64,000 nt of DNA. It comes from Agrobacterium fabrum str. C58 (GTDB lineage Bacteria; Pseudomonadota; Alphaproteobacteria; Rhizobiales; Rhizobiaceae). This document shows positions 1-64,000 of the stretch, piece by piece. The notes beneath the pieces were generated by a model. That model was not told the DNA's origin, did no database searches, and saw only the letters and a list, made by a program, of their open reading frames with translations. The stretch is taken from contig NC_003063.2 in the NCBI RefSeq assembly GCF_000092025.1, positions 868,001 through 932,000 of the forward strand, read 5' to 3'. The position numbers were made by a program, and so were the translations under genes. Position 1 is the first letter of the stretch. Every line of letters begins with the position of its first letter.

Positions 1-234
1 CCAATTGTTGTTATAGACCAGATCGTTCCAGTCCGGGATCTGGTTGTGCACGGGACAGCCCGTCGGGCCGTGACAGTAGGGAATTCCGCAATCCATACAG
101 CGCGCCGCCTGCTTCTGCACCTCGGCATCCGACATCGGAATGGTGAATTCGCGGAAATGGCGGATACGATCCGATGCGGGCTGATACTTGCCCACCTGCC
201 GGTCGATCTCCAGAAAACCTGTAACCTTGCCCAC
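1..234 (-). CDS. gltD: Glutamate synthase small subunit, 5' end (partial)
   Basis: This is the N-terminal 78 codons of the beta subunit of NADPH-dependent glutamate synthase; the rest lies left of the window. The small subunit oxidises NADPH and passes electrons to GltB, which makes glutamate from glutamine and 2-oxoglutarate. The visible part holds the cysteine-rich ferredoxin-like motif ([20 protein letters not shown]) that binds the 4Fe-4S clusters. The start is a GTG preceded by GTGAGGAC, the best Shine-Dalgarno here. It follows gltB and a small ORF on the same strand, so the order is gltB, small ORF, gltD. Family assignment is secure; only the truncation limits it. Confidence 0.93.
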
Positions 235-249
235 GTTTATGTCCTCACA

Positions 250-408
250 TCAAAGCGGAGCGCCTGTCGGGCCCCAGTACCAGTAAGCGAAACCGAAAGC
301 CGCCCCCAGCACGATGAACTCAAATCCGATCTCGCCGCTCGTCCAGGTGACCGCCGTGGGAACGGCGGCCGCTGTTATCAGCGAGACCAGTTGGTGTAGT
401 GTCCTCAC
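250..408 (-). CDS. Small hypothetical membrane protein between gltB and gltD
   Basis: A 52-codon reading frame fills the gap between gltB and gltD. It starts with GTG 8 bases after the gltB stop, with GGAG near the end of gltB as a possible ribosome site, and stops 15 bases before the gltD start. The predicted peptide has a hydrophobic C-terminal half rich in Ala, Phe, Trp and Tyr (about residues 28-45), so one membrane segment is likely. I do not recognise a family. The tight spacing suggests co-translation with glutamate synthase. It could also be a fortuitous frame; the start codon is uncertain. Confidence 0.5.
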   Translation of the reverse strand: MRTLHQLVSLITAAAVPTAVTWTSGEIGFEFIVLGAAFGFAYWYWGPTGAPL

Positions 409-416
409 GCAGCGGA

Positions 417-3400
417 TTACTCCGCCGCCACGCCCATGCGCATGCGCTCCATTTCCTCAAGCGCACGACGGTATTCGACCGGCATGACCTTGCGGAACTT
501 CGGACGGAACTCGCTCCAGCGGTCGAGTATATCCTTGGCGCGTGCAGAGTTGGTGTAGTGGAAGTGATTGGAAATCAGCTGGTAAAGGCGCTCCTCGTCA
601 TGACGCGTCATGTCCTCGGAAACGTCCACACGTCCCTTGTGCATGAGGTCGCCGCCGTGATGGTGGAGCTTCTCCAGCATGTCGTCCTCTTCCGGAACCG
701 GCTCCAACTCGACCATCGCCATGTTGCAACGGGTGGCGAAGTCGCCCTTCTCGTCGAGAACATAAGCCACACCGCCGGACATGCCGGCCGCGAAGTTGCG
801 GCCCGTCTCACCGAGAACGACGACGATGCCGCCGGTCATGTATTCACAACCGTGATCGCCCACGCCTTCGACAACAGCAACAGCACCGGAGTTACGCACT
901 GCAAAGCGCTCGCCCGCCACACCGCGGAAATAGCACTCGCCGGTGATTGCGCCGTAAAGCACGGTGTTGCCGACGATGATAGAGTTTTCCGCAACGATAC
1001 GGGTGTTTTCCGGCGGGCGCACGATGATGCGGCCACCCGAAAGACCCTTCCCGACATAGTCGTTGCCGTCACCCACCAGATCGAAGGTGATGCCGCGGGC
1101 AAGGAACGCACCGAAGGACTGCCCGGCCGTGCCGCGTAGCGTCACATGGATCGTATCGTCCTTCAGACCTTTGTGACCCCAACGCTTGGCAAGCGCGCCC
1201 GAAAGCATGGCACCGGCGGAACGGTCGACGTTCTTGATCGGCACCTCGAACACGACAGGTTCGCGGTTTTCGAGCGACGGCAGAGACTTCTCGATCAGCT
1301 TGCGGTCGAGAATGTCGTCGATCGGATGCTTCTGGCGTTCGGTCCAGAAGGTCGCTTCCTTGGGAGCCTCGACCTTGTGGAAGATGCGGCTGAAATCCAG
1401 CCCCTTCGCCTTCCAGTGCGCCAGCATTTCATCCTTCTCGAGCAGTTCGGAAGCGCCGATGATCTCGTCCAGCCGGGTAACGCCCAGCGAGGCAAGGATT
1501 TCGCGCACTTCTTCGGCGACGAAGAAGAAATAGTTGATGACGTGTTCCGGCGTGCCCTTGAAGCGCTTGCGCAGAACCGGATCCTGCGTCGCAACGCCGA
1601 CGGGACACGTGTTGAGATGGCACTTGCGCATCATGATGCAGCCGGCCGCAATCAGCGGCGCGGTGGCAAAGCCGAATTCATCCGCACCAAGAAGCGCGCC
1701 GATGATGACGTCACGACCGGTCTTCAGGCCGCCATCCACCTGCAGCGCGACGCGCGAACGAAGGCCGTTCAGCACCAGCGTCTGCTGGGTTTCGGCAAGG
1801 CCGATTTCCCAGGGCGAACCGGCGTGCTTGAGCGAGGTGAGCGGCGAAGCGCCCGTACCGCCATCAAAACCGGAAACGGTGATATGGTCCGCGCGTGCCT
1901 TGGCAACGCCGGCCGCAACCGTACCGACGCCGACTTCCGACACCAGCTTTACCGAAACATCGGCTTCCGGATTGACGTTCTTCAGGTCGTAGATCAGCTG
2001 CGCCAGATCTTCGATGGAATAGATATCGTGATGCGGCGGCGGCGAGATGAGGCCGACGCCCGGCGTGGAGTGACGGGTCTTGGCAACGGTCGCATCCACC
2101 TTGTGGCCGGGCAACTGGCCGCCTTCGCCAGGCTTGGCACCCTGCGCGACTTTGATCTGCAACATGTCGGCATTGACTAGATATTCCGTCGTCACACCGA
2201 AACGGCCAGAGGCGATCTGTTTGATGGCAGAGCGTTCCGGGTTCGGCTTGCCGTTCAGCAGCGGCAGATAACGGTCGGATTCTTCGCCGCCTTCACCGGT
2301 GTTGGACTTGCCGCCGATCTGGTTCATGGCGATGGCGAGCGTCGTATGCGCCTCGCGGCTGATCGAGCCGAAGGACATGGCGCCCGTCGAGAACCGCTTG
2401 ACGATGTCTGCCGCGGGTTCGACCTCATCGATAGAAACAGGCTTGCGACCGAGCGCTCCCGCAGACTTGATGTTGAACAGGCCACGAATGGTGTTCATGC
2501 GCAGCGCCGTCTCATTCACCATGCCAGCGAATTCGCGGTAACGGTCCTGGCTGTTGCCACGCACGGCATGTTGCAGCGAGGCAACGGCATCCGGCGTCCA
2601 GGCGTGGCTTTCGCCGCGCATGCGATAGGCATATTCGCCGCCGATATCGAGCGTATTGGCAAGGATCGGATCCTTGCCGAAAGCCGCGGTATGGCGTGTT
2701 ACGGTTTCTTCGGCGATTTCCGTCAGGCCCACACCTTCGATGGAGGTGGCGGTGCCAAAGAAATATTGCTCGACGAATTGCGAAGACAGGCCGATCGCGT
2801 CGAAAATCTGCGCGCCGCAATAGGACTGGTAGGTGGAAATGCCCATCTTGGACATGACCTTCAGGATGCCCTTACCGACCGCCTTGATATAGCGATAGAC
2901 AACTTCATCGTCCGACACTTCCTTCGGGAAGGCGCCGTGCTTGTGCATGTCGAGCAGCGTGTCGAAGGCGAGATAGGGGTTGATCGCCTCAGCACCATAA
3001 CCGGCGAGCAGGCAGAAATGATGGACTTCGCGCGGCTCACCGGTTTCCACGACAAGACCGACCGAGGTGCGCAGACCCTTGCGGATCAGGTGATGATGCA
3101 CGGCGGCCGTCGCCAGAAGTGCCGGGATCGCGATGCGGTCAGGGCCAAGCTGGCGGTCGGACAGAACGATGATGTTGTAGCCGCCGCGAACGGCCGATTC
3201 CGCCCGCTCGCACAGGCGGTCGAGCATCTCGGGCATGCCTTCGGCACCGCGCTCCACATCATAGGTGAAGTCGAGTGTCTTGGTGTCGAACCGGTCTTCG
3301 GTGTGGCCGATGGAGCGGATTTTTTCCAGGTCGCCATTGGTCAGGATCGGCTGGCGCACTTCCAGACGCTTGGCGCGGGCCGCCCCTTCGTGATCGAGAA

Positions 3401-5162
3401 GGTTCGGGCGTGGGCCAATGAACGAGACGAGGCTCATGACAAGTTCTTCGCGGATCGGATCGATCGGCGGGTTGGTGACCTGCGCGAAGTTCTGCTTGAA
3501 ATAGGTGTAAAGTAGCTTCGACTTGTCCGACATGGCCGAAATCGGCGTATCGGTGCCCATCGATCCGATGGCTTCCTGCCCGGTCGTCGCCATCGGCGAC
3601 ATCAGGAGCTTGGTGTCCTCGCTGGTGTAACCGAAGGCCTGCTGACGGTCGAGCAGCGACACGTCGCGGCGCAGCGCGCGCGGCTCCACGGGCTTCAGGT
3701 CCTCAAGAATAAGCTGGGTGCGGTCGAGCCAGGTGCGATAAGGATGCTTGGCGGCAAGCTCGTGCTTCACATCCTCATCGGAAATGATCGCACCCTTTTC
3801 CATATCGATCAGCAGCATCTTGCCCGGCTGCAAACGCCACTTCTTGATGATGCGCTCCTCCGGCACCGGCAGCGTGCCGGCTTCGGACGCCATGATGACG
3901 CGGTCATCATCGGTGACGAGATAACGCGCCGGACGCAGGCCGTTACGGTCGAGCGTCGCGCCGATCTGCTTGCCATCGGTGAAGGCAACGGCGGCGGGGC
4001 CGTCCCAGGGCTCCATCAGCGCAGCATGATATTCGTAAAACGCCTTGCGTTCCGCCGACATGGACAGGTTGCCCGACCAGGCTTCCGGGATCAGCATCAT
4101 CACGGCATGGGCCATGGAATAACCGCCGCGCACGAGGAATTCGAGCGCGTTGTCGAAACAGGCGGTATCCGACTGGCCTTCGTAGGAAATCGGCCAGAGC
4201 TTGGAAATGTCATCGCCAAACAGCGCCGACGAAACCGAAGCCTGACGCGCCGCCATCCAGTTGACGTTGCCGCGCAGCGTGTTGATTTCACCGTTATGGG
4301 CAACCATGCGGTAAGGATGTGCCAGCTTCCAGGACGGGAAGGTATTGGTCGAGAAACGCTGATGCACGAGGGCAACGGCAGATTCGAAACGCGGATCCGC
4401 CAGATCCTTGTAATAGGCGCCAACCTGATAGGCGAGGAACATGCCCTTGTAGACGATGGTCGAAGACGACAGCGAAACCGGGTAGAAATCCTGCGTTTCC
4501 TTACCGCCGCCCTCATCATAGATGCGGTTGGAGAGAACCTTGCGGATCAGGAACAGCTTGCGCTCGAAGTCATGATTGGTCGCGGCATCGCGGCCGGCGC
4601 CGATGAAGACCTGAACATGGTGCGGTTCGGTGGCGGCAATATCCGGCGCCTTCGACAGCGAGGAATTATCGACCGGCACGTCGCGGAAGCCGAGGAACTG
4701 CTGCCCCTCTTCGCCGATGACGTCGACGATGACCTTCTTGTAATGCTCGATGCGGGAAGGATCGCGTGGCATGAAGATGTGGCCGACCGCGTATTCGCCG
4801 GCCTTCGGCAACGTCACACCCTGTAGCGCCATTTCCTCGCGGAAGAAACGGTCGGGAATCTGCACGAGAATGCCAGCACCATCGCCCATCAGCGGGTCAG
4901 CGCCAACCGCGCCACGATGCGTGAGGTTCTCGAGGATGAACAGGCCGTCACTGACGATCTGGTGCGACTTGACGCCCTTCATATGGGCGACGAAGCCAAC
5001 GCCGCAGGCGTCATGTTCATTGGCGGGATTGTAAAGACCCTGCCTTTCCGGCAAGCCGCCCGCGAAACGCGCTTTCGCAGAAACGGGTGCGGCCGCAGCC
5101 GCGGTGGGACAGTCTGTGGTCAGGGTTGCAGCGGCGATCTCTGCCTGCGGCTTGTGCGTCAT
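417..5162 (-). CDS. gltB: Glutamate synthase [NADPH] large subunit
   Basis: The 1581-residue alpha subunit of glutamate synthase is the main ammonium-assimilating partner of glutamine synthetase. It has an N-terminal class II glutaminase whose nucleophile is Cys53 (DACGVGF) after a 52-residue propeptide. A central domain and an FMN-binding synthase domain follow (GEGGE and [11 protein letters not shown] motifs). The 3Fe-4S cluster cysteines are C1175, C1181 and C1186. A C-terminal GXGXG beta-helix ends the protein. Length fits the family (about 1500-1580). The ATG is preceded by GCAGGAGGGA, a strong ribosome site. It is first in a gltB-small ORF-gltD unit and diverges from the threonine aldolase gene. 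Nothing suggests damage. Confidence 0.97.
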
Positions 5163-5533
5163 GTTTGTCCCTCCTGCAAAATTACTTGCATGGTTTCATG
5201 CGAAGATCCGGCTCGATACAAATTTCCGCTTCCCGCGAAATCCACATTCAGGCCGGCTGGATCAAATTTAGGACAGCAAGACTGTCTCAATTCCTGCTGA
5301 TTTTGGCAGAAACGGCTGAATTTAGCAAGGGTCCGAATCCAATTAGTGAACACCCCGATTTGCAGCGAAGTTTCGATACTGACCTATTGTAAGAAACTTT
5401 CTTGTCGAAAGAGCCACTGCGCCATTGCTTTCATTGCCCGATTTGCCAATCGCAATCTTAGGTTCTAGAACTTTCTCCGTCATAGCTTCACGCAGCCCAA
5501 CACAGACCCTCAGCTATCGGAAAGCCTTCAGAG
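5163..5533. promoter_or_regulatory. Divergent intergenic region between gltB and the threonine aldolase gene
   Basis: These 371 bases must hold the promoters of both divergent genes. They are noticeably more AT-rich than the flanking genes. An imperfect inverted pair GACAG/CTGTC lies near 5273-5287. I could not pick a convincing -35/-10 pair or a sigma-54 (TGGCAC-N5-TTGCA) promoter for gltB, and I see no RNA element. Confidence 0.4.
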
Positions 5534-6586
5534 ATGTTTTTTGCTTCAGACAATTGGGCTGGCGCCCATCCGGCCGTCAATGAACGGCTGTCGCGGGAAT
5601 CCACGCGTTTTGCCGCCGCTTACGGCACCAGCGAACTCGATCTCTCCATCGAAAAACGCTTCAACGAAATCTTCGAACGCGAAGTCGCGGTTTTTTTTGT
5701 CGCCACCGGCACGGCGGCCAATTCGCTTTCGCTGGCCAGCATCGCCCGTCCCGGCGGCCTGACCTTCTGTCATTCGGAAGCGCATGTGATCGAGGACGAA
5801 TGTGGCGCGCCGGATTTCTTTTCAGGCATGCGCATGGTCGCCGTCGAGGGGCCTGATGGCAAGATGCTGCCGGAGAACCTCATCGAGCGCATTGCGCGCT
5901 ATCCGCAGGATGCCGTGCACCATGGGCGCGCCGCAGCCATTACCATGACGCAGGCGACTGAAGCCGGCACCGTCTATACGCTTGATGAAATCGACGCTAT
6001 ATCCAAAATCGCCAAGGAAAACGGCCTGCCGTTGCATATGGATGGCGCGCGGTTTGCCAATGCACTTGCCGCACTCGGCACGACGCCGGCTGAAATGACC
6101 TGGAAACGCGGCGTCGATGTCCTGTCTTTCGGCGGCACGAAAAACGGCTGCTGGTGCGCGGAAGCGATCGTGTTTTTCGATCCTTCGCTTGCCCGGGACT
6201 TCTCCTTCCTGCGCAAGCGTACCGCCCAGCTTTTTTCGAAATCGCGTTTCATCGCCGCGCAATTCGAAGCCTACCTGCAGGACGACCTGTGGCTCGGTCT
6301 CGCCGGCCACGCCAATGCCATGGCCAACCGGCTGCGCGCCGGTTTCGGCTCACTGAACAGCGCCCGCCTGGCATGGCCGACACAGGCCAACGAGGTTTTC
6401 GCCATTCTGCCCAAGGCAGCCGCTGAAGCGGCGACGCAAAAAGGCGCGAAGTTCTATGACTGGCTGGAGCCGCGCGACATGCCGGAAAATGTCGGCAAGG
6501 ACGAAGTACTGATCCGCATGGTCACGAGCTTTGCGACGACCGAAGCTGATGTGGACGAATTCCTGTCGATCTGCGCTGCCGTCTGA
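5534..6586 (+). CDS. ltaE: Low-specificity L-threonine aldolase
   Basis: This 350-residue PLP enzyme of fold type I cleaves L-threonine or L-allo-threonine to glycine and acetaldehyde in the cytoplasm. The PLP lysine is K203 in SFGGTKNG. The LHMDGARFANA stretch carries the aspartate that contacts the PLP pyridine nitrogen, and the N-terminal FASDNWAG matches the family's usual start. Length is normal (about 340-350). A GGAAAG precedes the ATG by 9 bases. It is monocistronic, divergent from gltB, and ends at a stem-loop shared with kdpE. The exact stereospecificity cannot be read from sequence. Confidence 0.9.
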   Translation: MFFASDNWAGAHPAVNERLSRESTRFAAAYGTSELDLSIEKRFNEIFEREVAVFFVATGTAANSLSLASIARPGGLTFCHSEAHVIEDECGAPDFFSGMRMVAVEGPDGKMLPENLIERIARYPQDAVHHGRAAAITMTQATEAGTVYTLDEIDAISKIAKENGLPLHMDGARFANALAALGTTPAEMTWKRGVDVLSFGGTKNGCWCAEAIVFFDPSLARDFSFLRKRTAQLFSKSRFIAAQFEAYLQDDLWLGLAGHANAMANRLRAGFGSLNSARLAWPTQANEVFAILPKAAAEAATQKGAKFYDWLEPRDMPENVGKDEVLIRMVTSFATTEADVDEFLSICAAV

Positions 6587-6595
6587 CAACGATCG

Positions 6596-6620
6596 GAGGG
6601 CGTCGCCTTGCGGCGCCCTC
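6596..6620. terminator. Bidirectional stem-loop between ltaE and kdpE
   Basis: GAGGGCGTCG and CGGCGCCCTC form a 10-bp stem (one G-U pair) around a CCTTG loop, exactly between two convergent genes. The right arm overlaps the kdpE stop codon. There is no T-tract, so it may act as an mRNA end stabiliser rather than a strong intrinsic terminator. Confidence 0.55.
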
Positions 6621-7308
6621 AAACCTCCTGCAGGCGGTAACCCACCCCGGTTTCCGTCAGGATATAACGCGGCTGGTCCGGGAGTTTTTCGATCTTCTGG
6701 CGCAGCTGGCGCACATAGACCCTCAGATATTGCACGTCGGTCAGTTCGTCCCAGACATGTTCCAGCAGGAAACGGTGTGTGAGTACCTTGCCGGCATGCT
6801 GCACCAGAACCCGCAGAATATCATATTCCTTCGGCGAGAGCTTCACCTCCCGATCCTCCACCTTCACGATGCGCCGGACGAGATCGACCGAAAGATCGCC
6901 GGTCTGGAAGACTGGCTTCTCGCCCTGTGTTTGAAGGCGATGGCGGAGCGCCACACGGATGCGGGCGACAAGCTCGTTCATGCCGAACGGCTTGCTGATA
7001 TAATCATCCGCCCCCAGTTCCAGCGCCCTGACGATACCGGCCTCATCCGTGCGGCTGGAGAGGATGATGACCGGCAACGCCAGACCGTCGCTGCGCCACT
7101 TCTCAAGAAGATCATGTCCCGACACATCCGGGAGCCCGAGATCAAGCACAACAAGATCCGGCTTGTCTTCCCGGACCAGTTCCATCGCCACTTTCGCATT
7201 CATCGCCTCGCTCACCGCATATCCCTGGGTCGACAGGCCCACCCGCAGGAGCTTGCGGATCGGCGGCTCGTCATCGACGATCAGAATACGAACGGCGGAA
7301 TTGGTCAT
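6619..7308 (-). CDS. kdpE: KDP operon response regulator KdpE
   Basis: This 229-residue OmpR-family regulator turns on kdpFABC when KdpD phosphorylates it at low potassium or under osmotic stress. The receiver domain (1-120) has the acidic pair D12/D13, the phospho-acceptor D56 (LVVLDLGLP) and the conserved lysine in SKPF. The winged-helix DNA-binding domain occupies about 130-229 (LSPKEYDILRVLVQHAGKVL). It is the last gene of the operon, 60 bases after kdpD. Its likely target is the tandem repeat upstream of the operon at 15196-15215. Confidence 0.95.
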   Translation of the reverse strand: MTNSAVRILIVDDEPPIRKLLRVGLSTQGYAVSEAMNAKVAMELVREDKPDLVVLDLGLPDVSGHDLLEKWRSDGLALPVIILSSRTDEAGIVRALELGADDYISKPFGMNELVARIRVALRHRLQTQGEKPVFQTGDLSVDLVRRIVKVEDREVKLSPKEYDILRVLVQHAGKVLTHRFLLEHVWDELTDVQYLRVYVRQLRQKIEKLPDQPRYILTETGVGYRLQEV

Positions 7309-7368
7309 TCCCGATCTCCTTCAGCGGCACGGCTCAATGCGTAACCCTCTCTCGCCGGCAATAGCGCC

Positions 7369-10071
7369 TTAATCATGATCCAGCACCGGGGTATCGACGG
7401 CGACGGGCAGGCCTATGGTAAATTGCGCTCCGCCGCGATCCGCTCTGTTTTCCGCGCGGATCGAGCCACCCATCGCCTCGATGAACCCCTTGCAGATGGA
7501 AAGACCGAGCCCCGTTCCCGCCTGCACATGGTCAACCTTGCGCACCCGGTAAAAACTGTCGAAGACCCGCTCAAGATCATCGGGCGGAATGCCCGGTCCC
7601 TCATCGGCGACCGAGAGGAAGATATTCTTTCCCTGCCGCCAGCCGCGTATCGCAATGGTCGTATGTTCGGGAGCGTATTTGGCCGCATTGTCGATCAGGT
7701 TGAACAGCACCTGTTCGAAAAGCACGGGATCGACCTTCAGCATCGGCAGGTCGGAGGGGATATCGAGAACGACCTCATGCCGGACAACGATCTTCGCGGC
7801 GCGCGACAGCGCCGTTCCGACCATGTCGCCGAGGAAATGCAGCCCGTAATTCGGCTCCATCGCGCCCGACCCGATCCTCGTCATATCGAGAAGATTGGAG
7901 ATGAAACGGTTCAGCCGTTCGGATTCCTCCACGATCGTCGACAGCAGTTCGGCGCGCGCATCAGGTGGAATGTCATCGGCGAAATCCTTGAGCGTTCCGG
8001 CCGAGCCCAGAATGGCGGCAAGCGGGGTTTTAAGATCGTGGGAAATGGAGGTCAGAAGTGCCGTGCGCAGCCGGTCCGTTTCGGCCGCCAGCCTTGCTCT
8101 ATCCACATCCGAGGCAAGCTGGATACGTTCGACCGCCAGCGCGGCCTGGTCGGCCAACGCATCAAAAAGCCGCTGCTGTTCCGGCGTCAAAAGCGGTCCG
8201 CTTCGGTCGTCATCCAGGCCCACCACACCCACCGCACCGCTGCCGGTGCGAAGCGGGAGATAAAGCCTTTTGGCACCCGGCAAAGTATCCGCGCCACGAC
8301 CTGCCGCCTTGTTATGTTCCCATGCCCATTGTGCGGCGGCGATATCGGCATCCACCAATGTGTCGTCGGGCGGATAACCCGCCTTGACGGCGATGGCGCC
8401 GTTTTCCGGCATGAGCAGGACGACCCTCACCTTCAGCATTGACGCCATCTGATATGCAGCTGCCCACAACACATCATCGAGCGTTCCCGTGCCAGCCAGC
8501 TTTTTCGAAAACAGATAGAGGTCTTCAGTCGTGCGTGCCCTCGAGCGTGCGGAGGCCGCCTGCCGCTGCACCGCGACCGTGAGATTGGAAGCGACCAGCG
8601 CGACGCCGAAGTAGAACAGCAGGGCGACAAGGCTGTCCGGAGAACTGACCGTCAGCGTATAACGCGGCTCCAGAAAGAAGAAATTGAACGCAAGGGCGCC
8701 GAGCAAGGATGCATAAAGCGCCGGTCCGAGCCCCCCGCGCACGGCGGCAGCCAGAACGGCCATCAGGAAGACGAGCGCAAGATTTTGAACGTCGAGCGTC
8801 TGATCGAGTACGATCCCGACGATGATCGCCAACCCGACGAACAAAGTGCTGTTGAGATAGGACCGGAAGGACTGTGGGGATCGTGCCGGTGCGAGCTTCA
8901 CGGCCTGACCCGGCTTTTCCTCGTTCTTGTCGCCGGAAATGACGTGCACGCTGATATCGCCGGCGTGATCGATCAGATCATGGGTCAGCGAGCGCTGAAA
9001 AATCCGCTGCCACCAGGATTTTCGCGGGCGCCCGATGATGATGTGGGTGAAATTATTGGCATTGGCGTAAGCGATGATTTCGCGTGTGAGGTCAAGCGCT
9101 GGCAGGGTTACCGTTTCGCCGCCAAGCTGCTGGGCAAGCCGCATGGTGCCCGCCAGCCGGTCCTTCTCCGCCTCTGATAATTGCTGCGAACGCGGCGTGT
9201 CGAGATGCAGCGCCGTCCACGGCGCGCGCAGTCGGTCCGCCTGCCTTCGGGCATAACGCACAAGACCCGGCCCGTTACGGCCGTGGTCGAGGCAGACCAG
9301 AACCCGGTCCCCCGCCGCCCACGGGCCGGAAATGGCATGGGACTGCATGTGGTTGAGCAATTGCTCGTCCACCCGCTGCGCCGTGCGTCGCAGTGCGAGT
9401 TCGCGCAGCGCTGTCAGGTTGCCCCGGGAGAAATAATTCTCGATGGCGCGCCGGGCGGTACGCGGCAGGTAGACCTTGCCGTCCTGCAGCCGCTTGATCA
9501 GATCATCGGGGGTGATATCGATGATTTCGACGTCGTCGGCGCGGTCGATGATGCTGTCCGGCACCGTTTCGCGCACGCGGATACGGGTGATCTGAGCCAC
9601 CACATCATTCAGGCTTTCGACATGCTGGATGTTGAGCGTCGTATAGACATTGATGCCCTGCGCGAGGATTTCCTGAACATCCATATAGCGCTTGGGGTGG
9701 CGGCTGCCGGCGGCATTGGTGTGGGCGAGTTCATCGACCAGAACCAGAGCGGGGCGACGGGCGAGGATGGCATCGATATCCATCTCCTCCAGTACCTGAC
9801 CGCGATAATCGATGCGCTTGCGCGGGACCACGCTCAACCCTTCGACCAGCGCCTCGGTTTCCCGGCGGCCGTGGGTTTCCACGACACCGATAACGGTATC
9901 GACGCCATCCGCGAGCTTCGCCCGGCCGGACATCAGCATCTCATAGGTCTTGCCGACGCCGGGTGCGGCGCCCAGAAAAATCTTCAGCCGGCCTCTTGCC
10001 TCGCGCTGGGCATTTTCCAGCAGCGCATCGGGCGACGGTCGGCTTGGCATATCGCTGATATCGTCAGGCAT
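7369..10071 (-). CDS. kdpD: Osmosensitive K+ channel sensor histidine kinase KdpD
   Basis: This 900-residue membrane sensor kinase has the full KdpD architecture. The N-terminal KdpD domain has a Walker A at residues 34-42 (GAAPGVGKT) and LVLVDELAH as Walker B. A universal-stress-like domain is at about 250-375. Four close membrane segments lie at about 400-500, followed by a GAF domain. HisKA has the phosphorylated H678 (SISHDLKTPL), and the HATPase has DEGPGIP and GTGLGLSI. It signals to KdpE. It starts 54 bases after the kdpC stop, with a 12-bp hairpin in between that may lower its expression relative to kdpABC. Length is typical (about 890-905). Confidence 0.96.
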   Translation of the reverse strand: MPDDISDMPSRPSPDALLENAQREARGRLKIFLGAAPGVGKTYEMLMSGRAKLADGVDTVIGVVETHGRRETEALVEGLSVVPRKRIDYRGQVLEEMDIDAILARRPALVLVDELAHTNAAGSRHPKRYMDVQEILAQGINVYTTLNIQHVESLNDVVAQITRIRVRETVPDSIIDRADDVEIIDITPDDLIKRLQDGKVYLPRTARRAIENYFSRGNLTALRELALRRTAQRVDEQLLNHMQSHAISGPWAAGDRVLVCLDHGRNGPGLVRYARRQADRLRAPWTALHLDTPRSQQLSEAEKDRLAGTMRLAQQLGGETVTLPALDLTREIIAYANANNFTHIIIGRPRKSWWQRIFQRSLTHDLIDHAGDISVHVISGDKNEEKPGQAVKLAPARSPQSFRSYLNSTLFVGLAIIVGIVLDQTLDVQNLALVFLMAVLAAAVRGGLGPALYASLLGALAFNFFFLEPRYTLTVSSPDSLVALLFYFGVALVASNLTVAVQRQAASARSRARTTEDLYLFSKKLAGTGTLDDVLWAAAYQMASMLKVRVVLLMPENGAIAVKAGYPPDDTLVDADIAAAQWAWEHNKAAGRGADTLPGAKRLYLPLRTGSGAVGVVGLDDDRSGPLLTPEQQRLFDALADQAALAVERIQLASDVDRARLAAETDRLRTALLTSISHDLKTPLAAILGSAGTLKDFADDIPPDARAELLSTIVEESERLNRFISNLLDMTRIGSGAMEPNYGLHFLGDMVGTALSRAAKIVVRHEVVLDIPSDLPMLKVDPVLFEQVLFNLIDNAAKYAPEHTTIAIRGWRQGKNIFLSVADEGPGIPPDDLERVFDSFYRVRKVDHVQAGTGLGLSICKGFIEAMGGSIRAENRADRGGAQFTIGLPVAVDTPVLDHD

Positions 10072-10089
10072 TTAACCACCAGTGGTCGA

Positions 10090-10117
10090 GGCTATGGCTT
10101 CCGAAGAAGCCATAGCC
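10090..10117. other. Perfect hairpin between kdpC and kdpD
   Basis: GGCTATGGCTTC and GAAGCCATAGCC form a perfect 12-bp stem closed by CGAA, in the 54-base gap between kdpC and kdpD. It has no T-tract on the transcribed (minus) strand. A plausible role is partial termination or an mRNA processing/stability point separating the pump genes from the regulators. Confidence 0.5.
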
Positions 10118-10125
10118 ATTTCAGT

Positions 10126-10692
10126 TTATGAGCCGGCTGCGTCAAGTGCCATGTTGAGCGCCAGTATATTTACAACGGGCTCGCCCATGAAACCCAGTTC
10201 CGGCGCTTCGACATGACGGTCGACGAGGGCGCGCAGCGCGGTTTCATCCATGCCCCTTGCTTTGGCGACGCGCGGCACCTGGAAATAGGCAGCCTCGGGC
10301 GAGACATGCGGATCAAGACCGCTGCCCGACGCCGTCACCAGATCTGCCGGAACTTCCGCCGCCGGGTTTTCGGCCTTTGCGGCCTCATAATCCGTCTTCA
10401 CCCGGTCTATGAGCTTGGCGCTCGTCGGGCCGAGATTGGATCCGGACGAGGAGGCGGCGTTATATCCGTCGCCAGCTGCGGAGGGGCGCCCGTGAAAATA
10501 GGTCTCGCCGGTGAAGGCCTGACCGATCAATTGCGAGCCGACCACCTTGCCGTCCTTCTCGATCATGCTGCCATTGGCCTGAACGGGAAAGAGCGCCTGC
10601 GCCAGACCCGTCATGCCCAGCGGGTAGGCAAGGCCGGTAATGGCCGTGGTGGCGAGGATCAGCACCAGTGCGGGACGAAACTGTCTAAACAT
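10126..10692 (-). CDS. kdpC: K+-transporting ATPase subunit KdpC
   Basis: KdpC (188 residues) is the small single-span subunit that stabilises the KdpFABC complex and promotes nucleotide binding by KdpB. One N-terminal membrane segment (about 8-28, [20 protein letters not shown]) is followed by an extracytoplasmic domain with the family's [14 protein letters not shown] and [13 protein letters not shown] motifs. Length is normal (about 190). It starts 12 bases after the kdpB stop and is clearly co-transcribed. Confidence 0.95.
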
Positions 10693-10704
10693 TGTCTTTA
10701 CTCC

Positions 10705-12789
10705 TCAGGCGAGACCGAGCGCCGTGACGGCGAGGTCGATGAGCTTGATGCCGATGAAGGGAACGATGATGCCGCCGAGGCCATAAATGACCAGATTGCG
10801 CGACAGGAGCGCGCCAGCGCCAATCGGACGGTATTTGACGCCCTTCAGCGACAACGGGATGAGCGCGATGATGATGAGTGCGTTGAAGATGATCGCCGAC
10901 AAAATGGCGCTCTGCGGCGTTGAAAGCCCCATCACATTCAAGACGCCAAGCTGCGGATACAGCGCCAGGAACATTGCCGGGATGATGGCGAAATATTTGG
11001 CGATATCGTTGGCGATGGAGAAGGTCGTCAGCGCACCGCGGGTCATCAGCAACTGCTTGCCGATTTCGACGATCTCGATGAGCTTGGTCGGATCGCTGTC
11101 GAGATCGACCATGTTGCCGGCTTCGCGGGCTGCGACCGTCCCGGTGTTCATGGCGACGCCGACATCGGCCTGCGCCAGCGCCGGCGCGTCGTTGGTGCCG
11201 TCGCCGCACATGGCGACAAGCTTGCCCTTGGCCTGCTCCTCGCGGATAAGTTCCAGCTTGTTTTCCGGCGTTGCCTGGGCAAGGAAATCATCGACGCCTG
11301 CCTCCGCTGCGATGGCGGCGGCGGTCATCGGATTGTCACCAGTAATCATCACGGTGCGGATGCCCATGCGCCGAAGCTCGGCGAAACGCTCCCGAATACC
11401 GCCCTTGACGATATCCTTCAGTTGCACCACGCCGAGCAGCTTGCCATCGCGCACCACCGCAAGCGGTGTGCCGCCGGCCTTGGCGATGTCTTCCGCTATT
11501 GCGCGGATAGCCCGCGTGGCATCCGTTTCAGTTTTGAGGGCAAGCGCCGCATTGCCATGTTGCAGAGCGCCGCCATCGACATAGGCAAGAACCGCATCAA
11601 CCGCGCCCTTGCGGATGGAGGCACCTTCAAAATCGACACCGCTCATGCGGGTCTGGGCGGTGAAGGGCACAAAAGTAGCGTGCAGCTTCTGCATATCCCG
11701 GGCACGGATTCCGTATTTTTCCTTGGCCAGAACCACGATGGAGCGGCCTTCCGGGGTTTCGTCGGCGAGCGAGGCGAGTTGGGCGGCATCGGCAAGTTCC
11801 TGCTCGGAGACGCCGGGAATGGGGCGGAGATCGGTCGCCTGCCGGTTGCCAAGCGTGATCGTGCCGGTCTTGTCGAGCAGAAGCGTATCCACGTCACCCG
11901 CCGCCTCGACGGCGCGGCCGGACATGGCGAGAACGTTGAAACGCACCAGACGGTCCATGCCGGCAATGCCGATGGCGGACAGAAGCGCGCCGATGGTGGT
12001 CGGGATAAGCGTGACGAACAGCGCCACCAGCACGATGATCGGGATGGAACCGCCGGCATAGGCCGCGAAACTTGGAATGGTCGCTGTGGCGAGAACGAAG
12101 ATCAGCGTCATACCGGCCAGCAGGATGTTGAGCGCGATCTCATTCGGTGTCTTCTGGCGCTCGGCACCTTCGACCAGCGAAATCATCCGATCAAGGAAGG
12201 TGGAGCCGGCAGCGGCGGTGATGCGAACGCGGATCCAGTCCGACAGAACCTGCGTGCCGCCGGTAACCGCCGAGCGGTCGCCGCCGGATTCGCGGATGAC
12301 GGGGGCGGATTCACCCGTGATCGCCGCCTCGTTGACGGAGGCGACACCCTCGATGACTTCACCGTCGGAGGGGATGATATCGCCTGCCTCGACAAGAACG
12401 ACATCGTTCACCTTCAGGCTGTCGCCCGCAACCATTTTATACTGGCTGCGATCATCGCTGTTCAGAAGTTTCGCCTGGGTTTCCGTGCGGGTCTTGCGCA
12501 GCGAATCCGCCTGCGCCTTGCCGCGCCCTTCGGCGACGGCTTCCGCGAAATTGGCAAACAGCACGGTGAACCAGAGCCAGAGATTGATCTGGAAGGAAAA
12601 GGCGAGATTGGCGCCGCCGGTGATGAGATCGCGGATGAACAGCACCGTTGTCAGCACCGACACCGTCGCAACGACGAACATGACGGGATTGCGCGCAAGC
12701 GTGCGCGGATTGAGCTTTTTGAATGCGTCGGCAATGGCCGGCACGAGAATGCGAGAATCGAGTATGCTCGCTTGTTTGGACTGGCTCAT
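10705..12789 (-). CDS. kdpB: K+-transporting P-type ATPase subunit KdpB
   Basis: KdpB is the catalytic P-type ATPase subunit of the high-affinity K+ uptake complex. The phosphorylated aspartate is D306 in [12 protein letters not shown]; other family motifs are TGESAPV (actuator), KGAVDA (nucleotide binding) and [18 protein letters not shown] (hinge). The frame is open to 12861, but the start is placed at the ATG at 12789. That ATG has GGAG 9 bases upstream, and it gives 694 residues, near the usual 680-700. The gene follows a small ORF that itself follows kdpA. Confidence 0.95.
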
Positions 12790-12832
12790 GAAGAGGCTCC
12801 AGCGTTTGAAACAGGGCGACCGATGAGGTCGA

Positions 12833-12997
12833 TCAGCCCGTGAGAACTTCGAGAGCGACAACGGCGGCGAACAGAGCCGCCATCATCGCAAGAATGAGAT
12901 TGGAGGCGTACCAGCCGCCGGGCGTGGCGCTCCCTTCAACGGCAGCGCCTTTGCGGGCGGGAACGATGCGGTTACGTCCAGATACGTCGTCATTCAT
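12833..12997 (-). CDS. Small single-span membrane protein inserted between kdpA and kdpB
   Basis: A 54-residue frame sits exactly between kdpA and kdpB, which are normally adjacent. The ATG is 9 bases after the kdpA stop with GAGGTG as ribosome site, and it ends 43 bases before kdpB. The first 30 residues are polar and basic. Residues about 32-51 are strongly hydrophobic ([20 protein letters not shown]), so one membrane helix is likely. I do not recognise a family. Its position, ribosome site and membrane character make it a candidate accessory peptide of the Kdp pump, by analogy with KdpF. That role is inference only. Confidence 0.65.
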
Positions 12998-13006
12998 GGC
13001 ATCACC

Positions 13007-14710
13007 TCAGAAGAGCTGGCCTGCCGCCATGACCAGGTGTTCGGCAACGGGGCCGAGCGCGAGTGCAGGCAGGAAGGTGAGACCGCCGACAATCAGGATC
13101 GTGCCGACAAGCAGGCCGACGAATAGCGGACCATCCGTCGGGAAGGTGCCTGCCGAGGCGGGAACGGTCTTCTTGGTGACCAGCGAGCCGGCGATGGCGA
13201 GTGCCGGGATGATGACCAGGAAACGCCCCATCAGCATGCCGAAACCCAGGGTGATATTGTACCAGGTGGTATTGCCGGTCAGACCGCCGAATGCCGAGCC
13301 GTTATTGGCCGCTGCCGAAGTGTAGGCATAGAGGATTTCGGAGAAACCATGCGGCCCGGCGGTTCCGATCGACGCCACCGCCGAGGGTAGAACCGTGGCC
13401 GTTGCCGTAAACGCCAGCATGGCAAGCGGCAGGCAGAGAATGGCCAGAACCGCCATCTTCATTTCCTTGGCTTCGATCTTCTTGCCGAGATATTCCGGCG
13501 TGCGGCCGACCATCAGCCCCGCAACGAAAATGGCGATGACGATGAACAGAAGAATGCCGTAGAAACCCGCGCCGACACCGCCCACGATCACTTCACCCAA
13601 CTGCATGTTGATGAGCGGGACGAGACCGCCAAGCGCCGTGAAACTGCCGTGCATGGCATTGACCGCGCCACAGGATGCAGCCGTGGTAATCACCGCAAAG
13701 AGCGACGAGAGCGCCACGCCGAAGCGGACCTCCTTGCCCTCCATGTTGCCACCAGCGAGACCAAAGCCGTGCATCAGCGGGTTTCCAGCCGCTTCCGCCC
13801 AATAGGTGACGGCGACGCCGGCGATGAACAGCACACCCATGGCGGCGAGGATTGCCCAGCCCTGGCGCTGGTTGCCGACCATGCGACCGAAAACATTGGT
13901 GAAGGCCGCACCTATCGCGAAGATCGACACCATCTGGATCATGTTGGAAATGGCGTCCGGGTTTTCGAAGGGATGCGCGGAATTGGCATTGAAGAAACCG
14001 CCGCCATTGGTGCCGAGCATCTTGATCGCCAGCTGCGACGCCACGGGGCCGACGGCAATCGTCTGCTGCGCGCCCTCCAGCGTCTGCGCCGTGATATAGG
14101 GCCCAAGCGTCTGCGGCACGCCGAGCCACACATAAACGAGCGTCAGCACGATGCAGAGCGGTAGAAGCACGTAGAGGGTGGAGCGGACCATATCGACCCA
14201 GAAATTGCCGATGGCCTTGCCGGAGGCACGCGAGAAAGCGCGGATGAGGCCGATCGCGATCGCCATACCCGTCGCGGCCGAAACGAAATTCTGCACGGTG
14301 AGACCGGACATCTGGGTCAAATAGGACAGGGTACTTTCCCCACCGTAATTCTGCCAGTTGGTATTGGTGACGAAGCTGACCGCCGTATTGAAGGACAATT
14401 CTGGCCCGACGGCCGGCATCGCCTGCGGATTATAGGGCATCACGGCCTGAAAGCGCATCAGCGCATAAAGCAGGGCAAACCCGAAAAGGTTGAAGAGGAG
14501 CATGGAGAACGCATAGGTCGTCCAGTGCTGCTCCTCGCGCTCGCTGGTGCCGGCAAGGGCGTAGAGACCGCGCTCGACGGGTGCGAGAACCGGCGACAGC
14601 AGGGTGCGTTCGCCATTAAAGACACGCGCCATGTAGAAGCCGAGCGGCTTCACCAGCGCAAAAACGATCCCGCAGAAAAGCAGGACCTGAAACCATCCAT
14701 TGAGGGTCAT
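13007..14710 (-). CDS. kdpA: K+-transporting ATPase subunit KdpA
   Basis: KdpA (567 residues) is the channel-like K+-binding subunit of the Kdp pump, related to the SKT family with four pore loops. Recognisable filter regions are [41 protein letters not shown] and NNGSAFGGL, spaced through about ten membrane segments. Length matches the family (about 557-570). The ATG has no strong Shine-Dalgarno and lies 134 bases after kdpF, an unusually long gap for this operon. Confidence 0.95.
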
Positions 14711-14844
14711 GGTATTGAACTTTCAATAAAGCACCGGGACCGAAAAGTGCCATACGGTTTTCGGATAATCCGAAGCTCAGACAGAAAGAGAGAGCGGCGG
14801 ATCCGATTCCGTTTATCTCCGCTGTTCGAACCGCTGCTTCCTGA

Positions 14845-14934
14845 TCAGAAGCGTTCGGGGCGAATGAGAGCGTAAGTGAGATAGGCGGCGACGAAGACGG
14901 TAACGGCACCGCTCAGGACATAATCGAATATCAT
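14845..14934 (-). CDS. kdpF: K+-transporting ATPase subunit KdpF
   Basis: A 29-codon ORF encodes one hydrophobic segment with the family's ending YALIRPERF (compare YxLL+PExF in other KdpF peptides). KdpF is a one-helix subunit that stabilises the KdpABC complex. The ATG follows GGAGGCCGCG. It lies 12 bases after another tiny membrane ORF and precedes kdpA. It is easily missed by gene finders because of its size. Confidence 0.88.
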   Translation of the reverse strand: MIFDYVLSGAVTVFVAAYLTYALIRPERF

Positions 14935-14946
14935 CGCGGCCTCCGT

Positions 14947-15030
14947 CTAAAGCCGGTCGCAGGCGCGCGTATAGGCAAAGCAGAGGGCGAAGAACACCGT
15001 CGCTGCGCCAATCAGAATAACGTCCATCAT
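14947..15030 (-). CDS. Tiny membrane peptide heading the kdp operon
   Basis: A 27-codon ORF starts MMDV, is hydrophobic to about residue 20, and ends in a charged tail AYTRACDRL. AGGAG lies 9 bases before the first of two ATGs. It ends 12 bases before kdpF, so it is the first gene of the operon. Comparable peptides ending in RxCxRL are, from memory, found just before kdpF in other bacteria, but I know no assigned function. A longer in-frame extension to 15183 exists but lacks a ribosome site and looks non-coding. Confidence 0.65.
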   Translation of the reverse strand: MMDVILIGAATVFFALCFAYTRACDRL

Positions 15031-15068
15031 CGATGAGACTCCTATTTCATCTGGGAGCCGGACAGGAA

Positions 15069-15100
15069 GAAAAGCGCCGTCATGTGGGACGCCGCTTTTC
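15069..15100 (-). promoter_or_regulatory. Stem-loop in the kdp leader
   Basis: GAAAAGCG and CGCTTTTC pair around an inner GTC/GAC pair, in the untranslated leader about 40 bases before the first kdp ORF. Read in the direction of transcription the stem ends in CTTTTCTT, so it looks like a weak intrinsic terminator or attenuator. No leader peptide or known riboswitch core is visible. Confidence 0.35.
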
Positions 15101-15195
15101 ATTCTTTCTGGCTGAGAAGGGAACACCATCCCTTCCCGAACAGAAGAATGCACCCGAACCGCATAAAGGTTCGAGACGGCCACCGATGGAATAAA

Positions 15196-15215
15196 ATAGG
15201 AATTCTATAGGAATT
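15196..15215 (-). promoter_or_regulatory. Tandem repeat upstream of kdp, candidate KdpE site
   Basis: ATAGGAATT occurs twice with an 11-bp period (15196-15204 and 15207-15215), one helical turn apart, in the AT-rich stretch upstream of the kdp operon. Tandem direct repeats at this spacing are typical of OmpR-family dimers such as KdpE. Assignment to KdpE is inferred from position. Confidence 0.4.
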
Positions 15216-15262
15216 TCGATGCCCGCAGAGACGCGCACCGTTTCCACGTCTTAATCCGCTTC

Positions 15263-16216
15263 TTAATGAGAGAGCGGCTCGCCAAAGGCGGATACGATGG
15301 TTTCGGCCGAACTGTTACTGGCGAGCAGCGCCGCCAGCAGAATGCGGGCCTGCCCCGGCCGAAGTGTGGATGAATGCACGGCACCCACAGCGACGAGATC
15401 ATGCCCGCCGCCGCCGCCGCCATAACTTGCAACCAGCAGGCCTTCCGGCACACGGCTGGAAACCACGACCGGAACGCGGCGCTCTGCGCAGCGCTTCACC
15501 GCTTCAGCGATGAGAGGGTTGGCATTGCCGGAACCGAGTGCAGCAAGCACGATACCTTTTGCACCCGCTGCAAGGCTGGCATCGATATGGGTCGCGTCAC
15601 AACCGGGATGAATGGCGACGATATCAACCCTGATGTCCGTGACGGGAGCAGCAAGTTTCGGCGCTGCGGCCTGGACCTGCGGTCGCGCCGAACGGAAGGC
15701 GTCCGCCGCATCCGCACTCAGCTTGTAAAGCCCCCACGCCGGCAGACAGCGGCCACCGAAGGAAAGCAGCACACCCTTTTCAGCATTCCGCTGATCGAGC
15801 GCTGTTTCTATGGCCCGGGCCAGATTGGCCGGTCCGTCCGCTTGCCTGTGGTCCGCCGTAAATTGCGCGCCGGTGAAGACCACGGGCTTGGGAAGGGCGT
15901 GCTGCAGATGGACGAGCAGCGACGATTCTTCCATCGCATCGGTTCCATGCAGAACGACGATGCCCGCCACGGCGGGATCGCTGAGTTCGATGCCAACGGC
16001 ATCGCTGATGCGCTGCATGTTAGCCAAGGTCAGGCTGGACGAATCCTTCGCCATCAGATCGACGGGCTTCAGCCGTGCATTGACCTGCGGAACCAGCGCC
16101 AGCAGATCCTCGCCGGAAAGGCTGGGGGTGCTGGCGCCATCGGCGCCCCGCCGGCTGGCAATGGTGCCACCGGTGGCGATGACCGCCACCAGCGGGGCTG
16201 TACCCTGCCCACTCAA
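15263..16216 (-). CDS. ansA: L-asparaginase (class 1)
   Basis: This 317-residue amidohydrolase converts asparagine to aspartate and ammonia. It has both active-site signatures: [10 protein letters not shown] with nucleophile T15, and [12 protein letters not shown] with the second Thr-Asp pair. No signal peptide is seen, so it should be cytoplasmic. The start is a TTG whose bases overlap the permease stop (TTGA), with GGGAG 7 bases upstream, so it is translationally coupled. It is second in a permease-asparaginase operon; the product aspartate would feed the divergent aspartase. The Rhizobium etli ans operon has the same logic but, as I recall, an unrelated asparaginase type. Confidence 0.9.
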
Positions 16217-17670
16217 TGCGACACTCCCGATCCTGCCCGTTCAGCGGCCAGTCGATAGATACGGTCGCGCAGCAGATACCAGCCGATGACCAGAGCCGGT
16301 ATGATGACGATCAGCGAGGCGATCGTCCACGAGCCGACGGGATAATCGAAGGCCATCAGCACCAGCACGCCGAACAGGAAGATGAGCGTGAGGATGCCGG
16401 TATAGGGCGCGCCGAACATGCGGAAATCCGGACGCACGATCTCGCCGCGCTGAGACAGCTGCCAGAGCTTCAGCTGGCAGAGCACGATGACGGCCCATGC
16501 GCAGATGATGCCGAGCGCCGAAAGGTTGAGCGCGATCTCGAAGGCGGAGGAGGGAACGACCGCGTTCAAGGCCACGCCGAGAACCGTGACAACAGCGGTG
16601 ACCGCAATGCCGCCATAGGGCACACCGTTCTTGTTCATCTTCGCGAGCGCTGCCGGCGCCGAGCCGGAGACCGCCATGGAGTGGAGAATGCGACCAGTGG
16701 AATAAAGGCCGGCATTGAGCGAGGACAATACGGCGGTCAGAACCACGAGGTTCATGATCACGTCAGCGCCCTCTACACCGATGGAGCCGAAGAAGGTGAC
16801 GAAGGGGCTCTCCCCCGCTTTGTAGGCGGTGTAGGGCAGAAGCAGCGTGAAAAGTAGCACGGAGCCGACGTAAAAGACGACGAGGCGCAGAACCACGGCG
16901 CGGATGGCGCGCGGCATGACCTTGCGCGGGTCTTCGGTTTCGCCGGCAGCCGTGCCGATCAGCTCGATCGAGGCATAAGCGAAAACAACACCCTGTATGA
17001 TCACGAAGGCGGGAAGAATGCCGTTCGGGAAAAAGCCACCATTGTCCGTAATCAGGCTGAAGCCGGTGACATGGCCTTCAATGGGCGTGCCGAAAATAAC
17101 GAAATAGACGCCAACGACGAGGAAAATGGCGAGAGCCAGAACCTTGATCAGGCTGAACCAGAACTCCAGTTCGCCGAAGACCTTCACCGACAGCATGTTC
17201 ATCGCCAGCACGACCACGAGCGCGGTCATGGCGAATACCCACTGATCAATGCCTGCAAGCCACGGAACATATTGCTTGAAGAAATTCATGTAGAGCGCGA
17301 CGGCGGTCACATCAGCCACCGAGGTCATGGCCCAGTTCAGCCAATACATCCAGCCGGCCGCAAAGGCCATTTTCTCGCCGTAGAATTCACGGGCGTAGGA
17401 GACGAAGGAACCGGAGCTCGGGCGATGCATGATCAGCTCGCCGAGCGCGCGCAGCACCAGAAACGCAAAAAAACCGCAGAGCGCATAAACGAAAACCAGC
17501 GCCGGGCCTGCCTGCGCGAGACGCCCACCGGCACCCAGAAAGAGCCCCGTGCCGATGGCGCCACCGATGGCGATCATCTGGATTTGGCGCGGCTTCAGGG
17601 CTTTATGGTAACCGAGATCCTCTTCGACGAAGACCTCACGTTCGGCGGGTGCCGTTTTTCCAGAATGCAT
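16213..17670 (-). CDS. ansP: L-asparagine permease (APC family)
   Basis: This 485-residue amino acid/proton symporter has twelve predicted membrane helices. The N-terminal signature is [20 protein letters not shown], followed by [17 protein letters not shown], typical of the AAT/AnsP group. Specificity for asparagine is inferred from coupling to the asparaginase gene (4-base overlap) and the divergent aspartase. The promoter should lie in 17671-17940, where two copies of a probable operator are found. Confidence 0.85.
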
Positions 17671-17775
17671 GGATTTATCCTCCCGATAAAACGCTTGTAA
17701 TCGGCAATAAGCCGGAAATCAAAGTGGAACTGGCGTCGTCCCCAAGGCTGGAAATATGGCCAGCGAATGCATGCA

Positions 17776-17798
17776 CGCTGTAAAGCTGCATGACAGAT
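17776..17798. promoter_or_regulatory. Operator copy 1 (probable GntR site) in the ansP/aspA gap
   Basis: On the minus strand this reads ATCTGT, four variable bases, then CAGCTTTACAG. It matches operator copy 2 at 17886-17908 over most of 23 positions, including the run CAGCTTTACAG. It sits about 105 bases before the ansP start, suitable for repressing ansP-ansA. Confidence 0.55.
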
Positions 17799-17885
17799 TT
17801 TCGCCCTCATAATGGCAGATAATGCCGTTCGTCAAGGGTATTCGATATGATTGACCTTCTCCTCCACCACGATTAAGGTCGAAAA

Positions 17886-17908
17886 ATCTGTAAGACAGCT
17901 TTACAGAT
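17886..17908. promoter_or_regulatory. Operator copy 2 (palindrome) before aspA
   Basis: ATCTGTAA and TTACAGAT form a perfect 8-bp inverted repeat with a 7-base spacer, 33 bases before the aspA start. It is near-identical to the copy at 17776-17798. The likely ligand is the GntR-family protein encoded at 19343-20059. Confidence 0.6.
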
Positions 17909-17940
17909 ATTACAACACTTAAAAGCCAGTGGAGGAAAAA

Positions 17941-19374
17941 GTGAGTGTGACGCGCAGGGAGCATGATTTGCTCGGGACGAAGGAAATTCCGGCTGATGTC
18001 TATTGGGGCGTGCACACCGCGCGCGCCGTGGAAAACTTCAAGATCACCGGGGTAACCATTGGCCATAACCCTTATCTCGTCAGGGGACTGGCCTATGTGA
18101 AGGAGGCAGCCGCACGCGCAAATCACGAACTCGGCCTGCTCGACAAGGAGCGCATGGAAGCGATCGCGGAAGCCTGCCGCGAAATCCGCGCCGGCGCGCT
18201 GCACGAGCAATTCGTGGTCGACGAGATCCAGGGGGGAGCCGGCACTTCCACTAACATGAACGCCAACGAGGTCATTTCCAACCGTGCGCTGGAACTGCTC
18301 GGCCACGAAAAAGGCGATTATTCCCGTCTTCACCCGAATGACCATGTCAATCTCAGCCAGTCCACCAACGACGCCTATCCAACGGCGATCAATGTCGGGC
18401 TGATCGAGGCGATCGACGATCTGGCGGTCTCCATGGGCGTGCTGAAAGACGCTTTCGACCGCAAGGCGCAGGAATTTGCCGGCTTCATCAAGATCGGTCG
18501 CACCCAGCTGCAGGATGCCGTGCCGATGACGCTCGGCCAGGAATTCCGCACTTTCGTGGTGATGCTCGGCGAAGATCAGGCTCGCCTGATCGAATCCGCC
18601 GCACTGCTGCACGAAATCAATCTCGGCGCCACCGCCATCGGCACCGGTCTCAATGCGCCGCGCGGTTATGCCGAGCTTGCCTGCCAGCATCTGGCTAAGC
18701 TGACCGGACGGCCACTGGTGACGGCAGCAGACCTGATCGAAGCCACACAGGATCCCGGTGCCTTCGTGCACCTTTCCGGCGTGCTGAAGCGCGTTGCCGT
18801 CAAGCTGTCCAAGACCTGCAACGACCTTCGCCTGCTCTCCTCCGGTCCGCGCGCCGGCATCGGCGAGATCACCCTGCCCTCCGTTCAGGCGGGTTCCAGC
18901 ATCATGCCTGGCAAGATCAACCCGGTCATTCCCGAAGTGGTCAACCAGGTCGCCTATGCGGTGATCGGCAACGACATCACCATCACCATGGCGGCCGAAG
19001 CCGGGCAGCTGCAATTGAACGCCTTTGAACCCATCATCGTGCGGGCATTGTCGCAGAGCATCAGCCAGCTCAGCGCCGCCTGCCGCACATTGGCGGAACG
19101 CTGCGTTGAGGGCATCGTCGCAAACCCCGGCATCATGGCGCAGCGCGTGGAAGAATCGATCGGTCTCGCCACCGCGCTCAATCCGCTGATCGGTTATTAC
19201 GCCGCGACGGAAGTGGCGAAGGAAGCGCTTGCCAGCGGCCGCACCGTGCCGCAGGTCGTTCTGGAACGGGGTTATCTGACGGAAACGCAATTGCAGCAGG
19301 CGCTCAGCCCGCGTCATCTTGCCAACCTGCCCGCGGTTACCGTTACGGCTGGCGAAGCCGATCTTCGCCGATGA
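17941..19374 (+). CDS. aspA: Aspartate ammonia-lyase (aspartase)
   Basis: This 477-residue member of the fumarase/aspartase superfamily deaminates aspartate to fumarate. The signature GSSIMPGKINPV is at residues 318-329 on the mobile loop that carries the catalytic serine. The N-terminal EHDLLGTKEIPADVYWGVHT and the SQSTNDAYPTA motif fit aspartase better than fumarase. The frame is open from GTG 17929, but GGAGG at 17931-17935 would lie inside the gene. The GTG at 17941 follows it at ideal spacing and gives the usual length (E. coli 478). It diverges from ansP and overlaps the end of the convergent GntR gene by 32 bases. Confidence 0.93.
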   Translation: MSVTRREHDLLGTKEIPADVYWGVHTARAVENFKITGVTIGHNPYLVRGLAYVKEAAARANHELGLLDKERMEAIAEACREIRAGALHEQFVVDEIQGGAGTSTNMNANEVISNRALELLGHEKGDYSRLHPNDHVNLSQSTNDAYPTAINVGLIEAIDDLAVSMGVLKDAFDRKAQEFAGFIKIGRTQLQDAVPMTLGQEFRTFVVMLGEDQARLIESAALLHEINLGATAIGTGLNAPRGYAELACQHLAKLTGRPLVTAADLIEATQDPGAFVHLSGVLKRVAVKLSKTCNDLRLLSSGPRAGIGEITLPSVQAGSSIMPGKINPVIPEVVNQVAYAVIGNDITITMAAEAGQLQLNAFEPIIVRALSQSISQLSAACRTLAERCVEGIVANPGIMAQRVEESIGLATALNPLIGYYAATEVAKEALASGRTVPQVVLERGYLTETQLQQALSPRHLANLPAVTVTAGEADLRR

Positions 19375-20059
19375 TCGTCGTCACCACCTGCTTCACCTGG
19401 CCGAGGTGAAGCTCCATCGCCTCACGCGCCTCGGGTGCTGAATTCCGCCGGATCGCCTCGACGATCCGGCGGTGCTCGAAATTCGAGGCGACACGGCGGC
19501 CCGCCATCAGATTGACCATCTCGGACTGCTGGGAAAGCGCTTCGCGGGCATCGGCCACCACCTTGGCGAATAGTCCATTGGCCGAAGCTTCCGCGATGGC
19601 GCAGTGAAATTGCCCGTCGAGCAACACCCAGGGATGCGGCCTCTCTTCAGCGTCCATCCGGTCGCAGAGGTCCAGCAGGGCGGCCAGTTGCGCATCCGTG
19701 CGCCTCACTGCCGCCCAGCCGGCGGCCGGCACTTCGATGAATGGCCGGGCCTCGATCAGATCGCGGGCGGAATAGGCGCCATAATTCAATTCGGACGGCG
19801 GTGTCGGCGTCATCACATAGGTGCCGCTGCCGGTGCGGGTCTGTGTCAGTCCCAGGGTCTGAAGCGAGCGCAGCGCTTCGCGGATGATCGGCCGGCTGAC
19901 ACCATATCGCACCGCCAGATTGGACTCGGCAGGCAGCCGGGTACCGACCGCAAGCTGACCCGAGGTGATGGCGGAACGGATATCATCGAACACCGCTTCC
20001 GCGGCATTCTTGCGATTGATCGGCTGTGCCTCCGTTAGCCAATCCGACAACCCGCCCAT
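19343..20059 (-). CDS. FadR-type GntR regulator of the asparagine locus
   Basis: This 238-residue GntR/FCD regulator has a winged helix at about 15-85 (SGQLAVGTRLPAESNLAVRY, VSRPIIREALRSL) and an all-helical FCD ligand domain with metal-site histidines in DGQFHCAIA and HRRIVEAI. The ATG at 20059 follows GGAGGG at 7 bases; an upstream GTG (20077) lies before that site and is less likely. It converges on aspA. By position it is a counterpart of rhizobial AnsR, controlling ansPA and aspA through the paired operators at 17776 and 17886. The ligand (asparagine or aspartate) is inferred. Confidence 0.8.
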   Translation of the reverse strand: MGGLSDWLTEAQPINRKNAAEAVFDDIRSAITSGQLAVGTRLPAESNLAVRYGVSRPIIREALRSLQTLGLTQTRTGSGTYVMTPTPPSELNYGAYSARDLIEARPFIEVPAAGWAAVRRTDAQLAALLDLCDRMDAEERPHPWVLLDGQFHCAIAEASANGLFAKVVADAREALSQQSEMVNLMAGRRVASNFEHRRIVEAIRRNSAPEAREAMELHLGQVKQVVTTIIGEDRLRQP

Positions 20060-20268
20060 CTTCAAACCCTCCGGCACCCCAATGTGATCCGCAATATCAG
20101 CGACATACGGATTCGATATGCAAGATCACGCGGCTGTCTGAAAACGAAAGGACGGCCGCCGCTCTCGCAGCTAAGCCGACCTTCCTAACATTATCCTGCC
20201 CATGGGAACAACGACGGCGGATATTTTTATGGGAGTGAGGACGTGATGCCCTCACACCGTTTCGGATA

Positions 20269-23200
20269 TCAGGCCGTGACGTCGTGTCCTTCCGGCTTGT
20301 CATCCTCACGCGGAATACGGAACCATGCGACATAGAGCGCCGGCAGGAAAAGCAGCGTCAGTGCCGTGCCCACCACGATACCGCCCATCATGGCATAAGC
20401 CATCGGCCCCCAGAAAATCTCCCGGGAGATGGGAATAAGGGCAAGTGTGGCTGCCGCTGCCGTCAGCATGATCGGCCGCATGCGGTGCTCGGTCGCTTCG
20501 ATGACGGCACGCCAGGCCGAAACGCCTTCACTTCTCAGATGCTCGATCTGCACCACGAGAATAACCGAGTTGCGGATCAGGATGCCGATCAGCGCAAGCA
20601 CGCCGAGAATGGCGACGAACCCCATCGGAGCATTGGAGAAGAGTAGCGCCACCACCACGCCGATCAGGGCCGTTGGCGCCACGGCGAAGACCAGGAACAA
20701 CCGGCTGAAACTTTGCAGCTGAACCATGAGGATCGTTGCCATTGCAAACAGCATCAAGGGCACCACCGCAACGATCGGCGCTTGCGAATCCGCGCTGGAT
20801 TCGACCGAGCCACCCGTCTCCAGCTTGTAACCCACGGGCAGCATCTTCTCGAAAGCCTCGAGTTTCGGCTTCAGCTGTTCCACAATCGTCGCAGGCTGGG
20901 TCGGGCCAATAATGGCAGCCTTGACGGTAACCGTCGGGATCCGGTCGCGACGCCAGATGGTTGGCTGTTCAAGTTCATAGCGGAAATTGGCAATGGCCGA
21001 GAGCGGTACGGCCTTGCCGTTCGTCGCCGGCAATTGCAGGTTCTGCAGGGTCTCGATGGAACCGCGCTCCGCCAGCTGCGCCCGCGCCACCACATTGACG
21101 AGATAGATGTCATCCCGAACCTGGGTAACGGTGGAACCCTCGACGATGCTGTTCATGGCATTGGCGATATCTTCCGAGGAAACACCGAGCTGGCGGGCCT
21201 TGTCCTGGAGAACATCGACCTTGACCACACGCGTCGGCTCATTCCAGTCCATGACCAGATTGGACAGCAGCCGGTGTTCGCCGACAATGCCCGACAATTG
21301 CTGCCCGAGCTCGCGGACTTTCTGGATGTCGGGGCCGCTCAGGCGATATTGCACCGGTTTGCCGACCGGTGGGCCGATATCGAGCAATTTCACGAAGGCG
21401 TCGGTACCGATGAATGTCCGGTCCAGGTAATCCTGCAACTCGGCACGCACCTTGTCACGCACATCCAGCCCCTTGGTGACGATGACCGTCTGGCCGAAGG
21501 TCACATCAGGCGTCTGCACGTCGAAGGACAGGATGAAACGCGGCGCGCCTTCACCGACATAGGTCGTCCAGTGATCGATATCCGTATTTTTCGCCAGCAT
21601 TTCCTGTTCGAACTGTGCCATCTGCCGATTTGTTTCGGCAATCGAGCTGTTCTGCGGCAGGTTCCAGTCGACGATAAGCTCCACGCGGTCGGATGACGGG
21701 AAGAACTGCTGCTGCACCAGGCTCATGCCGCCGATGGACAGGGCAAACAACGCGACCGTGGCGACAATCGTCACCCAGCGCCAGCGCAGCGCCCGGCCGA
21801 GAAGCCAGGAAAAGCCCGAGGCAAATCGCCCCTTCTTTTCATGATGAGACTTCATCGTCTTCGGCAGGATCGTCACCCCGAGCAATGGCGTGAACAATAC
21901 TGCGACGATCCACGACACGATCAGCGAAACGGCGATCACCACAAAAAGCGTGAAGGTGAATTCGCCGGCCGCACTGTTGTTGAGGCCAACGGGAATGAAG
22001 CCGGCGACGGTGACCAGCGTGCCGGTCAGCATCGGAAAGGCGGTGGAGGTATAGACATAGGTCGCTGCTTTCCTGAGATCGTCCCCCACCTCGAGCCGTG
22101 CCACCATCATCTCCACCGCAATCATCGCATCGTCGACGAGAAGTCCGAGCGCGATGATGAGCGCACCCAGCGAGATGCGTTGCAGCGAAATGCCTGTGTA
22201 TTCCATGTAGACAAAGGTAATCGCCAGCACGAGCGGGATCGAGACGGCAACCACCATGCCGGCCCTGAGACCAAGGCTGATGAAGCTGATGACGAGAACG
22301 ATGGCGATGGCCTCGAAAAGGGCGGAGGTAAAGCCCGAGACAGCTTCATCGACGACGGCCGGCTGGTCGGATACCCGGTGCACATCGACGCCGACAGGCA
22401 AATCTGCCACGACGCGTTTCATCTGCGCATCCAGCGCCTCGCCGAAATGCAGGAGGTTCGCGCCGGTTTTCATGCCGATTGCAAGACCGATGGCCGGCTG
22501 GCCATTAAAGCGGAACAGCGAGGAAGGCGGATCGACATAACCGCGCCGGATCGTCGCCACTTCCGTCAGCGGGAAGAAGCGGTTGTTGACGCGCAGATTG
22601 ATGGACCGCAGGCTGTCTTCCGAGGTGAACTGGCCGCTGACGCGCAGGGCCACGCGCTCCGGCCCGGCATTAACGAAACCGGATTGCGTGACGGCGTTCT
22701 GCGATTGCAGCGTCTTGATGATCGACTGCTGATCGATGCCGAGCGCCGCGATCTGGCGGGTGGAAAATTCCAGATATATTGCCTCATCCTGCGCCCCGAT
22801 GACATCGACCTTGCCGATATCGTCAACGGTCAGCACCTTCGCCCGGGCATCTTCCACGAGATCGCGCAATTGCCGCTGGCTGAGACCGTCGCTGGTGAAG
22901 GCATATATATTGCCATAGACATCACCGAAGCGGTCGTTGAAGAAGGGGCCGACGACACCAGAGGGAAACTCTCCCTTGATATCGCCGATCATGTTGCGCA
23001 CCCGCACCCAGGTGGGTTCGACGTTGCGCGCCTTGGTTTCCGGCACCAGTTCAACGAAGATCGTGGTGCGGCCGGCCACCGTCTGGCTGCGCAGATGATC
23101 GAGATTGTCGAGTTCCTCGAGCTTCTTCTCGATCCTGTCGGTCACCTGGCGGGCCACCTCCTCGGCGGAAGCGCCCGGCCATTGCGCGCTGATCACCATA

Positions 23201-23340
23201 GTCTTGATTGTGAAATTCGGATCTTCCTCGCGGCCGAGGTTGAGATAGGAGAAAACGCCGGCGAGAACGAAGACCAGCATGAAGTACCAGACGAGCGAAC
23301 GGTGTTCGAGCGCCCAGTCGGAAAGATTAAATTTCTTCAC
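20269..23340 (-). CDS. RND efflux pump inner-membrane transporter
   Basis: This 1023-residue proton-driven exporter of the HAE-1/AcrB-like family has twelve membrane helices and two large periplasmic loops. The relay aspartates are in LGLLVDDAMIAVEMM. N-terminal sequence (SDWALEHRSLVWYFMLVFVLAGVFSYLNLGREEDP) resembles the VexF/TriC branch, often paired with two adaptors. That fits the two upstream adaptor genes, the nearer overlapping by 4 bases (ATGA). No outer-membrane channel gene is present, so a TolC-type protein encoded elsewhere must complete the pump. Drug range cannot be told. Confidence 0.9.
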   Translation of the reverse strand: MKKFNLSDWALEHRSLVWYFMLVFVLAGVFSYLNLGREEDPNFTIKTMVISAQWPGASAEEVARQVTDRIEKKLEELDNLDHLRSQTVAGRTTIFVELVPETKARNVEPTWVRVRNMIGDIKGEFPSGVVGPFFNDRFGDVYGNIYAFTSDGLSQRQLRDLVEDARAKVLTVDDIGKVDVIGAQDEAIYLEFSTRQIAALGIDQQSIIKTLQSQNAVTQSGFVNAGPERVALRVSGQFTSEDSLRSINLRVNNRFFPLTEVATIRRGYVDPPSSLFRFNGQPAIGLAIGMKTGANLLHFGEALDAQMKRVVADLPVGVDVHRVSDQPAVVDEAVSGFTSALFEAIAIVLVISFISLGLRAGMVVAVSIPLVLAITFVYMEYTGISLQRISLGALIIALGLLVDDAMIAVEMMVARLEVGDDLRKAATYVYTSTAFPMLTGTLVTVAGFIPVGLNNSAAGEFTFTLFVVIAVSLIVSWIVAVLFTPLLGVTILPKTMKSHHEKKGRFASGFSWLLGRALRWRWVTIVATVALFALSIGGMSLVQQQFFPSSDRVELIVDWNLPQNSSIAETNRQMAQFEQEMLAKNTDIDHWTTYVGEGAPRFILSFDVQTPDVTFGQTVIVTKGLDVRDKVRAELQDYLDRTFIGTDAFVKLLDIGPPVGKPVQYRLSGPDIQKVRELGQQLSGIVGEHRLLSNLVMDWNEPTRVVKVDVLQDKARQLGVSSEDIANAMNSIVEGSTVTQVRDDIYLVNVVARAQLAERGSIETLQNLQLPATNGKAVPLSAIANFRYELEQPTIWRRDRIPTVTVKAAIIGPTQPATIVEQLKPKLEAFEKMLPVGYKLETGGSVESSADSQAPIVAVVPLMLFAMATILMVQLQSFSRLFLVFAVAPTALIGVVVALLFSNAPMGFVAILGVLALIGILIRNSVILVVQIEHLRSEGVSAWRAVIEATEHRMRPIMLTAAAATLALIPISREIFWGPMAYAMMGGIVVGTALTLLFLPALYVAWFRIPREDDKPEGHDVTA

Positions 23341-24422
23341 TGACGGACCTCCTGATCGATCCTGATGGCTTGTCCATCCTTAAGCTTGTGCACCCCGGCG
23401 CTGGCAACGCGCTCGCCGGGCTTGATGCCGCCGGTAATACGCACGCTGCCGCCCTCGGCGGGCTCGCCGTCTATCGTGACCGGACGGTAGGTCACCGTTG
23501 CCGTATCGGCATTAACGATCCAGACGCCCCAGCCACTATCGGTTTTCAACAGTGCCGACGCCGGAAGCGTGATCTGCGGTTCGGAGGCGGCAAGCGCCAG
23601 AGCCGTGACAACGGAGCCGAGCCGGAATGCCTGCGGCGCATCCTGCAGGCTGATCTTCGTGCGGCGTGTGCGCGTTGCCGTTTCGGCTTCCGGAGCGATC
23701 TCGCGCACCACACCGGTCATGTGGATCTTTGGATCGAGTTGCAGGGCAATCTCGAAGGTCGAGCCGATTTCCAGCCGCTGCGCCGCAAATTGCGGAACAT
23801 CCACCACCACGTCGCGCACTTCCGGTCGGGCAATGGTCACCACCGTCTGGCCGGCGGAAACGACCTGACCGATTTCGCCCGACGTGGCGGTCACCACACC
23901 GTCAAACTCCGCACGCAGCTGCGCATAACCCAGCTGCTCCTCGGCCTTGTCAAGATTGGCGCGGGCCTTGGCGACGGCGGCATTGGCCGTGCGCATGGCC
24001 TGTTCCGCCTCTTCCAGTGCCGCTTCCGTGCCGCTGCGGGCTTCGGCCAGCACACGCTGGCGCTGTTCCGTCGTCACCGCATTGGCGAGCTGTGCCTCAG
24101 CATTGGAAAGATCGGACTGCGCGCTTTTCACCGACAGTTCCAGCGCCAGCGGATCGATCGAGGCCACCACGTCGCCTTTCTTGACCAGATCGGCCACATC
24201 GACATTGCGGGCAATGATGCGGCCGAGAACGCGAAAACCAAGATCGGTCTTAATGCGCGATTCCACCGTGCCCGTCAGCCGTAATGCATCGGCCAACTTT
24301 TCTTCCACGACAACGGAAAGCACCGGGCGTGGTGCTTCAGCCGCCGCCTCCTGCTTTTCCTGGCAGGACGAGAGCGCGATTGCCGGAATGAGCAAAAACA
24401 AGCTTCTGTTTATCCTGAACAT
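23337..24422 (-). CDS. Efflux RND periplasmic adaptor (lipoprotein), second copy
   Basis: This 361-residue membrane-fusion protein links the RND transporter to an outer-membrane channel. A lipoprotein signal ends in the lipobox ALSSC with C20 as lipidated residue. Next come a split lipoyl domain, a coiled-coil hairpin (about 90-160, rich in Ala, Glu and Arg) and beta-barrel domains. It shares one base with the upstream adaptor gene and overlaps the transporter by four, so all three are translationally coupled. Confidence 0.88.
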   Translation of the reverse strand: MFRINRSLFLLIPAIALSSCQEKQEAAAEAPRPVLSVVVEEKLADALRLTGTVESRIKTDLGFRVLGRIIARNVDVADLVKKGDVVASIDPLALELSVKSAQSDLSNAEAQLANAVTTEQRQRVLAEARSGTEAALEEAEQAMRTANAAVAKARANLDKAEEQLGYAQLRAEFDGVVTATSGEIGQVVSAGQTVVTIARPEVRDVVVDVPQFAAQRLEIGSTFEIALQLDPKIHMTGVVREIAPEAETATRTRRTKISLQDAPQAFRLGSVVTALALAASEPQITLPASALLKTDSGWGVWIVNADTATVTYRPVTIDGEPAEGGSVRITGGIKPGERVASAGVHKLKDGQAIRIDQEVRQ

Positions 24423-25498
24423 TATTGTGCCTGCCCCTTTTCATAGGCGACCTTTTCACCGGCGCGGAGAAATTTGGTCCCGACGGTGACGACGAGATCA
24501 CCCGGATTGAGCCCTTCCGTGACGACGAATTGACCGGTCTCGTAATCGGCGACCTGAACCGGGCGCATGGCGACTTCCGACGATCGCGGATCGACCAGCC
24601 AGACAGCGGGGGCGCCATCCTGCGAGGCCATAGCCGACCACGGAAGCTCGATCGCATCGATCTGCCTGAAGCGGAAATGGCCGGAGACGGGCGCGCCGAG
24701 CGGCATGGTCATGTCGCCGTTCAGACCGACCTTGACCCGTATCGTTCCATTATCCGGATCGATCGTCGGCGAAATCTCGCGCACGGGCGCCGCAACGATT
24801 TGAGCAGGATCCGACAGGAGGCTGACATTGACGAGATTGTCGATATCGCGCTCGAGGAAGAGGGATTCGTAGACATCGAAGACCGCATCGCGCGGCCCGT
24901 CATGCGCCAGCGTGAAGACAAGCTGGGCGGCCTGCGCGACCTGGCCAACCTCGACATTGCGCGCCGTGATAACACCATCCGCATCGGCCCTGAGCTCGGT
25001 ATAGGACAGCGCATCCCGCGCCGTATCGAGTTGGGCCTGCGCCGATCGCACCGCCCCTTGCGTGGTAAGCAGAGTTTCCTGAGCCTTGTCGACTGCGGAG
25101 CGCGAAGTCACCTGCGTCTTGAACAGGTTCTGCTGGCGGTCGAACGTCAGCTGCGCCTGCGTCTGCTGCGCTTCCGCCGATTGCAGGTTTGCCAAGGCGA
25201 CATCAATGTCGGCCTTCTGCTCTTCGGGATCGATACGGGCGAGCAATTGTCCGGTTTTCACCCGCGCACCCACATCCACCAGCCGTTCGATGATCTTGCC
25301 GCTGACCCGGAACGACAGATCCGTCTGGACCCTTGCGCGCACTTCACCGGTGATGACGCTACCACGATCGACGGGCTTTTTCTCAGCCGCCACCACATCG
25401 ACTGTGCGCAGCGGCTTTTCGGCAGGCGGTTCTTCACTACTGCAGGATGCCAGGGCGAAAATGCCGCCAAGCGCCGCCGCGATAAGGATGGTTTTCAT
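24422..25498 (-). CDS. Efflux RND periplasmic adaptor (lipoprotein), first copy
   Basis: This 358-residue membrane-fusion protein is paralogous to the next gene. It has a lipoprotein signal with lipobox ALASC (C19), a lipoyl half-motif TDLSFRVSGKIIERLVDVG, and a coiled-coil hairpin at about 95-160. It is first in the adaptor-adaptor-transporter operon. Its promoter overlaps a perfect palindrome at 25534-25553, the likely site of the divergent TetR repressor. Confidence 0.88.
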   Translation of the reverse strand: MKTILIAAALGGIFALASCSSEEPPAEKPLRTVDVVAAEKKPVDRGSVITGEVRARVQTDLSFRVSGKIIERLVDVGARVKTGQLLARIDPEEQKADIDVALANLQSAEAQQTQAQLTFDRQQNLFKTQVTSRSAVDKAQETLLTTQGAVRSAQAQLDTARDALSYTELRADADGVITARNVEVGQVAQAAQLVFTLAHDGPRDAVFDVYESLFLERDIDNLVNVSLLSDPAQIVAAPVREISPTIDPDNGTIRVKVGLNGDMTMPLGAPVSGHFRFRQIDAIELPWSAMASQDGAPAVWLVDPRSSEVAMRPVQVADYETGQFVVTEGLNPGDLVVTVGTKFLRAGEKVAYEKGQAQ

Positions 25499-25533
25499 AG
25501 TGACCTCTTGATCTTCGCCTCATCCTATAATAT

Positions 25534-25553
25534 TTGACTAACCGAATAGTCAA
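25534..25553. promoter_or_regulatory. TetR-type operator overlapping the efflux promoter
   Basis: TTGACTA and TAGTCAA form a perfect 7-bp inverted repeat with a 6-base spacer (ACCGAA). On the minus strand the same bases supply a -35 (TTGACT) with a TTATAG or TATAGG -10 at 17-18 bases, about 20-30 bases before the efflux start. Binding here would block the pump promoter. Confidence 0.7.
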
Positions 25554-25803
25554 TGAAATTTTCATGCCGCTGATCGGGGATTTGTCCGGGGTATCGGGCC
25601 AACTCCCCCAAGTGATCATTCCCTGTTCGTCCGGCACATCCCTGCGGGCGCATCGGCAATGTTCCGGCATATTGAAGCATGCGTGCGCCTTCACAAAAAT
25701 CCGTTCCGGTTTTTGCGCCGGTGCTATAGGCAACCAACACTCATTGCCGCCACTGGCGACGGACAGACAGGCACGTGCCAAAAATAAAGGAGGTTCCGGG
25801 GCC

Positions 25804-26418
25804 ATGGCGAAAGCAAAACTGACACGCGCTGAACAGAAGATACAACGTCCGCTACAAATTCTCGACGCTGCATTCGAGGAATTCACCAAAAGAGGTTTCA
25901 CGGCGACGCGGGTGGAGGACATTGCCGAACGGGTGGGAGTTACGAAGGGCACGGTCTACGTCTATTTCGAGACCAAGGAGGCGCTGTTCGAGGCGATGGT
26001 CAGACATGCCTCGGTGCCGTTTCAGGAGGCCTTCAAGGCCTATACGCATAAATCCGACGACCCCGTCGAGGAGCTTCGCTCGCTGCTAGAATTCCTGTTC
26101 GACGCCTTGGTCGACAACCGAAAAATGCGCGAACTGTTCCGCCTGATCGTCGCGGAAGGCGCAAAATTTCCTGAACTCATCGACCAGCACCACGACACGT
26201 TGATGGTCCCGGTTTTCGCGCGCATCGATGCGATCCTGAATGAGGGCGTGGCGAAGAAAAGATTCAGGGCCAACCCCCCGGAACTCGCCAAGGTGGTGAT
26301 GTCGCCCATGGTCGGAACATTGGTGTTCCGGCTGATCTTCGACGACAGGCGCAGCCTGGACAAGCGCGCCGTCCTGACGATCCATCTGGAGCTGATCATG
26401 CGCGGTCTACTGGCCTGA
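25804..26418 (+). CDS. TetR/AcrR-family repressor of the RND pump
   Basis: This 204-residue regulator has the TetR HTH at about 22-65 (TRVEDIAERVGVTKGTVYVYFETKEALF) and a helical ligand-binding C-terminus. The frame is open to 25534, but AAAGGAGG lies upstream of the ATG at 25804, and the family motif begins normally from there. It is divergent from the efflux operon. The palindrome at 25534-25553 is its probable operator. Ligand unknown. Confidence 0.85.
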   Translation: MAKAKLTRAEQKIQRPLQILDAAFEEFTKRGFTATRVEDIAERVGVTKGTVYVYFETKEALFEAMVRHASVPFQEAFKAYTHKSDDPVEELRSLLEFLFDALVDNRKMRELFRLIVAEGAKFPELIDQHHDTLMVPVFARIDAILNEGVAKKRFRANPPELAKVVMSPMVGTLVFRLIFDDRRSLDKRAVLTIHLELIMRGLLA

Positions 26419-26453
26419 TCGCCACAACCGGTCATCGCATCCCAGTATCGGAG

Positions 26454-27194
26454 CTATTCCTGGCTTTCGAGCCGGTATCGCGAACCAGGATACAGCAACC
26501 GAACCGACGTCACTGCGCGGCTCGACGACCAGGTTCGACGGCGCACGAGAAGGCAAGGCTCATTTCGGCTGATGGCCATCAATTTGCATTCCCAGGGCTG
26601 GGGTGATGCTGCCTCGATGAATTGCTCCGTCCGGGAAATGGGTGCCGCCGCCGTCAGATAGGCATTGGGCGTGAGCGTCGTGAAATCCTGCATCAGATAA
26701 TCCGGTGCGATCTCGGCATTCACGAAACGATCCTCCAATTGGATTGGCACGTCGTCCTCGTGGTGGACGATGATGGAATGAAAGACCTTCGTTCCTACAC
26801 CAATCTCCAGCGCCGTTGCGAGATCGGGGCCGCAAACTTCCGTCTGGGCAAGTATCAGGCTCGGCCGATGCGTCGACCCGCGCTCCTTGATCTCGTCAGC
26901 GATGTTGCGCACACCCATCAAGCCGGCGCTTCGTTTTTTCGGAGCGACGAAGGATCCACGCCCCTGAACACGAACGATCACCCCCTCGGTTGCCAGCTCC
27001 CGCAACGCTCGGTTTGCAGTCATACGGCTGACACCCAGCATGTCGACCATCTCGTTTTCCGAAGGTATCCTGTGGTTCGTCAACCACTGTCCGCTGGCGA
27101 TCTTTTCCTTGATCTGTTCTTTAACGCGCTCGTACAGCGGCAGGGAGGAGCGATCACCCGAAACAGGAAATTCGCTTTCGATGACGGGCAGCAT
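26454..27194 (-). CDS. hutC: Histidine-utilisation repressor HutC (GntR family)
   Basis: This 246-residue regulator has an N-terminal winged helix (about 20-85, PSENEMVDMLGVSRMTANRA) and a UTRA effector domain that in HutC binds urocanate. The frame is open to 27437, but AGGAG lies 5 bases before the ATG at 27194, which gives the usual HutC length. It is divergent from hutXWV. Two near-identical palindromes at 27295 and 27556 are its probable operators. Confidence 0.85.
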   Translation of the reverse strand: MLPVIESEFPVSGDRSSLPLYERVKEQIKEKIASGQWLTNHRIPSENEMVDMLGVSRMTANRALRELATEGVIVRVQGRGSFVAPKKRSAGLMGVRNIADEIKERGSTHRPSLILAQTEVCGPDLATALEIGVGTKVFHSIIVHHEDDVPIQLEDRFVNAEIAPDYLMQDFTTLTPNAYLTAAAPISRTEQFIEAASPQPWECKLMAISRNEPCLLVRRRTWSSSRAVTSVRLLYPGSRYRLESQE

Positions 27195-27294
27195 TGAAAC
27201 TCCTAAAAATCGGGCGACTGCACAAAACGCAGCCAGAATCTGCACGAGCACAAAATTATCACATCCTATCTTGCTTGTCTTATGCAAATGTGTG

Positions 27295-27312
27295 AAGTTA
27301 CATATACAACTT
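27295..27312. promoter_or_regulatory. HutC operator copy 1
   Basis: AAGTT and AACTT flank an 8-base spacer (ACATATAC). Read on the minus strand it matches copy 2 at 27556-27573 at 16 of 18 positions. It lies about 100 bases upstream of hutC, consistent with autoregulation. Confidence 0.6.
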
Positions 27313-27720
27313 GAGGGAAAAATAATGGCGAGCGAAGACTCGATCTCTAGCAGCCGCAAGTCAACCGCTGACGATCGGGGCGATAGCCCCGCGCCTGCCC
27401 AGCGCCGTGGCAGGAGCTTTCCTGACAAAGCCGGCAAGGTGCAAGAGGGCGAGCAGAGTCAACGCGCGCGCGAAGATCATTCTCTCCAAAGTCGGCCCAC
27501 CGTATGCGCCGGAGATGCGACGTTTCCAGAATACCTGACCACCTCGAATACCGCTAAGTTGTATAGTGAACTTTCAACAAGCCGCTTCAATGCAAGCAGC
27601 GGATTACACCTTGATTCGATGACGAGCGGCCTCCGCGACAATCGTCTGATCGGAGCGCCCTGCTAAACCTCAAAACGCATGCCAGCAATTTGCCAATCAT
27701 CAAACCAAAAGGGGAATGCA
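27313..27720. other. hutC-hutX intergenic region with a weak ORF
   Basis: The 526-base gap from hutC to hutX holds the two operators and presumably both promoters. A 113-codon frame (27325-27666, plus strand) has no good ribosome site, has odd composition (Ser and Arg rich) and contains operator copy 2, so it is probably not a gene. A 39-codon frame on the other strand (27361-27480) starts after GGAGAGA with a signal-like hydrophobic stretch; it is too short to judge. Confidence 0.4.
27556..27573. promoter_or_regulatory. HutC operator copy 2
   Basis: AAGTT and AACTT flank GTATAGTG. Same arms and spacer length as copy 1 at 27295-27312. It is about 150 bases before hutX, suitable for control of the hutXWV-H2 operon. 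Confidence 0.6.
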
Positions 27721-28758
27721 ATGCTGAATTCAAAACTGAAAATCGCGCTGGCCACGACCGCGCTTGTTATGGGAGCATATGCCGGCGCCGCCAGGGCGGA
27801 AGGCTATTGCAGCGCCGGAAAAACCATCACCTTCGCCGGCATCGACTGGGAAAGCGGCTCCTTCATAACCGAGGTCATGAAGGAGATCCTGTCCAAGGGG
27901 TATGATTGCAAGGTCGATTCCATTCCCGGCAATTCCGTGACGCTTGAACAGGCGACCGCCAATAACGACGTGCAGATTTTCGCCGAAGAATGGATCGGCC
28001 GCTCCGATGTCTGGAACAAGGCCGCCGAAGCCGGTCAGGTGAAGTCGGTCGGCAAGACCTTCGTTGGTGCGGCCGAAGGCTGGTTCGTGCCGGAATATCT
28101 GGTCAAGGGCGACCCCGCCAAAGGTATTGCAGCGAAGGCCCCGGATCTGAAGAGTGTCGACCAGCTTTCCGATCCGAAGATCGTCGAATTGTTTAGGGAT
28201 CCGGAAGAGCCGACCAAGGGCCGCTTCCTCAACTGCCCGTCGGGCTGGACCTGTGAAGGGGTCAACACTGCCAAGCTTCAGGCCTACAAGCTCGACGGCA
28301 ATTATGTGAACTTCCGCCCCGGCACCGGCACGGCGCTCGATGCCGCAATCGCCGCCGGCTACCTCCAGGGCGAGCCGATGCTGTTCTATTACTGGAGCCC
28401 GACGGCGATCATGGGCAAATACAAGCTCATCCAGTTGCAGGAGCCCGCCTATAGCGAATCCTGCTGGAAGGAGCTGACAAGCGCGGATGGAAAACGCGAT
28501 GCCGGCTGCGCCTTCCCCTCCGTCGAGGTGGCCTATGGCGTGAACAGCACCTTTGCGAAGGACGCGCCGGAAATCATCGCCATCCTTGAAAAGGCGACCT
28601 TCCCGCTGGCGGAAATCAACGCCAGCCTCGCCTATATGACGGACAAGCAGGTCGATGCGACGGCCGCCGCCAAGACCTTCCTGCAGACCAAGGCCGATAT
28701 CTGGGGTGGCTGGGTTTCGGCCGACGCCAAGGCGCGTATCGAAGCTGCCGTTAAGTAA
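27721..28758 (+). CDS. hutX: Histidine/betaine ABC transporter substrate-binding protein
   Basis: This 345-residue periplasmic binding protein of the OpuAC/ProX family has a signal peptide cleaved after ARA (about residue 26). The order binding protein, permease, ATPase, HutH-like protein behind a HutC regulator matches the S. meliloti hutXWV-H2 operon. That transporter takes up histidine, proline and proline betaine. The ATG follows AAAGGGGAATGCA. Substrate is inferred from this synteny. Confidence 0.82.
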   Translation: MLNSKLKIALATTALVMGAYAGAARAEGYCSAGKTITFAGIDWESGSFITEVMKEILSKGYDCKVDSIPGNSVTLEQATANNDVQIFAEEWIGRSDVWNKAAEAGQVKSVGKTFVGAAEGWFVPEYLVKGDPAKGIAAKAPDLKSVDQLSDPKIVELFRDPEEPTKGRFLNCPSGWTCEGVNTAKLQAYKLDGNYVNFRPGTGTALDAAIAAGYLQGEPMLFYYWSPTAIMGKYKLIQLQEPAYSESCWKELTSADGKRDAGCAFPSVEVAYGVNSTFAKDAPEIIAILEKATFPLAEINASLAYMTDKQVDATAAAKTFLQTKADIWGGWVSADAKARIEAAVK

Positions 28759-28853
28759 TGTTGGCAGGCGCGCCGGGCTTCCGGCGCGCATTTTCCCGTC
28801 AGGACAGGGGCCAGTTCCGGGAACAGGGACCGGCATGCGCGAGGACTACACCG

Positions 28854-29711
28854 ATGTTTCCTGAAGTTTTCCATATTTCCATCCGCGGCCCGATCAATGA
28901 AATCGTGCGCTCGCTGGTGGTGAACTACGGCTATGTTTTCAAGGCGATCTCGCAGACGATCCTGCAGGCGATCCTCTTCGTGGAATGGGCTCTGCGCGGA
29001 CTGCCGTGGTGGGCCATTTTTCTGGTCTTTCTGGTGCTCGCCTGGTTCGCCGCGAAAAAGATTTCGCTGGTCATCATGGTCGCCGTCATGCTGTTCATCG
29101 TCGGCGCGCTCGGTCTCTGGGACCTGACGATGCAGACACTGGCGCTGATGCTGATTGCCAGCCTCATCTCCATCGTCATCGGCGTGCCCATCGGCATCCT
29201 GCTTGCGAAAAGCGAATGGGCGCGGCGCATCACCCTGCCGATCCTCGATGTCATGCAGACCATGCCGAGCTTCGTCTATCTCATCCCCGCTATCATGCTG
29301 TTCGGCCTCGGCAAGGTCCCGGCCGTGCTGGCCACCATCGTTTATGCCGCGCCGCCACTGATCCGCCTCACCGATCTTGGTATTCGGCAGGTGGACCGGG
29401 AAGTGGTGGAGGCCGCGACCGCCTTTGGCGGTAGCCCGAGACAGATCCTTTTCGGTGTCGAATTGCCGCTTGCCACACCGACCATCATGGCCGGTCTCAA
29501 CCAGACGATCATGATGGCGCTCTCCATGGTCGTCGTCGCCTCGATGATCGGCGCGCGCGGTCTCGGTGAGCAGGTGCTGAACGGTATCCAGACGCTCGAT
29601 GTCGGCAAGGGCCTCGAAGCAGGTCTCGGCATCGTTATTCTCGCAATCGTGCTCGATCGCATCACGCAGGGTTTTGGCCAATCCAGCCGGAAGGAAATGG
29701 GCAATGACTGA
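28854..29711 (+). CDS. hutW: Histidine/betaine ABC transporter permease
   Basis: This 285-residue integral membrane permease of the ProW/OpuAB type has about six helices. The BPD_transp EAA loop reads VEAATAFGGSPRQILFGVELPLATPTI. The ATG at 28854 has GAGG about 10 bases upstream; an earlier GTG/ATG extension is unlikely. It overlaps hutV by eight bases (ATGACTGA), a sign of coupled translation. Confidence 0.83.
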   Translation: MFPEVFHISIRGPINEIVRSLVVNYGYVFKAISQTILQAILFVEWALRGLPWWAIFLVFLVLAWFAAKKISLVIMVAVMLFIVGALGLWDLTMQTLALMLIASLISIVIGVPIGILLAKSEWARRITLPILDVMQTMPSFVYLIPAIMLFGLGKVPAVLATIVYAAPPLIRLTDLGIRQVDREVVEAATAFGGSPRQILFGVELPLATPTIMAGLNQTIMMALSMVVVASMIGARGLGEQVLNGIQTLDVGKGLEAGLGIVILAIVLDRITQGFGQSSRKEMGND

Positions 29712-30537
29712 TATCCATATCCGCAACGTGTCCAAGATATTCGGCGGCAACTGGAAAGCTGCGCTGAGCATGGCCCAGCAGGGCGCAGAGAAAAGTGCAA
29801 TCCTGGCAAAGACGGGATGCAGTGTCGGCCTCGACAATGTCAGCCTCGACATCGAAGCCGGCCGCATTTTTGTGATCATGGGTCTGTCCGGCTCGGGCAA
29901 GTCGACGCTGGTCCGTCACATCAACCGCTTGATCGAACCGACAAGCGGCGAGATTCTCGTCGGCGGAGACAATGTTCTCGCCCTCAAGGCGAAGGAGCTG
30001 CGGGATTTCCGCAACCGTCGCGTCAGCATGGTGTTCCAGAATTTCGGCCTGATGCCGCACCGCACCGTGTTGCAGAACGTCGTTTATGGCCAGCGCGTGC
30101 GCGGATTGACCAAGGCGGATGCGCGGCCTATCGGCATGAAATGGATCGAGACCGTCGGCCTTTCCGGCTATGAGGACAAGTTTCCGCACCAGCTTTCCGG
30201 CGGTATGAAACAGCGTGTCGGTCTCGCCCGGGCGCTCGCGGCCGACACCGATGTCATCCTGATGGATGAGGCCTTTTCGGCGCTCGACCCGTTGATCCGC
30301 GCCGACATGCAGGACCAGCTGCTGCAGCTTGAGAAGAACCTGCACAAGACCATCGTGTTCATTACCCACGATCTCGACGAGGCGCTTCGCATCGGCGCGC
30401 AGATCGCGATCCTGAAGGATGGCAAGCTGGTACAGGTCGGAACTCCGGATCAGATTCTCAACAGCCCCGCAAACGACTATGTCGCCCGTTTCGTCGAACG
30501 CCGCGCGGGTGCGGCGGGAGAGAGCCGGCATGGCTGA
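29704..30537 (+). CDS. hutV: Histidine/betaine ABC transporter ATP-binding protein
   Basis: This 277-residue ATPase of the ProV/OpuAA type has Walker A GLSGSGKST at residues 60-68, the Q-loop in MVFQNFGLMPHRTV, the ABC signature LSGGMKQRVGLARAL and Walker B VILMDEAF. It lacks the C-terminal CBS domains of ProV, as is normal for HutV-like proteins of this length. It overlaps hutW and the next gene by eight bases each. Confidence 0.85.
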   Translation: MTDIHIRNVSKIFGGNWKAALSMAQQGAEKSAILAKTGCSVGLDNVSLDIEAGRIFVIMGLSGSGKSTLVRHINRLIEPTSGEILVGGDNVLALKAKELRDFRNRRVSMVFQNFGLMPHRTVLQNVVYGQRVRGLTKADARPIGMKWIETVGLSGYEDKFPHQLSGGMKQRVGLARALAADTDVILMDEAFSALDPLIRADMQDQLLQLEKNLHKTIVFITHDLDEALRIGAQIAILKDGKLVQVGTPDQILNSPANDYVARFVERRAGAAGESRHG

Positions 30538-32032
30538 TACGGTCACCATCGATCGCCCCCTCACCTGGCAGCAGATCGCCGCGGTCGCAAAGGGGGCGAC
30601 GCTTTACCTGTCGGATGATGCCTGGCAACGCATTGCCCGGGCGCGCGCCATTGTCGATGCGCTCGTCGAAAAGCGTGTGCGTGGTTATGGCATCAATACC
30701 GGTGTGGGTGCGCTTTGCGATGTGATCGTGGATATTCCCCAGCAGCAGGCCCTCTCCCGCAATATCCTGCTCAGCCACTCCTGCGGCGTCGGCGAACCGC
30801 TGGGGCTCGAAGAAACACGCGCGATCATGGCCGCCCAGATCAACAACTTCGCGCATGGTTATTCCGGCGTGCAGGTGGAGACGGTGAAAACGCTGCTCGC
30901 GCTTCTGAATAGCGATATTCTTCCCGTCATTCCCTCGAAGGGTTCGGTGGGTTATCTCACCCATGCCGCGGCCATCGGCCTTGTGCTGATCGGCGAAGGC
31001 CGGGTCCGCCATCAGGGCGAATTGATCAGCGGCCGGCAGGGGCTCGAAGCACTCGGCCTTGAACCCATCGTTTTGCGAGCGAAAGAAGGCCTAAGCCTCG
31101 TCAATGGCACACCCTGCGCCACCGGCCTGGCCAGCCTTGCGCTTGCCCGCACGAGCCGCCTGCTTGACTGGGCCGATGCGGCGGCAGCCATGAGCTATGA
31201 AAACCTTGGCGCACAGGCAGATCCCTTCGCCGCCGGGCCGCTGGCGCTGCGCGTCTCGCCCGGTATCCAGACCGTTGGCGAAAACCTGCGTCGCCTTTTA
31301 GCGGCAAGCCCGCTTCTCACCCGGTCGGCCGGGTCGCGCACGCAGGACCCGCTCAGCCTGCGCGCCGTGCCGCAGGTGCATGGCGCCGTGCGCGACAGCG
31401 CGGCGCAGAGTGCTGATGTCGTGAACCGCGAGCTCGCAAGCGTCACCGACAACCCGGTCGTCGTCGGGACACCGCAGGCACCCGAGGTTCATTCCCAGGC
31501 CCATGCCGTCGGTGCGGCACTTGGGCTCACCATGGATGGGCTGGCAACGGCGGCCGCCGAACTCGCCGCGATTTCCGAGCGGCGCATCGACCGGCTCGTT
31601 AATCCGCTTGTCAGCAGATTGCCCGCTTTTCTCGCGGATGGTGACGGCGTCTGCTCCGGTTTCATGATCATCCAGTATACGGCGGCAGCGCTTGTCGCGG
31701 AAAACCGCCGCCTCGCCGCTCCCGCCAGCCTCGCTGGCGGCATCACCTCCGCATTGCAGGAGGATATACTGACGCACGCCACCGCCGCTGCCGACAAGAC
31801 GCTGTCGATTATCGGCAATCTGGAAACCATTCTGGCGATCGAGATCATGTGTGCGGCACAGGCTTACGACATGCAGCCCGATGAGAGCGGCCGCGCGCGC
31901 GGCACCGATGTGCTCTACCACCGCGTCCGGACGACGACGCCGTTTTACCGCGACGACCGCCCGCTCAACGATATGGTGGCAGCAGTGCAGGAAATGCTGC
32001 AAAGAGCGGATGCGATTGAAAGCCTTCCCTGA
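30530..32032 (+). CDS. hutH2: HutH2-like protein: histidine ammonia-lyase homologue lacking the MIO triad
   Basis: This 500-residue protein belongs to the aromatic amino acid ammonia-lyase family. YGINTGVG, LLSHSCGVGE, KEGLSLVNGT and the late QED are kept. The region that in active enzymes reads GSVGASGDLAPLAH is GSVGYLTHAAA here (residues 138-148). The Ala-Ser-Gly that cyclises to the MIO cofactor is absent, apparently by a three-residue deletion. The usual catalytic Tyr in QDPYSLR is Leu275. The frame is otherwise intact and full length. The ATG at 30530 overlaps hutV. It is probably not a normal ammonia-lyase; a regulatory, binding or new catalytic role is open. Confidence 0.8.
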   Translation: MADTVTIDRPLTWQQIAAVAKGATLYLSDDAWQRIARARAIVDALVEKRVRGYGINTGVGALCDVIVDIPQQQALSRNILLSHSCGVGEPLGLEETRAIMAAQINNFAHGYSGVQVETVKTLLALLNSDILPVIPSKGSVGYLTHAAAIGLVLIGEGRVRHQGELISGRQGLEALGLEPIVLRAKEGLSLVNGTPCATGLASLALARTSRLLDWADAAAAMSYENLGAQADPFAAGPLALRVSPGIQTVGENLRRLLAASPLLTRSAGSRTQDPLSLRAVPQVHGAVRDSAAQSADVVNRELASVTDNPVVVGTPQAPEVHSQAHAVGAALGLTMDGLATAAAELAAISERRIDRLVNPLVSRLPAFLADGDGVCSGFMIIQYTAAALVAENRRLAAPASLAGGITSALQEDILTHATAAADKTLSIIGNLETILAIEIMCAAQAYDMQPDESGRARGTDVLYHRVRTTTPFYRDDRPLNDMVAAVQEMLQRADAIESLP

Positions 32033-32223
32033 AGGCGACCATCGCATCCTCGATCTTTCGCTGAATACTCTACCGGCACACCCCTAATTCTTCTTGAGGC
32101 TTCCCGACAACGGACGTGCCATGGAGTGTTACGGCCGCTTTGCAAAGCAGTCTTCACACCGTGAAAAAACATCTGATGTCCCTGACGAAAAATGTGCGCT
32201 GCACAAATTTCGGAGGAATAGGC

Positions 32224-32271
32224 ATGAAATTCGGATTTTTAGATACATATCATCCAGAGAAATTCGTCTAA
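32224..32271 (+). CDS. Possible 15-codon leader ORF before the MFS gene
   Basis: A short frame (MKFGFLDTYHPEKFV, stop TAA) begins with an ATG preceded at good spacing by CGGAGGAATAGGC, the strongest ribosome site in the 32033-32298 gap. It ends 27 bases before the MFS start. It may be a regulatory leader peptide for the exporter, or the relic of a lost gene; too short to assign. Confidence 0.35.
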   Translation: MKFGFLDTYHPEKFV

Positions 32272-32298
32272 AACTCTCCCAACTCAAGGAGAGACACC

Positions 32299-33507
32299 AT
32301 GACGGACACAACATCACAGTTCGATGGGGCAGAGATCGCGCTGGAGGCCGCCGAGGAACCGGCATGGACCGCAGCGACATGGTTCGCGGTCCTTTCGATG
32401 GCGGCCACCAGCTTTGCACTCGTATCGGCCGAGTTCCTGCCGGCGGGCCTTCTGACGCCCATGGCGCGCGATCTTGGAATTACCGAGGGAACGGCGGGGC
32501 AGGTCGTCACGGCCACGGCCTCGGTAGGCGCCGTGACGGCGCTGTTCAGCAACGTTCTCATCGGCAAATTGAACCGCAAGACCGTGCTTGTCGGTCTTAG
32601 CGCGCTGGCAATCGGCTCCAATATCCTTGCATCATTCGCGACCGATTTCTGGCTGTTGCTGGTCGGTCGGGCAGGACTTGGGATCGCGCTGAGCGGTTTC
32701 TGGGCGCTCTCGGTTGCGGTTGTGGCGCGGCTCGTCGGGGCGAACGCAACCGGTCGCGGCATGGCCATCGTCACCCTCGGCGTCTCGCTCGCCACGATAG
32801 CGGCGCCTTCCATGGGGGCGTTGATCAGCGACTGGCTGGGATGGCGTGTCGCCATGTCGATGACGGCGGGACTTGCCGCAATTGCCATGCTGCTGCAGAT
32901 CTTGAGCCTGCCGACGCTGCCGGCAAGCACAAGCAACAGTCTTGCCGATGTTTTCCGGCTGACGCGGCGGCCGAGCGTTCAGCTTGGGATGCTTGCCATC
33001 CTGCTGCTGATGACAGGCCATTTCGCCGGCTCCGTCTATGTCCGTCCGTTCCTCGAACAGGTCACACATCTCGATACCACGCCGATCGCACTCGCCCTAC
33101 TCGGGTTCGGCGTGGCCTCGGTGCTGGGCAATGTCGCCGGTGGCCGGATGGCCGACAACAGCATTCGTCTGGCACTCGCGGTCACTGCCGCTCTGATGGG
33201 ATTTGCCACGCTCTTCCTGGTTTTCTGGGGCGCGCATACCAGTGCCGCTTTTGCGCTCGTCGCACTCTGGGGTTTTGCCTTCGGCATGGCGCCGGTGGTC
33301 CTGCCGACGAACCTGTCTCGCGGCGCGCCGGATGCACTTGAAGCGGCAGGCAGCCTGATGGTGGTGTCTTTTCAGGTAGCCATCAGTATTGGTGCAGTTT
33401 TCGGTGGTTACATCGTTGACTATTATGGCGCCACCGCCCCACTGTCCCTGACCGCAGTTCTGGCTGCAGCAACGCTTGCCCTTGTACTGGTGCAGCCGCG
33501 CCGCTGA
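32299..33507 (+). CDS. MFS exporter, NepI/AraJ-like
   Basis: This 402-residue major facilitator of the DHA1 (12-TMS drug:H+ antiporter) family most resembles purine-ribonucleoside efflux pump NepI (YicM) and AraJ-type sugar exporters. It has the N-terminal SAEFLPAGLLTPMARDLGIT segment and GRAGLGIALSGFWAL. A polar N-terminal tail of about 25 residues precedes helix 1. The ATG follows AAGGAGAGACACC. It stands alone downstream of hutH2, with a 266-base gap that holds a possible leader ORF. Substrate not determinable. Confidence 0.75.
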   Translation: MTDTTSQFDGAEIALEAAEEPAWTAATWFAVLSMAATSFALVSAEFLPAGLLTPMARDLGITEGTAGQVVTATASVGAVTALFSNVLIGKLNRKTVLVGLSALAIGSNILASFATDFWLLLVGRAGLGIALSGFWALSVAVVARLVGANATGRGMAIVTLGVSLATIAAPSMGALISDWLGWRVAMSMTAGLAAIAMLLQILSLPTLPASTSNSLADVFRLTRRPSVQLGMLAILLLMTGHFAGSVYVRPFLEQVTHLDTTPIALALLGFGVASVLGNVAGGRMADNSIRLALAVTAALMGFATLFLVFWGAHTSAAFALVALWGFAFGMAPVVLPTNLSRGAPDALEAAGSLMVVSFQVAISIGAVFGGYIVDYYGATAPLSLTAVLAAATLALVLVQPRR

Positions 33508-33547
33508 TCTCCCGGCGGTGATCGCCAATGCATGAACGGTGTAGAAC

Positions 33548-33600
33548 GCCTGCCGTGATGGCGCGAGAATTCAGGATATTCTCGCGCCATCACGGCAGGC
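33548..33600. repeat. Perfect 23-bp stem-loop after the MFS gene
   Basis: The arms at 33548-33570 and 33578-33600 are perfectly complementary over 23 bp around TCAGGAT. It begins 40 bases after the MFS stop. No T-tract follows, and the stem is far longer than needed for termination. It may be a repeated extragenic palindrome or a tiny mobile element remnant as well as an mRNA end. Confidence 0.7.
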
Positions 33601-33746
33601 GAACGACATTCTATCGCCCAGCCGCTACTTTTTTCTCCCGCAAGGATGTCGAGGTGAGACTGGCGGCTTGAGATGGTGTCCAGCAGAGGGTATCAGGTGC
33701 TCCGATCCTCGCCGGACCTTCGGCAAGCAACAAGGTATATCCTGAC

Positions 33747-34694
33747 ATGACCCCCGACTTCCTCGTCACCCATTCCGGCGGCTTTCACGCCGACGAACTG
33801 CTGTCCAGCGTCGTGTTGACACGGCTTTTTCCGCAGGCCCGGCTCGTCCGCAGCAGAGCCCCCGAATGGATAACGCCTGATGCAGACCGCATCATCTACG
33901 ACGTGGGCGGCGCTTATGACGCCGAAAAATGCATTTTCGATCACCATCAGCGTGGTGCGCCGCTGCGCGAGGACGGTCAGCCCTATAGTTCGTTCGGCCT
34001 GATCTGGAAGCATTTCGGACGCGACTACCTTGCCACATCAGGCATTCCTGAAGATCATGTCGAAACTCTGCACGCGTCTTTCGATGCAGGATTTGTATTG
34101 CCGGTGGATCTGGTCGATAACGGCGCCCTCAGCCCCTCCATTGCCGGACCACTTGCCACGCTCACGCTGCCCGTCCTGCTGGAGACTTTAAAGCCTGTCT
34201 TCGATGACACCGATCCCGAAGCGGACGATCGCGGTTTTATAGCCGCGCTGGCAGTCGCGCGCAGCTTCGTCGAGGCGAAACTGGCCACAGGCGCTGCCAA
34301 ATTGCGCGCCGAAGCACTGGTGCAGAAGGCGATCGCCGATACTGGCGAAGGGCATATCCTTGAGCTGCCGATGGGCATGCCATTTCGGTCCGCCATCGTA
34401 AAAGCCGGCGCCGACCACCTGCTCTTTGTCGTCCATCCCCGGGACAACGACTGGTGCCTTACCGGCATCCGCCGCGCGGATGAAGGTTTTGAACTGCGAG
34501 CCGACCTGCCAGCGGCCTGGGCCGGCCTGACGGGCAAAGAGTTGGAAGCGGTTTGTGGCGTCGAAGGCGCGAGCTTCTGCCACAATGGCCGCTTTATCGC
34601 CGCAGCCAAAACCCGCGAGGCGATTTTGACCATGGCGGAACTGGCAGTGAAAGAGGCTCTCGCCTCCGCGCAAACAACAGCGGCGAAGCAATAA
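33747..34694 (+). CDS. MYG1-family (UPF0160) protein, metal-dependent hydrolase
   Basis: This 315-residue protein has the MYG1 signature THSGGFHADELLSSVVL at the N-terminus, then RIIYDVGG and FDHHQRG. It is related to DHH phosphoesterases; eukaryotic MYG1 is a 3'-5' RNA exonuclease. The metal ligands would be these His and Asp residues. The start is near-optimal relative to the conserved motif (residue 8), though no strong ribosome site is seen. It is monocistronic and convergent with the PLP enzyme gene. Role in bacteria not established. Confidence 0.85.
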   Translation: MTPDFLVTHSGGFHADELLSSVVLTRLFPQARLVRSRAPEWITPDADRIIYDVGGAYDAEKCIFDHHQRGAPLREDGQPYSSFGLIWKHFGRDYLATSGIPEDHVETLHASFDAGFVLPVDLVDNGALSPSIAGPLATLTLPVLLETLKPVFDDTDPEADDRGFIAALAVARSFVEAKLATGAAKLRAEALVQKAIADTGEGHILELPMGMPFRSAIVKAGADHLLFVVHPRDNDWCLTGIRRADEGFELRADLPAAWAGLTGKELEAVCGVEGASFCHNGRFIAAAKTREAILTMAELAVKEALASAQTTAAKQ

Positions 34695-34787
34695 CATTGT
34701 GCACAGGCTAAACGGTTGCCGTCCGGTTCTTTTCAGGCGGATGGCGACCGTTTCACACCCTTATGGCAGGCGCGCTCAGGGCCGCGG

Positions 34788-36071
34788 TCAGGACATGTCC
34801 AAAGCAAGGGTCAGATCGGCGATAAGATCATCGGGATGTTCGATGCCGATCGACAGGCGAATCGTGGAATCCAGTACACCAATGCGCTGGCGGACATCGG
34901 CGGGAACGCCTGAATGCGTCATCGTTGCGGGGTGAGACGCGAGGGATTCCGTACCGCCGAGGCTCACGGCAAGTTTGAATATGGTCAGCGCATTGAGGAA
35001 TTTGAAAGACGCCGGCTGCCCGCCAACAATGTCGAACGAGAAGGTCGATCCCGCACCGGAGCATTGAGCGGCAAACACCTTGCCGACTGCAGATGCCGGA
35101 TCGCTGAACGGCAAATAATGAATTTTCTCGACCTTCGGATGCGCTTTCAGGAATTCCGCAACGATTTTCGCGTTGCTGTTTGCCCGCTCCATTCGGATTT
35201 GCAGCGTCTCGAGCGAACGTCCGAGCATCCAGCAGGAGTGCGGATCGAGCTGCGTGCCGATCGCTCCGCGCAGGGCCTTCACCTGCTTCATGACATCCTT
35301 CCGCCCGAGCGCCGCCCCGGCGATGAGGTCGGAATGCCCGCCGACGTATTTCGTGAGCGAATAGAGCGAAATATCGGCGCCGTGCTCGATGGGCTGCTGG
35401 AAAACTGGGCCGAGAAGGGTGTTGTCGCAGGCGATGATCGGTCTGTGGCCTTGTTTTTCGCCGATCACGTCAGCGACACGCCTCATCATCGCAACATCGA
35501 CAATGCTATTTGTCGGGTTGGCCGGCGTTTCGATCAGAATGACCGACACCCTGCCCTTCGCCATCGCGGTCTCTGCGGCGGCCATCACCGATGCCTCGCT
35601 GACACCGTCGGCAAAACCCACCGCCGAGACGCCAAAATTATGGAAGGTCTTTGCCAGCAGCGTCTCAGTGCCACCATACAGCGGCTGGGAATGGAGCACG
35701 GTGTCGCCGGGCCGGACGAAGGCGAAAAGCGTCGTGGAAATGGCGGACATGCCGGACGAGAAAAGCGCACAACTCTCCGTACGTTCGTAAACGGCAAGGC
35801 GATCCTCGACAATCTCGCTGTTGGGGTGGTTAAAACGGGAGTAAACGAGACCCGCACCCTTGCCCGCCGGCGGCTCCTTGCGGCCGGAAACGTAGTCGAA
35901 GAAGTCACGCCCATCCTCTGCCGATTTGAAGACGAAGGTCGACGTCAGGAATACCGGGGGCTTGACGGCACCCTCCGACAATTCCGGATCATACCCGTAA
36001 TTGAGCATCTGGGTTTCAGGATGGAGGGCGTGGTTGCCGATATGGGTTTTGGACGGATGCGGCGCGGTCAT
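34788..36071 (-). CDS. Cystathionine gamma-synthase family PLP enzyme (methionine gamma-lyase-like)
   Basis: This 427-residue enzyme is of the Cys/Met metabolism PLP family. The cofactor lysine is K241 ([11 protein letters not shown]), with SRFNHPN and [10 protein letters not shown] near the phosphate site. The insertion [18 protein letters not shown] marks a subgroup usually annotated only as cystathionine gamma-synthase family. It diverges from an Lrp/AsnC gene, the same arrangement as Pseudomonas mdeA-mdeR, so a methionine gamma-lyase-type catabolic role is reasonable but unproven. Confidence 0.82.
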
Positions 36072-36128
36072 TTCCGATGATCCCTCAGCTGGCGTTGAAC
36101 TGGTTGCAGGTTACACGCGATGGAACCA

Positions 36129-36176
36129 AAATATCTTGCATTCTGGAGCGTGGAAATGTCTCTTGAAGCAAGATAT
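36129..36176. promoter_or_regulatory. Inverted repeat between the PLP gene and lrp-like gene
   Basis: AATATCTTGC (36129-36138) and GCAAGATATT (36167-36176) are perfect 10-bp inverted arms about 38 bp centre to centre, in the 123-base divergent gap. Widely spaced arms suit Lrp-family multimers. The lrp-like product is the likely binder. Confidence 0.5.
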
Positions 36177-36194
36177 TGCGGAGAATGAACGTTT

Positions 36195-36653
36195 ATGTCG
36201 CAGAAAATTGCGGATCCGATCGACAGGCGTATACTGAGAGAATTGTCAGCTGACGCGAGAATCACGAACAACGAACTCGCCGAGCGGGTCGGGCTGTCAG
36301 CATCGGCATGTTTGCGACGGCTTCGGCGGCTGGAGGAACTGGGCGTTATCAAGGGTTACTCCGCCATCATCGATCCGGCGTTCGAGGGATGGACGATGAC
36401 GGCTCTCGCGTCCGTCCGCCTCAGCCGCCAGCACGATGACGAAATCCGGATGTTTGAGGCGGCCGTTCTTGACTGGGCGGAGGTTCTCGAATGTCATCTG
36501 GTCACGGGTTCGAGGGATTACATGCTCAAGATCATGTGCGGCGGGCTGGATGATTACGAGCGTTTCATCAAGGAAAAGATCGCAAAGCTGAAATGCGTCG
36601 ACACCATTGAGACCAGCTTCGTAATGAACACGATCAAGGCGCGTCGCATCTGA
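36195..36653 (+). CDS. Lrp/AsnC-family regulator
   Basis: This 152-residue regulator has an AsnC-type HTH at about 5-60 (DRRILRELSADARITNNELAERVGLSASACLRRLRRLE) and a RAM ligand domain (about 70-145). It likely senses an amino acid such as methionine and controls the divergent PLP enzyme, as MdeR does. The ATG has GGAG 12 bases upstream, a rather long spacing. Confidence 0.88.
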   Translation: MSQKIADPIDRRILRELSADARITNNELAERVGLSASACLRRLRRLEELGVIKGYSAIIDPAFEGWTMTALASVRLSRQHDDEIRMFEAAVLDWAEVLECHLVTGSRDYMLKIMCGGLDDYERFIKEKIAKLKCVDTIETSFVMNTIKARRI

Positions 36654-36720
36654 TTACTCCGATCCTGGCGCTCCGGGTGGAGCAATGTGAAATGCGGAAC
36701 TTCGGCTGTCGGACCGATCC

Positions 36721-37626
36721 CTATTCTACCTTTCTTCCGCCTTTGACGAAATCAATGAAGGCGCGAAGAGGTGCGGGCACCAGGCGGCGACCGGGGTAAT
36801 AGAGATAGGGCCCCGAAAAGCTCAGCCACCAGGGCTCCAGCAATGGCTCAAGTGCGCCGCTCGCCAGATGCGGTTCCAGCCAATCTTCGAAGAGATAGAT
36901 GACACCCATGTCCGCAATGGCGGCGCTGACGCCGAGATCCGTGCCTCCGCCAGATTGCACGAGAAGCTGGCCCGGCGGATCGATGATCATCGTCTCGCCG
37001 TCCCGCTCGAATTCCCACGGGGGGATTGCCCGGCCGGCGAAACGACCCCGGATGCATGCATGCTCAAGGAGTTCCCGCGGATGGGTGGGGCGCCCTCGCG
37101 CTGCAATGTAGCCCGGTGCTGCGGCAAGCGCGAAGCGCTGTGCGCGCGGACCAATCGGCACGGCAATCATGTCCTGTTCAAGCCGCTCATCATAACGGAT
37201 ACCGGCGTCGCAGCCGGCGGAAATGATGTCGACAAAATTTTCGTCGGTGAGGATTTCCAGGCGGATATCCGGATAGGCTGCCAGAAAAGGCGGAACGATG
37301 TCAGGCAGAACCAGCCGGGCGGCACTGACGGGAACGTTGAGCTTCAGCGAGCCGGCCACCTGGTCCCGGTCGCCACTTATCTGGTCGAGCGCCGAGCGGA
37401 TTTCGGCAAAGGCGGGATCCACCCGGCGAAGCAGTTCCGCGCCGGCTTCGGTTGGCAGAACGCTGCGGGTCGTGCGGTTCAGCAGGCGCACCCCGAGTTC
37501 GTTTTCAAGACGCTTGATCGCATCGCTCAGCGCCGACGAACTCATACCACTCGCACGGGCAGCCTGGCGGAAACCACTGGCGCGGGCGACCAGCAGGAAT
37601 GCGCCGATATCGTTGAAATCCGGCAT
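36721..37626 (-). CDS. LysR-family regulator paired with an aldo/keto reductase
   Basis: This 301-residue LysR regulator has an HTH in the first 60 residues (GFRQAARASGMSSSALSDAIKRLE) and a substrate-binding effector domain. The ATG at 37626 follows AGAGGGATAC; a start seven codons earlier lacks a site. It belongs to the subgroup commonly divergent from oxidoreductases. Its neighbour 125 bases away is an aldo/keto reductase gene, the likely target. Confidence 0.85.
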   Translation of the reverse strand: MPDFNDIGAFLLVARASGFRQAARASGMSSSALSDAIKRLENELGVRLLNRTTRSVLPTEAGAELLRRVDPAFAEIRSALDQISGDRDQVAGSLKLNVPVSAARLVLPDIVPPFLAAYPDIRLEILTDENFVDIISAGCDAGIRYDERLEQDMIAVPIGPRAQRFALAAAPGYIAARGRPTHPRELLEHACIRGRFAGRAIPPWEFERDGETMIIDPPGQLLVQSGGGTDLGVSAAIADMGVIYLFEDWLEPHLASGALEPLLEPWWLSFSGPYLYYPGRRLVPAPLRAFIDFVKGGRKVE

Positions 37627-37750
37627 GACTGTATCCCTCTGCGGCATTTATATTGTCCGGAATGACGGACAGGCTGTTCTAACTATAGCGAATTGTGACT
37701 CCAATGACATCGCCTCTATAGTGGGGACAGACACAGCGGAGAAAGCTCAA

Positions 37751-38617
37751 ATGTCGACACTCGACCAGTCTGGAACTTTTCACCTTGCAGGCCGCAATAT
37801 CAGGCGGCTGGGCTATGGCGCGATGCAGTTAGCCGGTAAAGGCGTCTTCGGCCCTCCGAAAGATCGCGAGGAAGCGATCGCGGTAGTTCGGGAAGCCGTG
37901 GATAGCGGCGTCAATCATATTGATACGAGCGATTTCTACGGCCCCCATATTACCAATCAGATTATTCGCGAGGCACTGCATCCCTATGCAGACGACCTTC
38001 TGATCGTCACAAAGGTCGGTGCGACCCGTGGTGAGGATGCCTCCTGGAATGCGGCTTTCTCGAAGGAGGAGCTGACCCAGGCAGTTCACGACAATCTTCG
38101 CAATCTGGGTAAGGAGGTACTCGATGTCGTCAATCTCCGGGCCATGTTCGACGTTCACGGCCCCGCCGAGGGATCGCTCGCTGCACCGCTTGAAGTTCTG
38201 GCAGACCTGCAACGGCAGGGGTTGATCCGGCATATCGGTGTATCGAACGTGACGCCGCGACAGATCACGGAAGCCGGTGAAATCGTGGAGATCGTCTGCG
38301 TGCAGAACCAATATAATCTGGCGCATCGACAGGACGATGCCCTGATAGACACGCTCGCAGCACAGGGCATCGCCTATGTTCCATTCTTCCCGCTCGGTGG
38401 CTTTTCTCCGCTGCAATCGACAGTGCTCTCAGACGTCGCTACGCAACTGGACGCGTCGCCGCTGCAGGTGGCTCTCGCCTGGCTCCTGAAGCGATCCAGC
38501 AATATTCTGGTTATTCCCGGAACGTCTTCGCGCGCACATCTGCGCCAGAACCTTGCGGCTGCATCTCTTGATCTTCCGGACAGTGCCATGACCGCTCTTG
38601 CGGCAATCGGCGGATGA
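37751..38617 (+). CDS. Aldo/keto reductase (YdbC-like)
   Basis: This 288-residue NADPH-dependent oxidoreductase has the AKR tetrad: Asp and Tyr in HIDTSDFYGP, Lys in LIVTKVG and the late His in FDVHGP. A C-terminal nucleotide-binding VIPGTSSRAHLRQNLAA completes the fold. The frame is open leftwards, but GGAG precedes the ATG at 37751. A possible promoter TTGTGA-N18-TATAGT lies at about 37693-37722. It diverges from a LysR gene. E. coli YdbC-type enzymes reduce pyridoxal; the substrate here is unknown. Confidence 0.85.
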   Translation: MSTLDQSGTFHLAGRNIRRLGYGAMQLAGKGVFGPPKDREEAIAVVREAVDSGVNHIDTSDFYGPHITNQIIREALHPYADDLLIVTKVGATRGEDASWNAAFSKEELTQAVHDNLRNLGKEVLDVVNLRAMFDVHGPAEGSLAAPLEVLADLQRQGLIRHIGVSNVTPRQITEAGEIVEIVCVQNQYNLAHRQDDALIDTLAAQGIAYVPFFPLGGFSPLQSTVLSDVATQLDASPLQVALAWLLKRSSNILVIPGTSSRAHLRQNLAAASLDLPDSAMTALAAIGG

Positions 38618-38726
38618 AGTCTCCACAGTTTCGGGAAAAGAGCATCTGACACCGTGACCGGAGTTGGCCTTCAAGCCGATGCATCCCACCATGCAGGTTC
38701 TTGCCGAAGCTTCCTCCGTACGCGTT

Positions 38727-39620
38727 TCAGCCGTCTACACCCCAGAGTTCCGGCGTCCGTTTAAAATACTCAGTCAGCATCTCGGTGAGCACCCGCACTT
38801 TGCGAGCGGGATGCTGGCTCGGTGGGCGGACGACATAGACGGCGCCCGGAGGGACCGGATAGCGCGTCATGATGGGAACCAGCGCGCCGGAGGCCAGATA
38901 TGCATGTGTGATGCAGTCGGGAAGCCAGGCGATGCCGAGACCTGCAGCCGCCGCAGCAGCAAGCGCCGTGGCGCTGTCAGCCTTGAACTTGCCCTGCGGC
39001 TGAACCGTGACGATCCTGTCGCCATCCATGAACTGCCAGGCTTCCGTTCCCTGCATCAAAGCCTGATGGTTGACAAGCTGCTCGACCATCTCAGGGGAAC
39101 CGTGCGCTTTGATATAAGCGGGGCTGGCGACAAGCTTGCCATGGATCGGCCCGACGCGCTTCGCGATCAGGTTCGAGTCCTGAAGATAGGCACCCCGAAT
39201 CGCGCAATCAAAACCCTCAGCGATGAGATCGACGAAACGATCGCTGTAGGAGGTGTGGATGTGAAGCTGCGGGTGCTGACGCGCCATTTCCGCAAGCACG
39301 GGGGCGAAGTGGGTTGGGCCGAAAGTAAGTGGCATTGCGATCCTCAAACGGCCGTGCAGCTCGCCAGCGGGGAGGATCGTTTCCCGGGCTGTATCGATCT
39401 CGGCGCTGGCCCGAGCGGCATGGTCCCTGAAGGTGATCCCGGCCTCCGTGAGCGCGGCACCGCGCGTTGTCCGAGCGAGAAGCTGGACGCCAAGCTCCGC
39501 TTCTATCCGAAAGAGCCGACGGCTGACGATTGACTTGGAGATGCCGAGCCGGCGCGCTGCGGCCGAGACGCCACCGGCGTCGGCTACTGCGACAAATGTC
39601 CGTAGATCTTCGATGTCCAT
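38727..39620 (-). CDS. LysR-family regulator paired with an isochorismatase-like hydrolase
   Basis: This 297-residue LysR regulator has an HTH at 1-60 (GGVSAAARRLGISKSIVSRRLFRIE) and an effector domain. The ATG at 39620 follows GAGGAACCTGG at good distance; the frame is open 8 codons further. It diverges from the cysteine hydrolase gene, and the gap contains CACA-N11-TGTG at 39642-39660, a plausible LysR box. Confidence 0.85.
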   Translation of the reverse strand: MDIEDLRTFVAVADAGGVSAAARRLGISKSIVSRRLFRIEAELGVQLLARTTRGAALTEAGITFRDHAARASAEIDTARETILPAGELHGRLRIAMPLTFGPTHFAPVLAEMARQHPQLHIHTSYSDRFVDLIAEGFDCAIRGAYLQDSNLIAKRVGPIHGKLVASPAYIKAHGSPEMVEQLVNHQALMQGTEAWQFMDGDRIVTVQPQGKFKADSATALAAAAAAGLGIAWLPDCITHAYLASGALVPIMTRYPVPPGAVYVVRPPSQHPARKVRVLTEMLTEYFKRTPELWGVDG

Positions 39621-39641
39621 TCCAGGTTCCTCGTTTCGCGA

Positions 39642-39660
39642 CACAGTTTGCCAGATTGTG
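39642..39660. promoter_or_regulatory. LysR box between the regulator and hydrolase genes
   Basis: CACA and TGTG are inverted arms separated by 11 bases, the T-N11-A geometry of LysR sites, located 22 bases from the regulator start. The likely binder is the adjacent LysR protein, for autoregulation and hydrolase control. Confidence 0.4.
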
Positions 39661-39773
39661 GCACTATCTCACCGCCAAAAGGAACAGCAAATTGCTTCCA
39701 GGCAACGTCGCCCGCTGGCGCGTGTCTCTCTCGAACCCATCGCCGTCTATGGCGGCAGAGAAAGGAAGTCTTG

Positions 39774-40418
39774 ATGACCCTTCGTAACGGCCTCGATTCT
39801 CTTCTTCGTCCCGAAGATTCGGTCCTCGTTCTGATCGACCATCAGCCCTACCAGCTCGCAAATCTCAACAGCCACGATCCGCACATGGTGGTCAACAACA
39901 CGACCGCGCTGGCGAAGCTGGCAAAAGCCTTCGACGTTCCGACCATTCTCACCAGCGTGATTGCGGCGCGTGGTGGACTTCTCTTCAAGCATATCACCGA
40001 CGTATTTCCGGATCAGGACGTCATTGATCGCACCTGGGTGAACACCTGGCAGGACGAGAATGTGGTGAACGCCGTCAAGGAGACCCGCCGCAAGCAGCTG
40101 ATCATCGCCGGCCTGTGGACCGAGGTTTGCGTCGCAATGCCTGTGATCCAGGCCGCCGGCGAAGGCTGGGACGTGACCGTGATCACCGACGCGTCGGGCG
40201 GAATTTCGAAGGAATCCCATGAAGTTGCCATCCAGCGAATGATCAGGGCCGGCGCGAATGTCATGACCGTAATGGCACTTGCCGGCGAATGGCAACGTGA
40301 TTGGGCACGCACGGAGCATGTCGAGGCGCTGACCGAGATTCTCATCCAGCACTTCGGCGGCAGCGGCATCGCCTATCTTTGGGAGCAGCAGCTTCTCAAC
40401 ACACCAGTGGCTGGCTGA
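39774..40418 (+). CDS. Isochorismatase-family cysteine hydrolase (YcaC-like)
   Basis: This 214-residue hydrolase of the isochorismatase superfamily has the catalytic Asp in VLVLIDHQPYQL and the nucleophile C119 in GLWTEVCVAMP. It resembles YcaC-type hydrolases of unknown substrate. AAAGGAAG precedes the ATG at 39774. It is controlled, by position, by the divergent LysR gene. Confidence 0.85.
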   Translation: MTLRNGLDSLLRPEDSVLVLIDHQPYQLANLNSHDPHMVVNNTTALAKLAKAFDVPTILTSVIAARGGLLFKHITDVFPDQDVIDRTWVNTWQDENVVNAVKETRRKQLIIAGLWTEVCVAMPVIQAAGEGWDVTVITDASGGISKESHEVAIQRMIRAGANVMTVMALAGEWQRDWARTEHVEALTEILIQHFGGSGIAYLWEQQLLNTPVAG

Positions 40419-40600
40419 TCGCCGCCAACCTGGCAAGCATTTCGGTGAGGACCGGAACCGTCATTATCGGCCCTTACCGCCTTCATGCCGCCCGCCCCCA
40501 GGCAAGGGGTGATGGATAAAGGCAATCATGAAAGCAGCCGCCTAAAATCAACCCGGTGCCCCGGATACCCTTATAGCCTAACCCAGGTTACTGCCGCGGC

Positions 40601-41008
40601 TTAACGCCGGGAAAGCAATCGAGCCATCGCGTGATGCGGGGAAGGCTTGCCACTTTCCGGTCCGCTATCTCTTTCCAGCCGCGCGCGAATCTCCTCGATT
40701 TCCTCTTCGGTGAGATGCTCGATCCCGATGAAATCACTCCGCGCTTCCTCCACCGCCCGCAACAATTCGTCCAGCTTTGCTTCCATCGCCGCGGAATCCC
40801 GGTTCTGTGAGTTCTGCACGAGAAAAATCATGAGAAAGGTGACGATGGTCGTACCGGTATTGATGACCAGTTGCCAGACCTCCGAAAACCCGAATAACGG
40901 TCCGCTGATCCCCCAGACGAGGACAGTGCCAAGCGCCACGACGAAAGCAGTCGGAGAGCCGGAAAAGGACGCTATGCCGGTTGCGAAGCGGGTGAAGACC
41001 TTGTTCAT
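40601..41008 (-). CDS. Low-affinity iron permease-family small membrane protein
   Basis: This 135-residue protein has two predicted membrane helices (about 18-38 and 45-65, FVVALGTVLVWGISGP and TGTTIVTFLMIFLVQNSQNRD). A helical cytoplasmic tail rich in Glu and Arg follows. It matches the bacterial branch of the low-affinity iron permease family (Fet4-related), where iron transport has rarely been shown. It is convergent with the isochorismatase gene and stands alone. Function uncertain. Confidence 0.75.
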   Translation of the reverse strand: MNKVFTRFATGIASFSGSPTAFVVALGTVLVWGISGPLFGFSEVWQLVINTGTTIVTFLMIFLVQNSQNRDSAAMEAKLDELLRAVEEARSDFIGIEHLTEEEIEEIRARLERDSGPESGKPSPHHAMARLLSRR

Positions 41009-41226
41009 GACACACCGTATCCCCTCAGCCCGGATACTGAAAGCTTGTTAGAACGCTAATGCACTAACAAAGAAAAAGAATGATAGTTCCGAATGGACCT
41101 TATGGTGCGGCGGAGACACCCACGTTGCTCCAGACAGATACCTCGGTCATTTTCGCATCATGCCAGACAAAACCCTCTCCGATCACCTGTGCGAGTGGGA
41201 CTGCGATTTCCTCTTTCTGGAATCAA

Positions 41227-41240
41227 AATACTAGTATAAT
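41227..41240. promoter_or_regulatory. Sugar-regulon operator 1, before the SDR gene
   Basis: AATACTAGTATAAT with an internal palindrome ATACTAGTAT, 31 bases before the SDR start. It is identical over 14 bases to the inverse strand of the site at 44604-44617. It is one of four sites in this region, all close to genes of one apparent pathway. Confidence 0.6.
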
Positions 41241-41270
41241 AGTTATCCAAAAGTCAGACGGAGGAATGAC

Positions 41271-42017
41271 ATGAACAGGATTGATCTCGACGGACAGGCG
41301 GCGGTGGTGACCGGCGGTGCACAGGGAATTGGCCTTGCCATCGCAAGGCGGCTTATTGAATCCGGCGCGAAGGTCAGCCTTTGGGATATGAGCGAGACGG
41401 CGATTGAGCAGGCCTGCGGCGTGCTTGGAGAGGGCGCCAGCGGCAAGGTTGTTGATGTCACCGATTTTGCCGGCCTCGCCCGCGTTCACGCCGAGGTCGA
41501 AGCCGAGACCGGACCGGTGTCGATCCTCGTCAATTCCGCCGGAATTGCGGGCAGCAATGCGACCCTTGAGGATTATGACATCGAGGAATGGCGGCGCGTC
41601 GTCGAGATTAATCTGAACGGCACCTTTTATGTCAACAAGACCGTGATCCCCTCCATGAAGGCCAGGAACTATGGCAGGATCGTCAATATCTCCTCGGTTG
41701 CCGGCAAAGAGGGCAATCCCAAGCTCTCAGCCTATTCCGCAGCCAAGGCGGGCGTGATTGGCTTGACCAAATCACTCGGCAAGGAACTCGCGGCACACGA
41801 TATTGCCGTCAACGCGATCACGCCGGCGACGGCGCGCACACGGATCCTCGAAACTCTGACACCGGAATTTATCGATTACATGCTGACACGTATTCCGCGT
41901 GGCCGTTTTCTGGAAGTCGAAGAGGCTGCGGCAATGGTCGCATGGCTGGTGAGCCGTGAAAACAGCTTCACTACCGCCTCGGTTTTCGACCTTTCCGGTG
42001 GCCGGACGACCTATTGA
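41271..42017 (+). CDS. SDR-family dehydrogenase, possible 2-keto-3-deoxy-L-fuconate dehydrogenase
   Basis: This 248-residue classical short-chain dehydrogenase has TGGAQGIG (about residues 13-20), NSAGIAG and the catalytic Tyr155/Lys159 (YSAAK). The ATG follows GGAGGAATGAC. It is co-transcribed with a mutarotase gene (10-base gap). It lies beside an L-fucose-dehydrogenase-like gene and a sugar-acid dehydratase-like gene. The best guess is oxidation of a 2-keto-3-deoxy sugar acid in a non-phosphorylative deoxyhexose pathway. Exact substrate inferred. Confidence 0.8.
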   Translation: MNRIDLDGQAAVVTGGAQGIGLAIARRLIESGAKVSLWDMSETAIEQACGVLGEGASGKVVDVTDFAGLARVHAEVEAETGPVSILVNSAGIAGSNATLEDYDIEEWRRVVEINLNGTFYVNKTVIPSMKARNYGRIVNISSVAGKEGNPKLSAYSAAKAGVIGLTKSLGKELAAHDIAVNAITPATARTRILETLTPEFIDYMLTRIPRGRFLEVEEAAAMVAWLVSRENSFTTASVFDLSGGRTTY

Positions 42018-42027
42018 GGAGCGTTCG

Positions 42028-42357
42028 ATGCCGCGCATGGGATTTTGCCTTAACCTCAGGCCCGGTACGGTCGAGGAATATAAAAGGTTGCACGCCAATG
42101 TGTGGCCGGAGGTGCTCGACGCCATCGCCCGCGCCAATATCACCAATTATTCGATTTTTCTGAAAGAGCCGGAAAACCTGCTCTTCGGCTACTGGGAATA
42201 TACGGGAGATGATTTCTCCGCCGATATGGCGGAGATGGCCAAGGGCGAGCGGATGCGGCAATGGTGGGCAATCTGCGAACCCCTGCAATTGCCCTTCCCG
42301 ACGCGCCGGCCGGAAGAATGGTGGGCGCAGATGACCGAAGTCTTCCACATGGAGTGA
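42028..42357 (+). CDS. L-rhamnose mutarotase-family protein (RhaM/DUF718-like)
   Basis: This 109-residue protein is of the L-rhamnose mutarotase family, which interconverts sugar anomers. It has MGFCLNLRPGTVEEYKRLHANVWPEV and the closing WWAQMTEVFHME typical of the family. GAGGAGCG precedes the ATG. It is second in the SDR operon. In this context it may act on L-fucose rather than rhamnose. Confidence 0.85.
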   Translation: MPRMGFCLNLRPGTVEEYKRLHANVWPEVLDAIARANITNYSIFLKEPENLLFGYWEYTGDDFSADMAEMAKGERMRQWWAICEPLQLPFPTRRPEEWWAQMTEVFHME

Positions 42358-42386
42358 CTGCGCCTGTCGTCCTCTTCAAACGCGTT

Positions 42387-43136
42387 TCAAATGCCGGCAA
42401 ATCCGCTGGCTTCGATGCTGCCGAGCAGTTTCAGCGTATTGCTGAGCGACGTCTCCAGGTGCTCCTTGATCGCCCTTTCGGCCGCTTCCAGGTCATGCGC
42501 CTCCAAAGCGTCAACAATGGCGCCGTGCTGCTCGATCGTCGTTTCACCGGCTCCCGGCGAAGGCAGCGACAGAAGGCGGCAGCGATCCATCTGTGCCTTG
42601 GTAATGTCCACCACACGCCACAGCATGGAATAACCATTGACCTCGGCAATGACCCTGTGAAAGGCGTCATCGTGATCGATAGCATCTTCGAAGCGGCTTC
42701 TTTTGACCGAGAGGGCGTGGAGATCGATGATGTCGCGTAAGCGTTGCACTCCATCCGCGCTGATCGTTTCTGCCGCATGGCGAACGCTTTCCCGCTCCAG
42801 CGCGATGCGGATGATATAGGCTTCCTGCACTTGCCTGCGGCTGATGCGGGTCACGAAGGTTCCGGCCTGGGCGCGGACATCGATCAGCCCTTCATCTTCA
42901 ACACGTTTGACGGCCTCACGCACCGGCGTCCGCGACGTCCCGAGACGCTCGGCGATCTCTATTTCATTGACCGGCGAACCGGGCGCGAGCCTGCCGGTCA
43001 CGATGGCGCGGCGAACGAGCTGATAGATCTGGTCGCGAAGCGGCATGTTCCGCGTGATGGTCACGCCATTGAGAAACCCGGTCAAATCGGATTTGTCCTG
43101 CAAGGAATGGCCCGCATTCGCCTCTTGTTTTGACAC
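42387..43136 (-). CDS. FCD-type GntR regulator of the sugar regulon
   Basis: This 249-residue GntR/FCD protein has a winged helix at about 32-98 (LRDQIYQLVRRAIVTGRL, EIAERLGTSRTPVREAVKRVE) and an FCD domain with metal-type histidines (DDAFHRVIAEV, EQHGAIVDAL, KEHLETS). The start is a GTG with GGGAG about 9 bases upstream. It is the only regulator in the cluster and the natural candidate to bind the four shared operators at 41227, 44403, 44604 and 46268. Confidence 0.83.
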   Translation of the reverse strand: MSKQEANAGHSLQDKSDLTGFLNGVTITRNMPLRDQIYQLVRRAIVTGRLAPGSPVNEIEIAERLGTSRTPVREAVKRVEDEGLIDVRAQAGTFVTRISRRQVQEAYIIRIALERESVRHAAETISADGVQRLRDIIDLHALSVKRSRFEDAIDHDDAFHRVIAEVNGYSMLWRVVDITKAQMDRCRLLSLPSPGAGETTIEQHGAIVDALEAHDLEAAERAIKEHLETSLSNTLKLLGSIEASGFAGI

Positions 43137-43328
43137 GTCCGTCGTCTCCCATCAAAAACCGGACTCACCGGTAAAAATTTCTTTAGCCGGTTTCACGCCC
43201 GCAACCAACCTCTCCCATGATTTCCAAGCAAGTCGTTCATGAAAGAAGCAAATAATGGGGGCCGTCGATTTTCGCCACTACCCCCCGGTCCCGCGCAGCT
43301 CGGTTACGATTGCTGGCGTTGATGATCC

Positions 43329-44375
43329 TCACGTCTCCATCAAAACCGGCATCGGCGCCAGCAGGCCCTTTTTCTGCAAGGCCTGCCACAATTCTTCCGG
43401 TATGTCCGTCTCGAACCATCCGACCGATTGCAGCAGCTTATCGGGATGTTTGGCTCCCACCAGGACCGAAGCGACCGCGGGATGAAACAGCGGGAACTGC
43501 ACCGCCGCAGCTCCCAGCGGCACGTCAAAGGCGGCGCAGACCCGCGCTAGCTCCTCAGTGCGCCGTACGATCTCGGCGGGCGCATCCTTGTAATTGAACT
43601 TGGCGTTAGAAGCCGTGCCCGTGGCAAGAATGCCGGAATTGAACACGCCACCAATGACGATGGCCGTGCCCTGCCGATGGGCGCGGTCCAGCAACGGCAC
43701 CGCATCCTGTTCGAGCAGGCTGTGCCGGCCGGCCAGCAGGCAGCAATCGAGATGAACCTCATCCATGGCGGCGGCGATCGCCTCTGCCTCATTGACCCCC
43801 AGCCCGAAACCGCCGATCAGGCCGGCCTCACGCAACTCGCCGAGTGCCCTGAAGCCACCCGACGTCAATTGCCGCCAGAGCGCGGCATTTCTTTCACCAT
43901 GGGTGAGGACGCCGATGTCATGTATGAAGAGAATATCCAGCCTGTTGGTGCCCATGCGCTGCTGGCTGTCGTCGAAGCTGCGCATGATGCCGTCATAGCT
44001 GTAATCAAAGGTCTCGCGAAACGGTAGCCCGTTTTGCCAGCCCGGATCCAACGGGTTTTTCGGCGGCTCCGGCGGCAGGCGGTGACCCGGACGGTCATTG
44101 CTGAAAAGCCTCCCGACCTTGGTGCTAACGACGGCTTCATGGCACTGCGGTTCTTCGCGCAAAAACTGCCCGAGCAGATGCTCCGCCCGGGTAAGACCGT
44201 ACATCGGCGCCACGTCGAAATAACGGACGCCGCTGTCCCATGCCGCCTGAAGCGTCGCCAGCGCATCGGCGGCGCTCACCGGCGTATAAAGCCCGCCAAG
44301 CGACGCGCAGCCCATGCTGAGCGCCGTTACCGACAGATTTGTGGTTCCCAGACGTCGTTTATCTCCTGCCCGCAT
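43329..44375 (-). CDS. Aldo/keto reductase, D-threo-aldose 1-dehydrogenase / L-fucose dehydrogenase-like
   Basis: This 348-residue AKR is of the D-threo-aldose 1-dehydrogenase (L-fucose/L-galactose/pyridoxal dehydrogenase) group. It has SMGCASLGGLY, DVAPMYGLTRAEHLLGQFL, STKVGR and the FIHDIG histidine. It would oxidise L-fucose to the lactone. The ATG at 44375 follows GGGAGATTGCG; a longer TTG start at 44402 is unlikely. Operator 2 lies at 44403-44420, immediately upstream. It converges towards the GntR gene. Confidence 0.85.
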   Translation of the reverse strand: MRAGDKRRLGTTNLSVTALSMGCASLGGLYTPVSAADALATLQAAWDSGVRYFDVAPMYGLTRAEHLLGQFLREEPQCHEAVVSTKVGRLFSNDRPGHRLPPEPPKNPLDPGWQNGLPFRETFDYSYDGIMRSFDDSQQRMGTNRLDILFIHDIGVLTHGERNAALWRQLTSGGFRALGELREAGLIGGFGLGVNEAEAIAAAMDEVHLDCCLLAGRHSLLEQDAVPLLDRAHRQGTAIVIGGVFNSGILATGTASNAKFNYKDAPAEIVRRTEELARVCAAFDVPLGAAAVQFPLFHPAVASVLVGAKHPDKLLQSVGWFETDIPEELWQALQKKGLLAPMPVLMET

Positions 44376-44402
44376 CGCAATCTCCCGTGCATTCGCCGAC
44401 AA

Positions 44403-44420
44403 TTACACTAATATAATAAT
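44403..44420. promoter_or_regulatory. Sugar-regulon operator 2, before the AKR gene
   Basis: TTACACTAATATAATAAT, 28 bases before the AKR start. It differs at only one base from the minus-strand reading of the site at 46268-46285. Confidence 0.6.
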
Positions 44421-44603
44421 CGATCAAGATTGTTGGGTGGTACTTCATCGAGAACGGTTCCAGTAAGCCCCCGGGCGGATTGAGCCGTTCTCAGGCGCAA
44501 ATTTCGCTCTCATGGTTTCGCACATCTTGAGATGCGGAGCCCGACTTCCATTTGCCTGAAATGCTCGCAATCAAACCCTCTTCAAGTCCCTTGACCACGA
44601 TGC

Positions 44604-44617
44604 ATTATACTAGTATT
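44604..44617. promoter_or_regulatory. Sugar-regulon operator 3, before the UxaA-family gene
   Basis: ATTATACTAGTATT contains ATACTAGTAT; its inverse equals operator 1 over 14 bases. It is 57 bases before the UxaA-family start. No other clear feature occupies the 298-base gap 44376-44673. Confidence 0.6.
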
Positions 44618-44673
44618 CCAATATACAGCAAACAACGAATTTCTGGCTTCCGCCTGTTTCACGCAGAGAAATC

Positions 44674-46185
44674 ATGGCTCGCTACATCAAACTGACTGAA
44701 ACCGATAACATCATCGTCGCCGTCGAACCGATCACGCTGGGTGAGAGCGTGGCAGAGGTTACTGCGCGCGAGCGTATTCCGCGCGGTCACAAAATGGCCC
44801 TGCAGGCGATCGCAAATGGGACACCGATCGTCAAATATGGGCAGATCATCGGCTTTTCCACGCGGGACATCGAGCCGGGGCAATGGGTCCACGAGCATAA
44901 CGTGACGATGCAGAGCTTCGAACGCGGTTATGCGAGTGGCGAGGAAGCAAGACCGACGCGCTATGTCGAGCCGGAGAAACGCCACAGCTTCAACGGTTTC
45001 AGACGCCCCAGCGGACGCTTCGGCACCCGTAATTACATCGCCGTTCTCACCTCGGTGAACTGTTCCGCCACCGCCTCGCGCTTTATCGCCGATGAGATCA
45101 ACCGCTCTGGCATTCTCGACCAGTTCCCGAATGTGGACGGTGTCATATCGCTCGTCCACGGCACCGGATGCGGATTGGATATCCATGGCGAGGCCTACGA
45201 ATTGCTGAAGCGCACCCAATGGGGCGTGGCAAAGAACCCGAATGTCGGCGGCGTGCTGATGGTGGGGCTGGGTTGCGAGGCGTTTCAGATCCCGCGCTGG
45301 ATGGATGCTTACGGATTAAGGGAAAGCGAGACCTTTCGCACGCTTACCATTCAGGAACTTGGTGGCACGCGCAAAACGGTGGAGGCCGGCGTCGTGGCCA
45401 TCCGCGAGATGCTGCCGGTGGTCAATAAGGCCATTCGTGTCCCCGCCCCCGCTTCAGAACTGATGCTGGCATTGCAATGCGGCGGCTCGGACGGTTATTC
45501 CGGCATCACGGCCAATCCGGCGCTCGGTATTGCCGCCGATATATTGATCGCCGAAGGCGGAACCGCGATCCTCTCGGAAACCCCGGAAATATACGGCGCG
45601 GAGCATCTTTTGATCCGCCGGGCGGAACGACCGGAGGTCGGCGAGAAGCTGGCCGAACGCATCCGCTGGTGGGAGAACTATACCCGGCGGCACGACATGG
45701 AGATGAACAACAACCCTTCCCCCGGCAACAAGGCGGGCGGCCTGACGACCATTCTCGAAAAATCGCTGGGAGCGGCGATGAAGGGCGGCTCGACCAATCT
45801 GACGGCAGTATTCAACTACGCCGAACCGGTGGACGCCAGGGGACTGGTCTTCATGGATACGCCCGGTTACGACCCCGTTTCAGCCACGGGCCAAGTGGCG
45901 GGTGGCGCCAATATTCTCTGTTTCACCACCGGGCGGGGCTCGGCATTTGGCTGCAAGCCCACCCCTTCGATCAAGCTCGCTTCCAATTCCTACATCTTTG
46001 AGAAAATGGGAGAAGATATGGACATCAATTGTGGTGACGTACTTGATGGCAAGACGCTGCAGCAGAAGGGCGAAGAAATCTTCACGAGAATCCTAGCCGT
46101 CGCCTCCGGCGAGCGCACAAAATCCGAGCTTCTGGGGTATGGCGACAATGAATTCGTCCCATGGTCCATCGGCGCGACGATGTAA
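44674..46185 (+). CDS. UxaA-family sugar-acid dehydratase (altronate hydrolase-like)
   Basis: This 503-residue UxaA/GarD-family protein has an N-terminal SAF domain (about 1-75), the linker FNGFRRPSGRFGTRNYI and the catalytic domain. That domain has HGTGCG, GGSDGYSGITANPALG and the C-terminal CFTTGRGSAFGC. Family members dehydrate altronate, galactarate or related acids with a metal. Beside fucose-dehydrogenase-like and mutarotase genes, it may act as a sugar-acid dehydratase for L-fuconate, a step usually assigned to enolase- or IlvD-type enzymes. That is inference. Confidence 0.82.
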   Translation: MARYIKLTETDNIIVAVEPITLGESVAEVTARERIPRGHKMALQAIANGTPIVKYGQIIGFSTRDIEPGQWVHEHNVTMQSFERGYASGEEARPTRYVEPEKRHSFNGFRRPSGRFGTRNYIAVLTSVNCSATASRFIADEINRSGILDQFPNVDGVISLVHGTGCGLDIHGEAYELLKRTQWGVAKNPNVGGVLMVGLGCEAFQIPRWMDAYGLRESETFRTLTIQELGGTRKTVEAGVVAIREMLPVVNKAIRVPAPASELMLALQCGGSDGYSGITANPALGIAADILIAEGGTAILSETPEIYGAEHLLIRRAERPEVGEKLAERIRWWENYTRRHDMEMNNNPSPGNKAGGLTTILEKSLGAAMKGGSTNLTAVFNYAEPVDARGLVFMDTPGYDPVSATGQVAGGANILCFTTGRGSAFGCKPTPSIKLASNSYIFEKMGEDMDINCGDVLDGKTLQQKGEEIFTRILAVASGERTKSELLGYGDNEFVPWSIGATM

Positions 46186-46267
46186 GCGACCGGCCCGAGG
46201 TTTCGGAAAACGCCTGAGCCAAAGGCCTGACAACAAGGAAAGACGCAAGGGGCATTCGCTTGCCACA

Positions 46268-46285
46268 ATTATTATATTAATGTAA
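46268..46285. promoter_or_regulatory. Sugar-regulon operator 4, before the ABC transporter
   Basis: ATTATTATATTAATGTAA, 30 bases before the ATPase gene start. On the minus strand it matches operator 2 at 17 of 18 positions. Confidence 0.6.
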
Positions 46286-46314
46286 CAAAACTTTGAATGC
46301 TCTGGGAGGAGAAT

Positions 46315-47814
46315 ATGACGGCAACGGCGAGTGCGCTGCGCATGCGGGGGATCAGCAAGATATTTCCCGGTGTAAAAGCGCTGTCCAACGTCAATTTCAC
46401 AGTCGAATACGGTCGCATCCACGCCGTCGTCGGTGAAAACGGCGCTGGTAAATCGACGCTGATGAAAATCCTGAGCGGCAGCTATGCTCCCACCACCGGT
46501 ACGACGGAAATCGCGGGCGTGGAGGTGCAGATGCGCCGGCCGGCCGACGCCCAGAAACTCGGCATCCGCATGGTGCATCAGGAGCTGAACCTCGTTCCGG
46601 ACCTTACCGTTGCGGAAAATATCTATCTCGGCCGCATGCCGCACCGCCGCTTCCTGGTCGACAGGCAGGCCATGCTGCGCAAGGCGGCTGCGGTTTTGAA
46701 AGAACTGGAAGCGGCGATCGACCCGAAGGCGCGGCTCGGTGATCTGCCGATCAGCCAGCAGCAGCTCGTCGAGATCGCCAAATCCTATTCCGCCGATCCG
46801 CGTATCATCGTCCTGGACGAGCCGACATCCAGCCTGAGCGAGCATGAGACAACAGCCCTGTTTTCCATCCTTCGCAAGATGAAAAGCCAGGGTATCGCCA
46901 TCATCTATATCAGCCATCGGCTGAAAGAAGTGCTTGATATCGCTGATGACGTGACCATCCTGCGCGATGGCAGCATGATCGACACCCGACCGGCCGCCGG
47001 CATCACCGCCGCCGAAATGATCCGCCTCATGGTCGGTCGCGAAGTTGCCAATGTCTTTCCCAAAACACCATCGAAGATCGGCCCGGTGGCGTTCAAGGTC
47101 ACGGGACTGAGCGACGGCGAAAAATTCCACGACGTCGGTTTCGATGTGCGGTCAGGCGAAATTCTCGGCCTGACCGGCCTGGTCGGCGCCGGCCGCACCG
47201 AGGTCGCCCAGGCGATTTTCGGCCTTGCGCCGCTGGCCACGGGCAGGATCGAGATAAACGGCAAGGCCGTTACGATTGGTTCACCGGCAGCGGCCGTTAA
47301 GGCGGGCGTCGCCTATGTTCCCGAAGATCGGAAAGGCGATGGCATCGTGCCGTCCATGAGCGTGCGCGAAAACATCAGCCTGCCGGTGCTGCGACGTCTG
47401 AGCCGTCTCGGGCGCATCGGCATGAGTAGGGATCGGGGACTGGCGGCGAAATATACGCGCGATTTTTCCATCGTCCCGCCCGATCCGGAGCGGCGCATCA
47501 ACCTGCTTTCGGGCGGCAATCAGCAGAAGGCGATCATTTCACGCTGGCTGGCGGCGGGACCGAAGGTGTTGATCCTCGACGAACCGACACGCGGCGTCGA
47601 TGTCGGCGCGAAGGCGGAAATCCACCGCATCATCGGCGAACTCGTGGCCGGTGGCATGGCGGTGGTTATGATCTCGTCGGAACTGCCTGAGGTGATGGGG
47701 GTCTGCGACCGGGTGGTGGTCATGCGCGATGGGCGCGCCTCCTCCCCGATTGCACGCGGAGACTTGACGGAAGAGCGCATCATGGCGCTTGCAACAGGGG
47801 AAGAACCAGCGTGA
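46315..47814 (+). CDS. Sugar ABC transporter ATP-binding protein (CUT2 family)
   Basis: This 499-residue double ATPase is of the RbsA/MglA type. Domain 1 has Walker A GENGAGKST at residues 40-48 and LDEPTSSLSEHE. Domain 2 has the usual degenerate loop GLVGAGRTE, signature LSGGNQQKAIISRWL and LDEPTRGVDVGAK. The ATG at 46315 follows GGGAGGAGAAT. It overlaps the first permease gene by four bases (GTGA). It energises uptake of the sugar handled by the neighbouring enzymes. Confidence 0.92.
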   Translation: MTATASALRMRGISKIFPGVKALSNVNFTVEYGRIHAVVGENGAGKSTLMKILSGSYAPTTGTTEIAGVEVQMRRPADAQKLGIRMVHQELNLVPDLTVAENIYLGRMPHRRFLVDRQAMLRKAAAVLKELEAAIDPKARLGDLPISQQQLVEIAKSYSADPRIIVLDEPTSSLSEHETTALFSILRKMKSQGIAIIYISHRLKEVLDIADDVTILRDGSMIDTRPAAGITAAEMIRLMVGREVANVFPKTPSKIGPVAFKVTGLSDGEKFHDVGFDVRSGEILGLTGLVGAGRTEVAQAIFGLAPLATGRIEINGKAVTIGSPAAAVKAGVAYVPEDRKGDGIVPSMSVRENISLPVLRRLSRLGRIGMSRDRGLAAKYTRDFSIVPPDPERRINLLSGGNQQKAIISRWLAAGPKVLILDEPTRGVDVGAKAEIHRIIGELVAGGMAVVMISSELPEVMGVCDRVVVMRDGRASSPIARGDLTEERIMALATGEEPA

Positions 47815-48809
47815 GCGACATCACCGCTATCACCGAAAAGCACAATGTCGCCCCGCGCTTTCATCGCGGCGGGCGGCTGGCGGGCCTGTTCGCCAAAGGC
47901 GGCCTGCTGCTGGCCATTCTTCTCGTGATCCTATACGGCTCGTTTTCAAGCCCGGTCTTCTTCACGACAGGCAATTTCATCAATATCCTGACATCCATGG
48001 CCATTGTCGGCATCGTGGTCGTGGGCATGACCTTCGTCCTCGTTACCGGCGGGCTCGCCGACCTGTCGGTGCCGGCAACCATCGCCTGCGGCGCGATCCT
48101 GTCTCTGGCGTTGCAGCCGGAGATCGGCGCAGTTCCGGCCTTTGTGGTCGCTATCGCACTCGCCGGCGCCTGCGGTCTCATCAACGGATTGCTGATCGGT
48201 TATATCGGCGTCAATCCGATCATCGCGACCCTTGGCCTCGGCACCATCATTCTCGGCATCGTGCAGGCGGCGGTCGGCGGCGTCATCGTTTATGGAACCG
48301 ATCCGGCCATCGCCACCTTCGTCAAAAGCCGCATTCTCGGCATTCCGCTTGTCGTGCTGGTGTTTCTCGCCGTCGCGGTGGCAGGCCATTTCGTCCTGTC
48401 GAGCACCATCTGGGGCCGATGGACACTCGCCACCGGCGGCAATTACCGGGCGGCGCGGGCCAGCACCGTGCCGGTCCGGGCGGTCAAGGCCGGTGCATTC
48501 GTCATCACCGGGCTGGCATCCGGCCTCAGCGGTGGCCTGCTCGGCCTCACCCTGCAAAGCGCACGTCCACTGGTCGGAACGGGTTATGAATTCAGCGCCA
48601 TCACCGCCGTCGTGGTTGGTGGCATCTCGATCATGGGCGGCTTCGGCTCGGTGCCGCGCGCCATCGCCGGCCTCGGCCTCGTCCAGCTCTTGACCAATGT
48701 TATGGTGCTACAGGGCGTTCCCACCCCGATCCAGGGTTTCGTCCTCGGGCTGCTCATCGCCTTTGCGGTCGCCCTCGACGTCGCGCTTCGCCGGAGGGCC
48801 GTGGCATGA
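47811..48809 (+). CDS. Sugar ABC transporter permease 1 (RbsC-like)
   Basis: This 332-residue inner-membrane permease of the BPD_transp_2 (ribose/galactose) family has 8-10 helices. Family motifs are TGGLADLSVPATIA and the ATPase-contact region ATGGNYRAARASTVPVRAVKAGAF. The start GTG is within GTGA shared with the ATPase stop, and the end overlaps permease 2 by four bases. It probably pairs with permease 2 as a heterodimer. Confidence 0.9.
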   Translation: MSDITAITEKHNVAPRFHRGGRLAGLFAKGGLLLAILLVILYGSFSSPVFFTTGNFINILTSMAIVGIVVVGMTFVLVTGGLADLSVPATIACGAILSLALQPEIGAVPAFVVAIALAGACGLINGLLIGYIGVNPIIATLGLGTIILGIVQAAVGGVIVYGTDPAIATFVKSRILGIPLVVLVFLAVAVAGHFVLSSTIWGRWTLATGGNYRAARASTVPVRAVKAGAFVITGLASGLSGGLLGLTLQSARPLVGTGYEFSAITAVVVGGISIMGGFGSVPRAIAGLGLVQLLTNVMVLQGVPTPIQGFVLGLLIAFAVALDVALRRRAVA

Positions 48810-49771
48810 ACGAATTATTGTCTGCACTGTCGCGCTATCGCGTGACGATCATATTGGGCGCGACGCTGGTCATTGCCGCACTGACCGTGCCCGGCTTTGT
48901 CAGCCTCACCACCGCTAGCCTCGGTCTCGATCGCGGCGCATCGATCGGCATCGTCGCCATCGGCCTGACGGTGCTGCTTATCGCCGGCCAGATCGATCTT
49001 TCCGTCGGCGCGGTCTTTGCGCTCTCCGGCATCGTGGCGATTTCGCTGCAGGCTGAGCTCGGCATATGGCCGGCGGCAGCGCTCGGGGTGCTGACCGGTA
49101 TTGCCGCAGGTGTCTTCAACGGCATTCTTACCGTTGTCTTCAAGATCAATGCGCTGGTAGCGACGCTCGCCAGCATGCTGATCTTCCGGTCGCTGGCGCA
49201 TTGGATCACCGGCAGCCAGCCGGTGTCCGGCACCGACATTACCTTCGCTGTCACCCTGTCGCAGGTCTATGCGGAAATTTTCACGACCCGCAGCGCCCTG
49301 TTTATGGCCGGCATCGTGATGCTCGATTTCTGGCTGCGGCGCACCGTTTCAGGCCGCAACCTGTTCGCAGTCGGATCGAACCCCGTCGCCGCCGAGGCAA
49401 GCGGCATATCATCGGGCAGAACCTTGTTCCTCGGCTTCATTTTCGCGGGTGCGCTCGCCGGTCTGGCAGGCGTTTTCGAAAGCCTGACGACCAATACCGG
49501 TTCGCCCGTCTTCGGTGCGGAAATCACCGTCGTCATCATTGCCGCCGTTGTGGTGGGAGGCACCCGGCTGGAAGGCGGCCGCGGGTCCGCGCTGGGCACG
49601 CTCGGCGGTGTTCTCACGATTGCGGCACTGACCACGGCAATGGAGTTCCAGTCCGTGCCGGCCTACGTCCAGCAGATCGTCAACGGACTGATCCTGATCC
49701 TGCTGGTCGTGCTTGACCGTACCGTGCGCGCAAGACCGCGTCCGGCAATGCCGATACTGAAATCCCTTTAA
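48806..49771 (+). CDS. Sugar ABC transporter permease 2 (RbsC-like)
   Basis: This 321-residue permease is paralogous to the previous one. It has IAGQIDLSVGAVFALSGIV, the classical RbsC signature, and AVGSNPVAAEASGISSGRT facing the ATPase. The ATG overlaps the upstream stop (ATGA). Two permeases plus one double ATPase and one binding protein is a standard CUT2 set. Confidence 0.9.
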   Translation: MNELLSALSRYRVTIILGATLVIAALTVPGFVSLTTASLGLDRGASIGIVAIGLTVLLIAGQIDLSVGAVFALSGIVAISLQAELGIWPAAALGVLTGIAAGVFNGILTVVFKINALVATLASMLIFRSLAHWITGSQPVSGTDITFAVTLSQVYAEIFTTRSALFMAGIVMLDFWLRRTVSGRNLFAVGSNPVAAEASGISSGRTLFLGFIFAGALAGLAGVFESLTTNTGSPVFGAEITVVIIAAVVVGGTRLEGGRGSALGTLGGVLTIAALTTAMEFQSVPAYVQQIVNGLILILLVVLDRTVRARPRPAMPILKSL

Positions 49772-49804
49772 CCAGACATGTCACTTAAGGAGGAGTTTGT
49801 GATC

Positions 49805-50734
49805 ATGAATAAAAAGACCTTGTTTGCCGGTGTGGCGGCGCTTATCGCCTCGGCCGGCTTCGCCGAGGCCAAGACGGTATGTTACGTTACGGCCGCCGAT
49901 TCCCACGCCTATGTCACGCCGGCCAACAAGGCCATCGATGCGCGGGCGAAGGAACTCGGCGTTGAGGTTCTCAGCCTCAGCCAGAATTTCGACGTCCAGA
50001 CCGGCGTGCAGCAGATCAACACCTGCATTGCCCGCAAGGCGGCCGGCATCATTTTATGGCCGCTTGATCCGCAGGCCTATATTCCCGGCCTGGCCAAGGC
50101 CAAGGCGGCCGGCATTCCCGTCAATCTCATCAATTCGCCGATGAATGATGCGGCCAAACCCTTTGTTACCTCCTTCACCGGCCCGGATGTCTATTCCGAA
50201 GGTGAAATGGCGGCCGAGGCGCTTCAGAAGGCGCTGGATGGCAAGGGCTCCATCGTCATCATCGCCGGCCAGGCCGGCAATGGCACCACCATCGGCCGTG
50301 TCGACGGCTTCAACGCCAAGCTGAAGGCACTCGGCAGCAAGATCGAAGTTCTCGATACGGTCAATGCGGATTTCGACCAGCAGAAGGCGCTTGTCGCCAG
50401 CCGCGACCTGATCACCCGTTTCGGCGACAAGATCGCCGGCGTTTATGCCAATGACGACACCATGGCGCGCGGCTTCATCGACGCCTGGAAAGAAGCAAAA
50501 TCCGGCAAGGCGACACCGCCGATCGTCGGCATCAACGGCCAGAAAGACGCCTTCGAATCGATCAGGAACGGTGAAATGTACGCCACAATCGTACAATCCC
50601 CGATCGAGGACGGCCTGCTGGCAATCAACGCCATGGCAGATGTCCTGAACGGCAAGAAAATCGACGCCCGTCTGCCTATTCCGCTGACGGTTGTGACGAA
50701 GGCGAATGTGGAAAAGGAAAAACCCGCCTTCTGA
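49805..50734 (+). CDS. Sugar ABC transporter periplasmic binding protein
   Basis: This 309-residue binding protein is of the RbsB/LacI-like periplasmic family. A signal peptide is probably cut after AEA (residue 22). It has INTCIARKAAGIILWPLDPQ and IIAGQAGNGTTIGRVDGFNA, typical of this fold. The frame opens at 49778, but the ATG at 49805 begins the signal peptide; AAGGAGGAG lies upstream. It is last in the operon and followed by a strong stem-loop. Confidence 0.9.
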   Translation: MNKKTLFAGVAALIASAGFAEAKTVCYVTAADSHAYVTPANKAIDARAKELGVEVLSLSQNFDVQTGVQQINTCIARKAAGIILWPLDPQAYIPGLAKAKAAGIPVNLINSPMNDAAKPFVTSFTGPDVYSEGEMAAEALQKALDGKGSIVIIAGQAGNGTTIGRVDGFNAKLKALGSKIEVLDTVNADFDQQKALVASRDLITRFGDKIAGVYANDDTMARGFIDAWKEAKSGKATPPIVGINGQKDAFESIRNGEMYATIVQSPIEDGLLAINAMADVLNGKKIDARLPIPLTVVTKANVEKEKPAF

Positions 50735-50784
50735 ACGATGCAACACGGACAAAAGCGGGCGTCACGCGCCAGCATGTAAAGCAG

Positions 50785-50811
50785 GCCGCGCAACTATCTG
50801 GGTTGCGCGGC
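50785..50811 (+). terminator. Terminator of the sugar ABC operon
   Basis: GCCGCGCAAC and GTTGCGCGGC form a perfect 10-bp GC-rich stem with loop TATCTGG, 51 bases after the binding-protein stop. TTATT follows, a short U-rich tail. Confidence 0.65.
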
Positions 50812-50850
50812 TTATTCCATCGTCATCGGCAGAAAACGGCTCCGCGGACT

Positions 50851-51222
50851 TCAGGCTTCAGCATGTTCGCGAACATCATCCAGAAGAAAGTGCACCATCA
50901 CATAGGGCGTCGTGTGTTTCTGGCCGCTATCGGACACGTTCTCGACACTGCCACCATCGGAGGGGTGCCATTTCTGGTAATGAGGGTTGTTGGCGATCAG
51001 CGTAATCGCCTTGCCCGTAAACCTGCCGTTCAACCGATAGCGAACCTCTGCGAGAGGCCAGATTTTCTCAAAATCCTGCTGGCTGATACGGGCTTTCAGG
51101 GCCCTTCTGGATATCGCTTTGCCGGGCGAACCATCGTCATGTGCTACCGGTGGAATATGAAGGTCTACCTCTTCCGCATCATCAAGCAGAAAGGCAAATT
51201 CGTCTGGCCACATCCGTCTCAC
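50851..51222 (-). CDS. Hypothetical protein, 123 aa
   Basis: I do not recognise this family. The frame has a GTG start preceded by GGGAGGAG at 6 bases, a strong reason to call it real. It is a soluble, moderately acidic protein (MRRMWPDEFAFLLDDAEEVD at the start). A basic middle (KAISRRALKARISQQDFEKIWP) and a histidine-containing polar C-terminus follow. No signal or membrane segment is seen. It converges on the sugar ABC operon and lies downstream of mesD, 147 bases away. Its role is unknown. Confidence 0.6.
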   Translation of the reverse strand: MRRMWPDEFAFLLDDAEEVDLHIPPVAHDDGSPGKAISRRALKARISQQDFEKIWPLAEVRYRLNGRFTGKAITLIANNPHYQKWHPSDGGSVENVSDSGQKHTTPYVMVHFLLDDVREHAEA

Positions 51223-51369
51223 GTATCGCTCCTCCCAAAGCTTATCATCTTACAGCACGACCATGATAACGCCTCTGCCGTGAGAGGCAATGGCGGATAT
51301 GACCCCGCACCCGCCGGCATTCCCCCCGTGCTCCCCCTTAAGGGGTAAACCGGCATGCATTAGCCAGCA

Positions 51370-52398
51370 CTAAACCGAAAGCTCCCTTCGGATGATTTCC
51401 GCCCCTGCACCCAAAGCATTCAGCTTGCTTCTTGCGACCTGACGCGAGAGGGGTGCCATGCCGCAATTGGTGCAGGGATAAAGCTTGTCGGCATCTACAA
51501 ACCGAAGCGCTTTTCGCAGTGTATCCGCGACTTCCTCGGGGGTCTCGATTGCACTGGTTGCCACGTCAATGGCGCCAACCATCACTTTTTTACCCCGAAT
51601 GAGCTCGATGAGATCCATCGGAACACGGGAGTTGTGGCATTCCAGCGAGATCAGATCGATATTGGACTTCTGCAGTTTGGGGAAAGCTTCCTCATATTGC
51701 CGCCACTCCGACCCGAGAGTCTTTTTCCAGTCCGTATTGGCCTTGATGCCGTAACCGTAGCAAATATGCACGGCAGTTTCACACTTCAGCCCTTCGATTG
51801 CCTTCTCGAGCGTGGCAACGCCCCAATCATTCACCTCGTCAAAAAAGACATTGAATGCGGGCTCGTCGAACTGAATGATGTCGACACCAGCAGCCTCCAG
51901 TTCCCTGGCTTCCTGATTGAGGATCTTGGCAAATTCCCAGGCCAGTTTTTCGCGACTTTTATAGTGGCTGTCATAGAGCGTATCGATCATGGTCATGGGA
52001 CCCGGCAGGGCCCATTTGATGGGCTGCCTGGTTTGCTGACGCAAGAATTTGGCGTCTTCAACAAAAACCGGCTTTTCGCGAGACACTGCGCCAACGACCG
52101 TCGGCACACTGGCATCGTAGCGATTACGAATTCTGACGGTCTCACGTTTTTCAAAATCAACGCCGCTGAGGTGCTCGATAAACGTCGTGACAAAATGTTG
52201 GCGCGTCTGCTCGCCGTCACTGACGATATCGATGCCTGCCTGTTGCTGGTCGTTCAGGGACAATCGCAGGGCATCTCTTTTGCCCTCAATCAATTCCTCA
52301 TCCTGCAATTTCCAGGGTGACCAGAGTTTTTCAGGTTGTGCAAGCCAAGAGGGTTTTGGCAGGCTGCCGGCGGTTGACGTGGGCAACAGTGTTTTCAT
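51370..52398 (-). CDS. mesD: Core methionine synthase MesD
   Basis: This 342-residue protein equals the C-terminal catalytic barrel of MetE without its folate-binding half. The zinc ligands are conserved: H211 and C213 (VHICYGYG), E253 (SLECHNSR) and C312 (CTNCG). The first residues (STAGSLPKPSWL) fit the MetE-core family. The adjacent DUF1852 gene marks it as MesD, the folate-independent, oxygen-requiring methionine synthase that depends on MesX. It methylates homocysteine from a donor that is not methyl-tetrahydrofolate-glutamate. It is the second gene of mesX-mesD. Confidence 0.85.
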   Translation of the reverse strand: MKTLLPTSTAGSLPKPSWLAQPEKLWSPWKLQDEELIEGKRDALRLSLNDQQQAGIDIVSDGEQTRQHFVTTFIEHLSGVDFEKRETVRIRNRYDASVPTVVGAVSREKPVFVEDAKFLRQQTRQPIKWALPGPMTMIDTLYDSHYKSREKLAWEFAKILNQEARELEAAGVDIIQFDEPAFNVFFDEVNDWGVATLEKAIEGLKCETAVHICYGYGIKANTDWKKTLGSEWRQYEEAFPKLQKSNIDLISLECHNSRVPMDLIELIRGKKVMVGAIDVATSAIETPEEVADTLRKALRFVDADKLYPCTNCGMAPLSRQVARSKLNALGAGAEIIRRELSV

Positions 52399-52423
52399 GA
52401 TAGGTTACCTTGTGTTTTGGTCG

Positions 52424-53407
52424 TCAACGGGCGCAATCAGAAGATAATCTCTCGAGAATGGACCGATATGGTCTGATGAAATGCTGCTCGGCAAACCTGC
52501 CCTGCTCGATAGCTAGCCGGCTACGTTCTTCCCGATCATAGACAATTCGAGTGAGTGAATAATCCTGGTGGTTCAGGTCCGGCTGATAGCGAGCGCCCGC
52601 CGCAGAATTGGCGTTATAAATCTCGGGCCGATAGATCTTCTGAAAAGTCTCCATCGTGCTGACGGTGCTGATGAGCTCGAGATTGGTGTAGTCGCCAAGC
52701 AAGTCACTGACAAAATAAAAAGCCAATGGCGCAACGCTATTCGGAGGCATGAAATAGCGGACCCGCAACCCCATTTTTTTGAAATATTGGTCGGTCGAAG
52801 AGAACTCATTCTGCCGGTATTCGACACCCAGTACAGGATGCTGATTGTCAGTTCGGTGATAGGTTTTGCTGCTTGATGCACTCAGGCATATGACTGGCGG
52901 CTTGTTGAAATTCTCTTTGTAAGCAGCCGAGTTCAGGAAACACTTGAACAGGTTTCCGTGCAGATCGCCAAATTTGTCTGGCGTGCTGAATTGGGGCCGG
53001 TCCCTGTTGTGCTCCGGCAGCAAGACGCTGAAGTCGTAATCGCGGACATAGGAAGAAAAATTATTGCCGACAATGCCATCAATGCGCTCGTTGGTTTTTC
53101 GATCAACGATGTTCGTTTTCAGGATTTCAATCAGCGGAAAAGCATCATTCCTGCCTTCAGCACCAATATTCATTTCGACGGATATGATTTCGAGCTCGAC
53201 AGAATAGCGGTCGCCTTCAGGGTTATCCCAATGCGCCAGTGTGTTGAAACGATTGTCGATCATCCTCAGGGCATTGCGCAGGTTCTCCTGACGGTTCTCT
53301 CCCCTAGCCAGATTGGCGAAGTTGGTCGTAACACGCGTGTTTTCTGAAGGATGATAATCTTCATTAAAAGTAACTCTCTTAATATCAAAATTAAAATCTC
53401 TACTCAT
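52424..53407 (-). CDS. mesX: DUF1852 protein MesX
   Basis: This 327-residue DUF1852 protein begins FNFDIKRVTFNEDYHPSENTRVTTNFANLARGENRQENLRNAL, a hallmark of the family. It is the required partner of MesD in methionine synthesis; its chemistry is not settled. It starts with ATG 25 bases before mesD begins after its stop, so the two form an operon. No strong ribosome site is seen (AAGGA about 12 bases upstream). The promoter lies in 53408-53705, facing the riboswitch operon. Confidence 0.88.
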   Translation of the reverse strand: MSRDFNFDIKRVTFNEDYHPSENTRVTTNFANLARGENRQENLRNALRMIDNRFNTLAHWDNPEGDRYSVELEIISVEMNIGAEGRNDAFPLIEILKTNIVDRKTNERIDGIVGNNFSSYVRDYDFSVLLPEHNRDRPQFSTPDKFGDLHGNLFKCFLNSAAYKENFNKPPVICLSASSSKTYHRTDNQHPVLGVEYRQNEFSSTDQYFKKMGLRVRYFMPPNSVAPLAFYFVSDLLGDYTNLELISTVSTMETFQKIYRPEIYNANSAAGARYQPDLNHQDYSLTRIVYDREERSRLAIEQGRFAEQHFIRPYRSILERLSSDCAR

Positions 53408-53705
53408 CGCGATTCGACGTCCTTGTCTCCCGATATAAACCTGAAATTTTTGACTTATGCTTCAGGATATACGAAACATTATTTTCAATTATCTCCAGCC
53501 TGCAACATTCCTGCTGCCCATACTTGAGACTGTGCGTGATATATGCCTGAGACATTGATCGAGTAAAAATGGTTTTATCTCATTGAAGCATGAGCCACGT
53601 TCATGATTTGGCGTAGCGCCGGACTAAAGATCCTCTGCTGCGAACCCCTCAACGCTTCCATGACATTCCGGTGATAGATGCCTTGACCAGTTCAACGACA
53701 TGCGA
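53408..53705. promoter_or_regulatory. mesX promoter region with possible LysR/MetR sites
   Basis: This AT-rich region holds two inverted pairs. CATGA-N7-TCATG is at 53589-53605. CCTGAA...TTCAGG is near 53441-53467. The first contains TGA/TCA halves like MetR boxes (TGAA-N5-TTCA) though it is not a perfect match. Promoters for both mesX (minus) and the riboswitch transcript (plus) should be here; I could not fix their -35/-10. Confidence 0.4.
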
Positions 53706-53902
53706 CATTGGTTAGCCATCGTGGTTCTGCGGACGAAGGTCCGGAGCTAAGAGGGAATTCGGTGAGGGCTTTAATCACAGCCTGAATCCGAAGCTGCCCC
53801 CGCAACTGTAAGCGACGAGCGAAAGTCCATCATGTCACTGAGGCCGGCCTCGGGAAGACGGACCAAAGCTATGACCCGCAAGCCAGGAGACCTGCCGCGA
53901 TA
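53706..53902 (+). ncRNA. Cobalamin (B12) riboswitch
   Basis: The plus strand carries the ordered conserved elements of the class I cobalamin riboswitch. GAGGGAATTCGGTG is at about 53751-53764, GCTGCCCCCGCAACTGTAAGCG near 53793-53814, and the B12 box AGCCAGGAGACCTGCC at 53881-53896. Binding adenosylcobalamin normally shuts off the downstream gene. Here the downstream genes are a hotdog thioesterase and a MetR-like regulator, not a cobalamin or metE gene. Edges are approximate. Confidence 0.95.
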
Positions 53903-53962
53903 GATAACGTCCACGGGCGGGGTGTCCCGGAGTGCCGCTTTCGCGATAGGTATTCCCGTGCC

Positions 53963-54006
53963 TTTGCCTCTGCGTCATGTCCCGCCCTGCCGCAACCTGA
54001 GGCAGA
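53963..54006 (+). promoter_or_regulatory. Stem sequestering the thioesterase ribosome site (riboswitch expression platform)
   Basis: TTTGCCTC (53963-53970) pairs with GAGGCAGA (53999-54006) over 8 bp. The right arm includes GAGG, the ribosome site of the ATG at 54011. It lies 60 bases after the B12 box and is the natural off-state hairpin for translational control. No terminator T-tract is seen. Confidence 0.6.
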
Positions 54007-54010
54007 GCCG

Positions 54011-54841
54011 ATGACAGAGATCGCAACGATAGAAAAGCCTGCTCAGCACGGCGCGACAACCCGTCTCATCGATATCGTCTTTCCCGGAGATACCAACCAT
54101 CACGGCACTCTCTTCGGGGGGACCGGCCTTGCCCTTATGGATCGGGTCGCCTTCATTGCGGCGACCCGCTTCGGACGGACACCCTTCGTGACTGCCTCCT
54201 GCGAACGTATCGACTTCAGACAACCCGCGCGCATCGGGCATATCGTCGAATTCACGGCGAGACCCGTGAAGGCTGGACGCCGTTCCCTCACGGTCGAGGT
54301 GGAAATGGTGGCGGAAACCATTATCGGCCGCCAGCAACACACCTGTACGCGGGGCATCTTCCATATGGTGGCCATACCGGAAGGTGAGGACGCCGCGAGC
54401 TATGTCCTGCCCGAACTCCTCACTGAAGAGACACCTGATCCAAGCGATGCCGTCACCATGGTCGAGATCGTCTTTCCGGATCAGGCAAACAGCGCCGGCC
54501 GGATGTTCGGGGGCGAAGCTATTGCCTATATGACCAAAGCCGCTTTTGTTGCAGCGTCGCGCTACTGCGGCAAGCTGGTGGTGCTGGCCTCATCCGAGCG
54601 CATCGATTTTGCAAGGGCAATCGAGATCGGCGAAATTGTCGAGGCGCAGGCACACGTCGAACGCGTGGGCCGCAGCTCCATGTCGATCCAGACAAAACTC
54701 TGGTCCGAAAATCTTCTGACAGGCGAGAGACACATCACGGCCACCGGACACTTCACCATGGTGGCGGTCGACAAGGACCACCGGCCGGCTACCATTCGCG
54801 ACCCGGCCGAAGCCTTTTCCCTGGAAAAGGGAGGAGCATAA
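54011..54841 (+). CDS. Acyl-CoA thioesterase with two hotdog domains
   Basis: This 276-residue protein is made of two tandem hotdog domains, like eukaryotic ACOT7/ACOT12 rather than the usual one-domain bacterial enzyme. Domain 1 (about 15-125) has NHHGTLFGG and FVTASCERIDFRQPARIG. Domain 2 (about 145-255) has NSAGRMFGGEA and VLASSERIDFARAIEIG. It hydrolyses acyl-CoA, probably as a trimer of double hotdogs. It is the first gene after the cobalamin riboswitch, and a LysR gene follows by 2 bases. Why B12 should control it is not obvious; a link to B12-dependent methylmalonyl-CoA metabolism is possible. Confidence 0.88.
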   Translation: MTEIATIEKPAQHGATTRLIDIVFPGDTNHHGTLFGGTGLALMDRVAFIAATRFGRTPFVTASCERIDFRQPARIGHIVEFTARPVKAGRRSLTVEVEMVAETIIGRQQHTCTRGIFHMVAIPEGEDAASYVLPELLTEETPDPSDAVTMVEIVFPDQANSAGRMFGGEAIAYMTKAAFVAASRYCGKLVVLASSERIDFARAIEIGEIVEAQAHVERVGRSSMSIQTKLWSENLLTGERHITATGHFTMVAVDKDHRPATIRDPAEAFSLEKGGA

Positions 54842-54843
54842 CC

Positions 54844-55731
54844 ATGCTGGACAGGCAACATCTTTCGATCCTGCGTGAAGTCGATCGCATGGGCAGCCTC
54901 ACGGCCGCGGCGGAGCGGCTGAATGTATCCCAGTCGGCTCTCAGCCACACCATCCGCAAGCTGGAAGATCGGTACGGCGTGGCGATGTGGGAAAAGGATG
55001 GCCGCAACCTTCGTCTCACCGACGCAGGCCGCTACATCCTGACGCTGGCACAGCGCGTTCTGCCCCAGATCGAGAGGGCTGAGAATGTTCTGTCGGATTA
55101 TCGCCACGGGCAGCGAGGCTCGCTCAAGATCGGCATGGAGTGCCATCCGTGCCACCAGTGGCTAATGAGTGTCACAAAACCCTACCTCATGGAATGGCCG
55201 GATGTGGGCTTGGAATTGACGACCTCGTTCGCTTTCGGCGGCGTGGCGGCACTGGCTGGATATGAAATCGATATCCTGATCACACCGGATCCGATTGAGA
55301 TGGCCGGGGTCCACTATTTGCCGGTGTTCGACTACGAACTGGTGCTCGCGGTGCCAGTCGATCATCCGCTGGCGTTGAAACGCCATGCCGAACCTGCGGA
55401 TCTGCTGGATGAGACGCTATTCACCTATCCGGTACCGCCGGAGCGGCTGGATGTGTTCTCGCAATTCCTGGTACCTGCCAATTGCCGCCCGCGTCATCAC
55501 CGCAATATCGAAACGACGGAAATGATGCTCCAGCTCGTGGCGGCAGGCCGCGGGGTTAGCGCCATTCCCGATTGGCTGGTGCGACGGGAAGCGGCAGCAC
55601 TCGGTGTCCGCGCCGTCCGCATCGGTCAGAGCGGTATCCAGAAAAGCATCCATCTCGGTTTAAGAGATGGTGACGATACTGTCGATTTCATCGCCGGGTT
55701 TCTCGAGACGTCGCGTCAAATATTAGCCTGA
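54844..55731 (+). CDS. LysR-family regulator, MetR-like
   Basis: This 295-residue LysR protein has an HTH at 1-60 (MGSLTAAAERLNVSQSALSHTIRKLED). An effector domain follows that resembles MetR, the homocysteine-responsive activator of methionine genes (MECHPCHQWLMSVTKPYLMEWPDVGLEL). The ATG follows GGGAGGAGC in the end of the thioesterase gene, so it is co-transcribed and under the same riboswitch. The divergent mesX-mesD operon is its most likely target. Confidence 0.82.
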   Translation: MLDRQHLSILREVDRMGSLTAAAERLNVSQSALSHTIRKLEDRYGVAMWEKDGRNLRLTDAGRYILTLAQRVLPQIERAENVLSDYRHGQRGSLKIGMECHPCHQWLMSVTKPYLMEWPDVGLELTTSFAFGGVAALAGYEIDILITPDPIEMAGVHYLPVFDYELVLAVPVDHPLALKRHAEPADLLDETLFTYPVPPERLDVFSQFLVPANCRPRHHRNIETTEMMLQLVAAGRGVSAIPDWLVRREAAALGVRAVRIGQSGIQKSIHLGLRDGDDTVDFIAGFLETSRQILA

Positions 55732-55781
55732 CGCGCCGATTTTCGATCAGTTCGCCAGCCCTGGCAGGAGGAAGCGTCTAT

Positions 55782-56360
55782 ATGCATGTTTGGAACTCAT
55801 CGCCGGCATGGCTGGCAGATGACGCCGCAAGTGAGGTAAAAGCAGAAGCGCGAGCTTTCTGTCTACGGATCATCAATGAATTCTACGGGATCGGTTACAC
55901 GCCGGCCTGGCACTCCGATCTGGACTCACTGTTGAAAGCAGCTCCCGAAAACTGGTTTTCGAACGGGGAGCGAGGAGGTTTTCTTCTCGTCCGGGACGAC
56001 GGAGGACGCATCGTCGCCGCTGGAGGTCTCTACGCTCTTGAGAAAAAGCCATCAACGAGAGAGCGCTTTCGAGATCGCTACCGCGACGCGGACGGGGTGT
56101 GTCAGATCGCCCGGGTCTATCTGGAGCCAGGCGCTCGGCGGAAAGGAATGGGGTCGTCGGTCGTGGCAGCTCTTGAGACTAGAGCACGCGAACTGGGCTA
56201 CATCACGTCTTATCTTCATGCCGATGCAGAAACACCTGACACCCTTCGCTTCTGGAGAAGCCAGGGATACAGCGAGTTCGGCCGGTTCTCCTATCCGTCA
56301 CCAAGAGGAACGGATAGCAGCGTGGACTTCGAAAAGTCTCTCCAAGAGGATGCTGAATGA
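55782..56360 (+). CDS. GNAT-family N-acetyltransferase
   Basis: This 192-residue GNAT protein has the acetyl-CoA motif QIARVYLEPGARRKGMGSSV at about 108-127 and a C-terminal FWRSQGYSEFGRF strand. AGGAGGAAG precedes the ATG. It lies 50 bases after the MetR-like gene and could be co-transcribed, but nothing in its sequence names a substrate. Confidence 0.83.
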   Translation: MHVWNSSPAWLADDAASEVKAEARAFCLRIINEFYGIGYTPAWHSDLDSLLKAAPENWFSNGERGGFLLVRDDGGRIVAAGGLYALEKKPSTRERFRDRYRDADGVCQIARVYLEPGARRKGMGSSVVAALETRARELGYITSYLHADAETPDTLRFWRSQGYSEFGRFSYPSPRGTDSSVDFEKSLQEDAE

Positions 56361-56426
56361 ACGACAAGGATGTCCTTGTGTTTCAATCGAAGACTTTTCG
56401 CCTCGGGCCGCAAAACACCCACCGCT

Positions 56427-57278
56427 TCACGAGGGACGAAATGCCCCTGTGATCCGTCGAAGCACGGCATTCGCGTGGTCGCCGGTGACCGTGGAAATCA
56501 TCACGACATCCAGTTTCGGAAGTTCGGGGAGCGAGCGGCTCCTGACTTGTCGCACGCTGGCGGGAGCAGCACTTTGTGCCAGAAGCCCGACACCAATTCC
56601 GGCTTCGACTGCAGCTCCCACCGCCGTTGCCCCGGTGCCGACGAACACCTCGCGCCAGGCGATATCAGCGCTCTCCAGCGCCCGAAGGGCCATGGCTCGC
56701 AAATTGCAAGGTTCCGGCTGAAGCACAAGAGGCACGGGAACGTCTGAACGCAGATCGAAATCCGCACTGCCGTACCAACCAAAGCTTTCCTGAAACAACG
56801 GCTCTCCATCCCGGCGGATATCATCGTGCCGCAACACGACGATCGCATCGAGTTCTCCGGCATCATAGAGTTCAAGCAGCGTTCTGGTGCCGGCGGTGCG
56901 AAGATGAAGCGTAACGCTCGTCACGCGCTCGCTGACCACTCGAAGTATCCGCGGCAGGTCGGCACCAATCAGATGATGCGTGACACCGATCGCCAGCCGC
57001 GTCGGCTCCTGACCAAAGACATCAAGCGCACGGCGGCCGGCAGCGACATAGGCGCGCGCGGGTTCCAAAAAGCGTTCGCCTGCTGCCGTCAAACGCACGC
57101 GGCGCGGAGTCCGTTCGACCAGGCGATGTCCCAGCATGTCCTCAAGCCGGCGCAAACGGAGGGATATTGCCGCCTGCGATGTATTCATCACGCCTGCAAC
57201 CTGCGTGAACGACTGCAGTTCGGCAACGAGAAGAAAAGCCTCGACGGCCTCGGGATCCAATGAGCGCATGGCACTCAT
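56427..57278 (-). CDS. LysR-family regulator (ArgP-like) divergent from an MFS transporter
   Basis: This 283-residue LysR protein has an N-terminal HTH (DPEAVEAFLLVAELQSFTQVAGVMNTSQAAISLRLRRLED) and an effector domain. The ATG at 57278 lies within the palindrome 57277-57291; a second ATG at 57269 is as plausible and would free the palindrome for an operator. The MFS gene starts 90 bases away on the other strand and is the likely target. Confidence 0.82.
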   Translation of the reverse strand: MSAMRSLDPEAVEAFLLVAELQSFTQVAGVMNTSQAAISLRLRRLEDMLGHRLVERTPRRVRLTAAGERFLEPARAYVAAGRRALDVFGQEPTRLAIGVTHHLIGADLPRILRVVSERVTSVTLHLRTAGTRTLLELYDAGELDAIVVLRHDDIRRDGEPLFQESFGWYGSADFDLRSDVPVPLVLQPEPCNLRAMALRALESADIAWREVFVGTGATAVGAAVEAGIGVGLLAQSAAPASVRQVRSRSLPELPKLDVVMISTVTGDHANAVLRRITGAFRPS

Positions 57279-57291
57279 AACAAACTGTTAT
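57277..57291. promoter_or_regulatory. Palindrome at the LysR start, probable LysR box
   Basis: ATAAC-AAACT-GTTAT, a perfect inverted pair with T-N11-A geometry, located 78 bases before the MFS start and touching the LysR start codon. It is likely the autoregulatory site. Confidence 0.5.
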
Positions 57292-57368
57292 CGCTGAAAC
57301 TTGCAAGCCCCTAATTCTATCGATCCTTCAAGACGGCTATTGCACGAAAATCTTGATAGGAGTTTTTC

Positions 57369-58625
57369 GTGTCGTCACAGATTTCTTCATCGTCGCCTGG
57401 CCCTGCCCCCGCCGCCGACCCTCACATATGGGCAGTGCTTGCCGTGGCGGTCGGAACGCAGACCGCAGGCTCGTTCGTATCGCAGGGAATTTACATTCTC
57501 GTGCCCTTCTGGCGGGAAGCATTCGGCGTGTCGCTCGCATCCGCGTCACTTGCCGTCACCGTCATGAACGGTGTCCAGATCGCAACGATGTTCACGCTCG
57601 GCCGTGCCATCGACATTCACGGCGAGCGCCGTATCGTCGGCATTGCCATGCTCGGTATGGCGATCGCCATGGCCTGCGCGGCAACATTCGCAAACAGTCT
57701 GCCCGCGCTGCTTGTTTGCATCGCATTTCTGGGCGGCACCTATGCAGCTGTCCAACCGGGCGGCACACGAGCAATCATGCGCTGGTTCCCGCCCGCCAAA
57801 CGTGGAATAGCCACAGGGTTTCGGCAGGCCGCGGTTCCCTTCGGAACGATGATCGCAGCGGCCCTCCTGCCGTTCATGGCAGTTCGTTACGGGTGGCATG
57901 CGGCTGCATGGCTGTGCGCCGGTGTTTCCATCGTCGGCGCAGCACTTTTCTGGGGGCTATACCGCGAGGCAGGCGACGTTGCGGCCAAAACAGAGCGTCC
58001 GCTCCCCTTGGCAAAACTCGCCCGCATCGTCGGGCAGGATCGCAGCTTCTGGCCCGTTTTGCGACTTGGTATTGCCATGTCGGCGTTTCAATTCACCCTG
58101 ACCGCACACGTCATCGGCTTCATGGCGGACGGCCTGGGGCTTGGTCTTTTTGTCGCCTCCTCGATGTTTGCCGCAGCACAGCTCGCGGGCATTCCCGGCC
58201 GCATTCTCCTGCCCTGGCTCAGCGATCGCTTCCGGCCGGGTCTTCGCGGCCAATCGTTTGGGCAGGTATCCATCATTGCTGCCAGCGCCGCAGCACTGCT
58301 CGCGCTTCTTCCCATCGGCACGCCATCACCGGTTATCCTGCTCGTGCTTATCATATTGGGGATATTCGGGATCGGCTGGTTTCCGCTTTACCTTCTGCAG
58401 ATCGCCGAGAGCGCGCCGAAAGGCTCGATAGCATCGACAATCGCCTTCGCATCCACGATCTGTCTGGCTGTCATGGCTATTGGGCCCTACCTGTTCGGGC
58501 TTCTGGTCGATAGTTTTGGTTATGGGGCAGCCTGGTCAGCACTTATCGTGCCGGTAGTTGCGACCGCGATACCGCTCGCCATCTCGTCCCCACGCCTGCC
58601 GAAAGCTCAAACCGGTTCGCCGTGA
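57369..58625 (+). CDS. MFS transporter, 418 aa
   Basis: This major facilitator transporter has twelve predicted helices. The cytoplasmic loop 2-3 motif reads GRAIDIHGERRIVG, and FRQAAVPFGTMIAAALLP is the helix 5 region. It resembles MFS members in the cyanate/anion-organic group, but substrate is not clear. The start is GTG with AGGAG 6 bases upstream. It is divergent from a LysR gene. Its stop is about 160 bases before the left end of the genomic island. Confidence 0.82.
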   Translation: MSSQISSSSPGPAPAADPHIWAVLAVAVGTQTAGSFVSQGIYILVPFWREAFGVSLASASLAVTVMNGVQIATMFTLGRAIDIHGERRIVGIAMLGMAIAMACAATFANSLPALLVCIAFLGGTYAAVQPGGTRAIMRWFPPAKRGIATGFRQAAVPFGTMIAAALLPFMAVRYGWHAAAWLCAGVSIVGAALFWGLYREAGDVAAKTERPLPLAKLARIVGQDRSFWPVLRLGIAMSAFQFTLTAHVIGFMADGLGLGLFVASSMFAAAQLAGIPGRILLPWLSDRFRPGLRGQSFGQVSIIAASAAALLALLPIGTPSPVILLVLIILGIFGIGWFPLYLLQIAESAPKGSIASTIAFASTICLAVMAIGPYLFGLLVDSFGYGAAWSALIVPVVATAIPLAISSPRLPKAQTGSP

Positions 58626-58787
58626 GATAGGATCTTGAAATCCAGGCGCCGAGGAACGCGACCGTATTCAGGCCAGCGTCCGCAGCATTCCCTCTATCAC
58701 AGGTGGCGTCGGTCTTGTTACTGCCGGGCCGATCATGGGACCTTAGCTAATTTCGACGCTAGTGGCACTAAAGGAGTTTCGGCTGAA

Positions 58788-58807
58788 TGGCGGAGAGGGT
58801 GTCCGCC
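58788..58807 (-). other. Candidate attL: tRNA-Ser 3'-end fragment
   Basis: TGGCGGAGAGGGTG, read on the minus strand as CACCCTCTCCGCCA, has the form of a tRNA-Ser 3' end: acceptor strand CCTCTCC, discriminator G, then CCA. The rest of a tRNA is missing, as at the fragment side of an island inserted in a tRNA gene. The same bases form an inverted repeat GGCGGA-N7-TCCGCC. Assignment is tentative because only 14 bases match. Confidence 0.4.
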
Positions 58808-58823
58808 AAACCTCTGTGTCATG

Positions 58824-58906
58824 TCGTCTCATATCGTCTCCGATAGCCTTTATATCAAAGGTATTTAGATTGGCGCCCTTATTGGCTTGTCGCATCTCGT
58901 CTCATA
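58824..58906. repeat. Integrase arm-type repeats
   Basis: TCGTCTCATA occurs at 58824-58833 and 58897-58906, with a partial copy TCGTCTCC at 58834-58841, between the candidate att core and the integrase gene. Direct repeats in this place fit arm-binding sites of a tyrosine recombinase. Confidence 0.5.
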
Positions 58907-58944
58907 CAATGCGAGCCTCTTGTTAGGGTAAATGTTGGGGTGCC

Positions 58945-60135
58945 ATGGCTATCATCATGAACAAGCTTTCTGCGAGGGCGGTAGAAACAATCAGCAAGCC
59001 AGGCCGCCATGGAGACGGCGGTGGCCTTTACTTGGTGGTAGACAAGAGCGGAGCGAAGAGATGGGTGTTCCTCTACCGTCGCAGCGACCGACTCCGGGAA
59101 ATGGGTTTGGGCGGAGTACATTCCGTCACGCTAGCAAAGGCCCGCGAACTGGCCCAAGATGCGCGAACGAAGTTACAAGCCGGCGTCGATCCAATCCAAG
59201 CAAAGCACACCGCACCGCCACTCGTTCCAACGTTCGGCGATGAGGCAGACGATTTTATCGCAGCCATGAAGCCTCAGTTCAGAAATGCGAAACACGTCGC
59301 GCAGTGGGAAATGACGTTGCGCGAGTATGCCGCACCCCTCCGTCAGAAGCTGATCACTGAGGTGACGACTGCAGATGTCCTCGGGGTATTGAAGCCGATT
59401 TGGCTCACGAAATCGGAGACAGCATCACGCGTTCGAGGTAGAATAGAACGCGTGCTTGACGCAGCAAAGGCGAAGGGGCTCCGGACTGGCGAGAACCCGG
59501 CCCTATGGCGCGGTCATCTCGACAAACTACTGCCCAAGCGCAGGAAGCTGGCGCGCGGGCATCACAAAGCGATGCCCTATGCCGACGTCGCAGCGTTCAT
59601 TATCGAGTTGCGTAAACGTGAGGCCGTCGCGGCTACCGCGTTGGAGTTCACGATCCTGACCGCTGCCCGATCCGGTGAAACACTGGGCGCGAAATGGCAT
59701 GAAATTGATTGGAAAGACAAAATCTGGACGGTGCCGGCCGAACGGATGAAGGCGGCTCGGGAGCATCGTGTTCCCTTGTCTTCTCGCACTATTACGATCC
59801 TTAAAAAACTTGCGGAATTCGGCTCCGACGAAAACTCATTCGTTTTTCCAGGGCAGAAACCTGGGAAGCCGTTGTCTGTGATGGCAATGGACATGGTATT
59901 GCGCCGAATGGAAGTGGACGTGACTGTGCACGGCTTTCGCTCATCTTTCCGAGATTGGTGTGGCGAAGTATCAAACTTCCCGCGCGACGTGGCGGAGGCT
60001 GCACTGGCTCATGTCGTCGGCGACAAAACGGAACGCGCTTACCGCAGAGGCGATGCTCTTGAGAAGCGTCGGAAGCTTATGGCTGCCTGGGAAAAATTTT
60101 GCATTGCGGAAATTAAGAAGAACCCGAATTCGTAG
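58945..60135 (+). CDS. P4-type tyrosine integrase
   Basis: This 396-residue site-specific recombinase has an N-terminal DUF4102 arm-binding domain (about 5-90, GRHGDGGGLYLVV), an SAM-like core-binding domain and a catalytic domain. The catalytic set is R242 (TAARSGE), H329 and R332 (VHGFRSSFRDW), H356 (LAHVVG) and the nucleophile Y366 (RAYRRGD). All key residues are present, so it should be active. It marks the left end of an island whose cargo is less GC-rich than the chromosome. Start could be the ATG at 58957 as well. Confidence 0.93.
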   Translation: MAIIMNKLSARAVETISKPGRHGDGGGLYLVVDKSGAKRWVFLYRRSDRLREMGLGGVHSVTLAKARELAQDARTKLQAGVDPIQAKHTAPPLVPTFGDEADDFIAAMKPQFRNAKHVAQWEMTLREYAAPLRQKLITEVTTADVLGVLKPIWLTKSETASRVRGRIERVLDAAKAKGLRTGENPALWRGHLDKLLPKRRKLARGHHKAMPYADVAAFIIELRKREAVAATALEFTILTAARSGETLGAKWHEIDWKDKIWTVPAERMKAAREHRVPLSSRTITILKKLAEFGSDENSFVFPGQKPGKPLSVMAMDMVLRRMEVDVTVHGFRSSFRDWCGEVSNFPRDVAEAALAHVVGDKTERAYRRGDALEKRRKLMAAWEKFCIAEIKKNPNS

Positions 60136-60342
60136 CATGAAGCTTCCGCTACACAATCTCCAGACCTCGGATCGAAACCGTTTTGGACGTATGCCTCATT
60201 ATCCTGAGTAGAGATGGCACACCCAAGAACGGCAAGTCAGCCTTAATTTTGCCCGAAGTGCATTTGGCGCTTAGCACAATCTGGCTTTGAAAAAAGCGCG
60301 TTTTGATTTATCTCTCCGTTCACCGCTGGGGACATACTTTGG

Positions 60343-61884
60343 ATGATAAAATTGCAGAACGAGGCCTTGGACGTTTTCGAGGATTGCCGCGCGGCGTTGG
60401 ACGAAATTGGCGGCCGCCTGCGACCACAGAACAGCCCCGAGTTTTTTAAAGTCGTTAGCGTTATCGACAAGGCCAAGGCTAGATTAAATGCAACTATGAG
60501 CAAATTAAGCTTGGCGTCACCCAGCGCTGTAAGGAGGATTTCCGACAGTGTTGAGCAACTCACGACACATACTGAATTTGAATTCTTGAACAAAATTGAT
60601 ATTCACGGCATTAATATAATTTCTCGAATAAATGATGTTGTAGTCGGGCTTAGGACAATTTCTGAACGTATTGAATACGATATTTTTATTTCTGAACATG
60701 GCAATCAAATTAATTCCAATCTTATTGGCGCCACAGAAAATGATGAATCCATTCGAAATAATATTCACAACATTCGAAAATATATTTCTGAAGCGATGGA
60801 TATATCGCGGATGCCAATAACGGATCTCCTAAGCCTAGGGGTACTAGAGGATTTAGTATTTCAATTGCGGCGAACCTTCGATCTCGCAAATCAACTAGCC
60901 GCAGCTATTCCCAAAGCACAGCGAAGCGCGATAGCGCGCCTGTTCACCGCGTTAGAAACAATTGGAGACGATTTTAGCTCGGTGTTAGATCACAAACCGA
61001 ATCTACGCATCCAGAACGCGATCCGAAAAGCGATGGATGTCGCGGGGGAAATGTTCGAGCAGATTTCAGACACTCCTGCTAAAAGTGGACTTTCAAGTGT
61101 TCCATCGCAACAAGCGGTAGCACCCTTTCAATTCGCTATTTCGGGCGATCGGCTAACGCTCCAACCACAAATTGCTCACCCAAAAGACCAATCCGAGCTC
61201 CTTGCTATGGCAGCATTGCGAGCTCTGATCCTTCAAGCCGAAGACATCACCGAAGACTTGGAAAACTCAAACCATCCACGCTTATTTCGCGCTTTCGGCC
61301 GACTTCGTGAAGGGCTTAGGGCTGGCTCTAACATCGTGGAAATCGGTATGCTCTGCGCCTCGTTTGAGGGACAGGTTGGCGCCGCGCTTGATGAGTTGTC
61401 CGATAGCCTATCAGCTCTACTGGTCGGCTTTGGTAAAGGCGTGATGGACTACGCATCTCAATTCAAGGAGTGGCAGGATTTTTCTGACAATGCGGCCGAA
61501 GCGAGTTTTGCGTCTAAAGACGCCGAGAATTACGCAAAGATCGCCAGGGTACTCGCAACCGAACTTGAGCGTCGACACGAGGTCGACTCACGGGTTCCAG
61601 AAGCCTTACGCCAAGTTGCTGATTGGAACTCTACGACAGATTCTCCGCGGTCACGTTTAAGCCTGGGTAGGACAGTTTTGAACATAATCACAGTTTGTTT
61701 CAATGACTTCGTTAGAGCGCCCGCACAGACTGTCCTGAAAGTCACCGGTACGGCGGTAACGGTTATCGTGCTTCACCAAGCGGCATTGTACGCCGCGGAG
61801 ATATCGAAAACTCCCGAAGGTGCGTGGCTTCGGCCCGCAGTCAGAGTTATTGAAAATAACATTGGAAAGCTAGAAAAGTTCTAA
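60343..61884 (+). CDS. Island-encoded unknown protein, 513 aa, with C-terminal membrane segment
   Basis: I do not recognise a family. The protein is largely helical with repeated heptad-like stretches, no signal peptide, and one hydrophobic segment near the C-terminus (about residues 470-490, TVLKVTGTAVTVIVLHQAAL). It would be a cytoplasmic helical protein anchored at its tail. The first 600 bases are markedly AT-rich with ATA and TTA codons, unlike the chromosomal genes. It follows the integrase by 207 bases and is probably independently transcribed. A toxin or defence role is possible from context only. Confidence 0.65.
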   Translation: MIKLQNEALDVFEDCRAALDEIGGRLRPQNSPEFFKVVSVIDKAKARLNATMSKLSLASPSAVRRISDSVEQLTTHTEFEFLNKIDIHGINIISRINDVVVGLRTISERIEYDIFISEHGNQINSNLIGATENDESIRNNIHNIRKYISEAMDISRMPITDLLSLGVLEDLVFQLRRTFDLANQLAAAIPKAQRSAIARLFTALETIGDDFSSVLDHKPNLRIQNAIRKAMDVAGEMFEQISDTPAKSGLSSVPSQQAVAPFQFAISGDRLTLQPQIAHPKDQSELLAMAALRALILQAEDITEDLENSNHPRLFRAFGRLREGLRAGSNIVEIGMLCASFEGQVGAALDELSDSLSALLVGFGKGVMDYASQFKEWQDFSDNAAEASFASKDAENYAKIARVLATELERRHEVDSRVPEALRQVADWNSTTDSPRSRLSLGRTVLNIITVCFNDFVRAPAQTVLKVTGTAVTVIVLHQAALYAAEISKTPEGAWLRPAVRVIENNIGKLEKF

Positions 61885-62047
61885 TCGAGTTTGGAGCGCG
61901 GTGAGTGGCCTTTTGCGTCAAGACGCGAATTAGCTTCCCGCAAGCCCGTTTTACCTATCCTTTGCCGCCCGCGCTTTACGCGCAACACGACGCCGCCCAA
62001 AGTATCTGAAGAAGCTAGTATGAATCTTTGAGCTGACCACCGTCCCT

Positions 62048-62587
62048 TTAAGCCCTGTTCGCTTGTGGCAAAGCCCACTCGATATTCTGTTTGAAGAGCT
62101 TCACTAGCTCGTCTCGGATTTCTAGATATTCCGGGCTGTCTTTGCTTAGAGATTCTGGTTTAAGCTCCCGACAGATCGCAACAACAGCGTGGTTCGGATG
62201 TTTCCCGCCGCTCTCGTCAGTTCTACAATCGTCGAAAACATGCAGCGCTTGTATGGCGGGCAAAGTGGTGACCCTTATTTCCCGGACTCTGCCCGTTTCA
62301 GCGCTAAATAAATCGTAGAGCGTGGCGTCAGAAGGGCCTGTTTCAGAGAGCGTCTTTGTGATATCTCCCAATTCGCTCTCAGTATTACTGAATCGACGCC
62401 ACACGGAAAGGGAACCTGCCAGTAAGTCGTTATTTTTAACGAACGATGGCCGCACCTTGCCTGAGTTGTTGTAGTGCATTGTTTTCCCATACGCCGCACG
62501 ACAAATTTTTTCGTCGTTCTGGACGGGACCAGGTGACGCCTCATCTTGCTGGATTTTTTCGTTAGGACAAAGAGAGGTGCACGTCAT
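62048..62587 (-). CDS. Island unknown protein, 179 aa (third gene of operon)
   Basis: I do not recognise this protein. It is a soluble polar protein; the C-terminal half contains VTTLPAIQALHVFDDCRTDE and a helical KDSPEYLEIRDELVKLFKQN tail. The start ATG is 12 bases after the stop of the upstream gene, with no clear ribosome site, suggesting coupled translation. It is the last gene of the minus-strand operon and converges with the 513-aa gene. No signal peptide or membrane helix. Confidence 0.55.
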   Translation of the reverse strand: MTCTSLCPNEKIQQDEASPGPVQNDEKICRAAYGKTMHYNNSGKVRPSFVKNNDLLAGSLSVWRRFSNTESELGDITKTLSETGPSDATLYDLFSAETGRVREIRVTTLPAIQALHVFDDCRTDESGGKHPNHAVVAICRELKPESLSKDSPEYLEIRDELVKLFKQNIEWALPQANRA

Positions 62588-62599
62588 TTATTCGATGGC

Positions 62600-63295
62600 T
62601 TACCGCGTTATAAGCTCAAGCACGCCTTCGCTCATAATCTTACTGGTTATATGAGCGGTTTCAGAGATACGAATTTTCCACGCGGGAACGGTTGGATGCG
62701 ATGAAAGAAACCCACCCACTTCCCCTCGACCAAGAAACGTGAGACTGAATGATGAAGTAGAGTCTTCGTTCATCCATCTCAAAATAACGCTCCCGTCGTC
62801 TGGGTCAACTTCTGTCTCAGGTTCAATCACTTCCGCAGGTAATAAGGTTGTCACTGTCAATACGTCACGTAAGACAGAGTCCGGTGGAGGAACGGAGTTC
62901 TCACCTGCCCAACCTGGCGTCAGGCGCCCAAGCTCGCGGATAATCTCTTCGCCCACACCGGCGTAAGGCGCCGTTTTCTGCTTATTGGTGTCCAAAACGT
63001 GGTTAGAGATTGCGGCATTATCATTGACGTTGTCCAACGCGTGTTTGAAAACGTCCGGCCACACTAAGGGAGCGAAGGTGCGGCGGTGTTTGCGAATAAC
63101 ACTAGGACGGTGAAAAGGCTCGCGTCTGATAGTCGACGAAATAATTGCTTCGGAATCAAGATCGTATTCGTCGTCCAAACTAAAGAAATCGATTACCTCA
63201 AGAGGCGCGTCCGCTTCGAACGCCAAACCCCTTCCCGCCAGCATGCCTTCCACAGCATTAGGGAATCTCTTTTCTGTACTATTATAGTTTGCCAT
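62600..63295 (-). CDS. Island unknown protein, 231 aa, with WxG-ENS motif
   Basis: This is the second gene of the operon. The region LGRLTPGWAGENSVPPPDSV followed by a strand-rich segment (DPDDGSVILRWMNEDSTSSFSLTFLG) resembles a family of unknown proteins with a GWDGYGA-type motif. Such proteins, from memory, often sit next to TIGR04255 genes. GGGAGAGAGCA precedes the ATG. It overlaps the upstream gene by 14 bases, so the two are coupled. Function unknown. Confidence 0.6.
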   Translation of the reverse strand: MANYNSTEKRFPNAVEGMLAGRGLAFEADAPLEVIDFFSLDDEYDLDSEAIISSTIRREPFHRPSVIRKHRRTFAPLVWPDVFKHALDNVNDNAAISNHVLDTNKQKTAPYAGVGEEIIRELGRLTPGWAGENSVPPPDSVLRDVLTVTTLLPAEVIEPETEVDPDDGSVILRWMNEDSTSSFSLTFLGRGEVGGFLSSHPTVPAWKIRISETAHITSKIMSEGVLELITR

Positions 63296-64000
63296 TGCTC
63301 TCTCCCAGACCTATGCGTTCGCTCATGTCACCTACGATCAATTCGCTGAGCAGCAACTTGTTTGATCTATGCAAAGCTTCCATTATTGATCCAAGAGCTT
63401 GGAAATCGTCGTCGAGAATATCTGCTAAAGCTAGATCTACGCCCGTATTTCTCGTTTGCACGTGTGTGATTTCGACACGGGCCTCGTCGCTTTGCCAAGA
63501 AACATCGACATCAAACGCGTGTAACGTGCGGACGTCCTTATTTTCTTCAATCATCCAACTGAAATAGGTATTCCAAGGGCCTATTGCATCAAGGACCGAC
63601 TGTGGCAGCTTGTCGCTACTCTTTAGCAAATTAGTGATGGAATAGCTCTTTGCATCTGATAGAAAGGCGTCCTTCACCATTAAGTTTACTGCGCTAACCA
63701 TTAGCTTTTCTTGCGCAGAGGCGAGGATTCGAATTGCATTTTGGAAATGCTCTCGGGCAATTCCCCAAGTCCGATCCCACCGAGAATAAATATAACACTC
63801 GATCTCAATTTGCGATGAGCCGATTTGCATCGACCACATTGGGGTCGCATCCGGTCTAAGAAAAGCAAACATTATCCCGGGAGCCTTGGTGGCGCGACCG
63901 TTCACATCTACGTCAATGTCGATAATGCGTTTCGCAGGCATTTCGTCTTGCCATAACGAATGCTGGCGCTCTATTTCAAATATGGCTTTCGGAGTGATTG
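63282..64000 (-). CDS. TIGR04255-like protein, C-terminal part (5' end outside window)
   Basis: An ATG exists at 63941, but the frame stays open to the right edge and the extra residues (ITPKAIFEIERQHSLWQDE) read like protein, so the start is probably beyond the window. The portion SMQIGSSQIEIECYIYSRWDRTWGIAREHF and the ending MEALHRSNKLLLSELIVGDM match the pattern of TIGR04255, a sporadic family of unknown function. It heads the three-gene operon of the island. Family call is from memory and not certain. Confidence 0.5.
   Translation of the reverse strand, partial: ITPKAIFEIERQHSLWQDEMPAKRIIDIDVDVNGRATKAPGIMFAFLRPDATPMWSMQIGSSQIEIECYIYSRWDRTWGIAREHFQNAIRILASAQEKLMVSAVNLMVKDAFLSDAKSYSITNLLKSSDKLPQSVLDAIGPWNTYFSWMIEENKDVRTLHAFDVDVSWQSDEARVEITHVQTRNTGVDLALADILDDDFQALGSIMEALHRSNKLLLSELIVGDMSERIGLGESNGKL

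Follow-up and report, generated by a model that had tools for sequence, protein, structure and literature searches.

A cobalamin riboswitch on the transcript of a MetR-like regulator probably links vitamin B12 to mesXD in Agrobacterium fabrum

The mesXD locus of Agrobacterium fabrum str. C58 is likely to be a relay switch, in which a B12-binding riboswitch would lower the amount of a MetR-like LysR-type regulator, leaving MesX and MesD off while B12 is plentiful. Judged from genome comparison, vitamin B12 probably turns this backup methionine synthase off via the regulator, instead of directly, in agrobacteria and their relatives. The locus lies in a 64,000-nucleotide stretch of contig NC_003063.2 (positions 868,001 to 932,000), hereafter the window, in which all coordinates are given. 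The parts of the locus, their conservation, their strands and their spacing are direct observations, and the direction of the relay, namely that B12 means off, that LysR is an activator and that homocysteine is a co-signal, is what we infer. Normally, a B12 riboswitch is attached to the very gene that it serves. Within one genus, three wirings serve one decision, the riboswitch standing on metE, on mesXD or on an apparent activator of mesXD, so that what a protein relay gains over a direct switch (second signal, gain, delay) can be tested directly. From the wiring follows a prediction of how bacteria of soil and plants make use of the B12-free methionine synthase, an enzyme that nitrous oxide is reported not to affect (PMC13059711).

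Structure of the mesXD–LysR locus

The mesD and mesX genes lie on one strand, and the cobalamin riboswitch, a thioesterase gene and the LysR gene lie on the opposite strand. The mesD gene (51370..52398, minus strand), encoding the folate-independent core methionine synthase, matches the NCBIfam profile NF006589 at 713 bits (cut-off 392) and PF01717 at 132 bits, and mesX (52424..53407, minus strand), encoding a putative oxygenase partner of MesD, matches PF08908 at 632.6 bits (cut-off 25); the two marks of the MesD family, a score above the NF006589 cut-off and a PF08908 neighbor, are thus both present. Methionine synthesis without B12 or methyl-folate has been shown for other MesD members (PMC7857596). 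The aptamer (53705..53913, plus strand) matches RF00174 over the full model (positions 1-189 of 189) at 137.1 bits, above the gathering cut-off of 31.5 (E 2e-34), and is followed by the thioesterase gene (54011..54841, plus strand), the first gene of the operon, and the LysR gene (54844..55731, plus strand). The coordinates and strands that the sequence-only reading had given to all five parts are borne out by profile and covariance-model matches. A chance origin of the locus is rejected because the scores of the riboswitch, MesX and MesD far exceed their cut-offs and 25 of 29 loci share the layout. The host genome has six cobalamin riboswitches, including this one, and carries a CobN cobaltochelatase gene, so the switch may report on the internal supply of B12 or cobalt in addition to the external vitamin.

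A hairpin with a GCGGGG loop (53914..53930, plus strand), which can pair with CCCCGC of the aptamer and which we take to be a P13/L13-like kissing loop, directly follows the aptamer. In 20 sequences, which do not represent every locus, 16 of its 17 columns are invariant and one is at least 90% conserved. Its three stem pairs are kept in all 20 without any variation, and no pair in the leader has changed on both sides, giving no covariation there. A terminator scanner found no intrinsic terminator that could act as the expression platform. Start-codon sequestration is a possible platform: the start-codon region is predicted to be structured, yet it lacks covariation, and forcing the P13/L13 hairpin does not consistently change the predicted accessibility of the start codon in the 20 sequences. 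The riboswitch–thioesterase–LysR transcript has a putative promoter (TTGACC, 17 nt, CATTGG; 53683..53711, plus strand), of which TTGACC begins exactly 22 nt 5′ of the aptamer in all 25 riboswitch loci and likewise in the window; a scan of 53300-54100 with the sigma-70 consensus gave no promoter.

These features bear on the reading that LysR works as a constitutive activator responsive to homocysteine, with a riboswitch so weak or decayed that it modulates little. A homocysteine response is known for MetR (PMC4239095), and 4 of 29 loci have the LysR–mesXD divergon without a riboswitch, but the 25 aptamers score from 124.6 to 137.7 bits and the downstream hairpin is nearly invariant, which is not what decay would leave, and this reading is unlikely.

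Placement of the riboswitch in relatives

MesX loci were covered in 13 of 13 genomes of the genus and in 29 of the 43 other MesX genomes of the phylum; the genus loci L010-L021 partly overlap the named loci and are not counted into the 29 loci in which LysR adjoins mesXD. The riboswitch lies between LysR and mesXD in 25 of these 29, always on the LysR strand (25/25), and the other four keep LysR, the boxes and mesXD without a riboswitch. Relatives therefore share the arrangement; genome comparison excludes a synteny unique to this strain, which the sequence-only reading had named as a refuting outcome, and a strain-specific oddity is rejected. No riboswitch is found at the 11 LysR-query loci without adjacent mesXD, three of which are only 26-28% similar. 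In contrast, seven mesXD loci without adjacent LysR (L008, L020, L021, L087, L115, L116, L117) have a riboswitch directly 5′ of mesX; tblastn at 1e-3 detects no LysR in these seven stretches, and for four of them LysR is absent at 1e-30 from the whole genome. At all eight metE loci checked, a riboswitch stands directly 5′ of metE. The strand of the riboswitch is associated with the presence of LysR (P = 3e-7, relatedness ignored), and MetE and MesXD never occur together (P = 0.008, relatedness ignored).

The first gene of the operon encodes a double hot-dog acyl-CoA thioesterase (PF03061, 116 bits in two stretches), assigned to the hot-dog thioesterase superfamily only, since the YciA acyl-CoA thioesterase profile NF007970 gives 86.7 bits against a cut-off of 162. 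The riboswitch might mainly serve this gene, which directly follows it and in 13 of the 25 riboswitch loci encodes a full-length protein of 273-278 aa, with LysR as an operon bystander that has enough expression of its own. On the Sphingomonas NY01 plasmid (L115), in a stretch that lacks LysR, a riboswitch likewise stands ahead of a distantly related thioesterase (49% identical). However, the thioesterase is shortened or gone in the other 12 loci, where the riboswitch and LysR stay, and mesX of L115 has a second riboswitch of its own, as would be expected if the relay is absent there. It is quite unlikely that the thioesterase is the main target. In 9 of the 25 riboswitch loci, the thioesterase is shortened in frame, its stop lying 1-2 nt before the LysR ATG in all nine. 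Such a coupled leader ORF is missing from three riboswitch loci, L039, L042 and L044. By eye, the leader ORFs and the LysR tree place the in-frame shortening in roughly six separate lineages.

The regulator and its binding site

The regulator contains PF00126 and PF03466. Its top NCBIfam match is MetR (NF011950, 199.5-200.2 bits; 199.5 for the protein in the window), ahead of the second-best family at 117 and below the equivalog cut-off of 382, so homocysteine sensing is assumed for it by analogy with MetR. Ranked by this profile, it comes first by far in the host genome, with 200 against 57.5 bits for the next protein (143 bits ahead). Its solved relatives include 4ab5 (1e-34) and the MetR DNA-binding domain 5fo5 (3e-12). 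Divergent pairing with a methionine synthase gene, a trait of MetR, is seen here as well: mesXD is present in 29 of 40 LysR-query loci, and full-length MetE at five more distant ones (L052, L054-L057). In the LysR tree, the 31 mesXD-linked LysR proteins form one group (100/94); since it has long branches and leaves 18 of its 43 inner branches open, the tree is not used to decide between riboswitch loss and gain at the four riboswitch-free loci.

A tandem MetR-type box lies between mesX and the LysR operon. The distal box (ATGAGCCACGTTCAT, 53590..53604), the candidate recognition site, has one mismatch of ten to the published MetR consensus ATGAA-N5-TTCAT (PMC4239095). The proximal box (ATGGTTTTATCTCAT, 53569..53583), the candidate activation site, averages 1.52 bits per column over 30 rows, compared with 0.62 in the left flank, which contains a −10-like block, and 0.21 in the right flank. 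This block of the putative mesX promoter (GGCATA on the mesX strand; 53541..53550, minus strand) is formed by conserved columns of the same 30 anchored rows, from which L012 and L016 were omitted as near-duplicates of L022 and L035. A strong distal box and a weak proximal box ahead of a −10-like block is the classical layout of a LysR activator.

The tandem box is present in 29 of 29 LysR–mesXD loci (distal box within two mismatches of ATGAG-N5-TTCAT), and its conserved form here is ATGAG-N5-YTCAT. ATGAA-N5-TTCAT is matched within one mismatch in 20 of 32 intergenes compared with 2.5% of shuffles, and within two mismatches in 31 of 32 compared with 20%. Among the 39 genomes of the genus, a strict tandem-box pattern is confined to 12, which are exactly those with LysR or its paralogue, and it always stands beside the LysR gene; it is absent from the two mesXD genomes without LysR, and a reversed-pattern control gives 0 matches. 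Because the pattern was written from the mesX–LysR loci themselves, its occurrence at those 11 sites is by construction, and what counts independently is that the pattern is missing elsewhere, is single-copy and is found at the two paralogue sites; in larger genomes, not all first-look candidates were scored (61 at most).

On a Sinorhizobium plasmid of S. medicae (L114), LysR precedes mesXD on one strand and the tandem site stands before mesX with the spacing of the window (box1-6 bp-box2-21 bp-GACATA), the −10-like block being at an equal distance to the boxes, and the best box match before its riboswitch has three mismatches. This arrangement speaks against the possibility that LysR represses mesXD, or only itself, in which case mesXD expression would increase or stay the same with B12. 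LysR-type regulators frequently repress their own divergent gene, and the genes of two LysR paralogues are themselves directly preceded by the tandem box. However, the distal box is about 80 bp from TTGACC of the LysR operon (spacing compared in 25 sequences, not every locus) and at an activator-like distance to the −10-like block of mesX. In relatives, mesX and metE have riboswitches directly on them, which suggests that B12 means off for this function. Repression by LysR is very unlikely.

Model for control of mesXD by B12

The wiring proposed by the sequence-only reading runs from riboswitch to regulator to mesXD, MetH being the B12-dependent counterpart, and comparison across genomes supports it. 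Of the 29 LysR–mesXD loci, 25 have the riboswitch on the LysR strand and four have none, as against the mesX strand in the seven LysR-less loci; LysR and the tandem site share one set of 12 genomes among 39; S. medicae has the site beside mesX; and all 39 genomes of the genus encode MetH. B12 bound by the riboswitch in the thioesterase–LysR leader would reduce production of the MetR-like regulator. Under B12 shortage, LysR would be made, bind to the tandem box in the divergent intergenic region and activate the mesX promoter, and MetH would cover the opposite condition. Homocysteine may be the co-inducer of LysR, as for classical MetR, and if so, mesXD would need both low B12 and accumulating homocysteine. 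Translation of LysR may be coupled to the upstream ORF.

A more detailed version is put forward tentatively, with slightly less than even confidence: a two-signal gate around a one-target regulator, in which the riboswitch lets LysR be made at low B12, homocysteine accumulating behind starved MetH activates LysR, and mesXD is on only with both. The riboswitch–promoter unit would lie between an apparently older LysR–mesXD divergon site and the LysR gene, and in many lineages the thioesterase would be a short leader ORF that passes the riboswitch effect to LysR by coupled translation.

An expression result comes from Acinetobacter, which presumably belongs to the family Moraxellaceae. In this genus, B12 cut DUF1852 (mesX) mRNA by log2 8.1-8.3 (PMC12892962), a result counted with reservation because MetR is reported to be absent from Moraxellaceae (PMC4239095).

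Relation to known systems

The MesD/MesX proteins of Acinetobacter and Sphingomonas are the same enzyme pair (Price et al. 2021, PMC7857596); regulation is not the subject of that paper, and the terms riboswitch and LysR have 0 occurrences in its main text. The MetR box and mesX–mesD (PF08908-metE2) as a MetR target have already been predicted in several taxa (Leyn et al. 2014, PMC4239095), but in the parts of that study available, alphaproteobacterial MetR orthologues are given only for Rhodobacterales and a B12 riboswitch on metR is not mentioned. A literature search of titles, abstract openings and passages, covering few subscription journals and no supplements, found no description of a MetR-like gene next to mesXD that carries a B12 riboswitch. 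The guanine riboswitch 5′ of nupR in Bacillus thuringiensis likewise is a sense riboswitch in a transcription factor leader, termed a rare phenomenon by its authors (PMC9430930), but that system differs from the mesXD locus in ligand, regulator family and targets. In Listeria, a B12 riboswitch likewise controls a transcription factor, PocR, but does so via an antisense RNA, and PocR is made to require B12 and serves B12-dependent enzymes (PMC9943018), whereas the mesXD locus has a sense leader and a B12-independent target. The B12 riboswitch directly on metE shares both the sensor and the purpose, B12 control of a B12-independent isozyme (PMC2770081), whereas the synthase here is MesXD and the riboswitch lies on the transcript of the regulator, on the opposite strand. 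Control of an isozyme by B12 is known, and the variation here is its probable relay through a dedicated regulator.

Organization and conservation of the mesXD locus

The 5.67-Mb genome carries the locus on its second replicon, which measures 2.08 Mb. As the sequence-only reading had claimed, mesD (51370–52398) and mesX (52424–53407) are on the minus strand, and a full-length cobalamin riboswitch (RF00174; 53705–53913), a double hot-dog thioesterase gene (54011–54841) and a LysR-type gene (54844–55731) follow in that order on the plus strand. The thioesterase stop codon ends 3 nt ahead of the first base of the LysR ATG, with 2 nt in between. The LysR protein is the top match to the MetR profile in the genome with 200 bits, the next match scoring 57.5 bits, and its score is under the MetR equivalog cut-off of 382 bits. 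A 396-aa ORF near the cassette (58945–60135), tyrosine-integrase-like by eye, would fit a mobile neighbourhood.

With the LysR protein as the query, a scan of species genomes retrieved 40 loci, and mesXD is divergent from the LysR gene at 29 of them. A B12 riboswitch is located between mesX and LysR at 25 of these 29 loci, on the LysR strand in every case (25/25), and so the arrangement recurs in related genomes rather than being peculiar to this strain. The four divergent loci free of the riboswitch are three from Bosea and one from a Beijerinckiaceae MAG (L040, L041, L043, L045). None of the 11 remaining LysR-query loci has a riboswitch; full-length MetE is divergent from LysR at five of them (L052, L054–L057), and three others (L059–L061) are only 26–28% similar. 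Loci from A. tumefaciens, A. salinitolerans and A. bohemicum have riboswitch scores and a layout that match those of loci from the window's genus. MesX itself is patchily distributed, being found in 2 of 297 genomes of an order sample, 13 of 39 genus genomes and 44 of 398 genomes of a phylum sample. A close LysR orthologue (at least 82% identity) is present in 11 of the 13 mesX genomes of the genus, and all 11 carry the riboswitch on the LysR strand. A record titled Bacillus subtilis strain SK6B4 (L050) has a LysR protein that clusters with Pseudochrobactrum (100/100) and an ORF layout almost identical to that of locus L051; contamination or mislabelling of this record is therefore probable.

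The thioesterase is full length (273–278 aa) at 13 of the 25 riboswitch loci, shortened in frame at nine (L023, L028–L030, L033, L038, L046, L047, L053) and gone at three (L039, L042, L044), where the leftover frame is 11 aa or less or, in L039, continues beyond the LysR start in a different reading frame. Since the frame stops 1–2 nt before the LysR ATG in shortened (9/9) and full-length (13/13) thioesterases alike, we infer that a translated leader coupled to LysR has been selected for. The three loci without such a leader count against its being essential.

A predicted regulator site, probably in the mesX promoter

The MetR consensus has been given as ATGAA-N5-TTCAT by Leyn et al., who list PF08908-metE2, the counterpart of mesXD, among the MetR targets (PMC4239095). 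A related box, ATGAG-N5-YTCAT, is found at 53590–53604 between mesX and LysR and forms a conserved tandem predicted site with a second box 21 bp away (53569–53583). Across 30 anchored rows, mean conservation is 1.5 bits per column in the boxes, as compared with 0.62 and 0.21 in the flanks. Support from the window intergene alone is modest, 3.7% of its shuffles scoring as well, and the strength of the case is comparative rather than single-sequence. The strict two-box pattern occurs in 12 of 39 whole genus genomes, the same 12 that have a LysR match at 1e-60, and a reversed control pattern gives no site in these 39 genomes. Eleven of the 13 strict sites lie in the mesX–LysR intergene and are present by construction, because such loci served to define the pattern; the other two, which had no part in defining it, are immediately upstream of LysR paralogues. 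Boxes at the 21-bp spacing also adjoin LysR in the distant riboswitch-free mesX loci L106, L108 and L109. At mesX loci lacking LysR, the best match to ATGAA-N5-TTCAT has three mismatches, or two in L117. In the genus genomes G311 and G299, LysR paralogues 57–59% identical (L073, L074) have the tandem site directly upstream and an aminotransferase gene beside them.

On the Sinorhizobium medicae plasmid pSU277_4 (L114), the riboswitch, thioesterase, LysR, mesX and mesD are all on one strand, in that order. Upstream of mesX stand box 1, 6 bp, box 2, 21 bp and a GACATA block, spaced as on the window's mesX strand, and the best box match before the riboswitch is no better than three mismatches. Because L114 keeps the boxes and their spacing before mesX and not before the riboswitch, the tandem site is most likely part of the mesX promoter. 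Box 1 is 197 bp from the mesX start in the window versus 125 bp from the annotated start in L114; alignment to the window MesX places the L114 start about 66 bp further on, which would give about 191 bp. At all 25 riboswitch loci, a TTGACC begins exactly 22 nt upstream of the riboswitch, and transcription of LysR appears to begin from it. In the window, this TTGACC lies about 80 bp past the distal box.

The 73-kb plasmid of L114 carries three B12 riboswitches within 6 kb (2087–2306, 2488–2698, 7577–7789), preceding a DUF1636/methyltransferase unit, thioesterase–LysR–mesXD and nrdHIE, an island of B12-independent functions. Loci L028–L032, L046 and L058 each have a second B12 riboswitch no more than a few kb from the mesXD cassette. 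By eye, the ORF that follows it resembles the annotated NrdI of L114, which would fit a clustering of B12-independent isozymes.

Riboswitches directly upstream of mesX and metE

In G329 and G330, the mesX genomes of the genus without a close LysR, the riboswitch immediately precedes mesX and shares its strand. This layout recurs in L008 and L087 and in three plasmid loci, from A. tumefaciens (L116), Paracoccus aminovorans (L117) and Sphingomonas NY01 (L115). No LysR match was found in any of these seven stretches at a cut-off of 1e-3, nor genome-wide at 1e-30 in G154 (L008), G666 (L087), G329 and G330. L020 and L021 (the loci of G329 and G330) and L116 are closely related, and therefore the seven loci represent fewer independent events. 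Among 29 phylum loci scanned with 1.5-kb flanks, a riboswitch is present at one (L087) and a LysR relative beside mesX at four. In L115, on plasmid p1, two B12 riboswitches (4641–4862, 5011–5210) stand back to back, one of them on mesX and the other on a distant thioesterase relative; the stretch has no LysR match, and the thioesterase is followed by IS66 transposase genes.

Ten genus genomes have metE, and at all eight metE loci checked among them the riboswitch lies directly upstream of the gene. In the 39 genus genomes, MetE (10 genomes) and MesXD (13 genomes) are mutually exclusive (P 0.008, a value that ignores relatedness), and MetH is present in all 39. Sixteen of the 39 have neither backup.

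Proposed mechanism

When B12 is bound, the riboswitch would most likely keep LysR low and mesXD would be off, with MetH active; when B12 is short, LysR would most likely be made and turn mesXD on. Homocysteine is probably the co-inducer of LysR, as in classical MetR. CobN is present in the genome, and the signal can therefore be the internal supply of B12. In two strains of Acinetobacter, methylcobalamin is reported to lower the transcript of DUF1852 (mesX), by log2 8.3 and 8.1 (PMC12892962). This supports the off state with B12 for the MesX enzyme in a setting unrelated to this one; it does not support the relay through LysR.

Comparison with known systems

B12 riboswitches on B12-independent isozymes have been described (PMC2770081), and MetR control of mesXD has been predicted (PMC4239095). 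A term search of Sun et al. (PMC3766115) gives no occurrence of LysR in the main text. Riboswitches on transcription factor genes are reported as rare but known, as in nupR (PMC9430930), and riboswitch control of the transcription factor gene pocR acts via antisense (PMC9943018). What is new is the combination found here, a B12 riboswitch on a MetR-like gene with mesXD.
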